Source: Leptotrichia wadei
Lineage (GTDB): Bacteria; Fusobacteriota; Fusobacteriia; Fusobacteriales; Leptotrichiaceae
NCBI RefSeq assembly: GCF_007990445.1
Contig: NZ_AP019841.1
Location: 930,001-994,000 of the forward strand
Direction of reading: 5' to 3'
DNA: 64,000 nt
The notes beneath the pieces are model-generated. The model was not told where the DNA came from and did no database searches. It saw only the letters and a program-made list of their open reading frames with translations. The position numbers and the translations under genes were made by a program. Below are positions 1-64,000 of the stretch, piece by piece (within the stretch, counting starts at the first letter, position 1; each line of letters opens with the position of its first letter).

Positions 1-1499
1 TTTATAATAGCAGATATCCAAAGGAAATTAAATTTGTAAAAACAATTGAAGAAGATCTGGCAAGACGGGATTTTACGATAAATTCACTAGCTTACAGCAA
101 GAAGACCGGGATAATTGATTTGTATGGGGGGAGACAGGATATTAGGCGGAAAGTGATAAGATTTGTTGGAAAGCCTAAATTGAGGATAGAAGAGGATGCG
201 CTTAGAATTTTACGGGCTTTTAGATTTGTTTCTAAATTGGGATTTAGTTTGGATAAGCAAACTGCGGAGGCTATTTATAAAAAAAGAAAATTTTTGCTGA
301 AAATATCAAAGGAAAGAGTTTTTGATGAGTTAAGTAAAATTTTGATGGGGAATTTTGTAAAAAAGGCGTTTATCGAAATGAAAAAACTAAAAGTTCTGGA
401 AATGCTAATTCCAGAATTTCGTTATGCATATAATTTTGATCAGAATAATCCAAATAATCCAGATGATTTATTTCATCATATAATAAAAGTTATTCATCTT
501 TGTGATTATGATCTTATTACCAGATTCGCTGCACTTTTTCATGATCTGGGGAAAATTAATGTAAAAATTATTGATGCAAAGGGAGTTTTCCACTTTTATG
601 GGCATGAAAAGGAAAGCGCATTGATTGCTGAAGAAGAATTGAGGCAACTTAGGACTTCAAATGAATTTACGAATTCTGTAAAAAAAATTGTTAAAAATCA
701 TATGCTGATTTATCAGGATGTTTCAGATAAGACATTAAAAAAGCTGATTATTGAGATGGATGAAAGGAATTTAAAAAGGCTGTTCAATTTATTTTCTGCT
801 GACTTAAATTCAAAGGGTATAAGAACTCGTGCGGAAAATAATGAAATTTTACAAAATTTTAGAAATAAAATTGAAAATATAAAAGAACAGGGAGAAGTTC
901 CGCAGTTTAATGATTTGGATATAACGGGGATTGATTTGATAAATCTTAAATTTAGCAATCGTGAGATCGGGGAAGTGAAAAACAGGCTGTATGAACTCGT
1001 TCTTGGGGATGAAATTGAGAATGAGAAGGAAGAGCTGGTAAAATATATTGTGAAACATTACAATTTGAAGGGTGATTTTGAATATGAAAATTCTTGCGGG
1101 GCGATTGTTTTTAATGAAAATACAGGGAAAATTCTGCTTGTGAAAATGCACAATGGGAACTGGGGATTTCCAAAAGGGCATATTGAAAATAATGAAACTA
1201 AGGAAGAAACGGCAATTCGTGAAGTTTTTGAAGAAACAAATGTAAATATAAAAATTATTCCAGGTTTTGAACGTTTGATAAAATATATTCCAAATGAAAA
1301 AACTATAAAAAAAGTTACGATCTTTGTGGGAATTACTCAAGATGAGGATGTTAAAATTGATACTTCTGAAATTGAGGCTTTTCAATGGTGCACCTATGAA
1401 GAGGCTTTAAAATTGACAACTTATAAGTTGCAAAAGGATGTGCTTGAAAATGCGAGGAAGGTATTTGTCAGTTCAAAAATGATAAAAGAAAAAATTTAG
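1..1499 (+). CDS. CCA tRNA nucleotidyltransferase with C-terminal NUDIX domain (5' end missing)
   Basis: The frame is open from the window edge (first whole codon at 3), so the N-terminal nucleotidyltransferase core lies outside. Visible parts in order: the end of the class II polymerase head domain (RRDFTINSLAY, then GGRQDI), the ATP/CTP-recognition segment (EDALRILRAFRF), an HD-type domain (FHHIIKVIH and LFHDLGK near nt 540), and after about 330 residues a complete NUDIX domain. The NUDIX box near nt 1175-1245 fits the GX5EX7REUXEE pattern (REVFEET). CCA enzymes add or repair the tRNA 3' CCA; NUDIX domains hydrolyse nucleoside diphosphate derivatives such as Ap4A. The domains are continuous in one frame, so this is a real fusion. 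Because the head is out of view, an HD/NUDIX-linked relative of the CCA/poly(A) polymerase family cannot be excluded. Confidence 0.85.
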   Translation, partial: YNSRYPKEIKFVKTIEEDLARRDFTINSLAYSKKTGIIDLYGGRQDIRRKVIRFVGKPKLRIEEDALRILRAFRFVSKLGFSLDKQTAEAIYKKRKFLLKISKERVFDELSKILMGNFVKKAFIEMKKLKVLEMLIPEFRYAYNFDQNNPNNPDDLFHHIIKVIHLCDYDLITRFAALFHDLGKINVKIIDAKGVFHFYGHEKESALIAEEELRQLRTSNEFTNSVKKIVKNHMLIYQDVSDKTLKKLIIEMDERNLKRLFNLFSADLNSKGIRTRAENNEILQNFRNKIENIKEQGEVPQFNDLDITGIDLINLKFSNREIGEVKNRLYELVLGDEIENEKEELVKYIVKHYNLKGDFEYENSCGAIVFNENTGKILLVKMHNGNWGFPKGHIENNETKEETAIREVFEETNVNIKIIPGFERLIKYIPNEKTIKKVTIFVGITQDEDVKIDTSEIEAFQWCTYEEALKLTTYKLQKDVLENARKVFVSSKMIKEKI

Positions 1500-1532
1500 A
1501 ATAAAAAAATTAGGAAATAAATTAGGTAGAAA

Positions 1533-2237
1533 ATGAATAAAGAAAAAATTTTAGGATATGAAGTTCATCGGAAAAAAGTAAAAAACATAAATTTGCGGAT
1601 AAAACCTAATATGGAGGTTTATATTTCTGTGCCAATGAATTTGCATCGTGATTATATTGAAAATTTTATTCGTTCTAAAGAAGAGTGGATAAAAAGTGTT
1701 TTGAAAAAGGTTGAGGATGTAAAGGAAAAGCAAAAGGGGTTTGAATATAAAAATGGAGAAATTCATAAGTTTTTGGGAAAAGAATATAACTTGATTGTAA
1801 GAACAGGGAATTTTAATGGTGTAAGTTTAAAAAATGATGCCAAATCAAATGTAATGATTTTAACTGTAAATGAAAATATTTTTGAAAATATTGATGAAAA
1901 GAAAAAAGTTATGGAAAAATGGTATTTTGAGAATGCCAAAAAATTGTTTCTGAAATTTGTGGAAAAATGGCTGGAAATATTGGATGAACATGTGGAAAAG
2001 GTGGCAATAAAGCCGATGAAAACAAGATGGGGTTCATGCAATTATGTAAAAAAATATATAAATCTCAATACAGAACTTATAAAAAGGACACCTTTTGAAA
2101 TAGAATATGTCATTTTGCATGAATTGACACATTTGAAATATCCAAATCATGGAAAAGGTTTTTATAATTATATAGAGCGGTATATGCCAAATTATAAAGT
2201 GGCTGAAAAAATGTTAAATGCTAAACATTATTATTAA
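1533..2237 (+). CDS. YgjP-like (DUF45/M48-type) metallopeptidase
   Basis: A 234-residue protein with the YgjP/DUF45 architecture: an N-terminal beta-rich half and a C-terminal zinc site. The zinc-binding helix HELTHLKYPNHGKGF supplies the HExxH residues and a downstream His, and the preceding block MKTRWGSCNYVKKYINLN is typical of this family. It begins 33 nt after the CCA/NUDIX gene and is probably cotranscribed with it. The substrate is not established; family members are often described as predicted SprT-like metallohydrolases. A good terminator follows. Confidence 0.85.
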   Translation: MNKEKILGYEVHRKKVKNINLRIKPNMEVYISVPMNLHRDYIENFIRSKEEWIKSVLKKVEDVKEKQKGFEYKNGEIHKFLGKEYNLIVRTGNFNGVSLKNDAKSNVMILTVNENIFENIDEKKKVMEKWYFENAKKLFLKFVEKWLEILDEHVEKVAIKPMKTRWGSCNYVKKYINLNTELIKRTPFEIEYVILHELTHLKYPNHGKGFYNYIERYMPNYKVAEKMLNAKHYY

Positions 2238-2250
2238 TTTAAAAATAAAA

Positions 2251-2290
2251 AGGAACTGTCCATTAATTGAAAAAGTTCCTCTTTTTTTAT
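2251..2290 (+). terminator. Rho-independent terminator
   Basis: AGGAACT (2251-2257) pairs with AGTTCCT (2274-2280) across a 16-nt loop and is followed by a seven-T run. It closes the CCA/metallopeptidase unit and separates it from the convergent minus-strand gene. Confidence 0.85.
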
Positions 2291-2301
2291 TATACTATTT
2301 C

Positions 2302-2691
2302 TTATTTAAAATCCATGTCATAATCAACTAGAACTTCAATTTCTCCATTTTCATAAACAAAGAGTCCTGTAACAGCTTCGTGAGGCAAATCAGTGTGCAT
2401 CTTTTCAGCGGCTTGGCAAATATACTTCTTTTGAGTTTCATCGCTAGTTTGACATCCTGCACAGTCACTATGCCCTGCTACAAAAATATGATCAGATTTA
2501 TGCTTATTTACTGAAATTAAGACAACCTTATCTTCAATGCTTCTTAAAAAATTTTCATCACTAACAATTTTATTTACAGCTCCGGCATCGGTAATAGTAT
2601 CCACAAAAGTATATCTATAATTACTTCTAATATATTCATTTAAGATATGGATAAATCTTCCATCCATACAGCAAACTAAAGTACAAAACAT
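2302..2691 (-). CDS. Beta-carbonic-anhydrase-like protein (Pro_CA_2 type)
   Basis: A small 129-residue protein with the zinc-ligand arrangement of beta carbonic anhydrases: CMDGR near the N-terminus (Cys plus the Asp/Arg dyad, as in CxDSR) and AGHSDCAGC in the middle (His and Cys ligands). It is much shorter than a standard beta-CA (about 200 residues) and matches the small prokaryotic Pro_CA_2 group, for which catalysis is not well documented. A strong AGGAGG ribosome site lies just upstream of the start on the minus strand. It is monocistronic, between a terminator and the carAB promoter. Supplying bicarbonate to the neighbouring carbamoyl phosphate synthetase is an attractive but unproven idea. 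Confidence 0.75.
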   Translation of the reverse strand: MFCTLVCCMDGRFIHILNEYIRSNYRYTFVDTITDAGAVNKIVSDENFLRSIEDKVVLISVNKHKSDHIFVAGHSDCAGCQTSDETQKKYICQAAEKMHTDLPHEAVTGLFVYENGEIEVLVDYDMDFK

Positions 2692-2853
2692 AACTTCCTC
2701 CTTGATTCAAATAATTCCTTCAAATAATATATATTTTAATTATTATAATTTTGAAATTATTTGAAAATATTCTAAAGATGTTGAAATTATAGCATATTTT
2801 TGAATAAAAATCAAAATTTTTACTTTAAATTGAAAAATAATTCTGTTACATTA

Positions 2854-2882
2854 TTGATAAAACTTCAAAAATATAGTATAAT
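2854..2882 (+). promoter_or_regulatory. Promoter of carAB
   Basis: TTGATA (2854-2859), a 17-bp spacer, and TATAAT (2877-2882). The predicted leader to the carA start is about 135 nt and AT-rich. I saw no terminator hairpin or recognisable riboswitch in it. The rest of the 335-nt gap (2692-3026) holds nothing else identifiable. Confidence 0.7.
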
Positions 2883-3026
2883 TATGAGATTAGAGATATT
2901 AGTATAACTTTTGAACTTTATTTTGAAAAGATTTTACTGTATCGCAAATCAGACATATTAATGACAATTAAACAAATTAAAAGACAAATAATATTAAATC
3001 ATTTAAAATTTAGGGAGGTAGTATTT

Positions 3027-4109
3027 ATGTACGCATTGGATAAACAGCTTGTCTTGGAAGACGGCAGCGTGTATAAGGGATATGGATTTGGAGCAGATGT
3101 GGAGATGGCAGGAGAAGTTGTTTTTAATACTGCGATGACCGGATATCAGGAAACTATTTCAGATCCATCATATAATGGGCAAATTATTACATTTACTTAT
3201 CCGTTAATTGGAAATTATGGGATAAATAGGGATGATTATGAAACTATTAATCCTAGTATTAAAGGGATCATAACTCGTGAAATATGTAGAAAGCCTTCTA
3301 ATTTTAGAAATGAATTTACATTGGATGAAGTTTTGAAAGACTTAGATATTCCAGGAATTTCAGGGATTGATACACGTAGCTTGACAAAGAAAATTAGAGA
3401 GCATGGGACAATCAAGGGAATTATTGTAAGTGCAGATAAAGATCCGCAAGAAGTTGTGGAAAATTTGAGAAACAATTCGCTTCCGACTAATCAAATTGAA
3501 CAAGTATCGACAAAAAAGGCATTTCTTTCATCTGGAAGAGGTATGAGAGTTGTATTGATTGATTTGGGAATGAAATCAGGAATTATGAGGGAACTTAATT
3601 CAAGGGATTGTGATATTGTTGTAATGCCTCATAATGCAACTGCTAAAGAAATTTTAAGACAAAAACCTGATGGAATAATGTTGAGTAACGGGCCTGGAGA
3701 TCCGACAGATGTTCCAGAAACAATTGCTGCACTTAAGGAATTGATAGGTAAAGTTCCAATTTTTGGAATTTGTATGGGACATCAGCTAATTTCACTTGCA
3801 TGTGGAGCAAAAACATATAAATTATTATTCGGACATCGTGGAGCAAATCAGCCAGTATTAAACTTGCAAACTGGAAAAGTTGACATTACGGCACAAAATC
3901 ACGGATTTGCAGTGGATATTGATTCATTGGAGGGTACAGATCTTGAATTGACACATATTGCGGTAAATGACAGAACTTGTGAAGGTGTAAGACATAAGAA
4001 ATATCCAGTATTTTCAGTGCAATATCACCCAGAAGCTTCGCCAGGGCCACACGATCCAAACTATTTATTCGACATATTTATTGAAAATATGAAAAAAAAT
4101 CGAAGTTAG
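3027..4109 (+). CDS. carA: Carbamoyl-phosphate synthase small (glutaminase) subunit
   Basis: Class I glutamine amidotransferase subunit that releases ammonia from glutamine for CarB. The N-terminal CarA domain (LVLEDGSVYKGYGFG) is followed by the GATase domain. The nucleophile elbow FGICMGHQL puts the catalytic Cys at residue 249, and QYHPEAS supplies His334 and Glu336. The ATG at 3027 is chosen over an in-frame ATG 22 codons upstream because GGGAGG at 3013-3018 precedes it and the family begins here; this gives 360 residues. carB follows after 76 nt in the same unit. The product feeds pyrimidine synthesis, and possibly arginine synthesis given argH nearby. Confidence 0.95.
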   Translation: MYALDKQLVLEDGSVYKGYGFGADVEMAGEVVFNTAMTGYQETISDPSYNGQIITFTYPLIGNYGINRDDYETINPSIKGIITREICRKPSNFRNEFTLDEVLKDLDIPGISGIDTRSLTKKIREHGTIKGIIVSADKDPQEVVENLRNNSLPTNQIEQVSTKKAFLSSGRGMRVVLIDLGMKSGIMRELNSRDCDIVVMPHNATAKEILRQKPDGIMLSNGPGDPTDVPETIAALKELIGKVPIFGICMGHQLISLACGAKTYKLLFGHRGANQPVLNLQTGKVDITAQNHGFAVDIDSLEGTDLELTHIAVNDRTCEGVRHKKYPVFSVQYHPEASPGPHDPNYLFDIFIENMKKNRS

Positions 4110-4185
4110 CAGTTTTGAAAAACATTTTTAACATTAATTAAAAACAAACAAAAAGAATAAAAATAACTGAAGGAGATGTAGAAAA

Positions 4186-7100
4186 ATGCCTAAACGAAAA
4201 GATATAGAGACGATTTTAGTAATAGGATCAGGTCCAATAATTATAGGACAGGCTGCTGAATTTGACTATGCGGGGACACAGGCTTGTCTTTCATTGCGTG
4301 AAGAAGGATATAAGGTTATCCTTGTAAATTCCAATCCTGCAACTATTATGACAGATAAGGAAATTGCAGATAAAGTTTATATTGAGCCATTGACTGTTGA
4401 ATTTGTATCAAAAATTATAAGAAAAGAGCGTCCAGATGCGTTGCTTCCGACTCTTGGAGGGCAAGTTGGGCTGAATTTGGCTGTGGAATTGCATGAATCT
4501 GGTGTTTTAAGAGAATGTGGAGTGGAACTTCTGGGAACTAAGCTTGAATCTATAAAGCAAGCTGAAGACAGGGAATTATTTAGAGATTTGATGAATGAGC
4601 TGGGAGAACCTGTGCCTGAATCGGATATTATTCATAATTTGGAAGAAGCACGTAGATTTGTGGAAAAAATTGGGTATCCAGTGATTGTAAGACCTGCATT
4701 TACGATGGGTGGAACTGGTGGTGGAATTTGCCATAATGATGAAGAATTAGAAGATATTGTTACAAATGGACTTAGATATTCGCCAGTAACTCAATGTTTA
4801 TTGGAAAAATCAATTGCAGGGTATAAGGAAATTGAATATGAAGTAATGCGTGACAGCAATGATACGGCAATTGTTGTCTGCAACATGGAAAATATTGACC
4901 CAGTTGGAATCCATACTGGAGATTCGATTGTAGTTGCGCCATCGCAAACATTGACAGATAGGGAATATCACATGTTAAGGGATGTTTCACTAAAAATAAT
5001 AAGAGCATTGAAAATTGAAGGTGGATGTAACGTTCAATTGGCATTAGATCCGCATTCATTTAATTATTATATTATTGAAGTAAATCCGAGAGTATCACGT
5101 TCATCGGCACTTGCTTCAAAGGCGACAGGTTATCCAATTGCAAAAATCGCTGCAAAAATTGCGGTTGGACTTACGCTTGACGAAATTATAAATCCTGTTA
5201 CGAAAAATTCTTATGCCTGCTTTGAGCCTGCACTTGATTATGTTGTAAGTAAAATACCAAGATTCCCATTTGATAAATTTGAAAAGGCGGATAGACATTT
5301 GGGAACACAGATGAAGGCTACTGGGGAAGTAATGGCTATTGGTAGAACCTATGAGGAAAGTTTGTTAAAGGCTATTCGTTCACTTGAATACGGAGTTCAT
5401 CATTTAGGGCTTCCAAATGGGGATGAATTTAATTTGGAATATATTTTAAAGAGAATCCATAAGGCTGGAGATGAAAGACTGTTCTTTATTGGAGAAGCGT
5501 TAAGACGTGGAGTTACTCCGCAGCAGATACATGAAATGACAAAAATTGATATGTTTTTCCTTGATAAAATGAAAAATATTATTGATATTGAAGTGGAATT
5601 AAAGGCAAATGTAAATAATCCAGATGTACTTCTTTTTGCTAAGAGATATGGATTTTCAGATAAAGTTATTGCACATCGTTGGAATACGACAGAAGATGAA
5701 GTTTATAAACTTCGTGAAAAATACAATATTAAGCCTGTGTTTAAGATGGTTGATACCTGTGCAGCTGAATTTAAGTCGGAAACGCCTTATTTCTACTCGA
5801 CTTATGAGCAGGAAAATGAAAGTGTTATAGGAGATAAGAAAAAAATTGTTGTGCTTGGTTCAGGGCCTATTAGAATTGGGCAAGGGGTTGAATTTGACTA
5901 TGCGACAGTTCATGCGGTAAAGGCTATAAAAGAGTCTGGTTACGAGGCAATTATTATAAATAACAATCCAGAAACTGTTTCTACAGATTTTTCAATTTCA
6001 GATAAACTTTACTTTGAGCCGCTTACAGAAGAAGATGTTATGGCGATAATTGAACTTGAACATCCAGAAGGAGTTGTCGTTCAATTTGGTGGACAAACTG
6101 CAATTAATTTGGCTGAAAAATTGACAAAACACGGCGTAAAAATATTGGGAACATCACTTGAGGAAATTGATAATGCTGAAAACCGTGATAAATTTGAAGC
6201 ATTATTACATAAGTTAAATATTCCTCAGCCATTAGGAAAAACTGCGTTTGATACAGAAACAGCTGTAAAAAATGCGGCAGAAATTGGTTATCCAGTTTTA
6301 GTCCGTCCATCTTATGTATTAGGTGGAAGAGCAATGGAAATCGTATATCGTGAAGAAGAACTTAGACAATATATGGAAAATGCAGTAAAAGTATCACCTG
6401 ATCATCCAGTATTGACTGACAGATATTTAGTCGGAAAGGAAATCGAAGTAGATGCGATTTGCGATGGGGAAACAGTTGTAATTCCAGGGATTATGGAGCA
6501 TATTGAAAGAGCAGGAGTCCATTCTGGAGATTCAATTGCCGTTTATCCTCCGCAAAATGTTTCTGAAGCACATAAGCGTACATTAATTGACTACACAGTT
6601 AGACTTGCAAAAGGGCTTAATATTATTGGTCTTTTAAATATTCAATATGTAATTAGCGATGGAGAAGTTTATGTACTGGAAGTAAATCCTAGAAGTTCGA
6701 GAACAGTTCCATTCTTGAGTAAAATCACAGGAGTTCCAATGGCAAATCTTGCAATGAAGGGAATTCTTGGAGAATCATTGAAGAGCAAAGGATATGAAAC
6801 TGGATTAATTGAAGAAAGTAAAAATGTATATACAAAAGTTCCTGTATTCAGTTTCCAAAAATTAAAAGATGTTGATACAACATTAGGGCCTGAAATGAAA
6901 TCGACTGGAGAAGTTATGGGAAGTGATGAAAATCTTGAAAAATCACTTTACAAAGGACTTGTTTCAGCTGGAATAAAAGTTAAGGATCAAGGAAGCGTCT
7001 TATTTACAATTAGTGGAACTGCCAAAGAGGAGGCTTATGGATTGGCCAAGAGATTTTCTGATTTAGGATATCATATAATGGCTACTAAAGGAACTGCTAA

Positions 7101-7371
7101 ATATTTTGAAGATAAAGGTCTGCATGTGGAAACTGTTGGAAAAATTGATGAAGAAGGAAAATATGAGCATGATGTGCTAGGACTGATTTATAAAGGACTT
7201 GTTGATATGGTAATAAATACAGCGGCTAAAAAGAAAACCGCCAGAAATGACGGATTTAAAATTAGACGTGCTGCAAGTGAGCAGGAAATTGCCTGTCTTA
7301 CTTCACTTGATACAACAGATGCCTTATTAAAAGTTTTGGAATCTATTTCATTTAACGTAAGTTCAATATAG
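4186..7371 (+). CDS. carB: Carbamoyl-phosphate synthase large subunit
   Basis: Full-length 1061-residue CarB. It has two homologous ATP-grasp halves: the first begins [20 protein letters not shown], the second at about residue 553 with [20 protein letters not shown]. Each has its own ATP-grasp signature ([13 protein letters not shown] and [15 protein letters not shown]). The C-terminal MGS-like allosteric domain (about residues 940-1061) includes the typical KGTAKYF segment. It makes carbamoyl phosphate from bicarbonate, ammonia and two ATP. The ribosome site GAAGGAGATG precedes the start. The gene ends just before a strong terminator. Confidence 0.96.
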
Positions 7372-7429
7372 ATTTAGTTTTAATAAAAATTATTAATTTT
7401 CTTAGATTTGTTTTTAAATTATTACTTAG

Positions 7430-7457
7430 CAAGGGGTTTTAGCCCCTTGTTATTTTT
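7430..7457 (+). terminator. Terminator after carAB (CAAGGGG hairpin)
   Basis: CAAGGGG (7430-7436) pairs with CCCCTTG (7443-7449) and is followed by a T-rich tail. The 45 nt before it resemble the sequence before a similar hairpin at 17515-17535, so this looks like a repeated module as well as a terminator. Confidence 0.8.
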
Positions 7458-7509
7458 TGTTTATGAATTTATCATAAATTCAAGATATTTTGATATTGAA
7501 TAAATAAAA

Positions 7510-7983
7510 TTATAAAATCTCTTCAAAAACATATTTCTGAATTTTCATTCCCAATCTTTCATAAAATCGAACAGCCCCAGTATTATCAGCCCAAGCATCC
7601 AATGTTAAATTATAACATCCTTCCTTTTTTGCAAAGTTCAATGCAAAATCATAAAGTTTTTTCCCGATATTTTGACCACGTGCACTTTTATCAACACAAA
7701 GGTCATCTATAAATAATGTTTTTACATTAGTTAATACACTATGATTTATTTTCTGTTTAAAAATACAGAAAACATAGCCGATTACATTATCATTTTCATC
7801 TGTTGCTACAAATATCGGTCTGCTAGGATCATTTAACATTTGTGTAAGTTCCTGAGCATTATATTTTTTGCCAGTTGCCTTGAAAATATCTGGACGGTCT
7901 TTGTGATGAACTAATAAAATTTGTTCTAGCAGGTTTTCAATTTTAGGAATATCTTTTTCTTGTGCTGATCTAATTTCTTTCAT
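7510..7983 (-). CDS. GNAT family N-acetyltransferase
   Basis: A 157-residue protein with the GNAT fold: N-terminal REIRSAQEKDIPKIENLL-like start, central strand LFIDDLCVD, the acetyl-CoA pyrophosphate loop RGQNIGKKLYDFA (Q/RxxGxG/A), and the C-terminal block AVRFYERLGM. The substrate cannot be read from sequence. It lies 34 nt downstream of argH on the same strand and is probably cotranscribed with it. Confidence 0.88.
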   Translation of the reverse strand: MKEIRSAQEKDIPKIENLLEQILLVHHKDRPDIFKATGKKYNAQELTQMLNDPSRPIFVATDENDNVIGYVFCIFKQKINHSVLTNVKTLFIDDLCVDKSARGQNIGKKLYDFALNFAKKEGCYNLTLDAWADNTGAVRFYERLGMKIQKYVFEEIL

Positions 7984-8017
7984 TGTAATAAAATTTCCCT
8001 TCTATGTGTTTTTAAAT

Positions 8018-9397
8018 TTAAAGAGCTTGTAGAAATTTTTTCCCATTTTCAATTTGCATTTCAACATTTTTTATTGAAGTTCCACCGAAAGAATTTCTTT
8101 TGTTTACACAATTTTCGATTGTGATTTCAGAAAGGATGTCATCTTTGAAGACATCTGAAAATTTATAAAATTCTTCAAGTTTCATATCATCAATTGCAAT
8201 TTTCTTATCTTCACAGTAGGATACAATTTCTCCAACAATTTTATGAGCCTGTCTAAATGGAACATCGTGTTTTGCCAAATAATCGGCTACATCTGTTGCA
8301 TTTAGAAAACCAGATTTTATAGAAGTGTAAATCTTCTCGTCATTTACAGTAACAGTGTTAAGCATTAAGTAAAAAATTTCAATTGATAATTTAATATTGT
8401 CAATAGAATCAAAAATTCCTTCCTTGTCTTCTTGCATATCTTTATTGTAGGCTAGCGGAAGTGCCTTCATTGTAGTTAAAATTCCCATAAGATTTCCATA
8501 AATTCTGCCTGTTTTTCCTCTTACAAGTTCAGCAATGTCAGGATTCTTTTTTTGTGGCATAATCGAAGATCCAGTTGCAAAGGCATCATCAAGATTTATA
8601 AATGAAAATTCAGAAGTGCACCAAATAATAATTTCTTCTGAAAATCTTGATAAATGCATTGAAATCACAGAAATAATCATCGCAAGTTCAATTATAAAAT
8701 CTCTGTCGCTTACAGAATCTAAGCTATTTTCAGTTGGCTTTGAAAATCCAAGCTCCTTTGCAACAAAATGTCTGTCTAAGTCAAAAGTAGTTCCAGCCAG
8801 AGCTCCTGCTCCAAGTGGCATTTCATCACTTCTTTCTAAAAAGTCTTCAATTCGTGAAATATCCCTTTTAAACATTTGAAAATAAGCCATCAAGTGATGA
8901 GAGAACAAAATAGGCTGAGCCCTTTGTAAATGCGTATATCCTGGAATAATAACATTTTTATATTTTTCAGCAAGTTCTAATAGTACATTTTCCATTTTCA
9001 CAAGCAATTTTGAAATTTCTCGTGCTTCTTTTCGCACATACATACGTACATCAAGAGCCACTTGGTCATTACGGCTTCTGGCAGTATGCAGTTTTCCAGC
9101 CACAGCCCCAATAATTTGAGTCAATCTCTTTTCAATTGACATGTGAATATCTTCATCTTCAATCTTAAATTCAAATTTTCCATTTTTAATTTCTTCTTTT
9201 ATCTGAAGCAGCCCATTTTCAATTTCTTTTTGCTCACCTTCTGCAATAATCCCTTGCTTAGCAAGCATTCTGCTATGTGCAATGCTCCCAGTAATATCTT
9301 CTTCATACATTCTTTTGTCAAAAGTAATAGATGCATTAAATTTTTCTAATAATTTATTAGTTTCCTTATGAAACCGTCCTTCCCACATTTTTTTCAT
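8018..9397 (-). CDS. argH: Argininosuccinate lyase
   Basis: A 459-residue member of the fumarase/aspartase superfamily that splits argininosuccinate into arginine and fumarate. The family start (KKMWEGRFHKETNKLLEKFN) and the superfamily signature GSSIMPQKKNPD, which carries the catalytic serine loop, are both present, as is the TARSRNDQVALD block with substrate-binding residues. Length is normal. Together with carAB on the other strand it points to arginine/pyrimidine metabolism, although argG is not in the window. Confidence 0.95.
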   Translation of the reverse strand: MKKMWEGRFHKETNKLLEKFNASITFDKRMYEEDITGSIAHSRMLAKQGIIAEGEQKEIENGLLQIKEEIKNGKFEFKIEDEDIHMSIEKRLTQIIGAVAGKLHTARSRNDQVALDVRMYVRKEAREISKLLVKMENVLLELAEKYKNVIIPGYTHLQRAQPILFSHHLMAYFQMFKRDISRIEDFLERSDEMPLGAGALAGTTFDLDRHFVAKELGFSKPTENSLDSVSDRDFIIELAMIISVISMHLSRFSEEIIIWCTSEFSFINLDDAFATGSSIMPQKKNPDIAELVRGKTGRIYGNLMGILTTMKALPLAYNKDMQEDKEGIFDSIDNIKLSIEIFYLMLNTVTVNDEKIYTSIKSGFLNATDVADYLAKHDVPFRQAHKIVGEIVSYCEDKKIAIDDMKLEEFYKFSDVFKDDILSEITIENCVNKRNSFGGTSIKNVEMQIENGKKFLQAL

Positions 9398-9506
9398 ATT
9401 TTATTTTTTCCTTTCCAAAGTGTTATTTTTACTAATATTATAACAAAAAAGAAGAATATTTAAAAGTATAAAAAAATAAATTTAAATAATTAAAAAATAT
9501 AAATTT

Positions 9507-9534
9507 TTGTTTTATTATACAGATATGATATAAT
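9507..9534 (+). promoter_or_regulatory. Promoter of the AAA-ATPase-like gene
   Basis: TTGTTT (9507-9512), a 16-bp spacer and TATAAT (9529-9534), followed by the ribosome site GGGAGGAAAT just before the start codon. Confidence 0.55.
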
Positions 9535-9564
9535 TGTATAAAGAAAAAAGGGAGGAAATCAAAT

Positions 9565-11265
9565 ATGAGAAGTAATAAGAAAGTAAAATTACCAGTTGGA
9601 ATATCTGATTTCAAGGATGTCATTGAAAATAATTACTATTATTTTGATAAGACAAAATTTATAGAAAATATTTTGGAAGATGGTTCTAAAGTTAAATTAT
9701 TTACTCGTCCAAGAAGATTTGGGAAGACATTGAATATTTCGATGTTAAAATATTTTTTTAATGTTAAAAATAAAGATGAAAATAAAAAGCTATTTGAAAA
9801 TTTAGAAATTTCTAAAAGTGAATATTTTGAAAAACAAGGGAATTATCCAGTAATTTCTATTTCATTTAGAAATTATGGTGAAGAAAATTGGGATGATGGG
9901 CTTAAAACTATTAAGGGAATATTAAAAAGAGTATATGCTGAATATAAATTTTTGACTGAAAAAATGGATGATATTGAAATAGAAGAATTTAATTCTGTGC
10001 GAAGGGGATTAGATTCAGTAGAATGGGAGGCATCGCTTATCAATTTGTCAAAATATTTATATGAATATTATGGGAAAAAAGTTGTAGTGCTAATAGATGA
10101 ATATGATCAGCCAATAATAGATTCTTATGTAAAAGGTTATTATGACAAAGCTATCAGTTTTTTTAAAAGTTTTTATGGATTAGTTTTAAAAGATAATGAA
10201 TACTTAGAGATGGGAGTTATGACGGGGATATTAAGAGTTGCAAAAGAGAATATTTTTTCAGGATTGAATAATTTAGAAGTTCACACAATTTTGGATAGTG
10301 AATTTACAGAATATTTTGGAGTTATGGAAAATGAAGTGGAGAATTCTCTTAAAGATTTTGAGCTGGAATATGAATTGGATGATGTTCAAAAGTGGTATAA
10401 TGGTTATTTATTTGGCAACAGAAAAGTTTATAATCCTTGGTCGATTATTAATTTTTTAAAAAGAGGAAAATTGAAGCCCTATTGGGTGAATACAAGTGGA
10501 AATGGACTTATAAAGTTGTATTTACAAAAATTAAAAAATGAAATTTTTGAAGATTTTTCAAAACTTTTAAATAAGGAAAGTATTTTCAAACGAATTAATG
10601 ATAATATGACTTTTGGAAATTTGGAAGCTAATTTTGAAAAGAATATTTGGAATTTGTTTTTTCATAGTGGATATTTAACTTTGGCAGAAGAATACGAGGA
10701 AAATAAAGAAGAAACATATTTGAAAATTCCAAATGAAGAAATCTTAAAAATGTTCTCTGAAATGTTTATTGAAATATATTTTGAAAATTATGAAAATTTT
10801 TGGTCTTTGACTAATGCATTAAAAAAAGGAGATATTGATAAATTTAAATTAGAGTTGAATAAAGTTTTGATAGAAAATGCTGGAGTTTTTGATGTTAATG
10901 GAAATTATAAAGAGCAATTTTATCACGGACTTATGCTTGGATTAGTTTTAATGTTGAAAAATGAGTATGAAATCGTATCGAATGGTTTTGCTGGAAAAGG
11001 ACGATATGATTTGCTTTTGAAGCCTAAAAATATTTTGAAAGGAAAAGAAGGAATTATTATCGAATTAAAAGCTTTAAATATGGCAAAAAAATTAGACAAA
11101 GATAAAATTAAAGCAAAACTTGAAAATGAATGTGAAATTGCATTGAATCAAATTGATGAGAAAGAATATGGCTCTATTTTGAAAAATGCTGGGATCGAGA
11201 GAATGTTGAAAATTGGGATTGCATTTTTAGGAAAAGAATTTGAGATAAAATTTAGAAGAGAATGA
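9565..11265 (+). CDS. AAA-ATPase-like protein with PD-(D/E)XK nuclease-type domain
   Basis: A 566-residue member of the AAA-ATPase_like plus PDDEXK_9 family, which is expanded in Bacteroidetes, Fusobacteria and anaerobic Firmicutes and whose function is unknown. N-terminal hallmarks: LPVGISDFKDVIE, YYYFDKTKFIE, a P-loop variant TRPRRFGKTLNISML, and Walker B VVVLIDEYDQPIID. The C-terminal nuclease-like core shows GRYDLLLKP (Asp) and GIIIELKAL (ExK). These proteins are usually standalone and occur in variable paralogue numbers, which fits an accessory or mobile-style role. No partner gene adjoins it, and a dispersed repeat lies just downstream. Confidence 0.85.
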   Translation: MRSNKKVKLPVGISDFKDVIENNYYYFDKTKFIENILEDGSKVKLFTRPRRFGKTLNISMLKYFFNVKNKDENKKLFENLEISKSEYFEKQGNYPVISISFRNYGEENWDDGLKTIKGILKRVYAEYKFLTEKMDDIEIEEFNSVRRGLDSVEWEASLINLSKYLYEYYGKKVVVLIDEYDQPIIDSYVKGYYDKAISFFKSFYGLVLKDNEYLEMGVMTGILRVAKENIFSGLNNLEVHTILDSEFTEYFGVMENEVENSLKDFELEYELDDVQKWYNGYLFGNRKVYNPWSIINFLKRGKLKPYWVNTSGNGLIKLYLQKLKNEIFEDFSKLLNKESIFKRINDNMTFGNLEANFEKNIWNLFFHSGYLTLAEEYEENKEETYLKIPNEEILKMFSEMFIEIYFENYENFWSLTNALKKGDIDKFKLELNKVLIENAGVFDVNGNYKEQFYHGLMLGLVLMLKNEYEIVSNGFAGKGRYDLLLKPKNILKGKEGIIIELKALNMAKKLDKDKIKAKLENECEIALNQIDEKEYGSILKNAGIERMLKIGIAFLGKEFEIKFRRE

Positions 11266-11285
11266 ATTTATTAGAATTATTCGTT

Positions 11286-11376
11286 AGAATTTGATAAAAC
11301 AAATATTCTGAAGTAAGGAATCTTGATTTCTAATTAAATAGTAAAAGTTAGGTTATCGGACAGGTCTAATAGAAAT
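11286..11376. repeat. Dispersed intergenic repeat A, copy 1
   Basis: About 90 bp shared with 45435-45520 and 54076-54170. Recognisable blocks are AAATATTCTGAAG near the start and TTAGGTTATCGGACAGGTCT near the end. It contains no convincing ORF. It lies between the AAA-ATPase-like gene and pepF. Confidence 0.65.
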
Positions 11377-11474
11377 AAAAAAATAAAATAGAATAAATTT
11401 GGGGAAATATCTTTTAAAATTTTTGGAAAAAAGGTATACTATGTTTGTATTAATTTTTTGAAAGGAAGAATGAA

Positions 11475-13304
11475 ATGGAAAAAAATAAGATGGAAAAGAA
11501 AGAATTTAAAAGAGACAATATAGGGCAAGAATATAAATGGAATTTATCGGATATTTATGAAAATTATTCGGCTTGGGAAAAGGATTTTGAGAAAGTTGGA
11601 GAATTGAAAGGAGAATTGGCTAAATTTAAAGGGCAATTTGGGAATGAAGGCAAATTGCTGGAATTTTTTCAAAAACAGGAGGAGATGGATAAAATTTCAT
11701 ATAAATTGTATAGATATCCACAGCTTGCAAGAGATTTAAATTCATCAGACAAGGAAGCTGTAGAGCATTTGCAAAAAGTTCAGTTTTTGTTTGCGGAGAT
11801 TTCTACTGAATTGTCTTGGGTAAATTCGGAACTGGTTGATAATCGTGAGAATATTGAAAAATGGATTGAAAAAAAAGAATTTGATGATTATAGATTTGGG
11901 CTAAAAAATTTATTTAGATTGCAAAAGCATATTCTGGAGGAAAAGGAAAGCAAATTGCTATCGTACTACAGCTCATTTTTTTCAGCACCAAGAAGCATTT
12001 ATTCGGAAGTTACGGTTACTGATGTGGAATGGCCTCAAGTTACGCTTAGTTCTGGAGAAAAAGTGGATGTAACGCCTGCCAATTATTCTAAAATTTTGTC
12101 TACAAATAGAAATCAGGAAGATAGAAAAACAATGTTTCAGACATTTTATACAATTTATGAAAAGAAAAAAAATACAATTGCTGCAATTTATAATTCAATT
12201 TTGCAAAAAGGAATTGCTTCAAAGAAGGCCTACAATTATGATTCATTTTTGTTAAGCCATCTGGAGAGTGACAATATTCCAGAAGAAATTTACTTAAATC
12301 TTGTCAATACGGCGAAAAATAATACAAAACCGTTGCAAAGATATTTAAAATTGAGAAAGAAAATTTTAGGACTTAAAAAATATTATAATTTTGACGGCTC
12401 AATTAACCTAATAGAATTTGACAAGGAATACGAGTATGATGATGCGAAGGAAATAGTGTTAAATTCAGTTGCTCCGCTTGGAAAAGATTATGTAGAAAAA
12501 ATGAAAAAAGCGATTTCAGAAGGCTGGCTGGATGTATTTGAGGCAAAAGGGAAAAGAACAGGAGCTTATTCTGCAGGAGTTTACGGAGTTCACCCATATA
12601 TGCTTCTGAATTATAACAAGACTTTAGACAGCGTATTTACATTGGCACACGAACTGGGACATACCTTGCACACTCTTTATTCAGATGAAAATCAGCCTTT
12701 CTCGATGGCAGACTACACAATTTTCGTAGCGGAAGTGGCTTCTACATTTAATGAAAGACTACTGCTTGACTATATGCTGGAAAATACCAATGATCCAAAA
12801 GAAAGAATTGCACTATTGGAGCAGGAAATTGGAAATATTGTTGGAACATTCTATTTTCAGGCATTGCTAGCAGATTATGAATATCAGGCACACAAGCTGG
12901 CAGAAGCTGGAGAGCCGATTACAGCGGAAGTTTTGAGCAAAATTATGGAAGACTTGTTTGACAAATATTACGGCGACATAATTGAAAAAGATGATTTAAT
13001 CTATATTTTCTGGGCAAGAGTTCCACACTTTTTCAACTCGCCATTTTACGTGTATCAATACGCAACTTGCTTTGCCTCATCAGCGATTTTATATGAAAAA
13101 ATGATAAATTCAAGTGATGAAAGCAAAAGAAAAGAAACGCTTGACAAGTATATTCAGTTATTGAGTTCAGGAGGAAATGACTTTCCAATGGAACAGCTTA
13201 AAAAGGCAGGAGTTGACTTGTCGAAGATTGAAACGATCGAGGCTGTGGCAAGGCAGTTTGACTTGCTGTTGGATAAATTGGAAGCAGAGATTGGAAAGTT
13301 GTAG
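11475..13304 (+). CDS. pepF: Oligoendopeptidase F (M3 family)
   Basis: A 609-residue zinc metallopeptidase that degrades short peptides in the cytoplasm. The M3 zinc site is clear: LAHELGHTLHTLYS (HExxH), with the third ligand Glu in the helix FVAEVASTFNE about 25 residues on. The PepF/M3B N-terminal domain (LSDIYENYSAWEKDFE) is also present. The length is normal and no signal peptide is seen. It has its own promoter-like sequence (TATACT near 11434) and a ribosome site GAAAGGAAG. Confidence 0.93.
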   Translation: MEKNKMEKKEFKRDNIGQEYKWNLSDIYENYSAWEKDFEKVGELKGELAKFKGQFGNEGKLLEFFQKQEEMDKISYKLYRYPQLARDLNSSDKEAVEHLQKVQFLFAEISTELSWVNSELVDNRENIEKWIEKKEFDDYRFGLKNLFRLQKHILEEKESKLLSYYSSFFSAPRSIYSEVTVTDVEWPQVTLSSGEKVDVTPANYSKILSTNRNQEDRKTMFQTFYTIYEKKKNTIAAIYNSILQKGIASKKAYNYDSFLLSHLESDNIPEEIYLNLVNTAKNNTKPLQRYLKLRKKILGLKKYYNFDGSINLIEFDKEYEYDDAKEIVLNSVAPLGKDYVEKMKKAISEGWLDVFEAKGKRTGAYSAGVYGVHPYMLLNYNKTLDSVFTLAHELGHTLHTLYSDENQPFSMADYTIFVAEVASTFNERLLLDYMLENTNDPKERIALLEQEIGNIVGTFYFQALLADYEYQAHKLAEAGEPITAEVLSKIMEDLFDKYYGDIIEKDDLIYIFWARVPHFFNSPFYVYQYATCFASSAILYEKMINSSDESKRKETLDKYIQLLSSGGNDFPMEQLKKAGVDLSKIETIEAVARQFDLLLDKLEAEIGKL

Positions 13305-13359
13305 AAAAATAATGAAATTTATAGAAAAGAAAATATTTATTTTTTTGTATAACGTTGTA

Positions 13360-13402
13360 TTGACAATGTAATTAAAAATGGTATAATGAATAAAAAAGGA
13401 GG
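13360..13402 (+). promoter_or_regulatory. Promoter and ribosome site of the dinJ-yafQ operon
   Basis: TTGACA (13360-13365), a 16-bp spacer and TATAAT (13382-13387), then AAAGGAGG before the start codon. The -35 box is embedded in the short inverted repeat TTGTATTGACAA (13356-13367 region), a plausible antitoxin operator; the operator reading is an inference. Confidence 0.7.
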
Positions 13403-13410
13403 TATTTGTT

Positions 13411-13686
13411 ATGGCAAATACAAATTTAAGTATTAGAGTTGATAAAGAAACAAAAGAAAAAGCGAACGAATTATTTAACAAATTTGGCTTGACAATGACA
13501 ACTGCAGTAAATATGTTCTTAAAAACTGCAATTAGAGAAAATAGAATTCCTTTTGAATTGAAATTGGAAGAAGAGCCAAATGAAGTGACTTTAGAAGCAA
13601 TGAGAGAAGCTGATAGAATTGCAAGAGATGACAGTGTAAAGGGATATGACAGCATAGAGGAGTTGAGAGAGGCACTTGGTGTATAA
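13411..13686 (+). CDS. dinJ: RelB/DinJ family antitoxin
   Basis: A 91-residue protein with an N-terminal ribbon-helix-helix DNA-binding domain (NLSIRVDKETKEKANELF, then LTMTTAVNMFLKTAI) and a charged C-terminal tail that would wrap the toxin. This is the standard DinJ architecture: it neutralises YafQ and autoregulates the operon. Its stop codon overlaps the start of the toxin gene. Confidence 0.92.
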   Translation: MANTNLSIRVDKETKEKANELFNKFGLTMTTAVNMFLKTAIRENRIPFELKLEEEPNEVTLEAMREADRIARDDSVKGYDSIEELREALGV

Positions 13687-13951
13687 AATTAAATTTACAA
13701 GACAATTCAAGAAAGAATTGAAATTAGCCAAAAAGCAAGGAAAAAATATTAATAAATTATTTAAAATCGTTGATATTTTAGCTGAAAAGAAAGTATTAGA
13801 CATTAAATATAAAGATCATGCATTAATCAGTAATTACAAAGGATTTAGAGAATGCCATATTGAACCTGATTGGTTATTAATATATAAATATTATGATGAT
13901 ATTTTAGTCTTATCATTATCTCGTTTAGGTTCACACTCAGAACTGTTTTAG
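13676..13951 (+). CDS. yafQ: YafQ-type mRNA interferase toxin
   Basis: A 91-residue RelE-superfamily endoribonuclease that cleaves mRNA on the ribosome. The residues matching the E. coli YafQ active site are all present: His48, His61, Asp65 and His87. Translation starts at TTG 13676 or GTG 13679, both inside the antitoxin reading frame, so the genes overlap and are translationally coupled. The operon terminator overlaps the toxin's last codons. All catalytic residues are intact, so the toxin is probably active. Confidence 0.92.
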   Translation: MVYKIKFTRQFKKELKLAKKQGKNINKLFKIVDILAEKKVLDIKYKDHALISNYKGFRECHIEPDWLLIYKYYDDILVLSLSRLGSHSELF

Positions 13952-13968
13952 TATGGTTCTGAGTTTTT
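13936..13968 (+). terminator. Terminator of the toxin-antitoxin operon
   Basis: CTCAGAAC (13936-13943) pairs perfectly with GTTCTGAG (13956-13963), followed by TTTTTGATATT. The left arm lies inside the toxin coding sequence, which makes the module very compact. Confidence 0.8.
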
Positions 13969-13993
13969 GATATTATGAAGGAGTAGATTTTTT

Positions 13994-14695
13994 ATGAAAA
14001 AAATATTTTTTGTTTTAATTATTATAATTTTAATTATAATAGTTGTTAAATTATACAAAATAAAGGCAAAATCAAATTCAGAACATACAGCTGAAGAGTT
14101 TGTTAATAAACTCGATGAATTAGGATATTTTAAGTATGCTAAAAAAGAAGATGCTCCTTCTTTAAAGAAAGAAATGTTAGAGATTATAAGAAAATATGGA
14201 AGTGAAGGAACATTAACTACGTTATGGGATGAAAATACAAATGTAGCAAAAGATTATAGATTTTATTTTTGTGATGGGGAAACAGTTTTTGAAGGGGATG
14301 GAATACCAGATTTGATAAATGATCTACAACCTTCATTTGAAAAATTTGGAGTTAAAATAAAAATTGGCAGTTTTTCAGAAGAATGGGATGACGAAAAAGG
14401 TTTAAGCACTAAAATTAAAATTAATGGCACAGAGTATGAAATTTTTAAAAATTTTAAAAAAAGTGGATGGGGAGAAGCTCCTATGAGAATAGCCCATGCT
14501 GTAAATAAAGAACTTGAAAAAAAAGGAATAAATGAAAAAATTTATTTAATATCAGGTGGAAATGACGGGAAATTAGTATTTTTAACAGAAGACCAACATA
14601 AATATATCTACAACTTTTTTAAAAACTCCAAAGAAAAGCCTCTCGAATTGAATGAATGGGGAAAGATAATGAAAATAGAGCCGTTGAATTTTTAA
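13994..14695 (+). CDS. Hypothetical membrane-anchored protein
   Basis: A 233-residue protein I do not recognise. It starts with Lys-Lys and a strongly hydrophobic segment (about residues 4-22, rich in Ile/Val/Leu), then Lys-rich residues, so it is probably a signal-anchored protein exposed outside the membrane. The rest is a soluble, charged alpha/beta-looking domain with no motif I can assign (for example DEKGLSTKIKING and KIYLISGGNDGKLVFL). A ribosome site GAAGGAG lies 12 nt upstream. The next gene, also exported, starts 24 nt downstream, so the two are likely an envelope pair. Confidence 0.7.
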   Translation: MKKIFFVLIIIILIIIVVKLYKIKAKSNSEHTAEEFVNKLDELGYFKYAKKEDAPSLKKEMLEIIRKYGSEGTLTTLWDENTNVAKDYRFYFCDGETVFEGDGIPDLINDLQPSFEKFGVKIKIGSFSEEWDDEKGLSTKIKINGTEYEIFKNFKKSGWGEAPMRIAHAVNKELEKKGINEKIYLISGGNDGKLVFLTEDQHKYIYNFFKNSKEKPLELNEWGKIMKIEPLNF

Positions 14696-14719
14696 TCTAT
14701 TAAGAAAGGATAAATTTAA

Positions 14720-15451
14720 ATGAAAAAAATAATTTTACTTTTCACAATAATTTTAGAATTTAATTTATTTTCAAATACACCGTATAACGAGTTTTTTCAA
14801 AAAGTAGAGCAATTGGAAGAAAAAATAAAAAATGGAGATAAAAAGGCGATTAATAATTTGGGGAATTTATATGCAAAAGATAAAAATTCTCGTAATATTC
14901 CTAAGGCGAAAGAATATTATAGATTGGCGATAAAAAATGGTTCTGAAATTGCTAAGAAAAATTTGGAGATAGCAAATAAACTTCCAAAATTGTGTCCTGA
15001 TGGAGCGATATGTGAAAATTGGACAACGATTAGATTTGTAGAGGAAGATGAAAAAATAGAAAAAATGGTAATAAGCGGATTTCCTGTTGATAAAGAAGAA
15101 GTAACTGAAACAGAAAAACAGGAAATTAGAAAAGAAATAGAATATATTTTAAATATCTTTTTTGAAAATGAAGAATTTGAAATTGTTGGATATGCTGATA
15201 AAACTGAGAATAATAAAAATAAATTATCTTTATTGAGAGCTGAAAAAATGGCAGAATTTCTGAAACAAAATGGATTGAGAAAAGATATAAAAATTACTAA
15301 AATGATCGGAAAAGGATCTGAAAATCCAATTGATACGAATGATACAGAAATTGGAAGATACAATAACTGTCGTGTTGAAATTTTGTTAAAAACTGGGAAA
15401 GTTAAGAAAATTGATATTGAAAAATTATTGAATCAGTTAAAAGATGAATAG
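14720..15451 (+). CDS. Exported Sel1-repeat protein with OmpA-like C-terminal domain
   Basis: A 243-residue protein with a probable signal peptide (first about 19 residues). A Sel1/TPR-type repeat follows (AINNLGNLYAK then AKEYYRLAIKNG), and then an OmpA-type peptidoglycan-binding domain in the C-terminal half: EIVGYADKTEN, LSLLRAEKMAEFLKQNG, MIGKGSENPI and NCRVEILLK match the usual order of that fold. OmpA-like domains bind peptidoglycan diaminopimelate or equivalent, so this protein probably sits in the periplasm or envelope. No barrel domain is present. Confidence 0.82.
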   Translation: MKKIILLFTIILEFNLFSNTPYNEFFQKVEQLEEKIKNGDKKAINNLGNLYAKDKNSRNIPKAKEYYRLAIKNGSEIAKKNLEIANKLPKLCPDGAICENWTTIRFVEEDEKIEKMVISGFPVDKEEVTETEKQEIRKEIEYILNIFFENEEFEIVGYADKTENNKNKLSLLRAEKMAEFLKQNGLRKDIKITKMIGKGSENPIDTNDTEIGRYNNCRVEILLKTGKVKKIDIEKLLNQLKDE

Positions 15452-15468
15452 TGTTATCTGGACACTCT

Positions 15469-15558
15469 CTAATATCCTGTATTTTCATTTGTATTCAATA
15501 TATCTTCATTATTTTTTATTATTTCTGAATCAGTGTAGATATAATTATTTATTTTCAT
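15469..15558 (-). CDS. Possible 29-residue small protein
   Basis: A short minus-strand ORF (starts MKINNYIYTDSE, ends NENTGY) preceded by AAGGATGGGAATA, an acceptable ribosome site. It lies 45 nt downstream of the TPR lipoprotein gene on the same strand. It could be a real small ORF or the tail of a decayed gene, like the remnants upstream of that lipoprotein gene. No function can be assigned. Confidence 0.3.
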   Translation of the reverse strand: MKINNYIYTDSEIIKNNEDILNTNENTGY

Positions 15559-15603
15559 TATTCCCATCCTTATTTTTATAATTTATGATTTTAAAAAATT
15601 TAT

Positions 15604-16800
15604 TTATTCTTTCATTTCCTTGTATTCATGTGCAAATTTTTTGTACTCTAAAGTATAATTTTTTAATCCCTTCGTTGTTTTTAGTCTTCTTACCATTTCA
15701 TTAGCTTTTTCAACATCACGTTTATCCAGATAATAAGAACATAACTCTATTAATGCTCCCGCTTCCTTTTGTTCAGCAGCCTTTTTATACCATTTAACAG
15801 CTTCTTCAATATTTCCTTCCTCCTTTAATTTATCCGCATATTCTATCTGTGCCTCAGCCCTATTTTCCTTTATTGCTGATTCTTTAAAATATTCCCTCGC
15901 TTTTTCAATATTCCCTTCCTCAAATTCGATAACTCCCATGTAATAAATAGCGTCTTTCAATCCTTTATCATACGCTTCTTTAAATAATTTTTTCCCAACA
16001 GCTTTATCGCCAAATACATCATAAAATCGTGCCAAAGTTACTAATTCATCTTGAGAATATTCTACCATTTTCTTTTGTTCCTTTTCAGCTTCAGAAAAAT
16101 TTTTCATTATCATATTTTGTGCTGATTTTATATACAAATCTGCTATTTTTCTTTCATTTTCATTTCCATTCAAATAATTCAAATATTTCTCCATATTAGA
16201 GTTAAGATTAGTAACTTCAGTATCATTTAATAATCTATTCTTCCAATAATTCATATTTTGCATATCATTTTTTAAATAATATATTCTTACTAAAGAATAT
16301 ATCGAATCTGTATTCTTTACCTTAGCTCCTTCTGTATAAAGTTTTATTGCTTCCTCTGTTTTCCCTAATTCTTCAAGCATATATCCTAAATTCCTATATC
16401 CTTCTAAATTTCCTAATTTAATGTATTCTCTGTAATATTGTTCAGCTTCTTCATATTCTTTTTTTTCATAATAAAATTCTCCTAGATTTCCTGCTACTTC
16501 TTTATTACCTTCATCGTATGCTATTTTAAACCATTTTTCACTTTCATCTGTTTTTCCTGCCTCATAGTACATAGTCGCTATTTTTACATATGCCGCTTTA
16601 TTATATTTGGCTATTTCCAGTAGCATTTCTTCAGCTTTTTTATAGTTTTTATTATTAATTTCATTTTCTATTTCAGCAACTCTTTTTTCGTATTCTTCTT
16701 TATTTAATACTATTGTATAAGTTTTTTCTTGGGGTTCAGGTTTTTCACAACTTATTGTTGCTAATGATAATATTATCAGTATTATTATTTTTTTAAACAT
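15604..16800 (-). CDS. TPR/Sel1-repeat lipoprotein
   Basis: A 398-residue lipoprotein: a hydrophobic signal followed by the lipobox LATISC, with Cys18 as the lipid-modified residue. The mature part is nearly all tetratricopeptide/Sel1 repeats (for example AKYNKAAYVKIATMYYEAGK, then AVKWYKKAAEQKEAGALIEL). Such proteins act as envelope protein-interaction scaffolds; the partner is unknown. The start codon directly follows the stop of an upstream gene remnant, so it was probably the second gene of an operon whose first gene has decayed. Confidence 0.85.
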   Translation of the reverse strand: MFKKIIILIILSLATISCEKPEPQEKTYTIVLNKEEYEKRVAEIENEINNKNYKKAEEMLLEIAKYNKAAYVKIATMYYEAGKTDESEKWFKIAYDEGNKEVAGNLGEFYYEKKEYEEAEQYYREYIKLGNLEGYRNLGYMLEELGKTEEAIKLYTEGAKVKNTDSIYSLVRIYYLKNDMQNMNYWKNRLLNDTEVTNLNSNMEKYLNYLNGNENERKIADLYIKSAQNMIMKNFSEAEKEQKKMVEYSQDELVTLARFYDVFGDKAVGKKLFKEAYDKGLKDAIYYMGVIEFEEGNIEKAREYFKESAIKENRAEAQIEYADKLKEEGNIEEAVKWYKKAAEQKEAGALIELCSYYLDKRDVEKANEMVRRLKTTKGLKNYTLEYKKFAHEYKEMKE

Positions 16801-16801
16801 T

Positions 16802-17500
16802 TTATTTAACTCCTCTTATTTCTATATCTGTTAAAAATGGTTGTTTTGAATATTCTATCTGTGAACGGTAGCTTAGCCAGTCTGAAGGAATACTAGTTTT
16901 TATTTCTTTTATAACTATTTTTTTTACACTATTTTTAGGATCGTTATTTATTTTTTTTCAATATCTTAAACTCTATCTGAAATAAATGTAAAATTTTTAA
17001 ATTTTTTATTACTTAATTCATCATTATTTTTTATTTGTTTTATATTTTTCAATTTGAACTATAGCATCTTTAAATGTCTTATTTTCAATTCTTTCTAAAT
17101 TTTTTAATTTTATATTATTTTGAATAATTTTTTTATCAAGTCTTTTATTTTTCAAAAACATATCCGCTTCAAAGATTCCTTTACTTATAAAGCCAGCAGT
17201 TTCTATACTTTCTACCATTTCTTTAGCAAAACCATACATCTGTATTCCTGGTTCCCCTGCTATACTTTTTGCTTTTTTAATTAGCATTATGCCTTCATCA
17301 GAATTTTCAAATAAAGATTTTGTAGACTCAGCAAGAGCAAATGTTTTTGCTCCTACCCCTGTTTGCAATTCAGTGTATAATACTCCTCCTATACCACACT
17401 TCTTATGAAATCTCTATCTGAAGGCGAAAACAGACTTCCTGAAAAGGCACTTTCTATTTCTGGATTTTGTCTATTATACACCCTAGATATTAGATTTGTT
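16802..17500 (-). pseudogene. Multiply frameshifted gene remnant
   Basis: Coding-like sequence runs through this stretch but changes frame at least three times. Reading on the minus strand: a piece near 17389-17500 with SAFSGSLFSPSDRDFIRSVV then stop; a 114-codon piece (17024-17368, extending upstream to about 17400) with LQTGVGAKTFALAESTKSL; a shifted piece (about 16966-17040) with NDELSNKKFKNFTFISDRV then stop; and, after an A8 run at 16951-16958, a last piece with SIPSDWLSYRSQIEYSKQPF that ends at the TAA 16802-16804. Restoring the A8 run to seven joins the last piece to upstream residues. I do not recognise the protein. The N-terminus is missing. Confidence 0.65.
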
Positions 17501-17514
17501 GGAAATTTACTTAA

Positions 17515-17535
17515 CAAGGGGGTAAAATCCCCTTG
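17515..17535. repeat. CAAGGGG/CCCCTTG hairpin module, second copy
   Basis: A perfect 7-bp inverted repeat with an 7-nt loop. The preceding block (TAGATTTGTTGGAAATTTAC) resembles the block before the carAB terminator, and a related block recurs near 22057-22077. Its tails are not U-rich enough to call a strong terminator on either strand. Confidence 0.5.
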
Positions 17536-17554
17536 TCATTTAAAAAATAAAATA

Positions 17555-18388
17555 TTATTTGTATTTTTGATTTATTCTTTTTTTCAATTCTCCTAATAGA
17601 ATAGGCTTGGAAGTTTTTATCAAATCCTTATAAACATTATTTAAATGTCTGATTACAGATTTATCGGTTATTTTTATACAAGTTTCGTGATTAAAGAGAA
17701 AGCCTGTAGTAGTAAAGTTTAAAGAGCCTAAAAAGGCAATTTTGCTGTCGATTATGTAGATTTTACTATGAAGATTGTAACTTTTTTCAAGAATATGTAC
17801 ATTGAAATTATCTCGTTTTGAGTAGTAAAATTCGTGGTTTATTGTTAGTTTTCTTAAAAAAAGGGTTAATATTCCAAAAATGATGGTAAGTGCTAAAAAA
17901 TTATTTTTGGAAATTGGGAGTATATTTTTTGTAAAGGAAACATCGAAAATAAAGGATGTAAAGATTTCTAACGCTGCGATGGATAAAATAATATAAAAAA
18001 ATATTAATAGGGATTTTCCCAAAAGAAACAACCATTTTTCAGAACCTAAAATAGGATTTTGGCTATATAAATTCTTTTTTAAGAAGGGATAAATTCTTTC
18101 ATTATCTTTTGAAATAATGTTTACTTGAACATCTTTGTTTAATGCCTCAAAAATATCTTCAGTTATCATATCCCCGCTTAAAAAGGGAGAAATTACCGTA
18201 ATTGATTTTTTAGCTTTCCGTATTGCATTTCTAACACTAATTCCAGCCTTTTTCCCAACATAAATATCACAGGAAATTCCTTCTAAGAAAGATTGTTCAA
18301 ATTTTGGGATGCTTTTTTTTCTTTCAGTTTTTGTTTTTACAGTTTTTTTTGTTGAATTATTTGTTCGTTTTGTTGTAGTTTTTTTCAT
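17555..18388 (-). CDS. Phospholipase D-like protein with two membrane segments
   Basis: A 277-residue protein with a Lys/Arg-rich N-terminus, then the first half of a PLD-like fold (SVRNAIRKAKKSITVISPFL), two long hydrophobic stretches (about residues 122-150 and 157-175), and one HKD motif (HSKIYIID, followed by FLGSLNFT). PLD enzymes need two HKD motifs, so a single-motif protein would work as a dimer, as in the Nuc/PLDc_2 group. The membrane hairpin inserted between the two halves is unusual. It overlaps the stop of the lipase-like gene by one base, so the two are coupled. Substrate (phospholipid or nucleic acid) is unknown. Confidence 0.75.
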   Translation of the reverse strand: MKKTTTKRTNNSTKKTVKTKTERKKSIPKFEQSFLEGISCDIYVGKKAGISVRNAIRKAKKSITVISPFLSGDMITEDIFEALNKDVQVNIISKDNERIYPFLKKNLYSQNPILGSEKWLFLLGKSLLIFFYIILSIAALEIFTSFIFDVSFTKNILPISKNNFLALTIIFGILTLFLRKLTINHEFYYSKRDNFNVHILEKSYNLHSKIYIIDSKIAFLGSLNFTTTGFLFNHETCIKITDKSVIRHLNNVYKDLIKTSKPILLGELKKRINQKYK

Positions 18389-19269
18389 TATTTTTCCTTC
18401 TCTTTATTTAGATCTGAACTTTTGAAAAATTCAGAAATTTCCTTCATCGTTCGTTTATCCTTTAGAATACTGGTGTGAGTCGTATTTTCAATAATTTTGA
18501 AATTATCAGATTTCATTTTTGCAGTTTTTAGAGGCACCATCCCGTCGTCTTTTCCACGAATTATCATCGAATACAGCGGATTATTTGTTTTATTTCCAAT
18601 TAAAATCATATAGTCGTAATCAGGCTCGCCAAGCTGATTTACAAAACTGTCTTTTTTTGTGCTAAATTGTGGAACGACTTTTCCAAGCATAGACGGGAGT
18701 TTATCGACAAAAGGAACGTCTGCCAGATGACTTCCGTGTGATGGTGGAGAAATAAATACGACTTTTCCTAGATTTTCAAGTGGATTTTCCTTTAAATAAT
18801 ACCGAAGGATTCCAGTTCCCATCGAATGTGCCACAAAATTAATTTTTATATTTTGATTAAAATTTTTGTTTATTTTATTACTGTTTTCAGCTATTTCATA
18901 ATATTGATTTCCTATTTTTTTATGAAAATTTTCTGAGAAAATCTGCTCTTTAATATTTTCAATATTTGGCTCTATATAAAGATCAGAAATTTCCTCAGCA
19001 GTTTCTTTTGTTGTGGGATACTGAATATTAATAATCCTGTAATTGTCCTTAAAATTTTGAGCGATGCTTTCCATATCTGAACTTTTTCCATAAATACCAT
19101 GAAGAAGCACCAAAAAATCCTGATTTTTCCGAGAATCATCATTCTTTTTATAATAGATTTTAACTTTATATTCGTGATAGAGAAGTTTTGCTATGATATT
19201 TTTTGCTATAATAATTTCGGCTGTCTTAAATGTTGAACCAATTAATATATCTTTCATTATTTCTTTCAT
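18388..19269 (-). CDS. Alpha/beta hydrolase, lipase-like
   Basis: A 293-residue alpha/beta hydrolase. The oxyanion-hole strand FLVLLHGIYGKSSDM, the nucleophile elbow VAHSMGTG (Ser in AHSMG), the acid region around GKDDGMVPL and the terminal NTTHTSILKD (His) form a credible catalytic triad. The N-terminal residues are mildly hydrophobic, but no clear signal peptide is seen. It sits between coaX and the phospholipase D-like gene with almost no spacing, so one transcript is likely. A role in lipid or ester turnover at the membrane together with the PLD-like protein is inferred from context. Confidence 0.75.
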   Translation of the reverse strand: MKEIMKDILIGSTFKTAEIIIAKNIIAKLLYHEYKVKIYYKKNDDSRKNQDFLVLLHGIYGKSSDMESIAQNFKDNYRIINIQYPTTKETAEEISDLYIEPNIENIKEQIFSENFHKKIGNQYYEIAENSNKINKNFNQNIKINFVAHSMGTGILRYYLKENPLENLGKVVFISPPSHGSHLADVPFVDKLPSMLGKVVPQFSTKKDSFVNQLGEPDYDYMILIGNKTNNPLYSMIIRGKDDGMVPLKTAKMKSDNFKIIENTTHTSILKDKRTMKEISEFFKSSDLNKEKEK

Positions 19270-19291
19270 TTTTTACGGTTATTCCTTTTCA

Positions 19292-20092
19292 TCATATTCC
19301 GTCACTATTTTCCTTTAAAAAATTAAGTCGATAAAATTCAAAAATCCCCATTTCTCCAAGTTTTGGAACATATTCATCAATTTGTTTAATATATTCTGAA
19401 ATTTTTTCTCCTTGCCCGCCAGTTGCGATAACATAAGCATTTGGGAAAAACTTTTTATATTGCAGAATTAGTTCTTTTATTGAGCCAACATTTCCATAAA
19501 AGATGCCAGCATTAATTTGAGAAACTGTATTTATTCCCAGAACAGTTTCAGGCTCTGTAAATTCGATTTTAGGCAAAGCGGCAGTATTACTAAACAGGGC
19601 ATTTATCGAAAGTGCAATTCCTGGAATAATGCAGCCGCCCATATAAGTTGAATCCTTTATCATGTCAAAGGTTGTGGCTGTTCCAAAGTCAATTATTAAA
19701 AGCTCCTTTTCTGGATAAAGTTTTTTTGCCGCCAAAATATCGACAATTCTGTCTGCTCCAAGCCCACGTTCCATATTTGGCAAGATTTTTATTTCTTTTA
19801 TCTTATTTTCTACATTGTCAAGCGTTACAAAAGTTGGATCAATTTCAAAATATTTTTTTCCAAGCCTTATAAAGTTTTCATTAATGTTTGGAACAACCGA
19901 TGAAACTATAATATTTTTTATATTTGAAATTTCCAGATTTTTGCTTTTTGCAAATTCGTTTAACATTACAAAAAGAGTATCTTCGGTAAACTCCAAATGT
20001 GTCGGTATTCTGAATGTTGCTAAAATATTTCCAACTTCATTATAAAAAATTGGTACAATATGTGTATTTCCAATATCAAATCCTAAAATCAT
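19292..20092 (-). CDS. coaX: Type III pantothenate kinase
   Basis: A 266-residue ASKHA-fold kinase that phosphorylates pantothenate in the first step of coenzyme A synthesis. The phosphate-1 motif is at the N-terminus (ILGFDIGNTHI). Other family blocks are GLGADRIVDILAAK, LLIIDFGTATTFD, GGCIIPGIALS and IATGGQGE. Length is normal. The start is preceded by a GGAAA-type ribosome site on the minus strand. It appears to head the coaX-lipase-PLD cluster. Confidence 0.93.
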   Translation of the reverse strand: MILGFDIGNTHIVPIFYNEVGNILATFRIPTHLEFTEDTLFVMLNEFAKSKNLEISNIKNIIVSSVVPNINENFIRLGKKYFEIDPTFVTLDNVENKIKEIKILPNMERGLGADRIVDILAAKKLYPEKELLIIDFGTATTFDMIKDSTYMGGCIIPGIALSINALFSNTAALPKIEFTEPETVLGINTVSQINAGIFYGNVGSIKELILQYKKFFPNAYVIATGGQGEKISEYIKQIDEYVPKLGEMGIFEFYRLNFLKENSDGI

Positions 20093-20167
20093 AATTTTTT
20101 TCCTTTCTATAAAAAACTATTTTTAATTTCTTTATTTTTTAACAATTTCATTTAATTTATAGTAATT

Positions 20168-21820
20168 TTACTTCATAAATAATCCAATGTAGGCCATAAT
20201 AGATAAAATAACTCCCACAATTGCTTCTCCGCTCATTAGTCCATTTGATATTAAAAGCAGTTTTGAATGGGAATTCTTTGAAACCTTATTTCCTATAAAA
20301 CTTACAAGCCCTCCTAAAAATACTGTTGAAGTCAAGTAAAATGGAACATAAATTCCAATTCCAAAAGTTAAGACTGGTAAATTTAAAAGGCTTAAAATTA
20401 GTCCAGCTGCAAGGCCCATAAAGAAAATTCCTAAAAACGGGATTCCATTTATTACTGTCGCTACGATGGAAGCCTGTAATGCAATTAATTCGGTATTTTC
20501 AACAGGTCCGATTACTTTGTAGACTTTGAAAAATACGAAAAATAAAAATGTTATTACAAATGAACTTACGATTGCACCGATTAGTTCTCCAAAAAGCTGT
20601 TCTGACGGTTTTACTTTCATTTTGTATCCTGATTTAAAGTCGTTCAGAATATCGCCTGCAAGTCCGCAAGCAACTGTTATAATGCAGGCTAGCATAAATA
20701 ATATTAAAGTATTTAAATTTGTATAAAATTTTATTCCGCCAATGTTTAAGCCATTTAGCATTTTATTTAAAAATGAAATTAGTAAAATTGTGATTATAGC
20801 GTAAATTTCCATTGGGTTGACTCCAGTTTTTCCAGTTGAATATCCAGCGATTATTGTACATAAAATTGAAATCAGTACTAAAACTAATGAAAGAAAAATT
20901 GGTAATTTATAAATAAAAGTTATAACAATTATGGAAATAACCGATAAAACAAGTAATTTTGCTACAATGCTTTTATTTTCTGTATCCTTTTTCATTTTAT
21001 TTGCAAAAATAATTTTTAAAACTATAGCAATTCCAATCCCAATCATAAATCCCATTCCAAAACTGTTTTTCATAATAGGAAAATCAGCAATTTTAAACAT
21101 TTTTGCAAGCGGCTCTCCAATGAAAAGAACAATTGCTCCGCCTAAAAACCAGACAAATGTATTTACAAATCCAAGCACATATCCCATTCCAACCAGAAGT
21201 GGCGATAGATAAATACTGAAAAGCCCATTTTTTAGTGTAATTACTGTTGGAATTACAGGCGCTTTTCCCTTTGTAAAGCTGAAGTCACGAAAAAAAGCAA
21301 TAATTGAGCTAAATAATGTTCCGAAAGCAACATATCTGATGTTTTTCACACTTTTTCCTGAATCTACAAGATTATAGGCAGCTTCTCCAATTGGAAATTC
21401 CAATTTTTCCTCTTCAATCAATTTTGCACGAAAAATGTACGATAAGAATGCTCCTGCAACACTTCCGCCCAAAATAGTTAAAAGCAGCTGATACTGATTA
21501 ATATCCGTTAATTTTCCACCTAGAATAATATAGGCAGGCATTGTAAAGGCAACTCCTCCAGCTACCATTGATCCAGCGCTCATAATAGTATGTGAAATTG
21601 TAATTTCCTTGTTATTCGCTTTTTTAAATAAATTTAACGTCATCATAGATAAGAGCGTAACCATTATAGTCGGCCACGGTAATGCTCCAAATTTTAGTGC
21701 GATGTAAAAAGAGCTTGAAGATACTAGAACTGCTCCGATAATTCCTGTTAAAATCGCTGGAAAAGTCACATTTGTTTCACTTTTGCCAGTCTTTGATACT
21801 ATTTTTCTTGTTTTTGCCAT
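20168..21820 (-). CDS. OPT family oligopeptide/metal-chelate transporter
   Basis: A 550-residue integral membrane protein with about 14 hydrophobic segments, matching the OPT superfamily. Typical pieces are the N-terminal block with SSSFYIALKFGALPWP, the SAGSMVAGGVAFTMPAYIIL region, and ACGLAGDILNDFKSGYKMK near residue 390. It probably imports small peptides or peptide-like chelates by proton symport. It is on the short side for the family but its ends look natural. The start lies next to an AGGAGG ribosome site. Confidence 0.85.
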   Translation of the reverse strand: MAKTRKIVSKTGKSETNVTFPAILTGIIGAVLVSSSSFYIALKFGALPWPTIMVTLLSMMTLNLFKKANNKEITISHTIMSAGSMVAGGVAFTMPAYIILGGKLTDINQYQLLLTILGGSVAGAFLSYIFRAKLIEEEKLEFPIGEAAYNLVDSGKSVKNIRYVAFGTLFSSIIAFFRDFSFTKGKAPVIPTVITLKNGLFSIYLSPLLVGMGYVLGFVNTFVWFLGGAIVLFIGEPLAKMFKIADFPIMKNSFGMGFMIGIGIAIVLKIIFANKMKKDTENKSIVAKLLVLSVISIIVITFIYKLPIFLSLVLVLISILCTIIAGYSTGKTGVNPMEIYAIITILLISFLNKMLNGLNIGGIKFYTNLNTLILFMLACIITVACGLAGDILNDFKSGYKMKVKPSEQLFGELIGAIVSSFVITFLFFVFFKVYKVIGPVENTELIALQASIVATVINGIPFLGIFFMGLAAGLILSLLNLPVLTFGIGIYVPFYLTSTVFLGGLVSFIGNKVSKNSHSKLLLISNGLMSGEAIVGVILSIMAYIGLFMK

Positions 21821-21902
21821 TAAGTTTCCTCCTAATTTTATTTTTGTATGAAGCTATATTTATACTATTTCCAATTAAAATAATAGATTTGCTATAAATT
21901 CT

Positions 21903-21932
21903 GCTATACAAGGGGTAAGGCTTATCTGTCAA
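21903..21932 (-). promoter_or_regulatory. Candidate promoter of the OPT transporter gene
   Basis: On the minus strand TTGACA (21932-21927), an 18-bp spacer and TATAGC (21908-21903), about 85 nt before the start codon. The remainder of the 378-nt divergent gap up to asnS (21821-22198) is AT-rich and holds a fragment of the TATTAGATTTRTTGGAAATTA block (22057-22077) and an extended -10 (TGGTATAAT, ending 22128) for asnS. Confidence 0.45.
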
Positions 21933-22198
21933 AAAAATAAGTTGCAATTTCTATTCTTTCAAAAGGGGTTTAGCTTTATTATTAAAATTTTACTTCATTT
22001 AGAGGGTATTTGTCAATGAAATTTTAGAAATATAATTAATTTATAATATTATTTAGTATTAGATTTATTGGAAATTACAATAAATTTTTGAATTTATTAT
22101 TAAAATATATAAAAAATTGTGGTATAATGTGAAAATATGAGTATAAACAAAAAATTGAATAAAAATAAAATAATTTTTGGAAGAGGAGAATAGAATAT

Positions 22199-23587
22199 AT
22201 GTTATTAGAATTAAGAGAACTTCAGAAAAATACAAAAGAGTATTTGGGAAAAGAAATTGAAATTAACGGATGGGTAAAAAAAATTAGAAGTCAAAAGAAT
22301 TTTGGATTTATTGAGTTAAATGATGGAACTTTTTTTACTGGGATTCAAGTTGTGTTTGATGAAGCATTGGAAAATTTTGAAGAAATTTCTAAACTTACAA
22401 TTTCAACTTCTGTTAAAGTTACAGGAATTGTGGTAGAATCGTTGGGGAAAGGGCAAGATTATGAAATTAAGGCAACAAAAATTTCTGTTTACCAAAAGGC
22501 TGATTCAGATTATCCATTGCAAAATAAAAGACATACATTTGAGTTTTTGAGAACGATTGCACATTTACGTCCTAGAACTAATGCATTTTTTGCAACATTC
22601 AGAGTACGTTCAATCTTGTCTTATGCAATTCATAAATTCTTTCAGGAAAAGAACTTTGTGTATGTGCAAACTCCGATAATTACTGGAAGTGATGCGGAAG
22701 GTGCTGGAGAAATGTTTAGACTTACGACGCTTGATATAAATAATGTTCCAAGAACTGAAAATGGAAGCATTGACTTTAAGCAGGATTTCTTTGGGAAAGA
22801 AGCAAATCTTACAGTAAGTGGCCAGTTAAATGTTGAAACATTTGCAACAGCATTTAAAAATACTTATACTTTTGGGCCTACATTCAGGGCTGAAAAGTCT
22901 AATACTCCAAAACATGCGGCAGAATTTTGGATGATGGAGCCTGAAATTGCATTTGCTGATTTGGATGTAAATATGGATATTATTGAAGAAATGATAAAAT
23001 ATATTGTAAATTATGTGAGAGAAAATGCTAAGGAAGAAATGGAATTTTTCAATAAATTTGTAGATAAGGATTTATTTAATAGACTTGATACATTAGTAAA
23101 TAATAAATTTGATAGAATTACTTATACTGAAGCTATTGAAATTTTGAAAAATGCGAAAAAAGATTTTGAATATGAAGTTGAATGGGGAATTGATTTACAA
23201 ACTGAGCATGAAAGATATTTAGCTGAAGAACATTTCAAAAAACCAGTGTTTGTAACTGATTATCCTAAAGATATTAAAGCGTTTTATATGAAATTAAATA
23301 AAGATGGTAAAACTGTAAGAGCGGTTGATTTATTGGCGCCTGGAATTGGGGAAATTGTTGGAGGAAGCCAAAGGGAAGATGACTACGATGTTCTTTTAGG
23401 AAAAATTCGTGAAATGGGATTGAAAGAGGAAGACTACTGGTGGTACTTAGACTTAAGAAAATATGGAAGTGTGCCACATTCAGGATTCGGACTTGGATTT
23501 GACAGAATGCTTATGTATATTACAGGGATGACAAATATTAGAGATGTAATTCCGTTCCCAAGAACAACTAAAAATTTAGAGTTCTAA
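22199..23587 (+). CDS. asnS: Asparaginyl-tRNA synthetase
   Basis: A 462-residue class IIb synthetase. The N-terminal OB-fold anticodon-binding domain ([20 protein letters not shown]) is followed by the catalytic core with motif 2 ([20 protein letters not shown]) and motif 3 ([12 protein letters not shown]). The AsnRS-specific region with [17 protein letters not shown] is present. It charges tRNA-Asn in the cytoplasm. A good ribosome site (AAGAGGAG) precedes the ATG. It heads a row of plus-strand genes through topA. Confidence 0.96.
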
Positions 23588-23605
23588 TTGTTTAGGAGGA
23601 ACAAA

Positions 23606-24286
23606 ATGGGGAAAACAAGAAGGATAGTAATGATGGTGGCAATTCTTCTCACTTTTGCAACAGTTGTAAGAGGAAATTATTATGTTGCTGAAAATACAGA
23701 AACCGAAGGCGGAGATGCAACAACTGTAAACAGTGATGAAGAAAGCGTTCTGCCACCAACAACTAAGGCTGATGAAACTACGAAAAAGGCATTTAAACCG
23801 CCAAAGGAAGAAACAGTAAAGCCAAAGGAAAGAGATACTGGGACAATGCCGGCGACACAGACAGAAGACATATCTACAGAGGCAAAGTATAATTCCTATA
23901 CAAATTATGAAAATGCTACACTTGCTAAAAAAAGTTCATCAGCAACATTTAGAATGGCTCAGCTGTATTTTCGTGATGGACTTTATGAAAAGGCGGTAAA
24001 TCTGGCATTGAAGGATGAAAATCCTGATATTCCTGTGATGTACGTAATTGCGATTGGATCTCGGCTTATGGGGAATAATGACAGATCGATTGACTATTAT
24101 GCCAGAATTTTATCGCAGGATGAAAATCAGGCTGAAGCAAAATTAGGGATAGGCATTGCCTATAAATCAAAAGGGGATTTTTCAAAGGCGTTGGGATATT
24201 TAAGAGATTATAATTCTACACATGCCGATGATGAAGTAAAAAAAGAAATTACAATATTAAATGAAATATTAGCTGGTTCAAGATAA
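23606..24286 (+). CDS. Exported TPR protein
   Basis: A protein of about 226 residues. The ATG at 23606 is preferred over an upstream TTG because AGGAGGA lies directly before it and the sequence then begins with a clean signal peptide (basic MGKTRR, hydrophobic VMMVAILLTFATVV, then RGNYY). A low-complexity Thr/Glu/Lys/Pro-rich linker (about residues 30-85) leads into TPR helices (ATFRMAQLYFRDGLYEKAV, AKLGIGIAYKSKGDFSKALG). It probably acts in the envelope as an interaction module. It is sandwiched between asnS and dprA with short gaps, but its function is unknown. Confidence 0.75.
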   Translation: MGKTRRIVMMVAILLTFATVVRGNYYVAENTETEGGDATTVNSDEESVLPPTTKADETTKKAFKPPKEETVKPKERDTGTMPATQTEDISTEAKYNSYTNYENATLAKKSSSATFRMAQLYFRDGLYEKAVNLALKDENPDIPVMYVIAIGSRLMGNNDRSIDYYARILSQDENQAEAKLGIGIAYKSKGDFSKALGYLRDYNSTHADDEVKKEITILNEILAGSR

Positions 24287-24304
24287 AAAATAGGGGGGAT
24301 TATT

Positions 24305-25396
24305 GTGGAATGGCTTAGATTAAAGGAATATGGGATGAAAAATAACCATATAAAAAAATTGATGTTGATTTTTCAAGATTTTGAAGAATTATTTTATGAG
24401 GAAAATTTTAAATTGTTTAACGATGAATTAAAACATCAGCTTGAAGAATCAATGAAAATTGATATGAAAGAAAGGCTCAATCTTTACGAGCGAAACAGAG
24501 TTAGAATAATTAGTGCAAATGATAAGGAATATCCAAAGAAACTAAAGGAAATAAAAGATTATCCAGTATTTTTGTACTTAAAGGGGAAAAAACTGAAGGA
24601 TTATGATAAAATAAAAATTGATAAAGATAAGATTTCAGTGGAAAATAAACGGAATATAGCAGTTGTAGGTACAAGAAGAGCTACAAAATTTGGAAAAACA
24701 GCTTGTGAAAAAATTGTAAATGAACTTGTAAATTATGATGTGACCTTAATTAGCGGACTTGCAGAGGGAATTGACACAGTTGCCTTGAAAACTGCGCTTG
24801 ATAAGGGAATAGAAGTTGTATCAGTAGTGGGGACTGGGCTGGATATTGTATATCCCTATGACAATCGAGGCTTGTGGGAAAGGATTGCGGAAAATGGAAC
24901 TATTGTAAGTGAATATCCGTTGGGAACACAGCCTACTAGATGGACTTTTCCAAGGAGAAATCGGATTATTGCGGGAATGTCAGATGGAATTTTGGTGGCT
25001 GAAAGTTTTAAAAAAGGCGGCGCATTAATTACTGCAGAATTGGGATTTAGTATGAACCGTGAAATTTTTGCCATTCCAGGATTTATAAATTATCCGTCTT
25101 TTGAAGGCTGTAATGACTTGATTAAAAATAATAAGGCAAAATTAACAACTTGTGGAAATGATATTGCGATTGAGTTTTTGTGGGATATAAAAAAGGAAAA
25201 AAGCAAATTACAGAAATTGACAGAGGAAGAGCAGATTGTTTTTGAAGTAATTACAGAAGAAGTAAGTTTTGAGCAGATATTGCAAAATGTGAAGGAAAAA
25301 ATTGAGAAAAATAAATTATTTTCCGTAATTATGAGTTTAAAAATTAGAGGATTGATTACAGAAACAAATGGGGCGAAGTATATAAGAATAGTATAA
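24305..25396 (+). CDS. dprA: DNA-processing protein DprA
   Basis: A 363-residue DprA/Smf protein that loads RecA on incoming single-stranded DNA during transformation. The Rossmann-like core is clear: AVVGTRRATKFGK, LISGLAEGIDTVAL, VVGTGLDIVYP, TFPRRNRIIAGMSDGILVAE and KGGALITAE. The C-terminal about 70 residues are consistent with the winged-helix DprA tail. It starts at GTG (24305) after a GGGGGG-containing ribosome site. With topA immediately downstream, the order dprA-topA is the one seen in many bacteria. Confidence 0.94.
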   Translation: MEWLRLKEYGMKNNHIKKLMLIFQDFEELFYEENFKLFNDELKHQLEESMKIDMKERLNLYERNRVRIISANDKEYPKKLKEIKDYPVFLYLKGKKLKDYDKIKIDKDKISVENKRNIAVVGTRRATKFGKTACEKIVNELVNYDVTLISGLAEGIDTVALKTALDKGIEVVSVVGTGLDIVYPYDNRGLWERIAENGTIVSEYPLGTQPTRWTFPRRNRIIAGMSDGILVAESFKKGGALITAELGFSMNREIFAIPGFINYPSFEGCNDLIKNNKAKLTTCGNDIAIEFLWDIKKEKSKLQKLTEEEQIVFEVITEEVSFEQILQNVKEKIEKNKLFSVIMSLKIRGLITETNGAKYIRIV

Positions 25397-25628
25397 TTAA
25401 AGCAGGGGAGTATTAATTGCCACACCTTTGTATTTCCGCTTGTCTAAACATTTTTTAATTAGTAATATTAAAAAATAATAAGTAAAATTTTGTATAGAAC
25501 GTGGGTATAGGGAGATGTTGTTTGATCTCTTGCTTGAAAACTGTTATAAATGAAAACAAAAAAATTTATTAATTAAAATGACTTAAAATAAATATTTAAA
25601 TAGATAAAGAAATAAGGAGAAATTAGAG

Positions 25629-28007
25629 TTGGCTAGAAAGTTAGTTATTGTTGAGTCACCGTCAAAGGCGAAAACCATTGAAAAAATACTTGGTAGAAAT
25701 TATGAAGTTGTCGCATCTTATGGGCATGTGATTGATTTGCCAAAAACTAAAATTGGGATAGATGTGGAAAATAATTTTGAGCCGCAGTATAAGGTTATAA
25801 AGGGGAAAGGTGAGATTTTAAAAAAATTAAAGGAAAAGGCAAAAAAGGCAAGCAATGTTTATCTGGCTTCGGATCAGGACAGGGAAGGGGAAGCCATTGC
25901 CTGGCACATTTCAAATTACATTAAGCAGCCTGATAAAACTAGGAGAATTGAATTTAATGAGATAACTAAGACGGCTGTAAATAATGCAATTAATAGCCCA
26001 AGAGATATTAATAATAATCTTGTTAATGCGCAGCAGGCCAGAAGATTGCTGGATAGAATAGTGGGATATAAAATAAGTCCGCTTCTATGGAAAATAATTA
26101 ACCGTAATGCAAGTGCTGGACGGGTTCAGTCGGTTGCACTAAAATTGATTTGTGACCTGGAAGATGAAATAAATGCGTTTGTGCCGCAAAAATATTGGGA
26201 AGTCAGTGCATTAATTGAAAAAGATATTAATCTTAATTTGGTAAAAATTGCAGATGAAAAAGTGGATAAAATATTTGATGAAAAAGTTATAAAAAAATTA
26301 AAGAAAGACTTGAAAAATGAATCGTTGACACTTGAAAAAATAGAAGTTAAGAAAAAGTCGCAAAGACCGCCACTTGTGTTTAAAACAAGTACACTGCAGC
26401 AGCTTGCTTCTTCATATCTTGGATATGGCGCAAGTAAAACTATGAGAATTGCGCAGCAGCTTTATGAAGGGCTTGAGATTGACGGTGAAAACAAAGGGCT
26501 TATAACTTATATGAGAACTGATTCTACAAGAATTTCCGTTGATGCAATAAATATGGCAAAGGATTACATTACCCAAAATTATGGGGAAAAATATGTAGGA
26601 AAATATGTAGTGAAAAATTCAAAGTCAAATGTTCAGGATGCCCATGAAGGAATTCGTCCATCAGATATAAATTTAGTTCCTGATGAAATAAAGGGATATT
26701 TGACAAATGAGCAGTATAAATTGTATAAATTGATTTGGGACAGATTTTTAGTTTCGCAGTTTGCAGCGATGCAGTATGAGCAAATGCAAATTAATGCTGT
26801 AAATAAAGATTACCGTTTTAGAGGAACAATTAACAAAGTTATTTTTGATGGATATTACAAGATTTTTAAAGATGAAGATGAAATTAAGACTGGAGATTTT
26901 CCAGAATTAAAAGAGGGAAGCGTTCATCCAATTGAAAAATTGAACATTGAAGAAGGAATTACAAAGCCGCCAACAAGATTTTCAGAAGCGACTCTTGTTA
27001 AAAAATTAGAATCTGAAGGAATCGGACGTCCATCAACCTATGCTTCGATTGTCGAAACTTTGAAAACAAGGGAATATGTGGAAATTATTGAAAAACGTTT
27101 TTTCCCGACATATCTGGGATATGAAGTTAAAGATGAACTTGTGAAGAATTTTAAAGACATTATGAATGTGAAATTTACTGCGAATATGGAAAAGGATTTG
27201 GACAAAGTTGAAGAAGGGACTGTTGAATGGGTTCAGCTTTTAAGGGATTTTTATAGTTCGCTGGAAAAGGATATTGTCAAGTTTGAAAAGGAAATTGATG
27301 AAATAAAAAATCGTAGAGTTGTGGCGGATGTGATGGATTCTGAAGGGAATCCAATGATTTTAAAAACTGGATTGTATGGAAAATATTTGATAAGTGAAAC
27401 AAATGAAAAGGAAAAAATTTCATTAAAGGGAATTCCTGTATCGCCTGAAGAGATTAGAAAGGGAGAAATCTTCGTAAAGGAAGCGGTTGAAAAACTTCAA
27501 AATAATAAAAAGGGAATCCCGACTGATTATTCTGATGAAAATGGAGTCAAATATGTATTAAAAGTTGGAAGATATGGAGAATATCTTGAAAGTGAAAATT
27601 ATGAAAATGATGAAAAAAGAATGTCGCTGCCGCTGGAATTGAAGCAAAAATATAGAAAAGGTTCTGTAATTGAACTGGATGGCGTTTTGCAAATAAATGA
27701 GGAAATGAAACGCCTTTCTGAAATTGACAGAAAAATAATAGAAGAAGCTGGAGTTTGCGAGTTTTGTGGAAGACCTTATGAAATAAAAACTGGAAGATTT
27801 GGAAAATTCCTTGCCTGTACAGGTTACCCAGAATGTAAGACAATAAAGAATATAAAAACTGGGAAAGTAACAAGAGTGACTGAAAAGGAAGAAAAAACAA
27901 AAACTAAAAAGGCGGTTTCTAAAAAAACAGCTAAAAAATCAACTTCCAAAGCAAAAACTAAAAAGACAGCGACAGCAAAAAAGAAGAAAACAACTAAAAA
28001 GTCATAA
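25629..28007 (+). CDS. topA: DNA topoisomerase I
   Basis: A 792-residue type IA topoisomerase that relaxes negative supercoils. The TOPRIM domain is N-terminal (VIVESPSKAKTIEKILG, then ASDQDREGEAIAWH). The active-site Tyr is in GLITYMRTDSTRIS. A single four-Cys zinc ribbon follows (CEFCGRPYE, then CTGYPEC), and the last about 40 residues are a Lys/Thr/Ala-rich tail. The start codon is TTG, chosen because of the AAGGAGAAATTAGAG ribosome site and the family N-terminus. A 232-nt gap before it has no feature I can identify. Confidence 0.96.
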   Translation: MARKLVIVESPSKAKTIEKILGRNYEVVASYGHVIDLPKTKIGIDVENNFEPQYKVIKGKGEILKKLKEKAKKASNVYLASDQDREGEAIAWHISNYIKQPDKTRRIEFNEITKTAVNNAINSPRDINNNLVNAQQARRLLDRIVGYKISPLLWKIINRNASAGRVQSVALKLICDLEDEINAFVPQKYWEVSALIEKDINLNLVKIADEKVDKIFDEKVIKKLKKDLKNESLTLEKIEVKKKSQRPPLVFKTSTLQQLASSYLGYGASKTMRIAQQLYEGLEIDGENKGLITYMRTDSTRISVDAINMAKDYITQNYGEKYVGKYVVKNSKSNVQDAHEGIRPSDINLVPDEIKGYLTNEQYKLYKLIWDRFLVSQFAAMQYEQMQINAVNKDYRFRGTINKVIFDGYYKIFKDEDEIKTGDFPELKEGSVHPIEKLNIEEGITKPPTRFSEATLVKKLESEGIGRPSTYASIVETLKTREYVEIIEKRFFPTYLGYEVKDELVKNFKDIMNVKFTANMEKDLDKVEEGTVEWVQLLRDFYSSLEKDIVKFEKEIDEIKNRRVVADVMDSEGNPMILKTGLYGKYLISETNEKEKISLKGIPVSPEEIRKGEIFVKEAVEKLQNNKKGIPTDYSDENGVKYVLKVGRYGEYLESENYENDEKRMSLPLELKQKYRKGSVIELDGVLQINEEMKRLSEIDRKIIEEAGVCEFCGRPYEIKTGRFGKFLACTGYPECKTIKNIKTGKVTRVTEKEEKTKTKKAVSKKTAKKSTSKAKTKKTATAKKKKTTKKS

Positions 28008-28028
28008 AGGCAAGAAGGTGAAGAAAAT

Positions 28029-28622
28029 ATGAAAAAAACTGGAATGGATAAGTTATTTGATAAATATGTAAAGAGGATTCAGTCTGGAGATACAAAGGCT
28101 ATGAATGAGATTGCCCTTATTTTTCAAAATAACTATGAAGATGAAAATGCAGAAAAGTGGTTTTTAAAGGCAATTGAGGCAGGAGATTATGAATATGCCA
28201 ATAATTTAGGATATTTATATGCCAATCGGCACGATTTTGAAAATGCAGAAAAGTATTATTTGATTGCAATTGAAAATAATGATTATGATGCTTTGAATAA
28301 TTTGGCAATTTTGTATGAGCAATATGGGAAAATTGAAGAGGCAGAAAAATATTATTTGGAGTCGGTTGAGAAAAATTGTGAAGGTGCAGAAAAGAATCTG
28401 CTTATGTTTTATAATAGTACGGGTCAGATTGAAAAAGCTAAGGATTTGTATATGCATTTAGCCTGGAAAAATGATACTGATGCAATGAATCGGCTAGGAA
28501 TAATTTTTGGAAACGAAGGAAATTTTGAGGAATCAAAAAAATGGTTCTTAAAGGCTGCGGCATTGGGAGATGAGCATGCTAAAAATAATTTGAAAGTATT
28601 GGAAGAAAATTTGAAAAAGTAA
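28029..28622 (+). CDS. Cytoplasmic Sel1/TPR-repeat protein
   Basis: A 197-residue protein made of about five Sel1-like repeats (AEKWFLKAIEAGDYEYANNL, AEKYYLIAIENNDYDALNNL, and so on) with no signal peptide. Sel1/TPR solenoids bind other proteins; no partner can be read here. It begins 21 nt after topA and shares its transcript. A terminator follows. Alternation of similar repeats suggests internal duplication. Confidence 0.8.
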   Translation: MKKTGMDKLFDKYVKRIQSGDTKAMNEIALIFQNNYEDENAEKWFLKAIEAGDYEYANNLGYLYANRHDFENAEKYYLIAIENNDYDALNNLAILYEQYGKIEEAEKYYLESVEKNCEGAEKNLLMFYNSTGQIEKAKDLYMHLAWKNDTDAMNRLGIIFGNEGNFEESKKWFLKAAALGDEHAKNNLKVLEENLKK

Positions 28623-28688
28623 AATAGTTTTTACATTGAAAGATTTAAAATTAGGAATTTCATATTTTAGTAATAATAAAAAAATAAG

Positions 28689-28731
28689 AGGATTAACTTC
28701 TGTTTGTTACACAGTTGTCAATCCTTTTTTT
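28689..28731 (+). terminator. Terminator of the asnS-topA row
   Basis: AGGATT (28689-28694) pairs with AATCCT (28720-28725), extended imperfectly inward, and is followed by a run of seven T residues. Confidence 0.65.
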
Positions 28732-28767
28732 ACTTAAAATTTTTGTATTTAAGACTATTTTCCGTTA

Positions 28768-28841
28768 TATAGCAAAACTGATTTAAAATTTAACTTAAAA
28801 GTTATGATTGCTTTGCTCAAATCCTAAGTTTATATGATTTT
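28768..28841. repeat. Dispersed repeat B, copy 1
   Basis: A 74-bp stretch that aligns without gaps to 32756-32829, about three quarters identical by eye. The best-conserved part is CTCAAATCYTAARTTTATAT. It has no ORF. It occupies most of the otherwise empty gap between the Sel1 gene and ktrA (28623-28965). Confidence 0.55.
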
Positions 28842-28965
28842 GAATAGGGTCAAATATAATAATGTGTTTGTTTTAAATTTTTTTAACAAGAGATTCTGAT
28901 TCTCCTTACCAGAAAGTAAATAAAATATATTTAAATTATAAATTTGCTATTTCAAAATAATAGTA

Positions 28966-29637
28966 TTAATTTTCCAAGTATTCTTTATTAAATTGTATCA
29001 TTTTTTCGACATTTGCAATAACTAAAAGCATATCATTTTCTAAAATTTTTTCATCTGGTAAAAGCGATATTCTAAGTTCTTCGCTTTCCCTTTTTATCCC
29101 AATTACATTCATTTCGTATTTTTTTCTCAAATTCAGTTCAATTAGATTTTTGCCTATAATTCTTTTCGGAACTTTAAATTCAAAAATCCTGTATTTTTCA
29201 GAAAATTTTAAATGTTCTGTGACATCTGGCTTTAAAAATTCAAAAGCTAAATCTATTCCAACTGTTTCATCAGGAAATACAACTTTAGTTGCTCCAATTT
29301 TTTCCAAAACCTTTCCTTCAATTTTTGTAATAGCTTTACAAATAATAGTTTTTATTCCTAATTCTTTTAACATAACCGTGACTAATGCACTTGTTTGCAA
29401 ACTGCCCTCAATACAAATAAATGCTACCTCAAAATCATCGCTATTTACCATTTTCTTTAGTGAATTTTCTTCTGTTACATCAAAAGAAACTGCTTCTCCG
29501 ACGGTACCATCGTCTATTATTTGCTGTATAAGTTCCTCATTTTTGTCGATTACAAGTACAGTTTCATTGTGTCTATAAAGTGTTTTTGCAATACTTCTCC
29601 CGAATTTTCCTGCTCCTATAACTAAATATCCTGCCAT
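28966..29637 (-). CDS. ktrA: Potassium uptake regulator (TrkA/KtrA family)
   Basis: A 223-residue RCK protein. The N-terminal Rossmann NAD/ATP-binding domain starts YLVIGAGKFGRSIAKTL and continues VLVIDKNEE, and the C-terminal TrkA_C half (about residues 140-223) ends with LLPDEKILENDMLLVIAN. It forms the cytoplasmic gating ring of the Ktr potassium transporter and senses nucleotides. It lies 15 nt downstream of ktrB in one transcript. Confidence 0.93.
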   Translation of the reverse strand: MAGYLVIGAGKFGRSIAKTLYRHNETVLVIDKNEELIQQIIDDGTVGEAVSFDVTEENSLKKMVNSDDFEVAFICIEGSLQTSALVTVMLKELGIKTIICKAITKIEGKVLEKIGATKVVFPDETVGIDLAFEFLKPDVTEHLKFSEKYRIFEFKVPKRIIGKNLIELNLRKKYEMNVIGIKRESEELRISLLPDEKILENDMLLVIANVEKMIQFNKEYLEN

Positions 29638-29652
29638 TTTTCCTCCTCAAAA

Positions 29653-31011
29653 TTATCCTATCAAAATATTTTCTTGTGGATAAGTATAATGTCCTTTTTT
29701 TAAATTTGACTTTGACAATGCCAAAGTGATTGTGAGCGGTCCAACTCTTCCAACGAACATTGTAACAATAAGTATAAATTTTGAAATATCCGAAAGACTT
29801 GGTGTCAAATCTCTAGAAAGTCCAACTGTTCCAAATGCTGAATATACTTCAAATGCCAAATCCAGAAAATTTTTATTTCTTTCAAATAAAATTAATAAAA
29901 ATACACAAATTACCGTATAAATAAGTGAAATAAATAATATAGCGATTGCTTTGCTATAAATTCTCCAGCTAATACTTCTCTTGTCATATTCGACTGCATC
30001 CTTATTTTTAAGTGTTGCCAAAGTTCCTAAGACTATAAGCCCAAGCGTCGTAGTCTTTATTCCGCCACCAGTTGAGCCTGGAGAAGCGCCGATAAACATT
30101 AAAATAATAAATAAAAGTGAAGTTGACCTTTTTAGACCTAAAATTGAAATTGTGTTAAATCCAGCGGTTCTCGTTGATACACTTTGAAAAAATGATGCTT
30201 CTAATTTTTGCACAAAAGATAAGTTTCCAATCGTGCTTTTATTGGAATATTCCAAGATAAACATTGCAAATGTTCCAGCAATTATTAAAAAAATGGATAT
30301 TTTAATGCTCAATTTAGTTGTCAAAGTCAGTCTTTTCTCCTTTTTCGTAAAAACATTGTAGCAATTTAAAATTGTTGAAAATCCGATTCCGCCTAGAAAT
30401 ATTAGAAGTGGAATTGTAATATTTATCAAAAAACTGTTTTTAAATCCATATAAATTGTCTGAAAATAATGAAAATCCAGCATTGCAAAATGCTGACACAG
30501 AATGGAAAAGTGAATAATAAACTGCTTTAAAAAAACTAAACCTTTTTATAAATTCAAAAAATAAAACAATAGCTCCAATAAATTCAATCAAGATTACAGA
30601 AAAAATAACTTTTTTCACATATTCTTCAATTCTAAAAGTTGTGTCAATGTTTATATCTTCTTGAACTATTTTTTTGGTATAATATCCAATTTTCTTTGAA
30701 ATCATAATAATTATAACTGATGTGAACGTTATAACCCCAAGTCCTCCAAGCTGTATCAAAATCAAAATTATAATTTGCCCGAAAGTATTGTAAACACTGC
30801 CAATATCAATACTAGAAAGCCCTGTCACACAAATAGCTGAAGTTGCTATAAAAAATCCATCAATCAACTTTACACTTTTTCCATAATTCACAGAAATCGG
30901 CAAAGATAATAAAATTCCGCCTAAAACTGTCACTATTACAAATGATAATAATATTGTCATATATGGTGAAAAAGATTTATTTTTAAAAAACATTTCATTT
31001 CCTCTATTCAT
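29653..31011 (-). CDS. ktrB: Potassium transporter membrane subunit (TrkH/KtrB family)
   Basis: About 450 residues with the fourfold membrane-pore-membrane design of TrkH/KtrB. Selectivity-filter-like glycine loops are seen at AICVTGLSS, VSAFCNAGFS, STRTAGFNT and SAFGTVGLS. It mediates potassium uptake with KtrA. Two starts are possible: ATG at 31011 or the ATG six codons later (30993), which has the better-placed AGAGGAAA ribosome site. A promoter lies 35-65 nt upstream. Confidence 0.93.
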   Translation of the reverse strand: MNRGNEMFFKNKSFSPYMTILLSFVIVTVLGGILLSLPISVNYGKSVKLIDGFFIATSAICVTGLSSIDIGSVYNTFGQIIILILIQLGGLGVITFTSVIIIMISKKIGYYTKKIVQEDINIDTTFRIEEYVKKVIFSVILIEFIGAIVLFFEFIKRFSFFKAVYYSLFHSVSAFCNAGFSLFSDNLYGFKNSFLINITIPLLIFLGGIGFSTILNCYNVFTKKEKRLTLTTKLSIKISIFLIIAGTFAMFILEYSNKSTIGNLSFVQKLEASFFQSVSTRTAGFNTISILGLKRSTSLLFIILMFIGASPGSTGGGIKTTTLGLIVLGTLATLKNKDAVEYDKRSISWRIYSKAIAILFISLIYTVICVFLLILFERNKNFLDLAFEVYSAFGTVGLSRDLTPSLSDISKFILIVTMFVGRVGPLTITLALSKSNLKKGHYTYPQENILIG

Positions 31012-31045
31012 TTTTCCTTTTTAAATTATTTAATTCTTTAAAATA

Positions 31046-31074
31046 AATATACCACATTCAATTTTTTTTGTCAA
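31046..31074 (-). promoter_or_regulatory. Promoter of ktrBA
   Basis: On the minus strand TTGACA (31074-31069), a 17-bp spacer and TATATT (31051-31046). The rest of the 405-nt gap (31012-31416) contains the inverted-repeat element at 31252-31372 and otherwise nothing I recognise. Confidence 0.65.
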
Positions 31075-31251
31075 TTATGGAAATTAAGAAAAATTTTATA
31101 AACATAGATATTTGGTTATGTAAATTTAATTACCTCTAATTTTTGCTCTCTCTCAAGGATTAAAAAAGGTTTGACAAGTTTGATTAATTGTGATAAATTT
31201 AAAAAAGTCATTTGATTTATTTAAGATAAATAATAAAAATTATCTAGGCAG

Positions 31252-31372
31252 TTGTAAAAGTAAAATTGAATAACAGTAGTATTTATGGTTAAGCCCCTTG
31301 TCCAAAAGTGGAGAAAAGAAGAAAATTAAATGTAAAAATACTGTATTTATCGTACTTTTCAGACTTTTACAA
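31252..31372. repeat. Inverted-repeat-bounded intergenic element
   Basis: A 121-bp stretch bounded by a perfect 10-bp inverted repeat, TTGTAAAAGT (31252-31261) and ACTTTTACAA (31363-31372), with a second nested imperfect pair (CAGTAGTATTT and AAATACTG). No coding potential. The shape is that of a miniature inverted-repeat element or a long hairpin RNA; no second copy was found in the window. Confidence 0.45.
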
Positions 31373-31416
31373 ATGACTAAATAAAAATTATTAGAAAGGA
31401 GAGAAATACTAAAAAT

Positions 31417-31860
31417 ATGGAATTTTATAATTTTAATTATTTAGAAAACCAAAAATTTGTAACGGATAAATTTTTTCTTGTTGTAATTATTTTCGTAATT
31501 GCATTTATTGTATTTGCATTTTGGAAATGGTTTAAAGGAAGCATTTCACTTAGAGATAAACAGCTTAGTTTGCTTGGATTGATGTTTATTTTCTTATTTG
31601 CATTATATCATTATGATAATTATAGAGCGAAAAATAATGAAGAAAAAGTTTATAAAAATTCGGCAAGCGTTATAAAAAAATTATCTGAAAAATTTAAAGT
31701 TAATGAAAATGATATTTTTATAAATACACCTGAAATAACAGAGGATACTGTTTATAAAATAAAAGACAAATTTTACCAAATTCACTGGGTAGGAAATAAT
31801 ATCTTGGTTGAACAAATGACAGTGCCTTATGTGGATGAAGTTAAAACAATTAAAGAATAA
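31417..31860 (+). CDS. DUF3290 family membrane protein
   Basis: A 147-residue protein with two hydrophobic segments (about residues 18-40 and 50-68) and a soluble C-terminal domain. The shape, the segment FYNFNYLENQ at the N-terminus, and the adjacent DUF421 gene match the DUF3290 family. DUF3290 and DUF421 genes are commonly paired; their joint function is unknown. An AAAGGAGAG ribosome site precedes the start. Confidence 0.75.
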   Translation: MEFYNFNYLENQKFVTDKFFLVVIIFVIAFIVFAFWKWFKGSISLRDKQLSLLGLMFIFLFALYHYDNYRAKNNEEKVYKNSASVIKKLSEKFKVNENDIFINTPEITEDTVYKIKDKFYQIHWVGNNILVEQMTVPYVDEVKTIKE

Positions 31861-31907
31861 TAGCATTTAAGTTGAAAAAATATAAAAGAAAGGAAGATGA
31901 TGTAATT

Positions 31908-32540
31908 TTGGATTTTATAATTCTTGTTGCAATAAAACTTACAATTGGATTTATTGCATTAGTTTTGTTTATGAATTTAAATGGACGCAGCCAACTGGCA
32001 CCAACATCAACAGAAGATCAAATAGGTAATTATGTCCTTGGGGGAATTATCGGTGGTGTAATTTATAGTCCAAATATATCAATAATTCAATTTTTAATAG
32101 TTCTTTTGATATGGGGACTTCTAATGACAATAACTGATTTTCTAAAAAATACAAATAAAAGCGTAAAAAAAATGATAGATGGACAAGTTGTATACTTAAT
32201 AAGAGATGGAAAAATGCTAACAGAAAATTTTGCACAAGCGACACTTTCAATTCCTGATTTTTACACAAAGTTGAGAACAAAAGGTGTTATGCAAATATCA
32301 GATATAGAAGAAGCTTTTATGGAATCAAATGGACAACTTATCGTTATAAAAAAAGGTGAAGACGGTTATTCAAATTTATTAGTTTCTGAAGGGAATATAC
32401 AAGAGGATAACTTGAAACATATTGGAAAAGATGATAATTGGTTGAAGGAAGAGTTGGCGAAATATAACGTTACTGATCTTGGTGAACTTTTCATTGTTGA
32501 ATATAGCGGTGATGGAAAACTTTTTATTGTGAAAAAATAG
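31908..32540 (+). CDS. DUF421 (YetF/YcaP-like) membrane protein
   Basis: About 210 residues: N-terminal transmembrane helices (LVAIKLTIGFIALVLF, and a second and third around IGGVIYSPNISIIQFLIVLLIW) and a C-terminal cytoplasmic domain beginning near VVYLIRDGKMLTENFAQA, as in DUF421. I prefer the TTG at 31908 over the TTG at 31872, because AAAGGAAG lies between them and family proteins start close to the first helix. It is cotranscribed with the DUF3290 gene. A general stress or envelope role is suggested for the family but not proven. Confidence 0.78.
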   Translation: MDFIILVAIKLTIGFIALVLFMNLNGRSQLAPTSTEDQIGNYVLGGIIGGVIYSPNISIIQFLIVLLIWGLLMTITDFLKNTNKSVKKMIDGQVVYLIRDGKMLTENFAQATLSIPDFYTKLRTKGVMQISDIEEAFMESNGQLIVIKKGEDGYSNLLVSEGNIQEDNLKHIGKDDNWLKEELAKYNVTDLGELFIVEYSGDGKLFIVKK

Positions 32541-32556
32541 AAAAATTTTAAGAGAG

Positions 32557-32603
32557 AAAAATACTTAAATGGCGATATAGTTTGCTAGTTGAGTATTTTT
32601 TAT
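32557..32603 (+). terminator. Terminator after the DUF3290-DUF421 pair
   Basis: AAAATACTTAA pairs with TTGAGTATTTT (one G-T pair) and is followed by T-rich sequence. Confidence 0.6.
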
Positions 32604-32755
32604 TTTATTGCTAAAATTTTAGACACATATAAATATTAATCTAATTTTAAAAATTCAGATTGAAAAAATTATCAGATGTGATATAATATTATTGTAAAAG
32701 TAAAAATTAATTGAAAAAAAGAATTTACAGAATAAATATTTTATACTATAATAAA

Positions 32756-32829
32756 CATAGTGAAACTAATCTAAAATCAGAAACAAAAGTTGTGACTATT
32801 TTACTCAAATCTTAAATTTATATGATTTT
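32756..32829. repeat. Dispersed repeat B, copy 2
   Basis: Same orientation and same 74-bp length as the copy at 28768-28841. It lies about 100 nt upstream of the carboxynorspermidine synthase gene, so it is probably within its 5' region. The rest of that 389-nt gap (32541-32929) holds only the preceding terminator. Confidence 0.55.
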
Positions 32830-32929
32830 TAACGGTTTAATTTTGAATGAGTTTGAGTATGTTAGTAAAAAAAGGATTGAAGGCAATATTTAAAGTAAAA
32901 AATAAAATAAATTTGAGGAGGCGGAAATA

Positions 32930-34144
32930 ATGGGAAAAAAAGCATTAGTAATTGGAGCTGGAGGAGTATCGAATGTAGTTTGCCATAAGTGTGCACAAAA
33001 TTCAGAAGTGTTTAGTTCAATTATGATAGCTAGCCGTACGAAGGCGAAATGTGATGAAATTAAGGAAAGAATTGAAAAAAGCAAATATGCAGGAAGAATT
33101 GAGATCCAGACTGCACAGGTGGATGCTAATAATGTACCTGAGTTGGTAGCGTTGATTAAAGAATACAAGCCTGACATTGTGATAAATGTGGCTTTGCCGT
33201 ATCAAGATTTGACAATTATGGATGCTTGTCTTGAAACTAAAACTGACTATTTGGATACAGCGAATTATGAGCCATTGGATACTGCTAAATTTGAGTATAA
33301 ATGGCAATGGGCTTATAAGGAAAAATTTGAAAAGGCTGGGATTACGGCTATTTTGGGAAGCGGATTTGATCCAGGTGTTACAGGAGTGTTTTCAGCATAT
33401 GCACAAAAGCATTATTTTGATGAAATAAATTATATTGATATTCTTGATGCAAATGCTGGAGATCACGGTTATCCATTTGCGACAAATTTTAATCCTGAAA
33501 TTAATATTAGGGAAGTTACTGCTAACGGAAGTTACTGGGAAGATGGAAAATGGGTGGAAACAGAACCTATGGAAATTAAAAGAGTATATAATTTTCCGCA
33601 AATTGGTGAAAAAGATATGTATTTATTGCACCATGAAGAACTAGAATCACTTGCTGTAAATATTAAAGGAATTAAAAGAATCAGATTTTTTATGACTTTT
33701 GGACAAAGTTACCTAACTCATTTGAAAGTACTTGAAAATGTTGGAATGACTTCGATTGAACCGATAGAATTTGAAGGAAAACAAATTGTGCCATTACAAT
33801 TTTTGACGGCAGTATTACCTGATCCAGCTTCGCTTGGGCCTAGAACAAAAGGTAAAACAAATATTGGAAATATTTTTAGAGGTAAAAAAGATGGAGTTGA
33901 AAAAACTTACTATGTTTATAATGTGTGCGACCATCAAGAATGTTATAAGGAAGTCAGTTCACAAGCAATTTCCTATACAACAGGCGTTCCAGCAATGATT
34001 GGGGCTGCAATGGTGCTTACTGGAGAATGGAAAAAACCAGGAGTGTTTAATGTAGAAGAAATGAATCCAGATCCATTTATGGATGCATTAAATAAATTTG
34101 GATTGCCTTGGGTTGAAGATTTTAATCCAGTATTAGTTGATTAA
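32930..34144 (+). CDS. Carboxynorspermidine synthase-like (saccharopine dehydrogenase family)
   Basis: A 404-residue NAD(P)-dependent enzyme with an N-terminal Rossmann fold (ALVIGAGGVSNVVCHKCAQN) and the family blocks VINVALPYQDLTIMDACL, GSGFDPGVTGVFSAYAQK and DANAGDHGYPFATNFNPE. These match the Lys1-type group that includes carboxynorspermidine synthase, which condenses aspartate semialdehyde with a diamine in an alternative polyamine route. The decarboxylase partner nspC is not in the window. Other saccharopine dehydrogenase-family activities remain possible. A strong GGAGGCGG ribosome site precedes the start. Confidence 0.82.
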   Translation: MGKKALVIGAGGVSNVVCHKCAQNSEVFSSIMIASRTKAKCDEIKERIEKSKYAGRIEIQTAQVDANNVPELVALIKEYKPDIVINVALPYQDLTIMDACLETKTDYLDTANYEPLDTAKFEYKWQWAYKEKFEKAGITAILGSGFDPGVTGVFSAYAQKHYFDEINYIDILDANAGDHGYPFATNFNPEINIREVTANGSYWEDGKWVETEPMEIKRVYNFPQIGEKDMYLLHHEELESLAVNIKGIKRIRFFMTFGQSYLTHLKVLENVGMTSIEPIEFEGKQIVPLQFLTAVLPDPASLGPRTKGKTNIGNIFRGKKDGVEKTYYVYNVCDHQECYKEVSSQAISYTTGVPAMIGAAMVLTGEWKKPGVFNVEEMNPDPFMDALNKFGLPWVEDFNPVLVD

Positions 34145-34259
34145 TTATTTTGAAAGAGTAAGTTATAGGTAAATTACTGTAAAAATAATAGTTGAAGAAA
34201 CATTATTGTAATATTTAATAATTATTTCTAAATTTTTTCTTTATTATTAAAAGAAAAAT

Positions 34260-34288
34260 TTGACTAATTTGATTATATGTGGTAACAT
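34260..34288 (+). promoter_or_regulatory. Candidate promoter of crr
   Basis: TTGACT (34260-34265), a 17-bp spacer and TAACAT (34283-34288), about 48 nt upstream of the crr start codon. Confidence 0.5.
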
Positions 34289-34335
34289 TAAAATGAGATA
34301 ATTAAAATATAAATAAATAAATTGGAGGAATTAAA

Positions 34336-34854
34336 ATGGGATTATTTGATTTATTCAAAAAAGGTAACAAAGGTGAAGAAGTTAAAAAAGAATTTGATGG
34401 GAAAGTAATAGCTCCTATTTCAGGAAATTTAATGCCTTTGTCAGAAGTGCCTGATGAAGTTTTTGCACAAAAAATGATAGGAGATGGAATTGCAATTGAA
34501 CCAACTGCATCAGGTGTGATGGTTGCACCAGCTTCTGGAAGAATAGAAAAAATATTTGATACTAACCATGCTTTTAGTATTGTAACACCTGCTGGAATTG
34601 AAATTTTCGTGCACCTTGGAATGGATACAGTTAAACTTGAAGGAAAAGGATTTGAAAGAATTGCAGAAGAAGGAGCAGTAGTAAAAGCAGGAGATCCAAT
34701 TGTTAAATATGATTACGACTTCTTAAAAGCAAATGCAAAATCAATTATTACACCAGTAATAATTTCAAATAGTGATGACTACAGTTCATTAAACCCAGTT
34801 GAATCTGGAAAAGCAGTAGCTGGAGAAACACTTGTATTGAATGTTGTAAAATAG
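34336..34854 (+). CDS. crr: PTS glucose-type IIA component
   Basis: A 172-residue stand-alone EIIA(Glc). The phosphorylated His is His93 in EIFVHLGMDTV, and the second active-site His is His78 in TNHAFSIVTP. The N-terminal amphipathic start MGLFDLFKK is the classical membrane-anchoring helix of Crr. It passes phosphate from HPr to glucose-family EIIBC components and may regulate other transporters. The gene is monocistronic with a strong ribosome site and a shared bidirectional terminator. Confidence 0.95.
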   Translation: MGLFDLFKKGNKGEEVKKEFDGKVIAPISGNLMPLSEVPDEVFAQKMIGDGIAIEPTASGVMVAPASGRIEKIFDTNHAFSIVTPAGIEIFVHLGMDTVKLEGKGFERIAEEGAVVKAGDPIVKYDYDFLKANAKSIITPVIISNSDDYSSLNPVESGKAVAGETLVLNVVK

Positions 34855-34872
34855 TTTTAATCTCAGATTAAT

Positions 34873-34924
34873 AAAAAATCTCTATTTAAGCAAGAAAATT
34901 CTTACTTATCTAGAGATTTTTTTT
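34873..34924. terminator. Bidirectional terminator between crr and the MATE gene
   Basis: AAAAAATCTCTA (34873-34884) pairs with TAGAGATTTTTT (34911-34922). It has A-rich and T-rich flanks on both sides, so it can end transcripts from both convergent genes. It overlaps the last codons of the MATE gene. Confidence 0.85.
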
Positions 34925-36311
34925 GTAAATTTATATAATTATTGCTTCCTTTATTTTTAAAATCTTTTGTCCAGTTGATACTTTTTACAGAAATAAAGAA
35001 GATTAATCCTGCCAGTGTATTTGAAAATAAATTTCCCCAGAAAATTGAGTAAAGTCCAAGATATTTTTGAGTTACCAGGATAAAAATATATCTTAATAAC
35101 CATATTCTTAAAATAGACATAACTAAAGGAACTTTTGTTCTTCCAAGTGCAATAAAAACTCCTTGTGAAATCATAAAAATGCTAAATCCAATTACCGAAT
35201 ATGTATAAATGTGCAAAGCCTTATCAGCGATTTCAATAACTTTTGGAACTTTTGTAAAAGTTAGCACAAGAGGCATTGAAATTGGTAAAATCAGGATAAT
35301 TGTTAAAATAGAAAGTATAGCTCCTGTTCTCCAGCCAATTTTAAACACATCTTTAGACTTCTTCACATTTCCAGTTCCCATATTTATGCTAATCATGGAA
35401 GAAACTGTAGTTCCGATTGAAGATGGCAAAATAAAGCAGATTGCATTGATGTTAGAGGCAATTCCTTGTGCATTTAAGGCGATTGCACCGAATTTTTCCA
35501 TTTCTTTGTTTATAAGGAAAAATCCAAGATACAGGAAGGCATAGTTTAACATTGATGGAAAGCCGATATTTAGAAGTCTTTTTATTATAGGCAGTTTCAT
35601 TGAATAATTTCTTAAATCCAGCTTGACATCTCCATTTTTTAAAAATAAATCGTAAAACATCCAGATTGTGATTGCAATATAGGAAAAAAGCGAAGCCATT
35701 ACTGCACCCACAATTCCCATTTTTAAGACATATAGAAAAATTGAATTAAAAATTATTTTTAAAATTAACAATAAAAAAATTCTAATAAATGTAACTTCAG
35801 GTCGACCAATCGCATTTTTCGATGAATTATAAATTGCAGCCAAAAATACGAAGGGCATTACAAGTGAATACAGGGCAATGTAAATATAGACATTGTCACG
35901 AATTTCAGCGGTTGTATATTTGGAAATTATAAAGGCTGAAAATATACAGACTGGAATTATAAAAAGTCCAATAACAAAGCTGAAAACAAAAATCTGCAGC
36001 ATCGTTTCCTTTACAGCCAGCATTCTTCCTTTTCCATAAAGCCTTCCAAGCATAACAAGAGTAGCCACTCCAAGCCCTTGCGACAATGCAATCATAATAT
36101 TCAGTACAGGCTGGCTAAATGTCACAGAACTAGCCACTTCAACGCTTGTAAGCCTATTTAGGAATAAGCTGTCAGAAAGCGGAATAAGTGCCTGAATAAT
36201 TCCAACCAGCAATGTTGGGATGGATAGGAAAAGCAGAGTATTTATAACTTTTCCGTTTAAGATCATTTCACGGCGTTCTTCATTAGATTGGGTTTTGAAT
36301 ATTGTTTTCAT
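34902..36311 (-). CDS. MATE family efflux transporter
   Basis: A 469-residue protein with about 12 hydrophobic helices. The first half begins FLSIPTLLVGIIQALIPLSD, and VTFSQPVLNIMIALSQGLGV and MISINMGTGN match conserved MATE segments. It probably exports cationic drugs or metabolites using a sodium or proton gradient. It is monocistronic on the minus strand, with the ribosome site AAAGGAG upstream. Confidence 0.88.
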   Translation of the reverse strand: MKTIFKTQSNEERREMILNGKVINTLLFLSIPTLLVGIIQALIPLSDSLFLNRLTSVEVASSVTFSQPVLNIMIALSQGLGVATLVMLGRLYGKGRMLAVKETMLQIFVFSFVIGLFIIPVCIFSAFIISKYTTAEIRDNVYIYIALYSLVMPFVFLAAIYNSSKNAIGRPEVTFIRIFLLLILKIIFNSIFLYVLKMGIVGAVMASLFSYIAITIWMFYDLFLKNGDVKLDLRNYSMKLPIIKRLLNIGFPSMLNYAFLYLGFFLINKEMEKFGAIALNAQGIASNINAICFILPSSIGTTVSSMISINMGTGNVKKSKDVFKIGWRTGAILSILTIILILPISMPLVLTFTKVPKVIEIADKALHIYTYSVIGFSIFMISQGVFIALGRTKVPLVMSILRIWLLRYIFILVTQKYLGLYSIFWGNLFSNTLAGLIFFISVKSINWTKDFKNKGSNNYINLQKKSLDK

Positions 36312-36518
36312 TTTCTTTTCTCCTTTCTTTAAAAATTTATCGTATCTTATTATTATAGCACTTTTTTGAGAAATTTTAAAATATTTTTTTTCTTATGATT
36401 TTCTTTGTTTAGTTTGGTTAGTAAAATTTGAATTCAAATATAAAAAAAATTTATTTCTTTGGGAATTTTCTGTTTCTATAACTTGGATTTTTTATATATA
36501 AAAATACTGTTTTTTATA

Positions 36519-36610
36519 ACGGTAAATAAAAATAAATAAAACTTGACATTTTTTAAAAAAGTGATATAATAATTACGTAAGATATTTACGGTAAATAAAA
36601 ATAAGTAAAA
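36519..36610 (+). promoter_or_regulatory. Promoter of the Lon-like gene with flanking direct repeats and palindrome
   Basis: TTGACA (36543-36548), a 16-bp spacer and TATAAT (36565-36570). Two 23-bp direct repeats beginning ACGGTAAATAAAAATAA flank it (36519-36541 and 36588-36610; one mismatch). The second repeat overlaps the perfect palindrome TATTTACGGTAAATA (36583-36597), which lies at about +7 to +20, a classic repressor position. A related element is found in the next unit's promoter (38486-38537). Confidence 0.7.
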
Positions 36611-36643
36611 AATTATAAAATAAAAAATTGAAGGAGTAGAATT

Positions 36644-38284
36644 ATGGAAAAAGATTTTTTAAAAATATCTGAAAGTGAATCAGATTTTGAAAAAAAAATT
36701 GAGTTAGTAACTGAAAATATGGAAGAATTAAACATAAGTAAAGTAAATAGAATAAAAATAAAAGAGTATAAAGATTACTATGATGAAAATATGGGTTCTA
36801 CAGATTCAGATTTTATAAAAACAAAAAAATGTCTTGAAATTATTAGTAAACTTGACTGGAAGAGAACTCTAAAAGAAGAAAAAATTAATATTTCTAAAAT
36901 GAGAGAGTTTTTAAATAAAAAACATTATGGAATGGAAAAAGTAAAGGAAACAATTTTAGAAAGTTTAGCATTAAGATATTATATGCGAAAGTCAGGGGAA
37001 AAAATACCTATGATAATATGCTTGGCAGGTTCGGCAGGGATAGGAAAAACTTCAATAGCAGAAGCAGTATCAGAAGGTCTGGGTAGAGAATTCGAAAAGA
37101 TCTCTATGAGTAGTGTGACGACAGTATTTGAATTAACAGGGCTTACAAAAGGTTATACATCAGCTGCTCCAGGAAGAATTATAAAAACTTTAGCAAAGTT
37201 TGAAAGTGATAATCCTGTAATTTTACTAGATGAAATTGATAAGATCAATAAAAAAAATTATGATGGAGATATTGAAGGAGTTTTGCTTGAAATACTAGAT
37301 CCAGATCAAAATAAACGATTTAGAGATGAATATTTAGAAATAGAGTATGATTTATCAAATATTATATTTTTAGCCACTGCTAATGATCTAAGCAAGATTT
37401 CAGAACCATTAAAAAGCAGAATGGAAATTATTCATCTAGAAAGTTATAGTTTGGAGCAAAAGGTTGAAATTGCAAAAAAATATATAATTCCAAGTATAAA
37501 TAAAAAAATTGCTTCCAAGTTAGTTTTTGAAGATGATATTTTGAGATACATAATTGAAAATTATACAAATGAAGATGGAGTCAGAAAATTAAAGACAATT
37601 TTGATGAAAATTTATGGAAAAATTGCTAAAGATGCATTGGAAAAGAAAGAAATTCCTCAAATTTCTCTAGAAAACATCGATTCATTTATTTGTGCAGATA
37701 AAATCCCTGATGTATCATTAAAGATAAATGCTGATGAAGAAAGTGTAGGAGAAGTGATGGGAATGGCAGTAACTTCTTTTGGAGGAAGAGCTATGCCAAT
37801 TCAGACAGTTATTGTACCAGGAAACGGTAAGATAAAAATTACAGGAAATCTTTCAGATATTATGAAAGAAGGAATAGATGTAGCTATAACATACATAAGA
37901 AGTAAAAGTAAAGAATTTAATTTGAAAAATCCTGATTTTTTTGAAAAAAATGACATACATATACATTTTAGCGAAAATTCTATTCCAAAAGATGGACCTT
38001 CTGCTGGAATCGCTATTGTAACATCAATACTTTCAGCATTGAATGAAAAAGAAATGAAGCATAATATGGCTTTTACTGGAGAAATCACAATTTTGGGAAA
38101 AGTGCTCCCTGTAGGAGGAGTGGCTAGAAAGATAGAAGGAGCCTATAAATCTGGAATAAAAAGATTTTTTATCCCGAAAGAAAATGAAAGTAGTATAAAT
38201 TTAATAAATAAAACAATATTAAATGATATAGAAATAGAACTTGTGGAAAATTATGAACAAATTTATTCAAAAATTTTTGCATAG
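36644..38284 (+). CDS. Lon-type ATP-dependent protease lacking the N-terminal domain
   Basis: A 546-residue S16 protease; full Lon has about 770-800 residues. The LON substrate-binding N domain is missing, and the protein begins with a charged helical segment that runs into the Lon helix LNKKHYGMEKVKETILESLA. The AAA+ module has Walker A (GSAGIGKTS), Walker B (VILLDEIDKI) and the TANDLSKISEPLKSRM sensor region. The protease domain has the Ser-Lys dyad: Ser in KDGPSAG and Lys in GGVARKIEGAYKSG. It should be an active ATPase and protease with altered substrate choice. Upstream ribosome site GAAGGAG. It precedes an HsdS-like/HsdM-like unit with a similar promoter. Confidence 0.88.
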   Translation: MEKDFLKISESESDFEKKIELVTENMEELNISKVNRIKIKEYKDYYDENMGSTDSDFIKTKKCLEIISKLDWKRTLKEEKINISKMREFLNKKHYGMEKVKETILESLALRYYMRKSGEKIPMIICLAGSAGIGKTSIAEAVSEGLGREFEKISMSSVTTVFELTGLTKGYTSAAPGRIIKTLAKFESDNPVILLDEIDKINKKNYDGDIEGVLLEILDPDQNKRFRDEYLEIEYDLSNIIFLATANDLSKISEPLKSRMEIIHLESYSLEQKVEIAKKYIIPSINKKIASKLVFEDDILRYIIENYTNEDGVRKLKTILMKIYGKIAKDALEKKEIPQISLENIDSFICADKIPDVSLKINADEESVGEVMGMAVTSFGGRAMPIQTVIVPGNGKIKITGNLSDIMKEGIDVAITYIRSKSKEFNLKNPDFFEKNDIHIHFSENSIPKDGPSAGIAIVTSILSALNEKEMKHNMAFTGEITILGKVLPVGGVARKIEGAYKSGIKRFFIPKENESSINLINKTILNDIEIELVENYEQIYSKIFA

Positions 38285-38304
38285 TATAAAAAAGACTGAT
38301 AAAT

Positions 38305-38390
38305 AATACTATTCCCTGTTTAAAAAGGAAAAGTTATATTTTAATTAATTTAAAATAAATATTGCTAAAATTATTATTTAAATGGGGTTT
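38305..38390. repeat. MITE-like repeat C, copy 1
   Basis: An 86-bp element that matches the reverse complement of 56079-56190. It starts AATACTATTCCCTGTTTAAA and ends TTTAAATGGGGTTT, so its ends are imperfect inverted repeats. It has no ORF and lies between the Lon-like gene and the next promoter. Confidence 0.65.
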
Positions 38391-38485
38391 AGTATAAAAT
38401 TAATATTTTTAAATTTTTTGTGTGTATTAAATTTAGGAAAATTAATGCAAATAACAGTAAAAAATTCAATTAAAAATAATAAAAA

Positions 38486-38537
38486 TTGACTTCTGTTAAA
38501 ATTAATAGTATAATAATTCTGTAATTTAAAACGGTAA
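38486..38537 (+). promoter_or_regulatory. Promoter of the HsdS/HsdM-like unit with ACGGTAA element
   Basis: TTGACT (38486-38491), a 17-bp spacer and TATAAT (38509-38514). Directly after it come AATT, GTAA and then ACGGTAA (38531-38537), in nearly the same order and spacing as downstream of the Lon-like promoter. The remaining leader to the start codon at 38708 is about 185 nt without a recognised structure. Confidence 0.6.
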
Positions 38538-38707
38538 TTGAATATAGATAAATTTTAGGAAAAACATGTAATAACTTAATAAAGAATAAAAAATATTCTA
38601 TACTTTTGGCAGTAAAATATACATAAATTGCAAATTATTGTAGTTAAAAACAATTTGAATGGTTGTTTAAATATGAATTAAATTATAGAAAAAAAGGATG
38701 TGAAATA

Positions 38708-38892
38708 ATGAAATTAGGAGAGAATGTAGATGTGGTTGCACCGTTAAATGTGAAAACAGCGGAGAAAGAAACAGGTTATTTACTGTTAAATCCTACTCTT
38801 ATAACTAACGGCAAGATAACAGGCTTTGAAAATGCAGAAGTGCCAGACAGGTATAAAAGTGGAGAAAATAAGATTGATGATAAATATTTTAT
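38708..38892 (+). CDS. HsdS-like specificity protein, exon 1 (5' part)
   Basis: Codons 1-61 plus two bases of codon 62 of an HsdS-like gene. The ATG at 38708 is chosen because of the AAAGGATGTGAAATA ribosome site; the upstream in-frame ATG at 38663 has none. The frame meets a TAA at 38897-38899 inside the inserted element, so unspliced RNA yields only a 63-residue peptide. Joining base 38892 to base 40801 continues the frame without a change. The product begins MKLGENVDVVAPLNV and resembles the start of a type I specificity target-recognition domain. Confidence 0.75.
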
Positions 38893-39330
38893 TAAATAAA
38901 GCAAGAACACTCGCGACTTTAGTCGTGAGATGAATTGTACGAAAATTTTAGTAAGCATATAGGGAAACTTGTATGTAGACACGGAGCAAAACCGTGCAAC
39001 AAAGAAACTGAACTGCTGGGAACTCTTAAAGCTAGTATAACCACAACATAATACCTTCGTTCAAATATGGTATAAGTGTGAAGGTGGCGAAAGCAGAAAA
39101 AATATACTAGATGGTGCAAGGTTAAATCCTAAACATTATGATAATAGACAATCAGCAGCTAATCCTGAAAAGGAAAGTTCAACGACTATCCCTCGTGAGG
39201 GGAGTACAATACAAGCGATAGGTATTGGAAGTGGTTTCGCCTAAGTCTTTGAAACAGGATATGGATAAGATATAGTCTGTGCTTGTTAGAAATAACAAGA
39301 AGTTCATAAGAGAACTGCATAAATGGTAGC
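38893..39330 (+). ncRNA. Group I intron catalytic core (IStron 5' part)
   Basis: Group I core elements are visible. A joining segment ATCAGCAGCTAATCC leads to GTTCAACGACTATCC (P7 5' strand at 39182-39188), followed by the P7.1-like hairpin CCCTCGTGAGGGG. AAGATATAGTCTG (39267-39279) supplies the P7 3' strand. A GAAA-capped P9-like hairpin follows (CTTGTTA/TAACAAG, 39282-39299). The pattern is that of phage td/IA2-type introns. The 5' splice site would be after the U of TTTAT, matched to a GTAAG guide at 38951-38955 (U-G pair at the splice site); the 3' splice site would be after G40800. The intron therefore includes tnpB, and the precise P1 pairing is an inference. Confidence 0.8.
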
Positions 39331-39476
39331 GTATTTATGTGAACAACACTTCCCACTGTTGTGGGGTTTTAAAAACTTTAAAAATATTTAAAAATAAATA
39401 AAAAATATTACTTTTTTGACAGATAAAATGTAGAATACATGGTATAATATCTCTGATGAAAAGGAGGTGATTATAT

Positions 39477-40721
39477 ATGTATTTAACATTAAAACAACAA
39501 GTAAAACATCTTAGTAAAAAAGAGTTTAGGAATTTAAAATATTTATCTCATATAGCCAAGAACTTAACTAATGAAGCTATATATAATGTTAGACAACACT
39601 ATTTTCAAAATAAAAAGTATTTAAGTTATAACGAAAACTATAAAATGCTTAAAAATAGTGAGAACTATAAGAAGTTAAATTCTAATATGGCTCAACAAAT
39701 TCTAAAAGAAGTAGATGGAAGTTTCAAATCATTTTTTGGACTTTTAAAACTTGCTAAAAATGATCAATATAAGGGTAAAATAAAATTACCTAAATATCTT
39801 GCTAAAGATGGATTTACAACTCTTGTTATAGGTTTTGTTAGATTAAAAGACGATATGCTGATGGTTCCTTATTCAAATTCATTTAGAAAGACACATAAGG
39901 AAATCGCAATAAAACTACCACCAGTATTAAAAGACAAGAAGATAAAAGAGATTAGAATAATACCAAAACAACATTCTAGGTACTTTGAAATTCAATATAC
40001 TTATGAGGCAGAAGAAGTTCAAAGGGAATTAAATAAAGAAAATGCACTAGGAATTGATTTAGGTATAAATAATCTTTGTACTTGCGTTATAAATACTGGA
40101 GCATCATTCATAATAGATGGTAGAAAATTAAAATCAATAAATCAATACTATAACAAGATAAATGCAAAATTACAAAGTATAAAAGATAAGCAAAAGATTA
40201 AGCGGACAACATTAAGACAAAAGCGAATAGCTAGAAAGAGAAATAATCGTATAAATGATTATCTTTCAAAAGCAGCAAGAATAATTGTAAATTATTGCCT
40301 TAATAATGATATAGGAAAACTAGTTCTAGGATATAATGAAGATTTTCAAAGGAATTCAAATATTGGAAGTATAAATAATCAAAACTTTGTAAATATACCA
40401 TATGGAAAATTAAGAGATAAATTAATATATCTATGTAAACTATATGGAATAGAATTTAAACTGCAAGAAGAAAGTTATACATCAAAAGCAAGTTTCTTTG
40501 ATGGAGATGAAATCCCAATATATGATAAAGAAAATCAAAAAGAATATATATTCCGTGGAAAAAGGATAAAAAGAGGATTATATCAAACAGGTGCAGGTAA
40601 ACTCATAAATGCAGATTGTAATGGAGCATTAAATATATTAAGGAAAAGTAAAGTTGTGGATTTAAGTATCCTATACAATAGGGGTGAGCTGAACACACCT
40701 AAAAGAATAAGGGTAGTGTAA
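39477..40721 (+). CDS. tnpB: TnpB RNA-guided nuclease of the IStron
   Basis: A 414-residue IS605 OrfB/TnpB. The RuvC triad is present: Asp194 (LGIDLGINNLC), Glu288 (VLGYNEDFQRN) and Asp380 (LINADCNGALNIL). The usual zinc-ribbon CxxC pairs between the last two are absent; the segment reads ESYTSKASFFDGDEIP and then KEYIFRGKRIKRG. This belongs to the zinc-ribbon-less TnpB subgroup, which still keeps an intact catalytic site. TnpB cleaves DNA guided by an omega-RNA next to a TAM, here probably TTTAT. AAGGAGGTG precedes the ATG. It is on the same strand as the host gene and intron. Confidence 0.9.
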   Translation: MYLTLKQQVKHLSKKEFRNLKYLSHIAKNLTNEAIYNVRQHYFQNKKYLSYNENYKMLKNSENYKKLNSNMAQQILKEVDGSFKSFFGLLKLAKNDQYKGKIKLPKYLAKDGFTTLVIGFVRLKDDMLMVPYSNSFRKTHKEIAIKLPPVLKDKKIKEIRIIPKQHSRYFEIQYTYEAEEVQRELNKENALGIDLGINNLCTCVINTGASFIIDGRKLKSINQYYNKINAKLQSIKDKQKIKRTTLRQKRIARKRNNRINDYLSKAARIIVNYCLNNDIGKLVLGYNEDFQRNSNIGSINNQNFVNIPYGKLRDKLIYLCKLYGIEFKLQEESYTSKASFFDGDEIPIYDKENQKEYIFRGKRIKRGLYQTGAGKLINADCNGALNILRKSKVVDLSILYNRGELNTPKRIRVV

Positions 40722-40800
40722 AGCTATCAAACTTCTTAGAAAATTTTTGAATATTTTTAAAGATTTTAGAACCCTGCGACTTTAGTCGTGGGAGGTTCAG

Positions 40801-41203
40801 TAAAAAAGGGGATGTATTATTTCAAGCAAAAGGAAGTAAGATAGAAGTTGTGTATGTAGAAAAAGATTATGAAAATGTGTTGCCATCAACTCTTTATTTT
40901 ATTTTGAGAACAAATGAAAAAATAAATCCAGAATACCTTTGCTGGTTATTAAAAACAGAATTGCTTTTATTATATTTTGAAAAAAAGTTTAGAAGAATAA
41001 GTATTGTTAGAGCCATAAATAAAAGCTATCTTGTTGAATTAGATATTGAATTGCCAGAAAGGGAAGAACAAGATAGGATGGTTGAAATAATAAAAAGTTT
41101 TGAAGAAGAAGAAGATATGATGTTGCAATATTTAAAAACTAAAAAACAATATATTGAAGAAAGTATAATTTCTAAAAATGGGGTGAAAATAAATGAAGAG
41201 TGA
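40801..41203 (+). CDS. HsdS-like specificity protein, exon 2 (3' part)
   Basis: Continues exon 1 in the same frame: ATT spans the junction, then codons for KKGDVLFQAKGSK. It has the HsdS pattern KGDVLFQAKGS ... INPEYLCWLLKT ... ISIVRAINKSYLVELDIELP and the closing EQDRMVEIIKSFEEE helix. The spliced gene encodes 195 residues, about half of a normal HsdS, meaning one target-recognition domain and one helix. Half-size S subunits act as dimers. The last 11 nt overlap the start of the HsdM-like gene, so translation is coupled. Confidence 0.75.
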
Positions 41204-42344
41204 TTTGTTTGATATTTTTTTTGAAAAAATAGGACGTTTTCGAAGAGGACGTTTTAGAGAGAGTGATAATGTAATAGAAATTCTTAAAGCTTGTCTTTTT
41301 TCATATGTAGTTTGTATAAGTAAAGTGGTTTTTGAAGAGATAGAAAATTTAAGAGATGATAATTATTTATTTTTAGAATATTTAAAACAAAATGGATTTG
41401 AGTATGATTTGGAAAAAAGTTATTCAGAAAATATGAAAATATTATCCGATAAGATAGAATTATTTAACGGATCTTATAATTTTATATTTCAAACTAAAGA
41501 ATCTGAAGAGATTTTAAATAGTTTGAGGAATATGGAATTAGATTTAAAGCTTGATATTTTAAGAGGGAAATATGTAAAAATTACACAAAATTTTATAAGT
41601 AAAGTGATAAATTTACCTATTATACGGGAAGAAACAGGTGATTTTTTATTAGAAATATTTAATGAAAAAAATAATAAAATTTTATATAATGTTGAGTTTT
41701 TTTTATTTAATTACTTTGGGGATGTGGTAATTCACGAAAATGAAAAAATAGAAATTTCAAAAATACTTTTTTCAATGACTAATTCTAATAATAATAATAA
41801 AATAGTAATGAGTTTAAGATCTGTAGGACTTCAAACAAGGGAGATGATTTTAAAATTATTTAATGAAAATGATAAGATAATAGTGAATAGAAACTCTTTT
41901 AGTTATTTACCTTTAGAAGTAAGAGAAGAAGCGGTTAGAAATAATTGGATAGAAACGATAATAGCTATACCTTGTGGCGACTGGATACCTTCTTTGGAAA
42001 CGGTTATATTAAATAAAAAAAGAGAATCAAAAGAAGATAATATTTTGTTTATTAGAACGGAAACTTTTTTTGAAAGAAATAATAAAATAAAACCAGAAAA
42101 TTATGAGAGATTACTAGAAATATTTAAAGAAAGGAAAGAAATTAATGGAATCTCAAAAGTTGTACCGAATGAAAAGATATTACTTGAAAAATGTAGGTTA
42201 TCTATTTTAAGTTATGTTTATAAAACAAAAGAAAAGGTAGATTTAAAAGAATTGGAATATAATAAAAAGGAACTTTGCAATAAAATGGAGAGAAAAAGGA
42301 AAGAGTGTGACAGTTTAATAGAAGAATATTTGTTAAAAAAATAA
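41193..42344 (+). CDS. HsdM-like protein without methyltransferase motifs
   Basis: A 383-residue protein whose layout follows the type I methylase HsdM but is shorter (500 or more is usual). The C-terminal half has the HsdM pattern VREEAVRNNWIETIIAIP, then SLETVILNKKR, LFIRTETFF and ISKVVPNEKILLEKC. The AdoMet motif (GxG) and the catalytic NPPF/Y motif are both absent; I find no NPP anywhere. It probably keeps the fold and the contact to the S-like protein without methylating DNA. It overlaps the S-like gene by 11 nt. No HsdR is present. Fast divergence or a transcription/DNA-binding role are alternatives. Confidence 0.65.
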   Translation: MKSDLFDIFFEKIGRFRRGRFRESDNVIEILKACLFSYVVCISKVVFEEIENLRDDNYLFLEYLKQNGFEYDLEKSYSENMKILSDKIELFNGSYNFIFQTKESEEILNSLRNMELDLKLDILRGKYVKITQNFISKVINLPIIREETGDFLLEIFNEKNNKILYNVEFFLFNYFGDVVIHENEKIEISKILFSMTNSNNNNKIVMSLRSVGLQTREMILKLFNENDKIIVNRNSFSYLPLEVREEAVRNNWIETIIAIPCGDWIPSLETVILNKKRESKEDNILFIRTETFFERNNKIKPENYERLLEIFKERKEINGISKVVPNEKILLEKCRLSILSYVYKTKEKVDLKELEYNKKELCNKMERKRKECDSLIEEYLLKK

Positions 42345-42386
42345 TAAAAACATAAAATTGTATATTAAAATTCTGGGAGGTGTTTT

Positions 42387-42446
42387 ACGGATAAACTTAA
42401 AATAGATGTATTATCAAGTGGAGTTCAACAAAAAGATCTAAAATAA
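42387..42446 (+). other. Short coding-like remnant after the HsdM-like gene
   Basis: A GGGAGG ribosome site (42375-42380) precedes a frame that reads TDKLKIDVLSSGVQQKDLK then TAA, but the first codon is ACG, not ATG. It may be the beginning of a truncated gene with a mutated start, or chance. Unassigned. Confidence 0.25.
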
Positions 42447-42468
42447 TATAAAAAATTTTTTAAAGGTG

Positions 42469-42497
42469 TTTACAAATCAAGAAAAATTTAGTATAAT
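42469..42497 (+). promoter_or_regulatory. Promoter of the lysine-riboswitch operon
   Basis: TTTACA (42469-42474), a 17-bp spacer and TATAAT (42492-42497), immediately before the riboswitch. Confidence 0.75.
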
Positions 42498-42505
42498 GTA
42501 AAACA

Positions 42506-42690
42506 AGATAGAGGTGCGGTTTTTAAGAGTAGATTTATGGAGAAGGTCAATTCGATGAAATAACTTGAAAGGGGAAATCGCCGAAGTACAAAGAGTGACG
42601 AACTTTGCTACTGGGTCTATGGAGAATATCTATAGGACTGTCATTATAATGTGTAATGGTGAGCTGTCAGATATATAAATGTGATTTTGA
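42506..42690 (+). ncRNA. Lysine riboswitch (L box)
   Basis: L-box signatures occur in order: GATAGAGGTGCGG, AAGAGTAGA, GGGGAAATCGCCGAAG, CTGGGTC, GACTGTCA and TGAGCTGTCAGATA. The closing P1 strands and the five-helix layout fit. Binding of lysine favours the downstream terminator and so represses lysA and lysC. The surrounding gap (42345-42794) also holds the promoter and the terminator. Confidence 0.92.
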
Positions 42691-42712
42691 TTTTAGATTA
42701 TATAATTTTATA

Positions 42713-42740
42713 TGCTGATGTTCGTTGTCAGCATTTTTTA
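42713..42740 (+). terminator. Riboswitch-controlled terminator
   Basis: TGCTGA (42713-42718) pairs with TCAGCA (42728-42733), followed by TTTTTTATTT, at the expected place between the lysine aptamer and lysA. Confidence 0.85.
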
Positions 42741-42794
42741 TTTGTAGAAAAAATTTACAGAAGAAATTTTTAGGAAAGGAAAATTTGTGAAAAT

Positions 42795-44105
42795 ATGAAA
42801 TTATTTGGAACGGCAAAAATTAATGAAAAAGGGAATTTATCAATAGGAGGAGTTGATACGATAGAGTTGGCAAAAGAGTTTAAAACGCCACTTTATGTAA
42901 TGGATCAGGAATTGATTGAAACGACTATTGATAAAATGAAAGAGGCTTTTCAGTCTACAAGATTTAAAACGAGAATAGCTTATGCAGGGAAAGCATTTTT
43001 AACAACTGGGATGATTAAATTGGTTGAATCTAAAGGATTGGATTTAGATGTTGTGTCTGGTGGAGAATTGTATACAGCACATAAAGCAGGATTTCCGATG
43101 AAAAGAGTGCATTTGCATGGGAATAATAAATTGGTGAATGAGATTGAAATGGCTGTTGAATATGGGATTGATACGATTGTTGTAGATAATGAAGATGAAA
43201 TTGCTAAGATTGAAAAAGTTTGTAAGGAAAAAGGTAAGAAACAAGCGGTTTTAGTGAGAATTGATCCAGGAATTGAGGCACATACGCATCACTATATAAA
43301 AACTTCAGGACTTACATCAAAATTTGGGATTTCACTTTTCCAAGAAAATTTGATTGATATTGTAAAAAGATTGAATGATAGTCCATATATTGAATTTAAA
43401 GGGTTCCATACACATATTGGTTCGCAAATATTCCAATCTGCATTCTTTATTTTTGCGTTAGATGAAATTTTCAAATATTTGGATAGATTGAAAAAAGAAT
43501 TAGGAATTGTAGTTCACACAGTAAATATGGGTGGAGGATTTGGAGTTTATTACAAAAATGGAGATGATCCTAAACCAATAGAAGAAGTGCTTAGCGAAAT
43601 TATAACTTATACTGAAGCAATGGAAATTAAATATCAAATTGGATTTAAAGAACTTTGTATTGAGCCAGGAAGAAGTATTGTCGGAAATGCGGGAACTACT
43701 TTGTATGAAGTTGGTGGGATTAAAGAAACTGTTGGTGGAAAAACTTATGTATTTATTGATGGAGGAATGTCAGATAATATAAGAACAGCACTTTATCAAG
43801 CTGAATATGAGGCTGGAGTTGTTAATAAAATGGAAGATACTGACACAAGAGATGTTACATTAGCTGGGAAATTGTGTGAATCAGGAGATATTATTATTCA
43901 AAATGGTAAATTGCCAAAATCGACTAAAGTTGGGGATATAGTTGCAGTTGGTACGACAGGAGCTTATTGTTATACAATGTCAAGCCACTACAATAGAATG
44001 GTTACGCCAGGAGTTGTATTTGTAAAAGATGGTAAAGCAAAAGTTGCTGTTAGAAGAGAATCTTATGAAGATTTATTGAGAAATGATGAAATTTTTGAAT
44101 TATAA
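42795..44105 (+). CDS. lysA: Diaminopimelate decarboxylase
   Basis: A 436-residue PLP enzyme that makes lysine from meso-diaminopimelate. The PLP-lysine block is IAYAGKAFLT, followed by the glycine-rich cofactor site VNMGGGFGVYY and the substrate region CEPGRSIVG-like (IEPGRSIVGNAG). The C-terminal domain contains LCESGDII and the terminal Tyr loop GAYCYTMSSHYNRM. Length is normal. It is first in the lysine-riboswitch operon, with an AGGAAAGGAAA ribosome site. Confidence 0.95.
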   Translation: MKLFGTAKINEKGNLSIGGVDTIELAKEFKTPLYVMDQELIETTIDKMKEAFQSTRFKTRIAYAGKAFLTTGMIKLVESKGLDLDVVSGGELYTAHKAGFPMKRVHLHGNNKLVNEIEMAVEYGIDTIVVDNEDEIAKIEKVCKEKGKKQAVLVRIDPGIEAHTHHYIKTSGLTSKFGISLFQENLIDIVKRLNDSPYIEFKGFHTHIGSQIFQSAFFIFALDEIFKYLDRLKKELGIVVHTVNMGGGFGVYYKNGDDPKPIEEVLSEIITYTEAMEIKYQIGFKELCIEPGRSIVGNAGTTLYEVGGIKETVGGKTYVFIDGGMSDNIRTALYQAEYEAGVVNKMEDTDTRDVTLAGKLCESGDIIIQNGKLPKSTKVGDIVAVGTTGAYCYTMSSHYNRMVTPGVVFVKDGKAKVAVRRESYEDLLRNDEIFEL

Positions 44106-44181
44106 TTTTGTTTCTTTTTGCAATGAAAATTTGTAATGATAAAAAGAAAATACAGATTGAAAGGATAGAGGTGCATTTATT

Positions 44182-45399
44182 GTGATTATTGTACATAAAT
44201 ATGGTGGAACTTCGGTTGCCACAACTGAAAAAATTATGAATATTGCTAAATATTTAGGTAGCGTAAAGGATTCAGGAAATGATGTAGTTGTAGTAGTTTC
44301 GGCTATGGGGAAAACAACTGATGCGTTGATTAAATTGGCTCATGAAATTACTGAAAATCCAGATTCTAGGGAAATGGATAGATTAATGTCGACTGGAGAG
44401 CAACAAACAATTTCGCTTTTAAGTATTGCGTTGAAAACATTGGGATATGAAGCGATTTCATTAACAGGGGCTCAAGCGGGGATAAAAACGAGTGGGCATT
44501 ATATGAAAAATAAAATAGATGATATAAATGGTGATGTTATAAAAGGCCACTTGAATGAAGGGAAAATCGTTGTTGTAGCTGGGTTCCAAGGAGTTAATAA
44601 AGATGGAGATGTAACTACTTTGGGGCGTGGAGGTTCTGATACTTCTGCAGTTGCGCTTGCGGCAGCTTTGGGAGGAAAATGTGAGATTTATACGGATGTT
44701 GACGGAATTTATTCAATTGATCCGAGAGTGTATAGCGATGCGAAAAAATTGCCATATATTTCTTATGATGAAATGATGGAATTGGCTTATTTAGGGGCTG
44801 GAGTAATGGAGCCTAGAGCCGTTGAACTTGGTGGAAAATATGGAGTAGAAATCTATGTTGGGAAATCACTTGGTGAAAAAAATGGAACGATTATAACTTC
44901 AATTCAAAAAATAAAGGAGATTAAAGAAATGGAAGAAAGAGTAATAACTGGAGTGTCGATAAATGAAAATGTATTAATGGTAAACGTGGAAGAAATTCCT
45001 ACAAATGCACAAAATGTATATGAGATTTTTGAAAAAGCTGAAGCAAATGGAATAAATATTGATATGATAAGTCAAAATGATGTAACTAGCCATCACGGAA
45101 GTTTTGCCTTTACTTGTCCAAAAACTGATATAGCAGCACTTGAAAAAATTGGAAAAGAAATAGAAGCTGAATTTCCGAAAACATCATTTATAATAAACCA
45201 ATATGTTACAAAAGTTTCAATTGTAGGAATTGGATTAATTAGTAACGTTGGTGTAGCTGCAAAAATGTTTAAAATTTTATCTGAAAATGATATAAGTTTT
45301 CACCAAATTTCGACTTCAGAAATTAGTATTTCATTGGTTGTGGATGAAGTTATGGGTAAAAAAGTTGCAGAATTATTTGCTAGAGAATTTGATATATAA
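44182..45399 (+). CDS. lysC: Aspartate kinase
   Basis: A 405-residue aspartokinase for the first step of lysine/threonine/methionine synthesis. The signature KYGGTSVATTEKI is at the N-terminus, and FQGVNKDGDVTTLGRGGSDTSA forms the kinase core. Two ACT domains follow (starting near residues 255 and 345), the usual site of lysine feedback. It starts at GTG; the preceding GATAGAGGTG is a fair ribosome site. It is 76 nt downstream of lysA under the same riboswitch. Confidence 0.94.
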   Translation: MIIVHKYGGTSVATTEKIMNIAKYLGSVKDSGNDVVVVVSAMGKTTDALIKLAHEITENPDSREMDRLMSTGEQQTISLLSIALKTLGYEAISLTGAQAGIKTSGHYMKNKIDDINGDVIKGHLNEGKIVVVAGFQGVNKDGDVTTLGRGGSDTSAVALAAALGGKCEIYTDVDGIYSIDPRVYSDAKKLPYISYDEMMELAYLGAGVMEPRAVELGGKYGVEIYVGKSLGEKNGTIITSIQKIKEIKEMEERVITGVSINENVLMVNVEEIPTNAQNVYEIFEKAEANGINIDMISQNDVTSHHGSFAFTCPKTDIAALEKIGKEIEAEFPKTSFIINQYVTKVSIVGIGLISNVGVAAKMFKILSENDISFHQISTSEISISLVVDEVMGKKVAELFAREFDI

Positions 45400-45434
45400 A
45401 AATTATTGGACTTGTTCAGAAACTAAGTGTATTT

Positions 45435-45520
45435 AGAATTTGGTAAGATAAATATTCTGAAGCTAGGATTCTTGAACTCTTGTGAAAAAAATTTAGATAC
45501 CGAGCAGGTCTACTGAAATA
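45435..45520. repeat. Dispersed intergenic repeat A, copy 2
   Basis: Contains AATATTCTGAAG and CAGGTCTACTGAAATAT blocks shared with 11286-11376 and 54076-54170. It lies between lysC and the SDR gene. Confidence 0.65.
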
Positions 45521-45562
45521 TCTTTTTACAGGATTGGGTTTAATATAAAAAAGGGAATTTTT

Positions 45563-46375
45563 ATGGAAACGGTTTTAATAACAGGAGCAAGCAGCGGAAT
45601 TGGCTATGAACTTGCTAAAATTTATGCAAAAAACGGGCATGATCTGGTTGTTGTGGCACGAAATAAAGATAAGTTGGAAATTTTAAAAAAAGAGATTTTT
45701 GAGGAAATTTCTAAAAATATCAAGATAACTGTAATTGAAAATGATCTGTCGTTGGAAAATGCGGCTGAAAGGCTTTATAATCAAGTGAAATCTAAAAAAT
45801 TGAAAATAAATGTACTCGTGAATAATGCTGGAGTTGGGATCTATGGGAAATTTTCTGAATTTGATGAAGAAACGATGAAAAGAAATGATGCAATGATAAA
45901 CTTGAATATAAAGGCAGTTGTAGAATTGACAAGATTGTTTTTAAATGATATGCTAAAGGATGGAAATGGCGGGATATTAAATGTGTCTTCAATTGCAGCT
46001 TTTATGCCAGGGCCTTTAATGAGTACGTATTATGCGAGTAAAGCCTTTGTGCAGTCGTTTACGGAAGCAGTTAGGGAAGAAGTGAAAAATGATGTTCGTG
46101 GGAAAAATATTAGAATATCGGCACTTTGTCCTGGGCCGACAGATACTGGCTTTGAGAAGAGCAGCAATTTGGAGGAAAGTTCGTTGTTTGAGAGATTGAA
46201 AGTTATGACTGCGAAGAAAGTGGCTGAAATTGGATATAAAGATTTTCAGAAGGGAAAAGCGGTTATAATTCCTGGAATCTTCAATAGGATTGCGGTTTTT
46301 GGAACTAGATTCCTATCGAGAAAATTTGTTGTAAAAACGGCTGGAAAGTTGCAGGAAAGGAAAAATAAAAATTAA
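45563..46375 (+). CDS. Short-chain dehydrogenase/reductase
   Basis: A 270-residue classical SDR: cofactor motif ITGASSGIGYEL, the NNAG loop (VNNAGVGIYG), and the catalytic Ser (NVSSIAAF) and Tyr-Lys pair (TYYASKAF). The substrate is unknown; it resembles the YqjQ/DltE-like group. It lies 12 nt upstream of dapF, so it may be cotranscribed with the lysine genes, but no DAP-pathway step needs such an enzyme. Confidence 0.88.
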   Translation: METVLITGASSGIGYELAKIYAKNGHDLVVVARNKDKLEILKKEIFEEISKNIKITVIENDLSLENAAERLYNQVKSKKLKINVLVNNAGVGIYGKFSEFDEETMKRNDAMINLNIKAVVELTRLFLNDMLKDGNGGILNVSSIAAFMPGPLMSTYYASKAFVQSFTEAVREEVKNDVRGKNIRISALCPGPTDTGFEKSSNLEESSLFERLKVMTAKKVAEIGYKDFQKGKAVIIPGIFNRIAVFGTRFLSRKFVVKTAGKLQERKNKN

Positions 46376-46387
46376 TGGAGGTTTGAA

Positions 46388-47239
46388 ATGTTAAAATTTG
46401 AGAAATATCAGGGTGCAGGGAATGATTTTGTTATTGTTAGCGAAAAAGAACTGATTGAGAAGGGGATACCTGAATATGGAGAGTTTGCAAGCCAAGTTTG
46501 CAATAGACATTTTGGAATTGGTGCAGATGGACTGATTATTTTAAAATATGTGGCAAGTATGCCGTTTATGTTTTTCTTTAATGCAGATGGAAGTCAGGCG
46601 CCTATGTGTGGAAATGGAATAAGATGTTTTTCACATTATCTTGTAAATAATCATTTAGTCGATGGAAATGAATTTGTTGTGAAGACAGTTCCTGGAGATT
46701 TGACAATAAGGGTGAATTATGATGAGGAAAAGGATGATTTTTCGGCAAGAGTAAATATGGGAAAACCTATTTTTAACATAAAAGAATTGATAAATACAGA
46801 AAAAGAGCAGTTTTTGCGAGAAAAAATAAACATTGATGGAAAAGAAATTGAAATTTCGTATATCTTTATGGGAACTGATCATTCTGTAATATTTGTAAAT
46901 GACTTTAGTGATTATGATATTGATGAAATTGGGAAAAAAATTGAAAACTATACTGATTTATTTCCTAAAAAAGTTAATGTAAATTTTGTGAAAGTGTATG
47001 ACAGAAAGCGAATGGAAGTAATTACTTGGGAACGTGGAGCAGGAAGAACATTGGCTTGCGGAACAGGTGCAACAGCTTCAGCAGTGCTTGCCAAAACTTT
47101 TGGCTTTGTAGATGACAAGGTAAATGTAAAAGTGCCTGGCGGACAGCTTGTTATTGAATACGAAGGCGGAGAAAATGATGCTTTTATGACTGGACCTAGT
47201 GAAAAAATTGCTGAAGGATTATATAAGTTTCAAAGATAA
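46388..47239 (+). CDS. dapF: Diaminopimelate epimerase
   Basis: A 283-residue racemase with the two active-site cysteines: Cys in PMCGNGIRCFS and Cys in LACGTGATAS. The N-terminal motif FEKYQGAGNDFVIV is the family start. It converts LL- to meso-diaminopimelate (and in some fusobacteria handles lanthionine for peptidoglycan). It overlaps no neighbour and has a GGAGG ribosome site. With dapA following it forms a peptidoglycan/lysine block. Confidence 0.95.
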   Translation: MLKFEKYQGAGNDFVIVSEKELIEKGIPEYGEFASQVCNRHFGIGADGLIILKYVASMPFMFFFNADGSQAPMCGNGIRCFSHYLVNNHLVDGNEFVVKTVPGDLTIRVNYDEEKDDFSARVNMGKPIFNIKELINTEKEQFLREKINIDGKEIEISYIFMGTDHSVIFVNDFSDYDIDEIGKKIENYTDLFPKKVNVNFVKVYDRKRMEVITWERGAGRTLACGTGATASAVLAKTFGFVDDKVNVKVPGGQLVIEYEGGENDAFMTGPSEKIAEGLYKFQR

Positions 47240-47341
47240 TTTTTTTATTATTTCTAGTTTAAATGATAAAATTTATTACTAAAATATGAGTTTCAAATAA
47301 AAATTATAAATTAAAGTAAAATTAAAGAAAGAAGGAAAAAA

Positions 47342-48226
47342 ATGAAATTTGAAGGATCTTATGTGGCTTTAATAACACCGTTTAAAAATAATGGGACGGA
47401 ATTAGATGAAGATAAATTAAGAGAATTGGTAAATTATCACATTGAAAATGGGACAGCTGGAATTGTGCCTTGTGGAACGACTGGAGAAGCTCCAACATTG
47501 ACATTTGCAGAACATGAAAAAGTGATAAAAATAGTTGTGGAAGAAGTGAAGGGAAGAATACAAGTTGTTGCTGGAGCAGGTTCAAATAATACAGCGAGAG
47601 CAGTAGAATTGACAAAGTATGCAAAAGAACTTGGAGCAGATGCGGCATTAAGCACTTGTCCATATTATAACAAGCCTAGCCAAAGAGGGCTTTACGAACA
47701 TTATAAAACAATTGCAAAAGAGGCAAAATTTCCTGTAATGCTTTATAATGTGCCAGGAAGAACTGGAACAAACATTGAAGCAGAAACAATTGCAAGATTG
47801 GCTGAACTGCCTGAAATTGTGGCTGTAAAGGAAGCAACAGGAAGTCTGGAACAAATGATAAAAATTCAAGATTTATGTGGAGATAAAATTGAAATCTTGT
47901 CGGGAGAAGATCATTTAATCTTGCCAATGCTTTCGATTGGAGCAAAAGGAGTAGTTTCAGTAGTTGCCAATATAATGCCGCAAGAGATGAGCGATCTGAT
48001 TAGTTCATTCTTAAATAAAAATTTCAATAAGGCATTTGAATTGCATACGAAATTATATGATGTAAGCAGAAATATGTTTGTGGAAGGGAATCCTGTGACT
48101 GTAAAGGCGGCTATGAAAATACTTGGAAAAATGGATAATGATGTGGTGAGATTGCCATTGGTTGCAGCTGAAGCGGATACTTATGGAAAATTAACTAAAG
48201 TATTTAAAGAAAAAGGAATTTTCTAA
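47342..48226 (+). CDS. dapA: 4-hydroxy-tetrahydrodipicolinate synthase
   Basis: A 294-residue TIM-barrel aldolase. It shows GTTGEAPTLTFAEH (pyruvate-binding loop), LYNVPGRTG (Tyr) and AVKEATGSL with the Schiff-base Lys. It condenses pyruvate with aspartate semialdehyde at the branch to DAP and lysine. Length is normal, and a terminator follows. Confidence 0.95.
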   Translation: MKFEGSYVALITPFKNNGTELDEDKLRELVNYHIENGTAGIVPCGTTGEAPTLTFAEHEKVIKIVVEEVKGRIQVVAGAGSNNTARAVELTKYAKELGADAALSTCPYYNKPSQRGLYEHYKTIAKEAKFPVMLYNVPGRTGTNIEAETIARLAELPEIVAVKEATGSLEQMIKIQDLCGDKIEILSGEDHLILPMLSIGAKGVVSVVANIMPQEMSDLISSFLNKNFNKAFELHTKLYDVSRNMFVEGNPVTVKAAMKILGKMDNDVVRLPLVAAEADTYGKLTKVFKEKGIF

Positions 48227-48263
48227 TTATTTTTTATTAAAAAAATTTTTGAATTGTAAAGAG

Positions 48264-48288
48264 AGCTGGAGTAAAATCCAGTTTTTTT
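48264..48288 (+). terminator. Terminator after dapA
   Basis: CTGGA (48266-48270) pairs with TCCAG (48277-48281), extended by A-T pairs, followed by seven T. Confidence 0.75.
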
Positions 48289-48438
48289 ATTTGATAAATT
48301 TTAAAATCAATGAATTTTGCAAAAAATTTGAAAAAATATTAAAAATTTTTTTGAATATTAAAAATTATGGGGTACAATATTGTTAATAGGGAAATGTTTT
48401 AAATAATTGAAATTAGAAATCGAGAGGAATGAATAGAG

Positions 48439-49791
48439 ATGATACACACAACGAGAGAGCTGGAAGAGATACAGAAAAATTTTATTGAGATGGAAGTGAA
48501 AAGTTTTGCAAGGGAAGTTATCGAATTTATCGATGAAAGTCCAAGTACTTATCACGTTGTGAAAAACTGTTCGGATATTTTGGATGAAAATGGGTTTGAA
48601 AGAATTATGCCACGTGAAAAATGGGAAATTAAAAAGGGTGGAAAGTATTTTTTAAAAAAATCTAGTTCCACTATAATTGCCTTTACGGTTGGAGAGGATT
48701 TTGATGTGAAAAATGGATTTAAAATATTTGGGGCACATACAGATTCTCCTTGTTTTAGAATAAAGCCTAGTCCTGAAATAGTCACAGAAAATGTAGTGAG
48801 ATTGAATACGGAAGTTTATGGAGGACCTATTTTAAGCACTTGGTTTGATAGACCGCTTTCTATTGCTGGACGTGTTATTGTGAAGGGGGAAAATTCATTT
48901 TTTCCAAGAACTGTGAAAATTAAGATAGATGAGCCACTTTTGACAATACCAAATCTGGCAATTCATCAAAACAGGGAAGTAAATAATGGTGTAAAAATTG
49001 ATAAGCAGAATGATGTTTTGCCTGTAATTTCACTTATTAACAAAAATTTTGAAAGGGAAGGTTATCTTGAAAGAGTTATTTTAGAGAAAACTGGAATAAA
49101 AAAGGAAGATATAATTGATTTTGACTTGTATTTGTATGCGACTGAAAAAGGATGTCTTTTGGGGGCAAATGAAGAATTTATGTCATCACCAAAAATTGAT
49201 AATCTTGCTTCTGTTTATACAGGGCTGATTGGACTTTTGGAAGCTGAAGAAAATCAGGATAGAATTAATATTTTTGTGGCATTTGATAATGAAGAAATAG
49301 GAAGTGCTACAAAGCAAGGGGCAGATTCTAATTATTTGTTAAATACGCTGGAAAGAATTTCGCTAGCTCTTGGGCTTAGCCGAGGGGATTTTTTGCAAAT
49401 GCTGGAAAGTTCATATATTTTATCAGCTGATGCGGCACATGCGGCACATCCTGCACATTTAGGCAAAACAGATCCTACAAATCGTGGGAAAATAAACGAA
49501 GGGATTTCTATAAAAATAAGTGCAAAGCAAAAATATACTTCTGACGGATATTCGATTGCAGTAATTAAACAGCTTATTGAAGGCACTGAAATACAAATTC
49601 AGCCATTTGTAAATGAATCAAATGAACTTGGTGGAAGTACGATTGGTCCGATTTCATCGACACATCTGGATATAGATGGAGTGGATCTGGGAGTTCCGAT
49701 GCTTGCAATGCATTCGGTACGGGAATTATGTGGAATTTTTGATGTGTTTTATTTAAAGGAATTGGCAAAGGAATTTTTTTCAAAAGAGTAG
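48439..49791 (+). CDS. M18 family aminopeptidase
   Basis: A 450-residue zinc aminopeptidase of the aspartyl-aminopeptidase (M18) family. Metal-binding blocks are FGAHTDSPCFRIKP, DNEEIGSATKQGA and SADAAHAAHPAHL. It is cytoplasmic and cleaves N-terminal acidic or neutral residues. The ATG at 48439 follows GAGAGGAATG, and a TACAAT box with TTGAAT 16 bp upstream (48351-48378) is a likely promoter. Confidence 0.92.
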   Translation: MIHTTRELEEIQKNFIEMEVKSFAREVIEFIDESPSTYHVVKNCSDILDENGFERIMPREKWEIKKGGKYFLKKSSSTIIAFTVGEDFDVKNGFKIFGAHTDSPCFRIKPSPEIVTENVVRLNTEVYGGPILSTWFDRPLSIAGRVIVKGENSFFPRTVKIKIDEPLLTIPNLAIHQNREVNNGVKIDKQNDVLPVISLINKNFEREGYLERVILEKTGIKKEDIIDFDLYLYATEKGCLLGANEEFMSSPKIDNLASVYTGLIGLLEAEENQDRINIFVAFDNEEIGSATKQGADSNYLLNTLERISLALGLSRGDFLQMLESSYILSADAAHAAHPAHLGKTDPTNRGKINEGISIKISAKQKYTSDGYSIAVIKQLIEGTEIQIQPFVNESNELGGSTIGPISSTHLDIDGVDLGVPMLAMHSVRELCGIFDVFYLKELAKEFFSKE

Positions 49792-49809
49792 GATATGTCA
49801 TTTTTAAGG

Positions 49810-49839
49810 AGATAGTCAGAATCTGGCTGTCTTTTTTTG
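49810..49839 (+). terminator. Terminator after the M18 aminopeptidase
   Basis: AGATAGTCAG (49810-49819) pairs fully, with two G-T pairs, with CTGGCTGTCT (49823-49832), followed by TTTTTTT. Confidence 0.8.
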
Positions 49840-49929
49840 TATTCGGTTATTTAAAAATATCTAAATTTGTAATATTATGATATTTGTGATAAAATAAAAA
49901 ATAAATGATTTAGAAAGGTAGTAGGTAAA

Positions 49930-50469
49930 ATGAAAGTTTATTTGGAATTATTCTGGATTTTCTTTAAAATTGGCGCCTTCACTCTTGGTGGCGGATATGC
50001 TATGGTGCCGCTTATTCAAGCTGAGATTGTGGCTAAGAAGAAGTGGATTGAAGAAGAGGAATTTATAAAGCTTTTGGCTCTTGCACAATCTTCACCAGGA
50101 GCGTTGGCAGTAAATATATCAGTTTTTGTGGGATATAAAATAAAAAAGATGTTAGGCGTGGCAGTTACAGTTATAGCCTCGACATTGCCGTCATTTATAG
50201 TAATTCTTCTTATAGCTTCATTGTTTAGCAATATACAGGATAATGTTTATGTGATAAAGGCTTTTAAAGCTATAAGACCAATGGTAGTTGCATTAATTGC
50301 GGCAAGTGTTTATACAATTGGAAAGTCAGCTAAAATTAATCGTAAGACATTGTGGATTGTGCTTTTAGTAGCGGCAATGGTTGCATTCTTGAAATTTCCG
50401 CCTATTGCGATGATTGTTTTAGGTGCTGTTTTAGGTAATGTTTGGATGATTTGGAGGAAAAATAAATGA
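49930..50469 (+). CDS. Chromate transporter (CHR family), first half-size subunit
   Basis: A 179-residue half-size CHR protein with about five hydrophobic helices. The CHR signature FTLGGGYAMVPLIQ and the SSPGALAVNISVFVGYK block are present. Such short CHR proteins work in pairs, and the second gene follows with a 4-nt overlap. They carry chromate or related oxyanions; the true substrate here is unknown. Confidence 0.88.
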   Translation: MKVYLELFWIFFKIGAFTLGGGYAMVPLIQAEIVAKKKWIEEEEFIKLLALAQSSPGALAVNISVFVGYKIKKMLGVAVTVIASTLPSFIVILLIASLFSNIQDNVYVIKAFKAIRPMVVALIAASVYTIGKSAKINRKTLWIVLLVAAMVAFLKFPPIAMIVLGAVLGNVWMIWRKNK

Positions 50470-51011
50470 TGTTATTGATACTATTATTTTCTATATTTTT
50501 TAAGATAGGATTATTCAGTTTTGGTGGAGGATATGCGATTTTACCGCTTATTCAGGCTGATGTTGTAGATTTTCATAAATGGGTAAATATACAGCAGTTT
50601 ACAGACATTGTGGCAATTTCTCAAGTTACTCCAGGTCCAATTTCACTAAATTCGGCAACTTATGTTGGATATTTAGTTGGGAACAAAGCAGGAATTTGGC
50701 ACGGAGTTCTGACTGGAACAGTTGCAACAATAGGGCTGATTCTTCCGTCAGTTATTGTAATGTCCTTTTTCAGTAAATTTTATTTAAAATTTCAAGATAA
50801 TAAATATATAGACAATGCATTTGCTGGTTTAAAAATTGTTGTTGTTGGACTAATTTTGGCGGCTGCAATGCTATTGATCGATAAAAATAATTTCATTGAC
50901 TGGAAAAGTGTTGTGATATTTGTTGTGTCAATGGCACTTGTGCTAAAGTGGAAGATGAGTCCAATATTGCTGACAGTAATTGCGGCTATTGTGGGAATTA
51001 TAATTTATTAA
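50466..51011 (+). CDS. Chromate transporter (CHR family), second half-size subunit
   Basis: A 181-residue paralogue of the preceding gene, with FSFGGGYAILPLIQ and TPGPISLNSATYVGY. Overlap ATGA with the upstream stop indicates translational coupling and a heterodimer. The two proteins would insert in opposite topology, as reported for CHR pairs. Confidence 0.88.
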   Translation: MMLLILLFSIFFKIGLFSFGGGYAILPLIQADVVDFHKWVNIQQFTDIVAISQVTPGPISLNSATYVGYLVGNKAGIWHGVLTGTVATIGLILPSVIVMSFFSKFYLKFQDNKYIDNAFAGLKIVVVGLILAAAMLLIDKNNFIDWKSVVIFVVSMALVLKWKMSPILLTVIAAIVGIIIY

Positions 51012-51102
51012 AATTTTTTGTTAAAGTAAAAAAACAAGTTATTGAATTAAAAATTAAAAAGTTTAGCAAAGAAGTAATAATAGAAATAGAAAGAAGGAAA
51101 TT

Positions 51103-51834
51103 ATGAAAAAAATATATATTATTGCAATATTAATATTAATTCTGGTGTTTAGTTGCGGGAAAAAAAATAAAGGAACAAGGAATTCCAAAAATAATGTAAC
51201 TGTGGAAAATAAAATGAATGATAAAATTAAGGAATTGACAGAAAAGGCTAAAAAGGGGGATGTGGAGGCGCAGGCGGAACTTGGGGAAATATATCTTCAG
51301 GGAGATGGAATTAAGGCAGATTATAAAAAATCTATGGAATGGAGTAAAAAAGCCGCTGAAAATAAGAATTATCGCGCAATGAGAAATATTGGAATTCTTT
51401 ATTTGGAAGGCTTGGGGGTAAAAAAAGATTATAAAAAGGCATTTGCATCATTTTCAAGTTCTGTTGATGGCGGAGATGCCCAAGGGCCTAGATATTTGGG
51501 AATAATGTCTGAAAATGGGCTTGGAGTGAAAAAAAGCCTGGATGATGCAGAATTTTATTATGAAATTGGGGATAGCAGCGGAGATTTAGTTTCAAGTTAT
51601 AAACTTGGAAAACTTTATGAAAAAGTTGGAGATTATGCAAAATCAATAGAGTTTTATAAAAAAGCCGAAGGCAGAATGGATAAGACTACGGCCCCAATGT
51701 ATGAAGCGCTTGGAGATCTGTATGCAGATGGAAAAGGTGTAGAAAAAAGTACGAAGGAAGCTAAGGAATATTATGAAAAGGCTGTAAAATCTGGAAGTCA
51801 AGAGGCGACAAATAAATTGGCTAAATTGAAATAA
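51103..51834 (+). CDS. Sel1-repeat lipoprotein
   Basis: A 243-residue protein with a signal ending in the lipobox LVFSC (Cys18) and then about four Sel1 repeats (AQAELGEIYLQGDGIKADYK, MRNIGILYLEGLGVKKDYK, PRYLGIMSENGLGVKKSL, AYEALGDLYADGKGVEKS-like). A lipid-anchored interaction scaffold in the envelope. Ribosome site GAAGGAA. Confidence 0.85.
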   Translation: MKKIYIIAILILILVFSCGKKNKGTRNSKNNVTVENKMNDKIKELTEKAKKGDVEAQAELGEIYLQGDGIKADYKKSMEWSKKAAENKNYRAMRNIGILYLEGLGVKKDYKKAFASFSSSVDGGDAQGPRYLGIMSENGLGVKKSLDDAEFYYEIGDSSGDLVSSYKLGKLYEKVGDYAKSIEFYKKAEGRMDKTTAPMYEALGDLYADGKGVEKSTKEAKEYYEKAVKSGSQEATNKLAKLK

Positions 51835-52252
51835 TGTTTGAAATTCCCATTTTGTTTGACTTTCTAATCTTAATTTTAAAAGAATTGAAAAAAATTTATG
51901 AATAATGTTATTTACTAAAATCATTATTTGTGATAAAATAAGTTAAGAAATTTAAATATATTTATGCAATTCTATAATTTTTATTTTAATTAAATCTAAA
52001 TTCTATAGTTTTAAAAATTTAATTATTAATTTTATAATTTTAAATACTTCATAAATTATAACTACAATATTCATCCCAGAGATAACCTAAAATTATAAAT
52101 TCTCCAAATTATAGATTTTTTATTAGATTTTAGATAATTTTTGAAATTTTTATAAAATTAAGAAAAAGAAAGGAGATGCTACATTAACAGACTATTTAAT
52201 TAAGAAAAACTGGCATTTTAATTAAAAGTAGATATGGTAGCAATGGGAAATA
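51835..52252 (+). other. Gap of 418 nt without recognised gene
   Basis: Very AT-rich (many poly-A/T and TTATAATT stretches). An unused AAAGGAGATG ribosome-like site lies near 52170, followed only by short frames. The next gene starts after a weak ribosome site. No RNA gene or repeat is recognised. Confidence 0.5.
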
Positions 52253-52870
52253 ATGTTAGAAACATTGATTTTTAGAGAGATAAGATACAACGAAAATAAT
52301 GAACAGCTTCTTAAAGAAAATTTAGGAAAAATAAAAAATAATCCAGATGATGTGGAAGTATTAAAAACATTGGCTTCTATTTATCATGCACTAAGGGAAA
52401 ATGACAAGGCAATTGAAATTTATGAAAAATTAACAAAGTTGCAGCCAAATGAAATTGAAATACGAGCTTTTTTGGGTTATTTGTACTATGAAAATGAAGA
52501 GCTTGACAAGGCTGAAGAAAACTTTAACAGGGCACTTGATGTAAGTACAAAGGATGAACCGTTTATTTTGTTCCTTTTGGGAAATATTTATTCAAGAAAG
52601 GGTAAAATATCGGAGGCGGTTGACTGTTATGACCTTGCGATATTCCTTGATTTTGATATGTATATTGCACATATTGACTTTGCTAGAAAGTATGAGCACA
52701 TGGGGCGGCACAAAAAGGCTTTGGAAGAATATAAGGCGGCATTTAGAATTGATTCACGAGATGAAGGGCTTATTGAAAAAATACATTACATAGAAGATAA
52801 ATACGGAAATGTAATCAAGGAAGAGAATAAAAAATTAAATTTTAAAGCTACAAATGCAGAAGTTATTTAG
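52253..52870 (+). CDS. Cytoplasmic TPR protein
   Basis: A 205-residue TPR protein without signal peptide. It has about four TPRs (ASIYHALRENDKAIEIYEKL, GYLYYENEELDKAEENFNRA, GNIYSRKGKISEAVDCYDLA, ARKYEHMGRHKKALEEYKAA). It probably acts as an interaction scaffold. The start ATG at 52253 has only a modest GGGAAAT site; no better in-frame start is seen. Confidence 0.8.
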   Translation: MLETLIFREIRYNENNEQLLKENLGKIKNNPDDVEVLKTLASIYHALRENDKAIEIYEKLTKLQPNEIEIRAFLGYLYYENEELDKAEENFNRALDVSTKDEPFILFLLGNIYSRKGKISEAVDCYDLAIFLDFDMYIAHIDFARKYEHMGRHKKALEEYKAAFRIDSRDEGLIEKIHYIEDKYGNVIKEENKKLNFKATNAEVI

Positions 52871-53084
52871 TATTAAATAAATAATTTAGATATGTTTGGC
52901 AATTTAGTATTTTTATTTTTTACAAGAAATTTTTTCCTTTTTGTTATATAATGATTATTTAATTATATTTGCAGTTGTCAAACAGGTCATTAGATAAAAT
53001 AGTAAAAATTGAATATGTAGCCAGTAAAACATATAAAAATTAATTTGGGAATTTAAGTGAATAAGAAATGAAATCTTTAGTATA

Positions 53085-53136
53085 AAAGTTGTCTTAAAAT
53101 AAGGAGTGAAATTCTTATCTATGACAGCTTTTTATT
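53085..53136 (+). terminator. Probable terminator downstream of the TPR gene
   Basis: AAAGTTGTC pairs with GACAGCTTT (one G-T pair), with inner AATAAG/CTTAT pairs and a TTTTTATTATTTT tail. It lies within the 344-nt gap before the TtcA-like gene (52871-53214), which is otherwise featureless. Confidence 0.6.
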
Positions 53137-53214
53137 ATTTTTGCTTAAAATTGAAAATATAAAAATTTAATTTATTATTAAAAAAAAGTATAAATTATTG
53201 TAAGGAGAAGGAAA

Positions 53215-54048
53215 GTGGTAAATTTAGTATGTGAAGCGATACTTCCAGATTGTCCAATGAAGGATGTGGAGGAAATTGAAAAAAGTATAGTGACAACTTA
53301 TAAAAAAAGTATCTGGTCAAAATTCTTGAAGGCAATCAGTGATTTTGATATGATTCAAGATGGGGATAAAATTGCGATTGGTGTTTCTGGAGGGAAGGAC
53401 AGTTTACTTTTGGTAAAATTATTTCAGGAATTAAAAAAAGACAGGCGGAAAAATTTTGAATTTAAGGCAGTTAGTCTGAATCCGGGATTTAGAAATTCTG
53501 ATTTAGATAATTTTAAAAATAATTTGGATAAGTTAAATATTGACTGTGATATTATTGATACAAATATTTGGGAAATTGCAAATGAAAAGGCTAAAGATTA
53601 TCCGTGCTTTTTGTGCGCTAAAATGCGACGTGGAATTTTGTATACGCAAGTGGAAGAACTTGGATTTAATAAACTGACGCTTGGGCATCATTTTGATGAC
53701 GTAATTGAAACGACTCTTATAAATATGCTTTATGCTGGGACAATGAAAACAATGACTCCAAAAGTTCCCTCAACTTCTGGAAAATTAGAATTGATTCGTC
53801 CGTTAATTTATGTAAAGGAAGCCGATATAATTGATTATACAAAAACAAACGGGATTCGTGCAATGAACTGCGGATGTACAATTGAAGCTGGAAAAACTTC
53901 AAGCAAACGTAGGGAAGTGAAAAATCTGCTGGCTGAACTTGAAGAAAAGAATCCAGGAGTAAAGCAAAGTGTGTTCAATTCAATGAGAAATATAAATTTG
54001 GATTATGTTTTTGGATATACAGGCGGTAATGTAAATAAAGATAAATAA
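53215..54048 (+). CDS. TtcA/TilS-type tRNA thiolation protein
   Basis: A 277-residue PP-loop ATPase. The pyrophosphate loop is GVSGGKDSLLL, and CFLCAKMRRG provides a CxxC pair that in TtcA binds a 4Fe-4S cluster; a further Cys pair (MNCGCTIEAG) lies in the C-terminal part. This matches the TtcA/TtuA group that thiolates tRNA. Which base is modified is not clear. It starts at GTG with AAGGAGAAGG upstream. The N-terminal about 60 residues precede the PP-loop. Confidence 0.85.
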   Translation: MVNLVCEAILPDCPMKDVEEIEKSIVTTYKKSIWSKFLKAISDFDMIQDGDKIAIGVSGGKDSLLLVKLFQELKKDRRKNFEFKAVSLNPGFRNSDLDNFKNNLDKLNIDCDIIDTNIWEIANEKAKDYPCFLCAKMRRGILYTQVEELGFNKLTLGHHFDDVIETTLINMLYAGTMKTMTPKVPSTSGKLELIRPLIYVKEADIIDYTKTNGIRAMNCGCTIEAGKTSSKRREVKNLLAELEEKNPGVKQSVFNSMRNINLDYVFGYTGGNVNKDK

Positions 54049-54075
54049 ATGTTAGAACAGTTATTAACTGTTCTT

Positions 54076-54170
54076 AATTTTTATAAAATAAATATCTTGA
54101 AGCAAAGGTCTTACCTTTTGTAGAAGTAAAAAAAATTTAGGTTATCAAACGTATCTAATAGCAAATTTTA
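54076..54170. repeat. Dispersed intergenic repeat A, copy 3
   Basis: Shares AAATATCTTGAAGC and TTTAGGTTATCAAACGTATC blocks with copies at 11286-11376 and 45435-45520, with more divergence. It lies upstream of the trehalase promoter. Confidence 0.6.
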
Positions 54171-54245
54171 GAGAGATGTTAAATCTTAACGTTAAATAGA
54201 AGTTTAGAAATATTTAAAAATTTTAAAATAAAAATAAAAATTTTT

Positions 54246-54274
54246 TTGTATATACGAAAATAATAGGGTATAAT
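54246..54274 (+). promoter_or_regulatory. Promoter of the phosphotrehalase gene
   Basis: TTGTAT (54246-54251), a 17-bp spacer and TATAAT (54269-54274), about 58 nt upstream of the start codon. No operator palindrome was recognised. Confidence 0.6.
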
Positions 54275-54332
54275 AAAGTTGAAGTTATAAAAAAAAATAG
54301 AAAATAAACAAATATTTAGGAGAGGTGCATTT

Positions 54333-56018
54333 ATGAAAAAAGATTTTGAGCAAAAATGGTGGCATAAATCGGTGGTGTACCAGATTTATCCAAAGAGTTT
54401 TAAAGATACGACTGGGACTGGTCAAGGAGATATAAAAGGAATTACGCAAAAATTAGATTATTTAAAGAAACTTGGAGTGGAAGTTTTGTGGCTAACACCG
54501 ATGTATAAATCGCCTCAAAATGATAACGGATACGATATTAGTGATTATTACAATATTGATGAGAGCTATGGGACAATGGAAGATTTTGAGGAAATGTTGA
54601 ATGAGGCTCACAAAAGAGGGTTGAAAATAGTGATGGATATTGTTATAAATCATTCTTCGACTGAAAATGAGTGGTTTAAAAAATCTGAAGCTAGAGATCC
54701 AGAATTCGAAGATTTTTACATTTGGAAAGATCCAGTTGATGGAAAAGAGCCTACAAACTGGGAATCAAAATTTGGTGGAAATGCTTGGCAATGGAGCGAA
54801 AAGAGAGGACAATATTATTTGCATCTATTCGATGTTAGTCAAGCTGACTTGAATTGGGAAAATGAAAATGTTAGAAAAAAATTGTATGAAATGATTAGAT
54901 ATTGGTTAAATAAAGGAGTAGACGGATTTAGATTTGATGTAATTAACTTGATTTCAAAAGATCAAAGATTCTTGAATGATGATGGAACTGATACTAGATT
55001 TGTGCCTGATGGAAGAAGATATTACACAGATGGGCCTAGAATTCATGAGTTCTTGAAAGAATTACATAAAGAGGTATTTGGAGAAAGTGATTTATTGACA
55101 GTTGGAGAAATGTCATCTACTGCCATTGAAAATTGTATAAAATATTCAAATCCTGATGAAAAAGAACTTGCTATGACATTTTCATTCCATCATTTAAAAG
55201 TTGATTATCCAAATGGTGAAAAATGGGTAAAAGCACCGTTTGATTTTGTGCAATTGAAGAAAATATTGTCTAAATGGCAAATTGGGATGTATGAAGGGAA
55301 CGGATGGAATGCAACTTTCTGGAATAATCATGATCAGCCAAGGGCATTGTCGAGATTTGGGAATGATAAAGAATATCACGATGAATCAGCAAAAATGTTA
55401 GCGACAGTTCTTCACGGATTACAAGGAACACCTTATGTTTATCAAGGAGAAGAATTTGGAATGACAAATCCATATTTTGATAAAATTGAGAAATATCGTG
55501 ATGTTGAATCGACTAACATGTATAAAATTTTGTTGGATAGAGGATGTTCTGAAGAAGAAGCTATTGAAATTTTAATGCAAAAATCAAGAGATAACTCAAG
55601 AACGCCTGTTCAATGGGATGACTCTAAAAATGCAGGATTTACAGAAGGAACACCTTGGATTTCAGTTCCAGAAAATTACAAAGAAATTAACGTGAAAAAA
55701 GCGTTGGAAGATCCGAATTCTGTATTCTATCATTATCAAAATTTGATTAAATTGAGAAGAAATGAAGAATTGTTGATAACTGGAAGATATGAAGATTTTG
55801 ACATTGAAAATGAAAAGGTTTATGCTTATAAGAGAGTTGGAGAAAATGCTGAATTAATAGTAATTTCTAATTTCTATGGTGAAACTTGCGAATTTGATGT
55901 TAAAGGATTGGATTTAGAAAATGCGTCAATTTTATTGTCAAATTACATTGAAGGGCCTAAAATTTCAAATGATAAAATTATTTTAAAACCTTATGAAAGT
56001 ATTATTTTTAAAAAATAA
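54333..56018 (+). CDS. treC: Alpha,alpha-phosphotrehalase (GH13)
   Basis: A 561-residue GH13 enzyme. Catalytic blocks are GFRFDVINL (Asp nucleophile), LTVGEMSS (Glu acid/base) and WNNHDQPRA (third Asp region). The segments SPQNDNGYDI and MTFSFHHLKVDYPNGEKW are characteristic of trehalose-6-phosphate hydrolases rather than oligo-1,6-glucosidases, so I assign TreC/TreA. It splits trehalose-6-phosphate into glucose and glucose-6-phosphate. No trehalose PTS gene is in the window. AGGAGAGGTG precedes the ATG. Confidence 0.85.
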   Translation: MKKDFEQKWWHKSVVYQIYPKSFKDTTGTGQGDIKGITQKLDYLKKLGVEVLWLTPMYKSPQNDNGYDISDYYNIDESYGTMEDFEEMLNEAHKRGLKIVMDIVINHSSTENEWFKKSEARDPEFEDFYIWKDPVDGKEPTNWESKFGGNAWQWSEKRGQYYLHLFDVSQADLNWENENVRKKLYEMIRYWLNKGVDGFRFDVINLISKDQRFLNDDGTDTRFVPDGRRYYTDGPRIHEFLKELHKEVFGESDLLTVGEMSSTAIENCIKYSNPDEKELAMTFSFHHLKVDYPNGEKWVKAPFDFVQLKKILSKWQIGMYEGNGWNATFWNNHDQPRALSRFGNDKEYHDESAKMLATVLHGLQGTPYVYQGEEFGMTNPYFDKIEKYRDVESTNMYKILLDRGCSEEEAIEILMQKSRDNSRTPVQWDDSKNAGFTEGTPWISVPENYKEINVKKALEDPNSVFYHYQNLIKLRRNEELLITGRYEDFDIENEKVYAYKRVGENAELIVISNFYGETCEFDVKGLDLENASILLSNYIEGPKISNDKIILKPYESIIFKK

Positions 56019-56078
56019 AATAAATATTTAAATATAAATTTGCCGTTAAATAAAATTCTGAAATATGGAATTTATACA

Positions 56079-56190
56079 AAACCCCATTTAAATAACGAAT
56101 ATATTACAAATCTTTTTAGTAGTTTAAACCTGATATTTATTTTCAAGTAATTAAAATATAATTTTTGCTTTTTAAATGGGGAATAGTATT
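56079..56190. repeat. MITE-like repeat C, copy 2
   Basis: A 112-bp element, reverse-complement relative of 38305-38390. It has perfect 11-bp inverted ends CCCCATTTAAA (56082-56092) and TTTAAATGGGG (56171-56181), and no ORF. It lies between the phosphotrehalase gene and cinA. Confidence 0.7.
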
Positions 56191-56229
56191 ATTTAGCGGT
56201 ATTTTAAATGAAAAAGAAAGGAAACTAAA

Positions 56230-57000
56230 ATGAAAGCAGAAATTATATGTGTTGGAACAGAATTATTAGTTGGAGATATTGTAAATACGAATGCACAGTA
56301 TATTTCAGCGAAGTTTACAAACATTGGGATTGATTTATATTATCAAACTACAGTTGGGGATAATTATGGACGGCTTAAAGAATGTCTGGAGAATGCTTTT
56401 AAAAGAGTTGATCTGGTAATTACTACTGGAGGGCTTGGGCCTACGGTTGATGATATTACGAAGGAAGTTGTGGCTGATTATTTTGGGGAAGAGCTGGAAG
56501 TTATTGAGAGATATTATGATTTGATTGTGAAAAAATATAATGAAAGGGGCTTTGGAGAAGTGGCTTCTGGTGGAAGAAAGGAGGCTTCAATTTTAAAAAA
56601 TTCAAAATTATTAGAAAATGAAGTTGGACTTGCACCTGGATTTTTTTATAAAAAGGATAATAAAAAAATAATAGTTTTGCCAGGACCTCCAAGAGAAATG
56701 ACATGGATGGTTGACAATCAAGTTTTGCCACTTTTGAAGCAATATTCAAATGATGTTTTGTTAATGAAGACTCTTGAAATAAAGGGAGTTCCAGAAGGAA
56801 AAATTGATGACAGGCTGAAGGATTATTTTGAAATGTCGAATCCGACTGTTGCTCCTTATGCAAAGGAAGGGTGTGTTCACGTTAGAATCGCAATGAAGGG
56901 GGATCGTGGAAGTTCAGACTATTTGACTGCCGAAATTGATAAAATTGCAGACGAAATTAAGGAAATTTATCCGCAGGCAATGGAAATTAAGGAAGATTGA
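56230..57000 (+). CDS. CinA-like protein, N-terminal domain only
   Basis: A 256-residue protein that matches the N-terminal half of CinA (COG1058, MoaB/MogA-like fold): EIICVGTELLVGDIVNTNAQYI, TTGGLGPTVDDITKEV, LPGPPREMTWMVD. Full CinA has about 410 residues with a C-terminal nicotinamide-nucleotide amidase domain (PncC), which is missing. The C-terminus ends cleanly at TGA, and the 3' gap shows no further coding match, so it is a natural short form. Members hydrolyse ADP-ribose and similar nucleotides in some species. Confidence 0.85.
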   Translation: MKAEIICVGTELLVGDIVNTNAQYISAKFTNIGIDLYYQTTVGDNYGRLKECLENAFKRVDLVITTGGLGPTVDDITKEVVADYFGEELEVIERYYDLIVKKYNERGFGEVASGGRKEASILKNSKLLENEVGLAPGFFYKKDNKKIIVLPGPPREMTWMVDNQVLPLLKQYSNDVLLMKTLEIKGVPEGKIDDRLKDYFEMSNPTVAPYAKEGCVHVRIAMKGDRGSSDYLTAEIDKIADEIKEIYPQAMEIKED

Positions 57001-57126
57001 TGAAGGGGAATTATTTTTTGCTTGCTTAATCATGGATACTCGTTAAAAAAATTTTAACTGTTAAAGTGGAGAGAGGGGATAAATTTTTATTTGGAATTAT
57101 TTTGAATATTTTAAATTTACTCTATC

Positions 57127-57155
57127 TTGACAAAAATGCATTTATATGATATAAA
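57127..57155 (+). promoter_or_regulatory. Promoter of a candidate small RNA
   Basis: TTGACA (57127-57132), a 17-bp spacer and TATAAA (57150-57155): one of the best promoter matches in the window, in a gap of 311 nt (57001-57311). Confidence 0.7.
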
Positions 57156-57159
57156 TAAA

Positions 57160-57236
57160 TTGTCTAATAGAGATGCCCCATCTCTACGTTTAGACTTCTT
57201 TCATACAAAAAGACGAGCACACGGCTCGTTTTTATT
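57160..57236 (+). ncRNA. Candidate small RNA with two hairpins
   Basis: Downstream of the promoter a roughly 75-nt RNA is predicted. Its first structure is nested: GTCTAA (57162-57167) pairs with TTAGAC (57190-57195), and TAGAGAT (57168-57174) pairs with ATCTCTA (57180-57186), with a GCCCC loop. A terminator (57207-57236) ends it. No start codon or ribosome site follows inside. The downstream gene has its own ribosome site 75 nt later, so this is an independent transcript or a leader attenuator. Confidence 0.6.
57207..57236 (+). terminator. Terminator of the candidate small RNA
   Basis: ACGAGC (57213-57218) pairs with GCTCGT (57224-57229), extended by A-T pairs, followed by TTTTTATTTT. Confidence 0.8.
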
Positions 57237-57311
57237 TTATGGTTTAGATAAATGAAAAATATTGTTGAAATGTTATTACTGGAATAAAATTTAGGAGAAT
57301 GAGATTATAAG

Positions 57312-58547
57312 ATGAAAAGAGAAATAGCAATAATTGGTGGTGGCGCTTCGGGATTTTTAACAGCGATTACTGCCAAGAAGAATGGAAAAGATGTTATCAT
57401 TTTAGAAAGAAAGGACAGGGTTTTAAAAAAAGTTTTGACTACTGGGAATGGTCGGTGCAATTTGACAAATGTGAATGCTTCTAATCAAAATTATTTTGGG
57501 ATCGAGAAAATGAAGCAGCCGATTGAGGAAATTTTAGGAAGTTTTACTTCGCAGGATGCAATGAGATTTTTTGAAGATGAAGTTGGAATTATTTGCAATG
57601 AGGAGAACCGAGGAAAGGTTTATCCACTTAGCGGGCAGGCGGCTTCGATTGTGGATGGGCTTAGATTTTATGCGCAAAGCCTTGGGATAGAGATAATTAC
57701 AGATTTTTATGTTGTGAAAATTGAAAAGGAAATGTTTGATTTTAAGATAATTTCAGAAGATAAAAGGCAAATTACTGCAAAAAAGATTGTACTTGCCACT
57801 GGCGGTAAATCTTATCCTGAGCTGGGATCTAATGGAAGTGGGTATGAGCTGGCGAAAAAGTTTGGGCATACTGTTACGAAATTAACGCCTGTTATTGTGC
57901 AGTTGAAGGCGGAAAAGGAGAAAATAAGGGGATTAAAGGGGATTAAGTCGGATGTGGAAGTTACGGCTTTTGGAGAAAATGAAGATGGAGAGAAAATAAA
58001 AATATGCACTTATGATGGAGAGCTGCTGTTTACAGATTTTGGGATTTCTGGAAATGTTGTTTTTAATATTTCCTATGTTTTTCCAATTTATAAAAATGTA
58101 GAATTTGAAATTGATTTTATGCCTAAGTTTACATATAATGAAATATTTGAAATATTGAAAAAACGTAGAAAAATATTGAAGAATTTTACAATGGAGCAGT
58201 TTTTTAATGGAGCTGTTAATAAGAAATTGGGACAGTTTTTGACAAAATCGGCTGGAATAGAGAAATTGTCGAAAAGCATAAGTGATTTGACAGATAATGA
58301 AATTCGTAAAATTTGTACGGCTTTGAAAAAATATAAAATAAAAATTATTGATACAAATGGCTTTAAGGCGGCTCAAGTTACTGCTGGCGGAATTCCGTTA
58401 AGTGAAGTAAATTTGGAAAATTTAGAGTCTAAAAAAGTTAAAAATCTTTACTTTGCTGGGGAAATATTGGATGTTTACGGTGAATGCGGAGGATTTAACT
58501 TGCAATGGGCTTGGACATCTGGATATTTTTTAGGGAAAAATATTTAA
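57312..58547 (+). CDS. BaiN/YhiN family flavoprotein
   Basis: A 411-residue FAD-dependent oxidoreductase (HI0933/BaiN-like). It shows the FAD dinucleotide motif AIIGGGASGFLTAI, then TTGNGRCNLTN, KIVLATGGKSYPELGSNGSGY, and the C-terminal GGIPLSEV and AGEILDVYGECGGFNLQWAW blocks. Length and landmarks are typical. The reaction is not defined for most members; BaiN reduces bile-acid intermediates. The following gene begins 57 nt later. Confidence 0.88.
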   Translation: MKREIAIIGGGASGFLTAITAKKNGKDVIILERKDRVLKKVLTTGNGRCNLTNVNASNQNYFGIEKMKQPIEEILGSFTSQDAMRFFEDEVGIICNEENRGKVYPLSGQAASIVDGLRFYAQSLGIEIITDFYVVKIEKEMFDFKIISEDKRQITAKKIVLATGGKSYPELGSNGSGYELAKKFGHTVTKLTPVIVQLKAEKEKIRGLKGIKSDVEVTAFGENEDGEKIKICTYDGELLFTDFGISGNVVFNISYVFPIYKNVEFEIDFMPKFTYNEIFEILKKRRKILKNFTMEQFFNGAVNKKLGQFLTKSAGIEKLSKSISDLTDNEIRKICTALKKYKIKIIDTNGFKAAQVTAGGIPLSEVNLENLESKKVKNLYFAGEILDVYGECGGFNLQWAWTSGYFLGKNI

Positions 58548-58603
58548 CCGAATATTCTTTTTTACAAAATTTTTATTTAACAGGAAATATAAAGGAGAAA
58601 AAA

Positions 58604-60259
58604 ATGATTAGAATAAATAATATAAAAATGCCTGTGAAACATACCGAGAATGATTTAAAAAAAACAGTCTATAAACTTTACAGAATTAATGAAAAAGAAG
58701 TAAAGTCCTTTGAAATTGCAGGACAGGCAATTGATGCGAGAAAAAAGGATAATGTTGTATTTGTTTATGCGGTGGATATTTCCTTTAAATTTGATGAAGA
58801 GAAGGAAAAGAAAAGATTTGAAAATGTGAAAAATGTTAGAAAAATTGAGAAAAAACCTTATTTTACAGAGAAAATTGAGAATTTTACAGAAAATGAAAGT
58901 GTAAAACGTCCTGTTGTCGTTGGAAGCGGGCCTGCGGGCATTTTTGCTGGGCTTGTGCTTGCTGAAGCGGGATTAAAGCCAATTATTATTGAGCAGGGGA
59001 AAAGTGTGGATGAACGGGAAAAGGATGTCTATAATTTTTTTAAAACTGGGAAATTAGATAAGTATTCAAATGTGCAGTTTGGGGAAGGCGGTGCGGGAAC
59101 ATTTTCAGATGGAAAATTGAATACGAATACAAATAATTTTAGGATTCAAAAGGTTTATGATGAATTAATTCTTGCTGGAGCTGATCCAAAGATTAACTAT
59201 ATGTCAAAGCCACATATTGGAACTGATAAATTAATTGAAATAATGCGTAAAATCAGACATAAGATTGAGAGTCTTGGTGGAGAATATAGATTTAGTACAA
59301 AATTAATAAAAGTAAATTATGAAAAATCTGATTCAGAAAATAAAAAAATAAAAAGTATTTTAGTTGAGAATGTTGAAAGTTCCGATGAAAATAAAATTTA
59401 TGAAATTCTATCTAATATTGTAGTTCTTGCAATTGGGCACAGTGCGAGAGATACTTTCTTTATGTTAAATGAGGAAAATGTTGTGATGGAGCGAAAAACT
59501 TTTTCGGTTGGAGTTAGGATTGAACATCTTCAAAGTATGATAAATCATTCTCAATATGGAAAATTTGCCAATAAATTGCCAGCTGCAGAATATAAATTGA
59601 ATGTTAAGACAAGCAATGGGCGGGGAGTTTATACGTTTTGCATGTGTCCAGGCGGAGTTGTTGTGCCGTCTTCAAGTGAGGAAGGTCGTCTTGTTGTAAA
59701 TGGGATGAGTTATTCTCAAAGGGATTTGGAAAATGCAAATTCGGCGATTTTGGTAAATGTATTTCCTGAAGATTTTCCTGGAGAAAGCGTTCTGGCTGGA
59801 GTGGAATTTCAAAGAAGATTGGAGGAAAAGGCTTTTGAACTTGGCGGAAAGAATTATAAGGCTCCAGTCCAGCTGTTTGGGGATTTTGTAAATAATAAAA
59901 TTTCGACAGAATTAGGAAAAGTAAAACCAAGTTATTTGGCAGGCTATAAATTTGCAAATTTAAATGAAATTTTTCCGCAATACATAAATGATTCTCTAAA
60001 AGAAGGAATTAATTTGATGGATAGAAAAATAAAGGGATTTGCCAGTTATGATGCAGTTTTATCGGGAGTGGAAAGCCGCAGTTCATCTCCAGTGAAAATT
60101 CCTAGAAATGAAAAATTTTTCTCGAATATTGAAGGTCTTATGCCTTGTGGAGAAGGTGCAGGATATGCTGGCGGGATTATGTCGGCGGCGGTTGATGGGA
60201 TAAAATGCGCAGAGTATGTGATTGGGTATTATCAAATGATTTGTAAAGCGAAGGGGTAA
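58604..60259 (+). CDS. FAD-dependent dehydrogenase (COG2509)
   Basis: About 551 residues. The ATG at 58604 is preferred because AAAGGAG lies just before it; an in-frame ATG at 58505 inside the previous gene lacks one. After an N-terminal domain of about 95 residues comes the FAD motif VVVGSGPAGIFAGLVLAEAG, then QFGEGGAGTFSDGKLNT and the C-terminal PCGEGAGYAGGIMSAAVDG. It is a large uncharacterised flavoprotein, often near YbaK and BaiN relatives. Its product is unknown. Confidence 0.85.
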   Translation: MIRINNIKMPVKHTENDLKKTVYKLYRINEKEVKSFEIAGQAIDARKKDNVVFVYAVDISFKFDEEKEKKRFENVKNVRKIEKKPYFTEKIENFTENESVKRPVVVGSGPAGIFAGLVLAEAGLKPIIIEQGKSVDEREKDVYNFFKTGKLDKYSNVQFGEGGAGTFSDGKLNTNTNNFRIQKVYDELILAGADPKINYMSKPHIGTDKLIEIMRKIRHKIESLGGEYRFSTKLIKVNYEKSDSENKKIKSILVENVESSDENKIYEILSNIVVLAIGHSARDTFFMLNEENVVMERKTFSVGVRIEHLQSMINHSQYGKFANKLPAAEYKLNVKTSNGRGVYTFCMCPGGVVVPSSSEEGRLVVNGMSYSQRDLENANSAILVNVFPEDFPGESVLAGVEFQRRLEEKAFELGGKNYKAPVQLFGDFVNNKISTELGKVKPSYLAGYKFANLNEIFPQYINDSLKEGINLMDRKIKGFASYDAVLSGVESRSSSPVKIPRNEKFFSNIEGLMPCGEGAGYAGGIMSAAVDGIKCAEYVIGYYQMICKAKG

Positions 60260-60261
60260 TT

Positions 60262-60765
60262 ATGAAACATAAGAAAGATAAAATAGCAAAAACAAATGCT
60301 TTAAGACAGCTGGATAAACAAAAAATTCCATACATTATTCATACTTATGAATGGAGTGAAGATAAAAGCGGAGGGCTTGGAGTTGCTGAAAAATTTCCTG
60401 AACTTGCAGAGAGAGTCTTTAAGACAATTGTGTTGAAGGGGAAAAGTAAAAATTTGTATGTCTGTGTTATTCATGGAGCAGCTCATTTGGATTTGAAAAA
60501 GGTGGCGAAGGCTTGTGGGGAAAAAAATATTGATTTGCTTCCGCTTTCAGAGCTCGAGAAGGAAACAGGATATATTCGTGGGGGATGTTCTCCTGTGGGA
60601 ATGAAAAAGCTGTATAGAACTTTTTTTGATAAGGAAGTAGAGAAGTTTGAAAAAATAATGGTTTCAGCTGGCAGAAGAGGATTGCAGATGGAAGTGGAAA
60701 CTAAAAAATTAGTTGGAATTGTGAATGGTACAGTTGTGGATTTGTTAATGGAAGAGATTAAATAG
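60262..60765 (+). CDS. ybaK: Cys-tRNA(Pro) deacylase
   Basis: A 167-residue YbaK/EbsC protein that clears Cys mischarged on tRNA-Pro. Typical segments are TNALRQLDKQKIPYIIHTY, RVFKTIVLKGKSK, the Lys-containing HLDLKKVAKACGEKN, and GYIRGGCSPVGMKK. It starts 2 nt after the flavoprotein gene, so it is cotranscribed. Length is normal. Confidence 0.92.
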   Translation: MKHKKDKIAKTNALRQLDKQKIPYIIHTYEWSEDKSGGLGVAEKFPELAERVFKTIVLKGKSKNLYVCVIHGAAHLDLKKVAKACGEKNIDLLPLSELEKETGYIRGGCSPVGMKKLYRTFFDKEVEKFEKIMVSAGRRGLQMEVETKKLVGIVNGTVVDLLMEEIK

Positions 60766-60874
60766 AAATTTTATTTGAATAGTAGATTTTTTTAACAATA
60801 AAATTCTGGCTCCTTAACAGCAAATAAATAAAATCTAGTTTTTAGTATTTTGCAAGTAAAAATAAATAATAAAA

Positions 60875-60915
60875 CCTGCTTTAGAATTTTTTTTAATAAA
60901 AGCAGGCTTTTTATT
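60875..60915 (+). terminator. Terminator after ybaK
   Basis: CCTGCTTTA (60875-60883) pairs with TAAAAGCAGG (60897-60906, one bulged A), followed by CTTTTTATTTTT. It lies 30 nt from the convergent pcp gene. Confidence 0.8.
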
Positions 60916-60947
60916 TTTGATATATCTAAATGTTTAGAAAAATGTTG

Positions 60948-61589
60948 CTAGCAAATAGTTCCACCAGTTTCTTTAATATCTTTATCATTTTTTACAATAG
61001 CTTCAATTGCGGCGGTTAAACCTTTTACAATAGTATTTAATTCCATCGATGGTGTATTTTTTTTGTTAATAACTTGTTCTGGTAAAAATGGAATATGGAT
61101 AAATCCAGATTTCTTGTCTTTGTATTTTTTATGTATTAAATAAAGTGTACCGTAAAGAACGTGATTACAGATGAAAGTTCCTGCAGTGTATGAAACTGAA
61201 GCTGGAATTTTATTTTTTTGTATGTTTTTTACCATAGCTTTTACAGGAAGATCTACAAAATATGCATTTTCTCCATCTGGAAAAATTGGCTCATCAATAG
61301 TTTGGTTTCCTTCGTTGTCAGGTATTCGGAAATCATCAAGATTTATTCCAACTCGTTCAACGGAAATATCAAATCTTCCGCCTGCTTGTCCGATTGACAA
61401 GATGACATCTGGATTGTGCTCTTCAATAGCTTTTTCAATTTTTTTAATAGATTTTCCTTTTACTGTCGGAATTTCCAATTTGATAATTTGTGCTCCTGCA
61501 ATATTATCAGGCAATTTTTTAACTGATTCGATGGCAGGATTTATGGGCTCACCTCCAAAAGGGTCAAAGCCAGTAACTAATATTTTCAT
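60948..61589 (-). CDS. pcp: Pyroglutamyl-peptidase I
   Basis: A 213-residue C15 cysteine peptidase that removes N-terminal pyroglutamate. The family start [17 protein letters not shown], the Glu block [16 protein letters not shown] and the catalytic Cys in [14 protein letters not shown] are present. It is last in a unit with DUF979 and DUF969, a recurrent association in Firmicutes and Fusobacteria. Confidence 0.95.
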
Positions 61590-61716
61590 AGTATTTTTTA
61601 TATGATTTTATAAAAATAGATTTAATTTATAATTTCATACTCTCCTTTCTAGATTTTTTTTTAATTTACTTGTTTGTAAAAATTTAGAAATCTCAATAAA
61701 CATAGTATTTTCAGTT

Positions 61717-62658
61717 TTATTTTACTCCAAATAACAGCAGCATAAGTATAATATGTGTTACAAGCAGTAATAAAGCCATTGGAGCTTGGACTTTTATAAT
61801 TCCATATTTATCTTTTATTTCCAGAATTGAAGCAGGGACAATATTAAAGTTTGCTGCCATTGGAGTCATAAGAGTTCCGCAATAGCCGGCGGTCATTCCT
61901 AAAGCACCAATAATAGCTGGATTTCCACCGTTTTTGATAATAAATGGGATTCCAATTCCTGCAGTTATTACTGAAAATGCAGCAAAGGCATTTCCCATAA
62001 TCATAGTGAATATAACCATTCCAATAGCATAAATAACGATTCCTATAAAGATATTTCCAGTTGGAACAACAGATGAAATGCTGGCAGCTATTACTTTTCC
62101 AACTCCAGCTTTAGTAAATACAGCACCTAATGCAGCAAGAAGCTGTGGCAAAATGGCAGTTGCACCAATTTGCATAAGAAGTTTTGAAGTATCTTCGTTT
62201 GTTTCGCTGAATTTTGGTTTTATGATAATTGCAGCTGCCAGAAGGGCGACAAGCGAACCTCCACCGATACCTAATGCAGGTGGTATAGCAGTTTTTCCAA
62301 TTTTAAATTGAAGTATCAGAAAAGCGGCAATTCCAATTAATACAGCTGGGATGAAAATTTTATTTTTTAATTTTTCACTTTGTGCGATTTTGAATTGTGA
62401 AGAAATATTTTCAAATTTTCCAATATGTAATTGTTTTGTTACAGTAATTATGGCAAGAATTACAAGAAGTCCGCCAGTAACCTTATATGGAATAGCTTCT
62501 CCAAAAATAAATATTATCCCAAGAATAGTCCAAAACAAAAATGTTCCTATTTTTGCCTTTTCATTTTTCAACCCTCTAATTCCAGTACTTATACTGACAA
62601 GTCCGCAAAGAATATAAATAATTTGTGTCAAAAGTTTTAAAAGAGCTTTTATTTCCAT
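61717..62658 (-). CDS. DUF979 family membrane protein
   Basis: A 313-residue protein with about nine hydrophobic segments, matching DUF979: FILWTILGIIFIFGEAIPYK-like N-terminus (VSISTGIRGLKNEKAKIGT), GGGSLVALLAAAIIIKPKFSE, and the terminal AGYCGTLMTPMAANFNIVP. With its partner DUF969 it is a predicted two-part transporter. Because it neighbours pcp, an oxoproline or peptide substrate is likely by association. It overlaps the DUF969 gene by one base. Confidence 0.85.
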   Translation of the reverse strand: MEIKALLKLLTQIIYILCGLVSISTGIRGLKNEKAKIGTFLFWTILGIIFIFGEAIPYKVTGGLLVILAIITVTKQLHIGKFENISSQFKIAQSEKLKNKIFIPAVLIGIAAFLILQFKIGKTAIPPALGIGGGSLVALLAAAIIIKPKFSETNEDTSKLLMQIGATAILPQLLAALGAVFTKAGVGKVIAASISSVVPTGNIFIGIVIYAIGMVIFTMIMGNAFAAFSVITAGIGIPFIIKNGGNPAIIGALGMTAGYCGTLMTPMAANFNIVPASILEIKDKYGIIKVQAPMALLLLVTHIILMLLLFGVK

Positions 62659-63338
62659 TATTTTTTACCTCCTTTGCTCAAAATTATTTTTTTATCATAA
62701 ATATATACTTGAATAAAAGTAAAAATTATTGCAATTATTCCAATTGGTATTGAAGATAGCGCCAATTGCTTCAAAGATACAGCATATCCATTTTCCTTCA
62801 GTGTAGTCTGAATCAAAAGAAGTCCTGATGCCCCTACAAATATGTTTTGTGAAAAGAAATTTCCATAATTTTCAATTGCGGCACTTAAACTTTTTAACTC
62901 TTCAGTTTGCTTTTCTGTTAAATCCTTATTTTTATGAGTTTTTGCAGCAGCTTCAGACATTGGGTAAATAAGAGGTCGTATAAACTGAATATGCCCACCG
63001 ATTCTAATTGACAATGCACTCGCAATCGAACGGATTACCATATAAAGTCCTAAGATTCTGCCGGCAGTCGCATTTTTTAATTTTTCAATTAAAGCTGCAC
63101 TTCTTTCTCTAAGTCCATATCTTTCAAGCACTGCAATAACTGGCAAGCTAATCAAAAAAATTGACATAAGCCTATTATCCACAAAAGCCTTTCCAATAAT
63201 TCCAAGAATTTCAAAAAAATTCATTTTTGCGGCAATTCCAGTAGCTATACCAGCAGTAAGCACCACAGCCAGCACATCTAGCTTCAAAGAAAATCCCACT
63301 ACAATAATAACAATACCAATAAGTATCCATAAATTCAT
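62658..63338 (-). CDS. DUF969 family membrane protein
   Basis: A 226-residue protein with about five hydrophobic segments and the DUF969 landmarks VLERYGLRERSAALIEKLKN, GRILGLYMVIRSIASA, LSIRIGGHIQFIRPLIYPM and NYGNFFSQNIFVGASGLLLI. It is the first gene of the DUF969-DUF979-pcp unit, with an AGGAGGAAT ribosome site on the minus strand. Function unknown beyond the predicted transport role. Confidence 0.85.
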   Translation of the reverse strand: MNLWILIGIVIIVVGFSLKLDVLAVVLTAGIATGIAAKMNFFEILGIIGKAFVDNRLMSIFLISLPVIAVLERYGLRERSAALIEKLKNATAGRILGLYMVIRSIASALSIRIGGHIQFIRPLIYPMSEAAAKTHKNKDLTEKQTEELKSLSAAIENYGNFFSQNIFVGASGLLLIQTTLKENGYAVSLKQLALSSIPIGIIAIIFTFIQVYIYDKKIILSKGGKK

Positions 63339-63496
63339 AAGTATTCCTCCTAATAAAATTTATTATTTTTTTTAATTATCACATAATCCTAATATGATTT
63401 TACCTTGAAATAGTGAAAATGCAATAGTTTTAGAAAAAAATAGATTTCTAATTTTATACTGCTTTTTAAGTTTTGAAAAATAAAAAATAAAATTTT

Positions 63497-64000
63497 TTAA
63501 ATAAAAATTTCTGAAACTGCAAATAATACAGCTTTTCCACTCAATGAAACTCGATTTTTTTCTCTATCTAATTTGCAATAAAGAATTCCAGTTCGTTTGG
63601 AAGCCTGAAATGCGACGATTTCGTTTTTTCCCAATTTATCTGACCAAAGTGGTATAAGATGACAATGTCCAGAGCCACAAACAGGATCTTCAGCAACATT
63701 CAATTTTGGTGCAAAAGAACGAGAAACACAATCAAATTCTGAGTTTTCACCAGCTTTAGCCGTAATGTGTAAAAGAAGCCCGTCAAGCAATTTAATTTTT
63801 TCCAAATTTGGCTCAAACTTTTCCACAAGTTCCGAATTTTCCAAAACACAAACTAAATCCCTGTCAATAAAGACTTCTAGCGGTTTAACTCCAATCGCAT
63901 CAATTATCTCTTTCGTAATTTCAACAGATTTTAAGTCGTAAGAAGGAAAATTCAATTCAAATAATTCTCCTTTTTTATGAACGATTAAATCGCCACTCAA
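63497..64000 (-). CDS. PhzF family isomerase-like protein (5' end missing)
   Basis: The last 167 or more residues of a PhzF-family protein; the frame is open to the window edge, and the N-terminal half with the catalytic Glu is outside. The C-terminal signature DPVCGSGHCHLIPLW and the SGKAVLFAVSEIFI end are typical. Members include PhzF itself and many uncharacterised trans-2,3-dihydro-3-hydroxyanthranilate isomerase-like proteins. No phenazine genes are in sight, so it is probably a general isomerase/epimerase. Confidence 0.8.
   Translation of the reverse strand: MSGDLIVHKKGELFELNFPSYDLKSVEITKEIIDAIGVKPLEVFIDRDLVCVLENSELVEKFEPNLEKIKLLDGLLLHITAKAGENSEFDCVSRSFAPKLNVAEDPVCGSGHCHLIPLWSDKLGKNEIVAFQASKRTGILYCKLDREKNRVSLSGKAVLFAVSEIFI

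What the first reader, a model, noticed from the sequence alone, without database searches (positions are those of the whole stretch)
38708..41203. IStron inside an HsdS-like gene; exact excision restores the reading frame
A TnpB element with a group I intron core sits after TTTAT in an HsdS-like gene. Removing exactly 38893-40800 joins AT to T, giving ATT AAA AAA GGG GAT, and yields a continuous 195-residue protein. A 5' splice site after U of TTTAT and a 3' splice site after G40800 fit group I rules (U-G pair, terminal G). Group I IStrons are known (CdISt1 and TnpB IStrons), but insertion in a defence-like specificity subunit with self-splicing rescue would be unusual: host-gene output would depend on the splicing/omega-RNA balance.
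Basis: partly seen in the sequence, partly recalled or inferred. Interest (0 to 1): 0.85.

Follow-up and report, generated by a model that had tools for sequence, protein, structure and literature searches.

The report
Self-splicing jumping gene inside hsdS-like gene
A mobile DNA element carrying its own self-removing RNA intron sits inside a small restriction-specificity-like gene; it belongs to a known kind (IStrons), and its sister copies, one of them inside the cell's replicative helicase gene, suggest that such insertions are tolerated because they can be spliced out of the RNA.

Summary
Window 38893-40800 is a 1908-bp group A IStron (group I ribozyme plus tnpB) inserted after TTTAT in an hsdS-like gene. 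Exact removal gives a 195-codon frame that aligns without gaps to 11 uninterrupted homologues in 8 related genomes. Rfam's group I model does not score, but it is insensitive; a hand-drawn core is supported by covariation, and ribozyme guide and target change together. The own genome holds at least 15 copies. Of 61 copies examined in seven genomes, 49 lie sense inside an ORF, none antisense, 12 neither; of nine ribozyme-less 45-nt remnants, one does. One copy splits the only strong dnaB. Splicing is very likely in general and likely here; no RNA was seen. Frame restoration alone proves nothing, since this transposon class inserts without target duplication. IStrons in Fusobacteria and intragenic insertion are in print; the splicing/guide-RNA conflict too (citation seen, content recalled). 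The host gene is half-size HsdS-like beside a methylase fragment, not a recognisable restriction system.

The parts
38708..38892 (+). 5' exon of the hsdS-like gene, ending TTTAT at 38888-38892 (target/TAM and 5' side of P1)
38893..40800 (+). IStron (group A type): ribozyme, tnpB, right end; terminal G at 40800
   Evidence: 15 copies with the same ends in the own genome
38910..38929 (+). left-end hairpin CTCGCGAC-TTTA-GTCGTGAG
   Evidence: read from the sequence
38946..38950 (+). possible P10 half, UUUUA, pairing UAAAA of the 3' exon (5 of 5 pairs here; not above chance over the copies)
38951..38955 (+). internal guide sequence GUAAG, pairs with UUUAU (P1, U.G at the splice site)
39004..39009 (+). 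P3 5' strand (partner 39233-39238)
   Evidence: 4 of 6 pairs changed on both sides, 100% paired
39013..39018 (+). P4 5' strand (partner 39153-39158)
   Evidence: nearly invariant; its 5' strand was part of the selection pattern
39184..39189 (+). P7 5' strand (partner 39272-39277), the guanosine-site helix
   Evidence: invariant; its 3' strand was part of the selection pattern
39246..39259 (+). P8 (39246-39249 with 39256-39259)
   Evidence: 4 of 4 pairs changed on both sides, 90.6% of cells paired
39477..40721 (+). tnpB, 414 aa; candidate RuvC-type acids D194, E288, D380 present (motif assignment recalled)
40772..40792 (+). right-end hairpin; also the expected 3' part of the omega-RNA scaffold (inferred)
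40801..41203 (+). 3' exon of the hsdS-like gene; its first ~16 nt would be the omega-RNA guide (inferred)
41193..42344 (+). partner gene, C-terminal part of an N6-methylase fold, no NPP[YFW] motif; a homologue is adjacent in 11 of 11 homologous loci

Best explanation
A TnpB-type group A IStron jumped, without target duplication, into the TTTAT of an hsdS-like gene. In RNA, the group I ribozyme folds, pairs its guide GUAAG with UUUAU, and joins the two exons exactly at 38892/40801, so that the 195-residue protein is still made. Transcripts that stay unspliced would keep the junction of right end and 3' exon, and could serve as TnpB guide RNA that cuts empty alleles. Shown here: element, ends, core structure, intact frame, empty sites, and a census in which ribozyme-bearing copies inside genes are sense. 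Inferred: the splicing event at this copy, guide-RNA production, and TnpB cutting.
For: Frame and gap-free alignment to 11 intact homologues. Core helices with covariation above slid controls: 95.0% of cells paired against 30.7-43.5%. Target/guide covariation. 49 of 61 copies sense inside an ORF, 0 antisense, 12 other, against target-site frequencies in the window of 31% sense, 44% antisense, 25% intergenic. Ribozyme-less 45-nt remnants: 1 of 9 in a sense ORF by the same rule, and that one 7 codons from its end, Fisher p = 1e-4. The only strong DnaB_C gene of the genome is split by copy L005. The single guanylate kinase hit of G010 directly follows copy L091, which splits an AT|G start codon. 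The joined frame has dN/dS near 0.17 against the closest ortholog. tnpB reaches 405 aa or more in 51 of 61 copies.
Against: No RNA data. Rfam finds no group I intron in this copy (E <= 10), in six loci holding sister copies or introns (E <= 5) or in four further loci, one of them repeated. One of five covariation measures, the number of further pair types, is not clear of the shuffles (50 against 46.4; 40 of 500 as high). P10 pairing is not above chance over the copies. The dN/dS covers mostly time before the insertion. A weak third DnaB_C hit at 1305796 (32.6 bits, over the cut-off of 27; probably RadA, recalled) exists.
Confidence: 0.87

Rival explanations
1. This particular copy no longer splices and the hsdS-like gene is simply knocked out; the intact frame only reflects a recent insertion without target duplication.
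For: Frame restoration is automatic for this transposon class (PMC4227781, section 15). In Fusobacterium nucleatum only one of five IStrons was predicted fully functional (PMC1924603, passages). The gene is dispensable in the genus: 4 of 13 genomes have no match.
Against: All ten drawn helices pair fully in the window copy, guide and target match, and tnpB is full length.
Confidence: 0.15
2. The lack of antisense insertions comes from replication-coupled single-strand transposition (lagging-strand template) and from genes lying mostly on the leading strand, not from splicing.
For: 57 of 61 copies are oriented with the replication fork as inferred from dnaA, terminus assumed opposite. IS200/IS605 strand preference is established knowledge (recalled).
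Against: All three intragenic copies that oppose the fork are still sense, though one of them (L124) lies near the assumed terminus. About 73% of ORF bases in the window lie on the leading strand, so 49 of 49 sense would be about 3e-7 under this rule alone. Ribozyme-less remnants mostly lie outside genes (8 of 9). dnaB is split.
Confidence: 0.08
3. One reading: the IStron works as a regulatory switch of a defence specificity subunit through the splicing/omega-RNA balance.
For: The geometry forces a choice, since splicing separates scaffold from guide (inference). The conflict is published for Clostridium (cited; content recalled).
Against: No sign that this site is special: at least 15 copies in genes of many kinds, no complete restriction system recognised at the locus, and the site is empty in the 8 other genomes with the gene.
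Confidence: 0.05

Closest known systems
Group A IStrons of Fusobacteria: LbISt1 (Leptotrichia buccalis, 1760 bp, 1 copy), FnISt1 (Tourasse 2014, PMC4227781; abstract, sections 14 and 15, part 1 of the discussion and searched passages seen)
   Same: Group I intron (class IA2 according to that paper), TnpB, truncated or no ORF A in the element, insertion after a T-rich pentanucleotide, end TCAG, mostly intragenic
   Different: About 1900 bp here; at least 15 copies here and 28 left-part hits in a relative, where the survey lists one copy for L. buccalis
tnpB elements on C. difficile and E. faecium plasmids (CdISt1-like and EfISt1-like; the names are my inference)
   Same: Intron part 73% identical over 15-456 (C. 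difficile) and 105-454 (E. faecium)
   Different: The E. faecium copy carries an annotated tnpA and scores 66.5 bits to Rfam RF00028, this one nothing
TnpB/omega-RNA IS200/IS605 elements
   Same: TnpB with OrfB_IS605 and Cas12f1-like_TNB domains, end hairpins, TAM-like 5' flank
   Different: A ribozyme is built into the left part, and the element ends are also the proposed splice sites

Membership tests
Group A IStron | Group I core (P3, P4, P6, P7, P8) upstream of the IS ORF | tested here: met
   similarity to tnpB elements of C. difficile and E. faecium
Group A IStron | Inserted after TTGAT, ATTAT or TTTAT; ends TCAG; no target duplication | tested here: met
   (empty queA sites)
Group A IStron | IS200/IS605-type ORF B (TnpB) | tested here: met
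   OrfB_IS605 105.7 bits
Group A IStron | Self-splicing RNA | not testable with these tools
   Indirect only:
Group I intron (Rfam RF00028) | Reaches the family model's gathering score | tested here: not met
   but at E <= 1 nothing is reported for the T4 td stretch or the C. difficile element, and T4 nrdB reaches 35.7 of 50 bits, so the test is insensitive
[quoted passage not shown]
   (by sequence; splicing itself not seen)
Type I restriction-modification system | HsdS paired with an HsdM carrying the NPPY-type motif | tested here: not met
   Partner is only a C-terminal N6_Mtase part without NPP[YFW]
Type I restriction-modification system | HsdR nearby | not tested
   Not searched by family; by eye no ORF (34000-46000) looks like HsdR

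The most novel reading that the evidence does not exclude
In this genus the IStron works as an RNA-guided homing intron. The 3' exon serves as guide, so a copy arriving from another species can re-enter exactly the same TTTAT of the homologous gene, while the ribozyme hides it in RNA. The queA site AGATTTTAT|AG is occupied in G010 and G007 but empty in G006 and G000, which are their nearest relatives among the four genomes compared. The two occupying elements are not sisters in the element tree and are more alike (95%) than the upstream flanks (81%). The nagB site is shared by three genomes with non-sister elements.
Probability: 0.3. Interest if true: 0.7.

Novelty: new member of a known kind. 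Interest (0 to 1): 0.45.

Why it matters
It is a natural experiment on ribozyme-transposon symbiosis: dozens of similar insertions in one genus, split start codons, an interrupted dnaB, and matched ribozyme-less remnants that mostly stay out of genes. It makes splicing in vivo, the match of target site to ribozyme guide, and RNA-guided homing directly testable. For annotation it warns that genes split this way in these bacteria are probably not pseudogenes, and that Rfam can overlook the introns.

Tried and rejected
Rfam at low stringency: no group I hit here; controls show low sensitivity, so the core was drawn by hand. RNAfold minimum: z = -4.28, but the fold cannot show the P3/P7 knot; not used. 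First core alignment A1 mixed strands because minus-strand loci are not turned; discarded and redone. First helix offsets for P6, P7 and P8 were wrong and were corrected before counting. P10 as a general feature: rejected, mean 2.68 of 5 pairs against 2.62 at control offsets. Frame restoration as evidence of splicing: rejected as automatic. Genome-contig scan for the hsdS-like protein: nothing (a second scan was allowed and not used). A covariance model was not built: alignment too long. My first count of the 45-nt remnants, none of nine in ORFs, was wrong by the census rule: on rechecking, one (L163) clips the end of a 127-codon frame; the Fisher p rose from 4.5e-6 to 1e-4. The full copies counted are not fully independent (nagB and queA sites recur).

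Full report
Observation. The window lies at G000:C1:930001-994000 of a 2.40-Mb genome. No call names the organism; Leptotrichia is my inference. The element at 38893-40800 follows TTTAT and ends in GGTTCAG. A search of the own genome gave 61 matches (40 of 197 first-look candidates scored), among them 14 over the whole length at 88-100% identity and one internally deleted copy. These 15 share the same ends. Removal joins the flanks into a 195-codon frame.

Host gene. In the genus, 9 of 13 genomes match the joined protein at E <= 0.001. One is the own genome, in two pieces. Eight others hold it uninterrupted at 72-79% identity, three of them with a second paralog at 69-70%; four (G006, G007, G008, G012) have no match. 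The alignment with these 11 intact homologues has no gap at the junction. At DNA level the site reads TTTAT in 3 of 11, TTTGT in 7 and TTCAT in 1; the closest, L031, reads TTTAT then TCAAAAGGG. dN/dS against L031 is about 0.17 for the whole frame (dN 0.119, dS 0.691), 0.23 and 0.15 for the two halves. The protein is half the size of usual HsdS (the Specificity_I profiles listed run to 388-690 positions) and carries a Methylase_S domain (33.9 and 41.8 bits in two orthologs). Its neighbour at 41193-42344 matches only the C-terminal part of N6_Mtase, has no NPP[YFW], and has an adjacent homologue in 11 of 11 loci. I did not search for HsdR.

Ribozyme. Rfam gives no group I hit in 36000-44000 (E <= 1), in the element (E <= 10), in six loci holding copies or introns (E <= 5), or in four loci, L018 again among them. 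Controls at E <= 1: an E. faecium tnpB element scores 66.5 bits and the T4 nrdB intron 35.7 (cut-off 50); nothing is reported for the T4 stretch with td and I-TevI or for a C. difficile tnpB element. The negative is therefore weak. By DNA similarity the intron part is 73% identical to those two plasmid elements (30 records matched, 3 over at least 80% of the query). From 64 distinct cores, 24 diverse ones were aligned. Cores were picked by a pattern that contains the P4 5' strand and the P7 3' strand, so the constancy of those strands is partly by construction. Ten hand-drawn helices, P2 to P8 with P7 as a knot, pair fully in the window copy, from which they were drawn. Over the 24 sequences, 95.0% of cells pair, against 30.7-43.5% when slid, and 24 of 54 pairs change on both sides (shuffled mean 14.7); P3 has 4 of 6 such pairs, P8 4 of 4, P7 none. 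P2.1 (80.0%) and P6 (79.2%) are less regular, and the count of further pair types is not clear of the shuffles (40 of 500).

Target and guide. Copies after TTTAT carry GUAAG as guide sequence, giving UUUAU/GUAAG with U.G at the splice site. A divergent set after TTGAT carries GUCAG or, in one case, GUCAA. A pattern limited to guides GUAAG or GUCAG and to TTTAT, TTGAT or ATTAT contexts counted 56 TTTAT/GUAAG and 4 TTGAT/GUCAG, with no mixed case; by eye all six divergent cores examined follow TTGAT. Transposon target and ribozyme guide thus change together. P10 is perfect in the window copy, but over 60 copies it is no better than control offsets.

Census. I fetched 46 further copies: the 28 hits over the whole 484-base left part listed for G010, and 18 (17 such, one over 1-414) from G006, G007, G008, G009 and G012. 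Left out were the partial intron hits (such as six 118-456 hits in G010) and the copies of a second genus, G078. Three of the 61 are internally deleted (L015, L111, L117). With fixed thresholds, 49 of 61 lie sense inside a frame of 100 codons or more through the junction, 0 are antisense (the longer frame decides), 12 are neither. By eye, of those 12: four are sense in shorter frames or in the last exon of a cobK-like gene (L008, L014, L085, L094), five sit at the start codon or leader of a sense gene (L011, L012, L091, L103, L105; L012 and L091 split AT|G), and three are in no evident gene (L089, L090, L117). Target sites in the window are 252 sense, 351 antisense and 201 intergenic, so the bias is not one of target supply. 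Replication is a confounder: 57 of 61 run with the fork as placed by dnaA with the terminus assumed opposite. The three intragenic exceptions are sense; one, L124, lies near the assumed terminus. With about 73% of ORF bases on the leading strand, fork direction alone would give 49 of 49 sense with a chance near 3e-7. Phases were 27, 15 and 7 for phases 2, 0 and 1; target supply in window ORFs was 78, 111 and 56.

Controls within the genomes. Nine 45-nt elements made of fused left and right ends, without ribozyme, were found in 3 of 13 genomes (6, 1 and 2), each after TTTAT. By the census rule one of nine (L163) lies in a sense frame, clipping its last codons, and eight lie in none; against 49 of 61 this gives Fisher p = 1e-4. 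Two of the nine (L164, L168) look orthologous by their flanks. DnaB_C has two strong pieces in the own genome on either side of copy L005 (profile 1-133 and 134-255), and one weak hit in a 457-aa frame, probably RadA (name recalled). The replicative helicase gene is thus interrupted within its ATPase domain. In G010 the single guanylate kinase hit directly follows copy L091.

Homing-like recurrence. queA (name recalled) is hit at three different sites in four genomes. The site shared by G010 and G007 is empty in G006 and G000, their nearest relatives among these four by flank identity (G010-G006 91%; G007-G000 90-97%; other pairs 76-88%). Elements there are 95.4% identical, the upstream 250 bp 81%. 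In the element tree (support values not read) these two are not sisters, nor are the three at the shared nagB site. Independent entry at the same site, helped by TnpB guided by the 3' exon, fits; vertical descent with gene conversion between copies, or loss, is not excluded.

Literature. Tourasse 2014 (PMC4227781; abstract, sections 14 and 15, part 1 of the discussion and searched passages) already reports IStrons in Fusobacteria including L. buccalis, TTTAT among the targets, TCAG ends, 118 of 202 sites intragenic and 64 of those in-frame. Its main text does not contain 'antisense', 'orientation' or 'same strand'. PMC1924603 (passages) reports five IStrons in F. nucleatum. The splicing/guide-RNA conflict is Zedaveinyte 2024, seen only as a reference in PMC12558985 (passages); its content is recalled. 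A search for 'Leptotrichia' with 'group I intron' listed four papers, of which by title and abstract only the 2014 survey is on the subject (listing).

Verdict. A real and very likely functional IStron in a dispensable half-size hsdS-like gene: a new copy of a known kind. The genus-wide census is the more interesting part.

Noticed in passing
L018 and L014 (G000:C1 about 225.0-228.6 kb): One gene (cobK-like by its peptides, recalled) is interrupted by three group I insertions: two IS-less introns after TTGAT and one TTTAT IStron. In G007 (L070) the first two are present and the third site is empty.
   Followed up: partly
L161-L169: Nine 45-nt remnants made of fused left and right ends, each after TTTAT, eight outside evident frames; they look like solo scars of IStrons formed by deletion between the two similar end hairpins.
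   Followed up: partly
L106, L127, L006, L120; L013, L116, L128: queA carries IStrons at three sites in four genomes, one site occupied in two distant species and empty in their nearer relatives; the nagB site is shared by three species with non-sister elements.
   Followed up: partly
window 41193-42344: Conserved partner of the hsdS-like gene: C-terminal part of an N6-methylase with no NPP[YFW]; a homologue is adjacent in 11 of 11 loci; function unclear.
   Followed up: partly
window 36644-38284: Lon-like protease upstream of the hsdS-like gene; its PADLOC match to BrxL (64.4 bits) covers only the protease domain.
   Followed up: no
window 42501-42674: Lysine riboswitch (113 bits) upstream of genes that look like lysA and aspartokinase (names recalled).
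   Followed up: no
L016, L017, L021, L022: Shortened copies keeping element ends and part of the tnpB end but no ribozyme core (matches to 2-87, 529-565 and 1718-1908).
   Followed up: no
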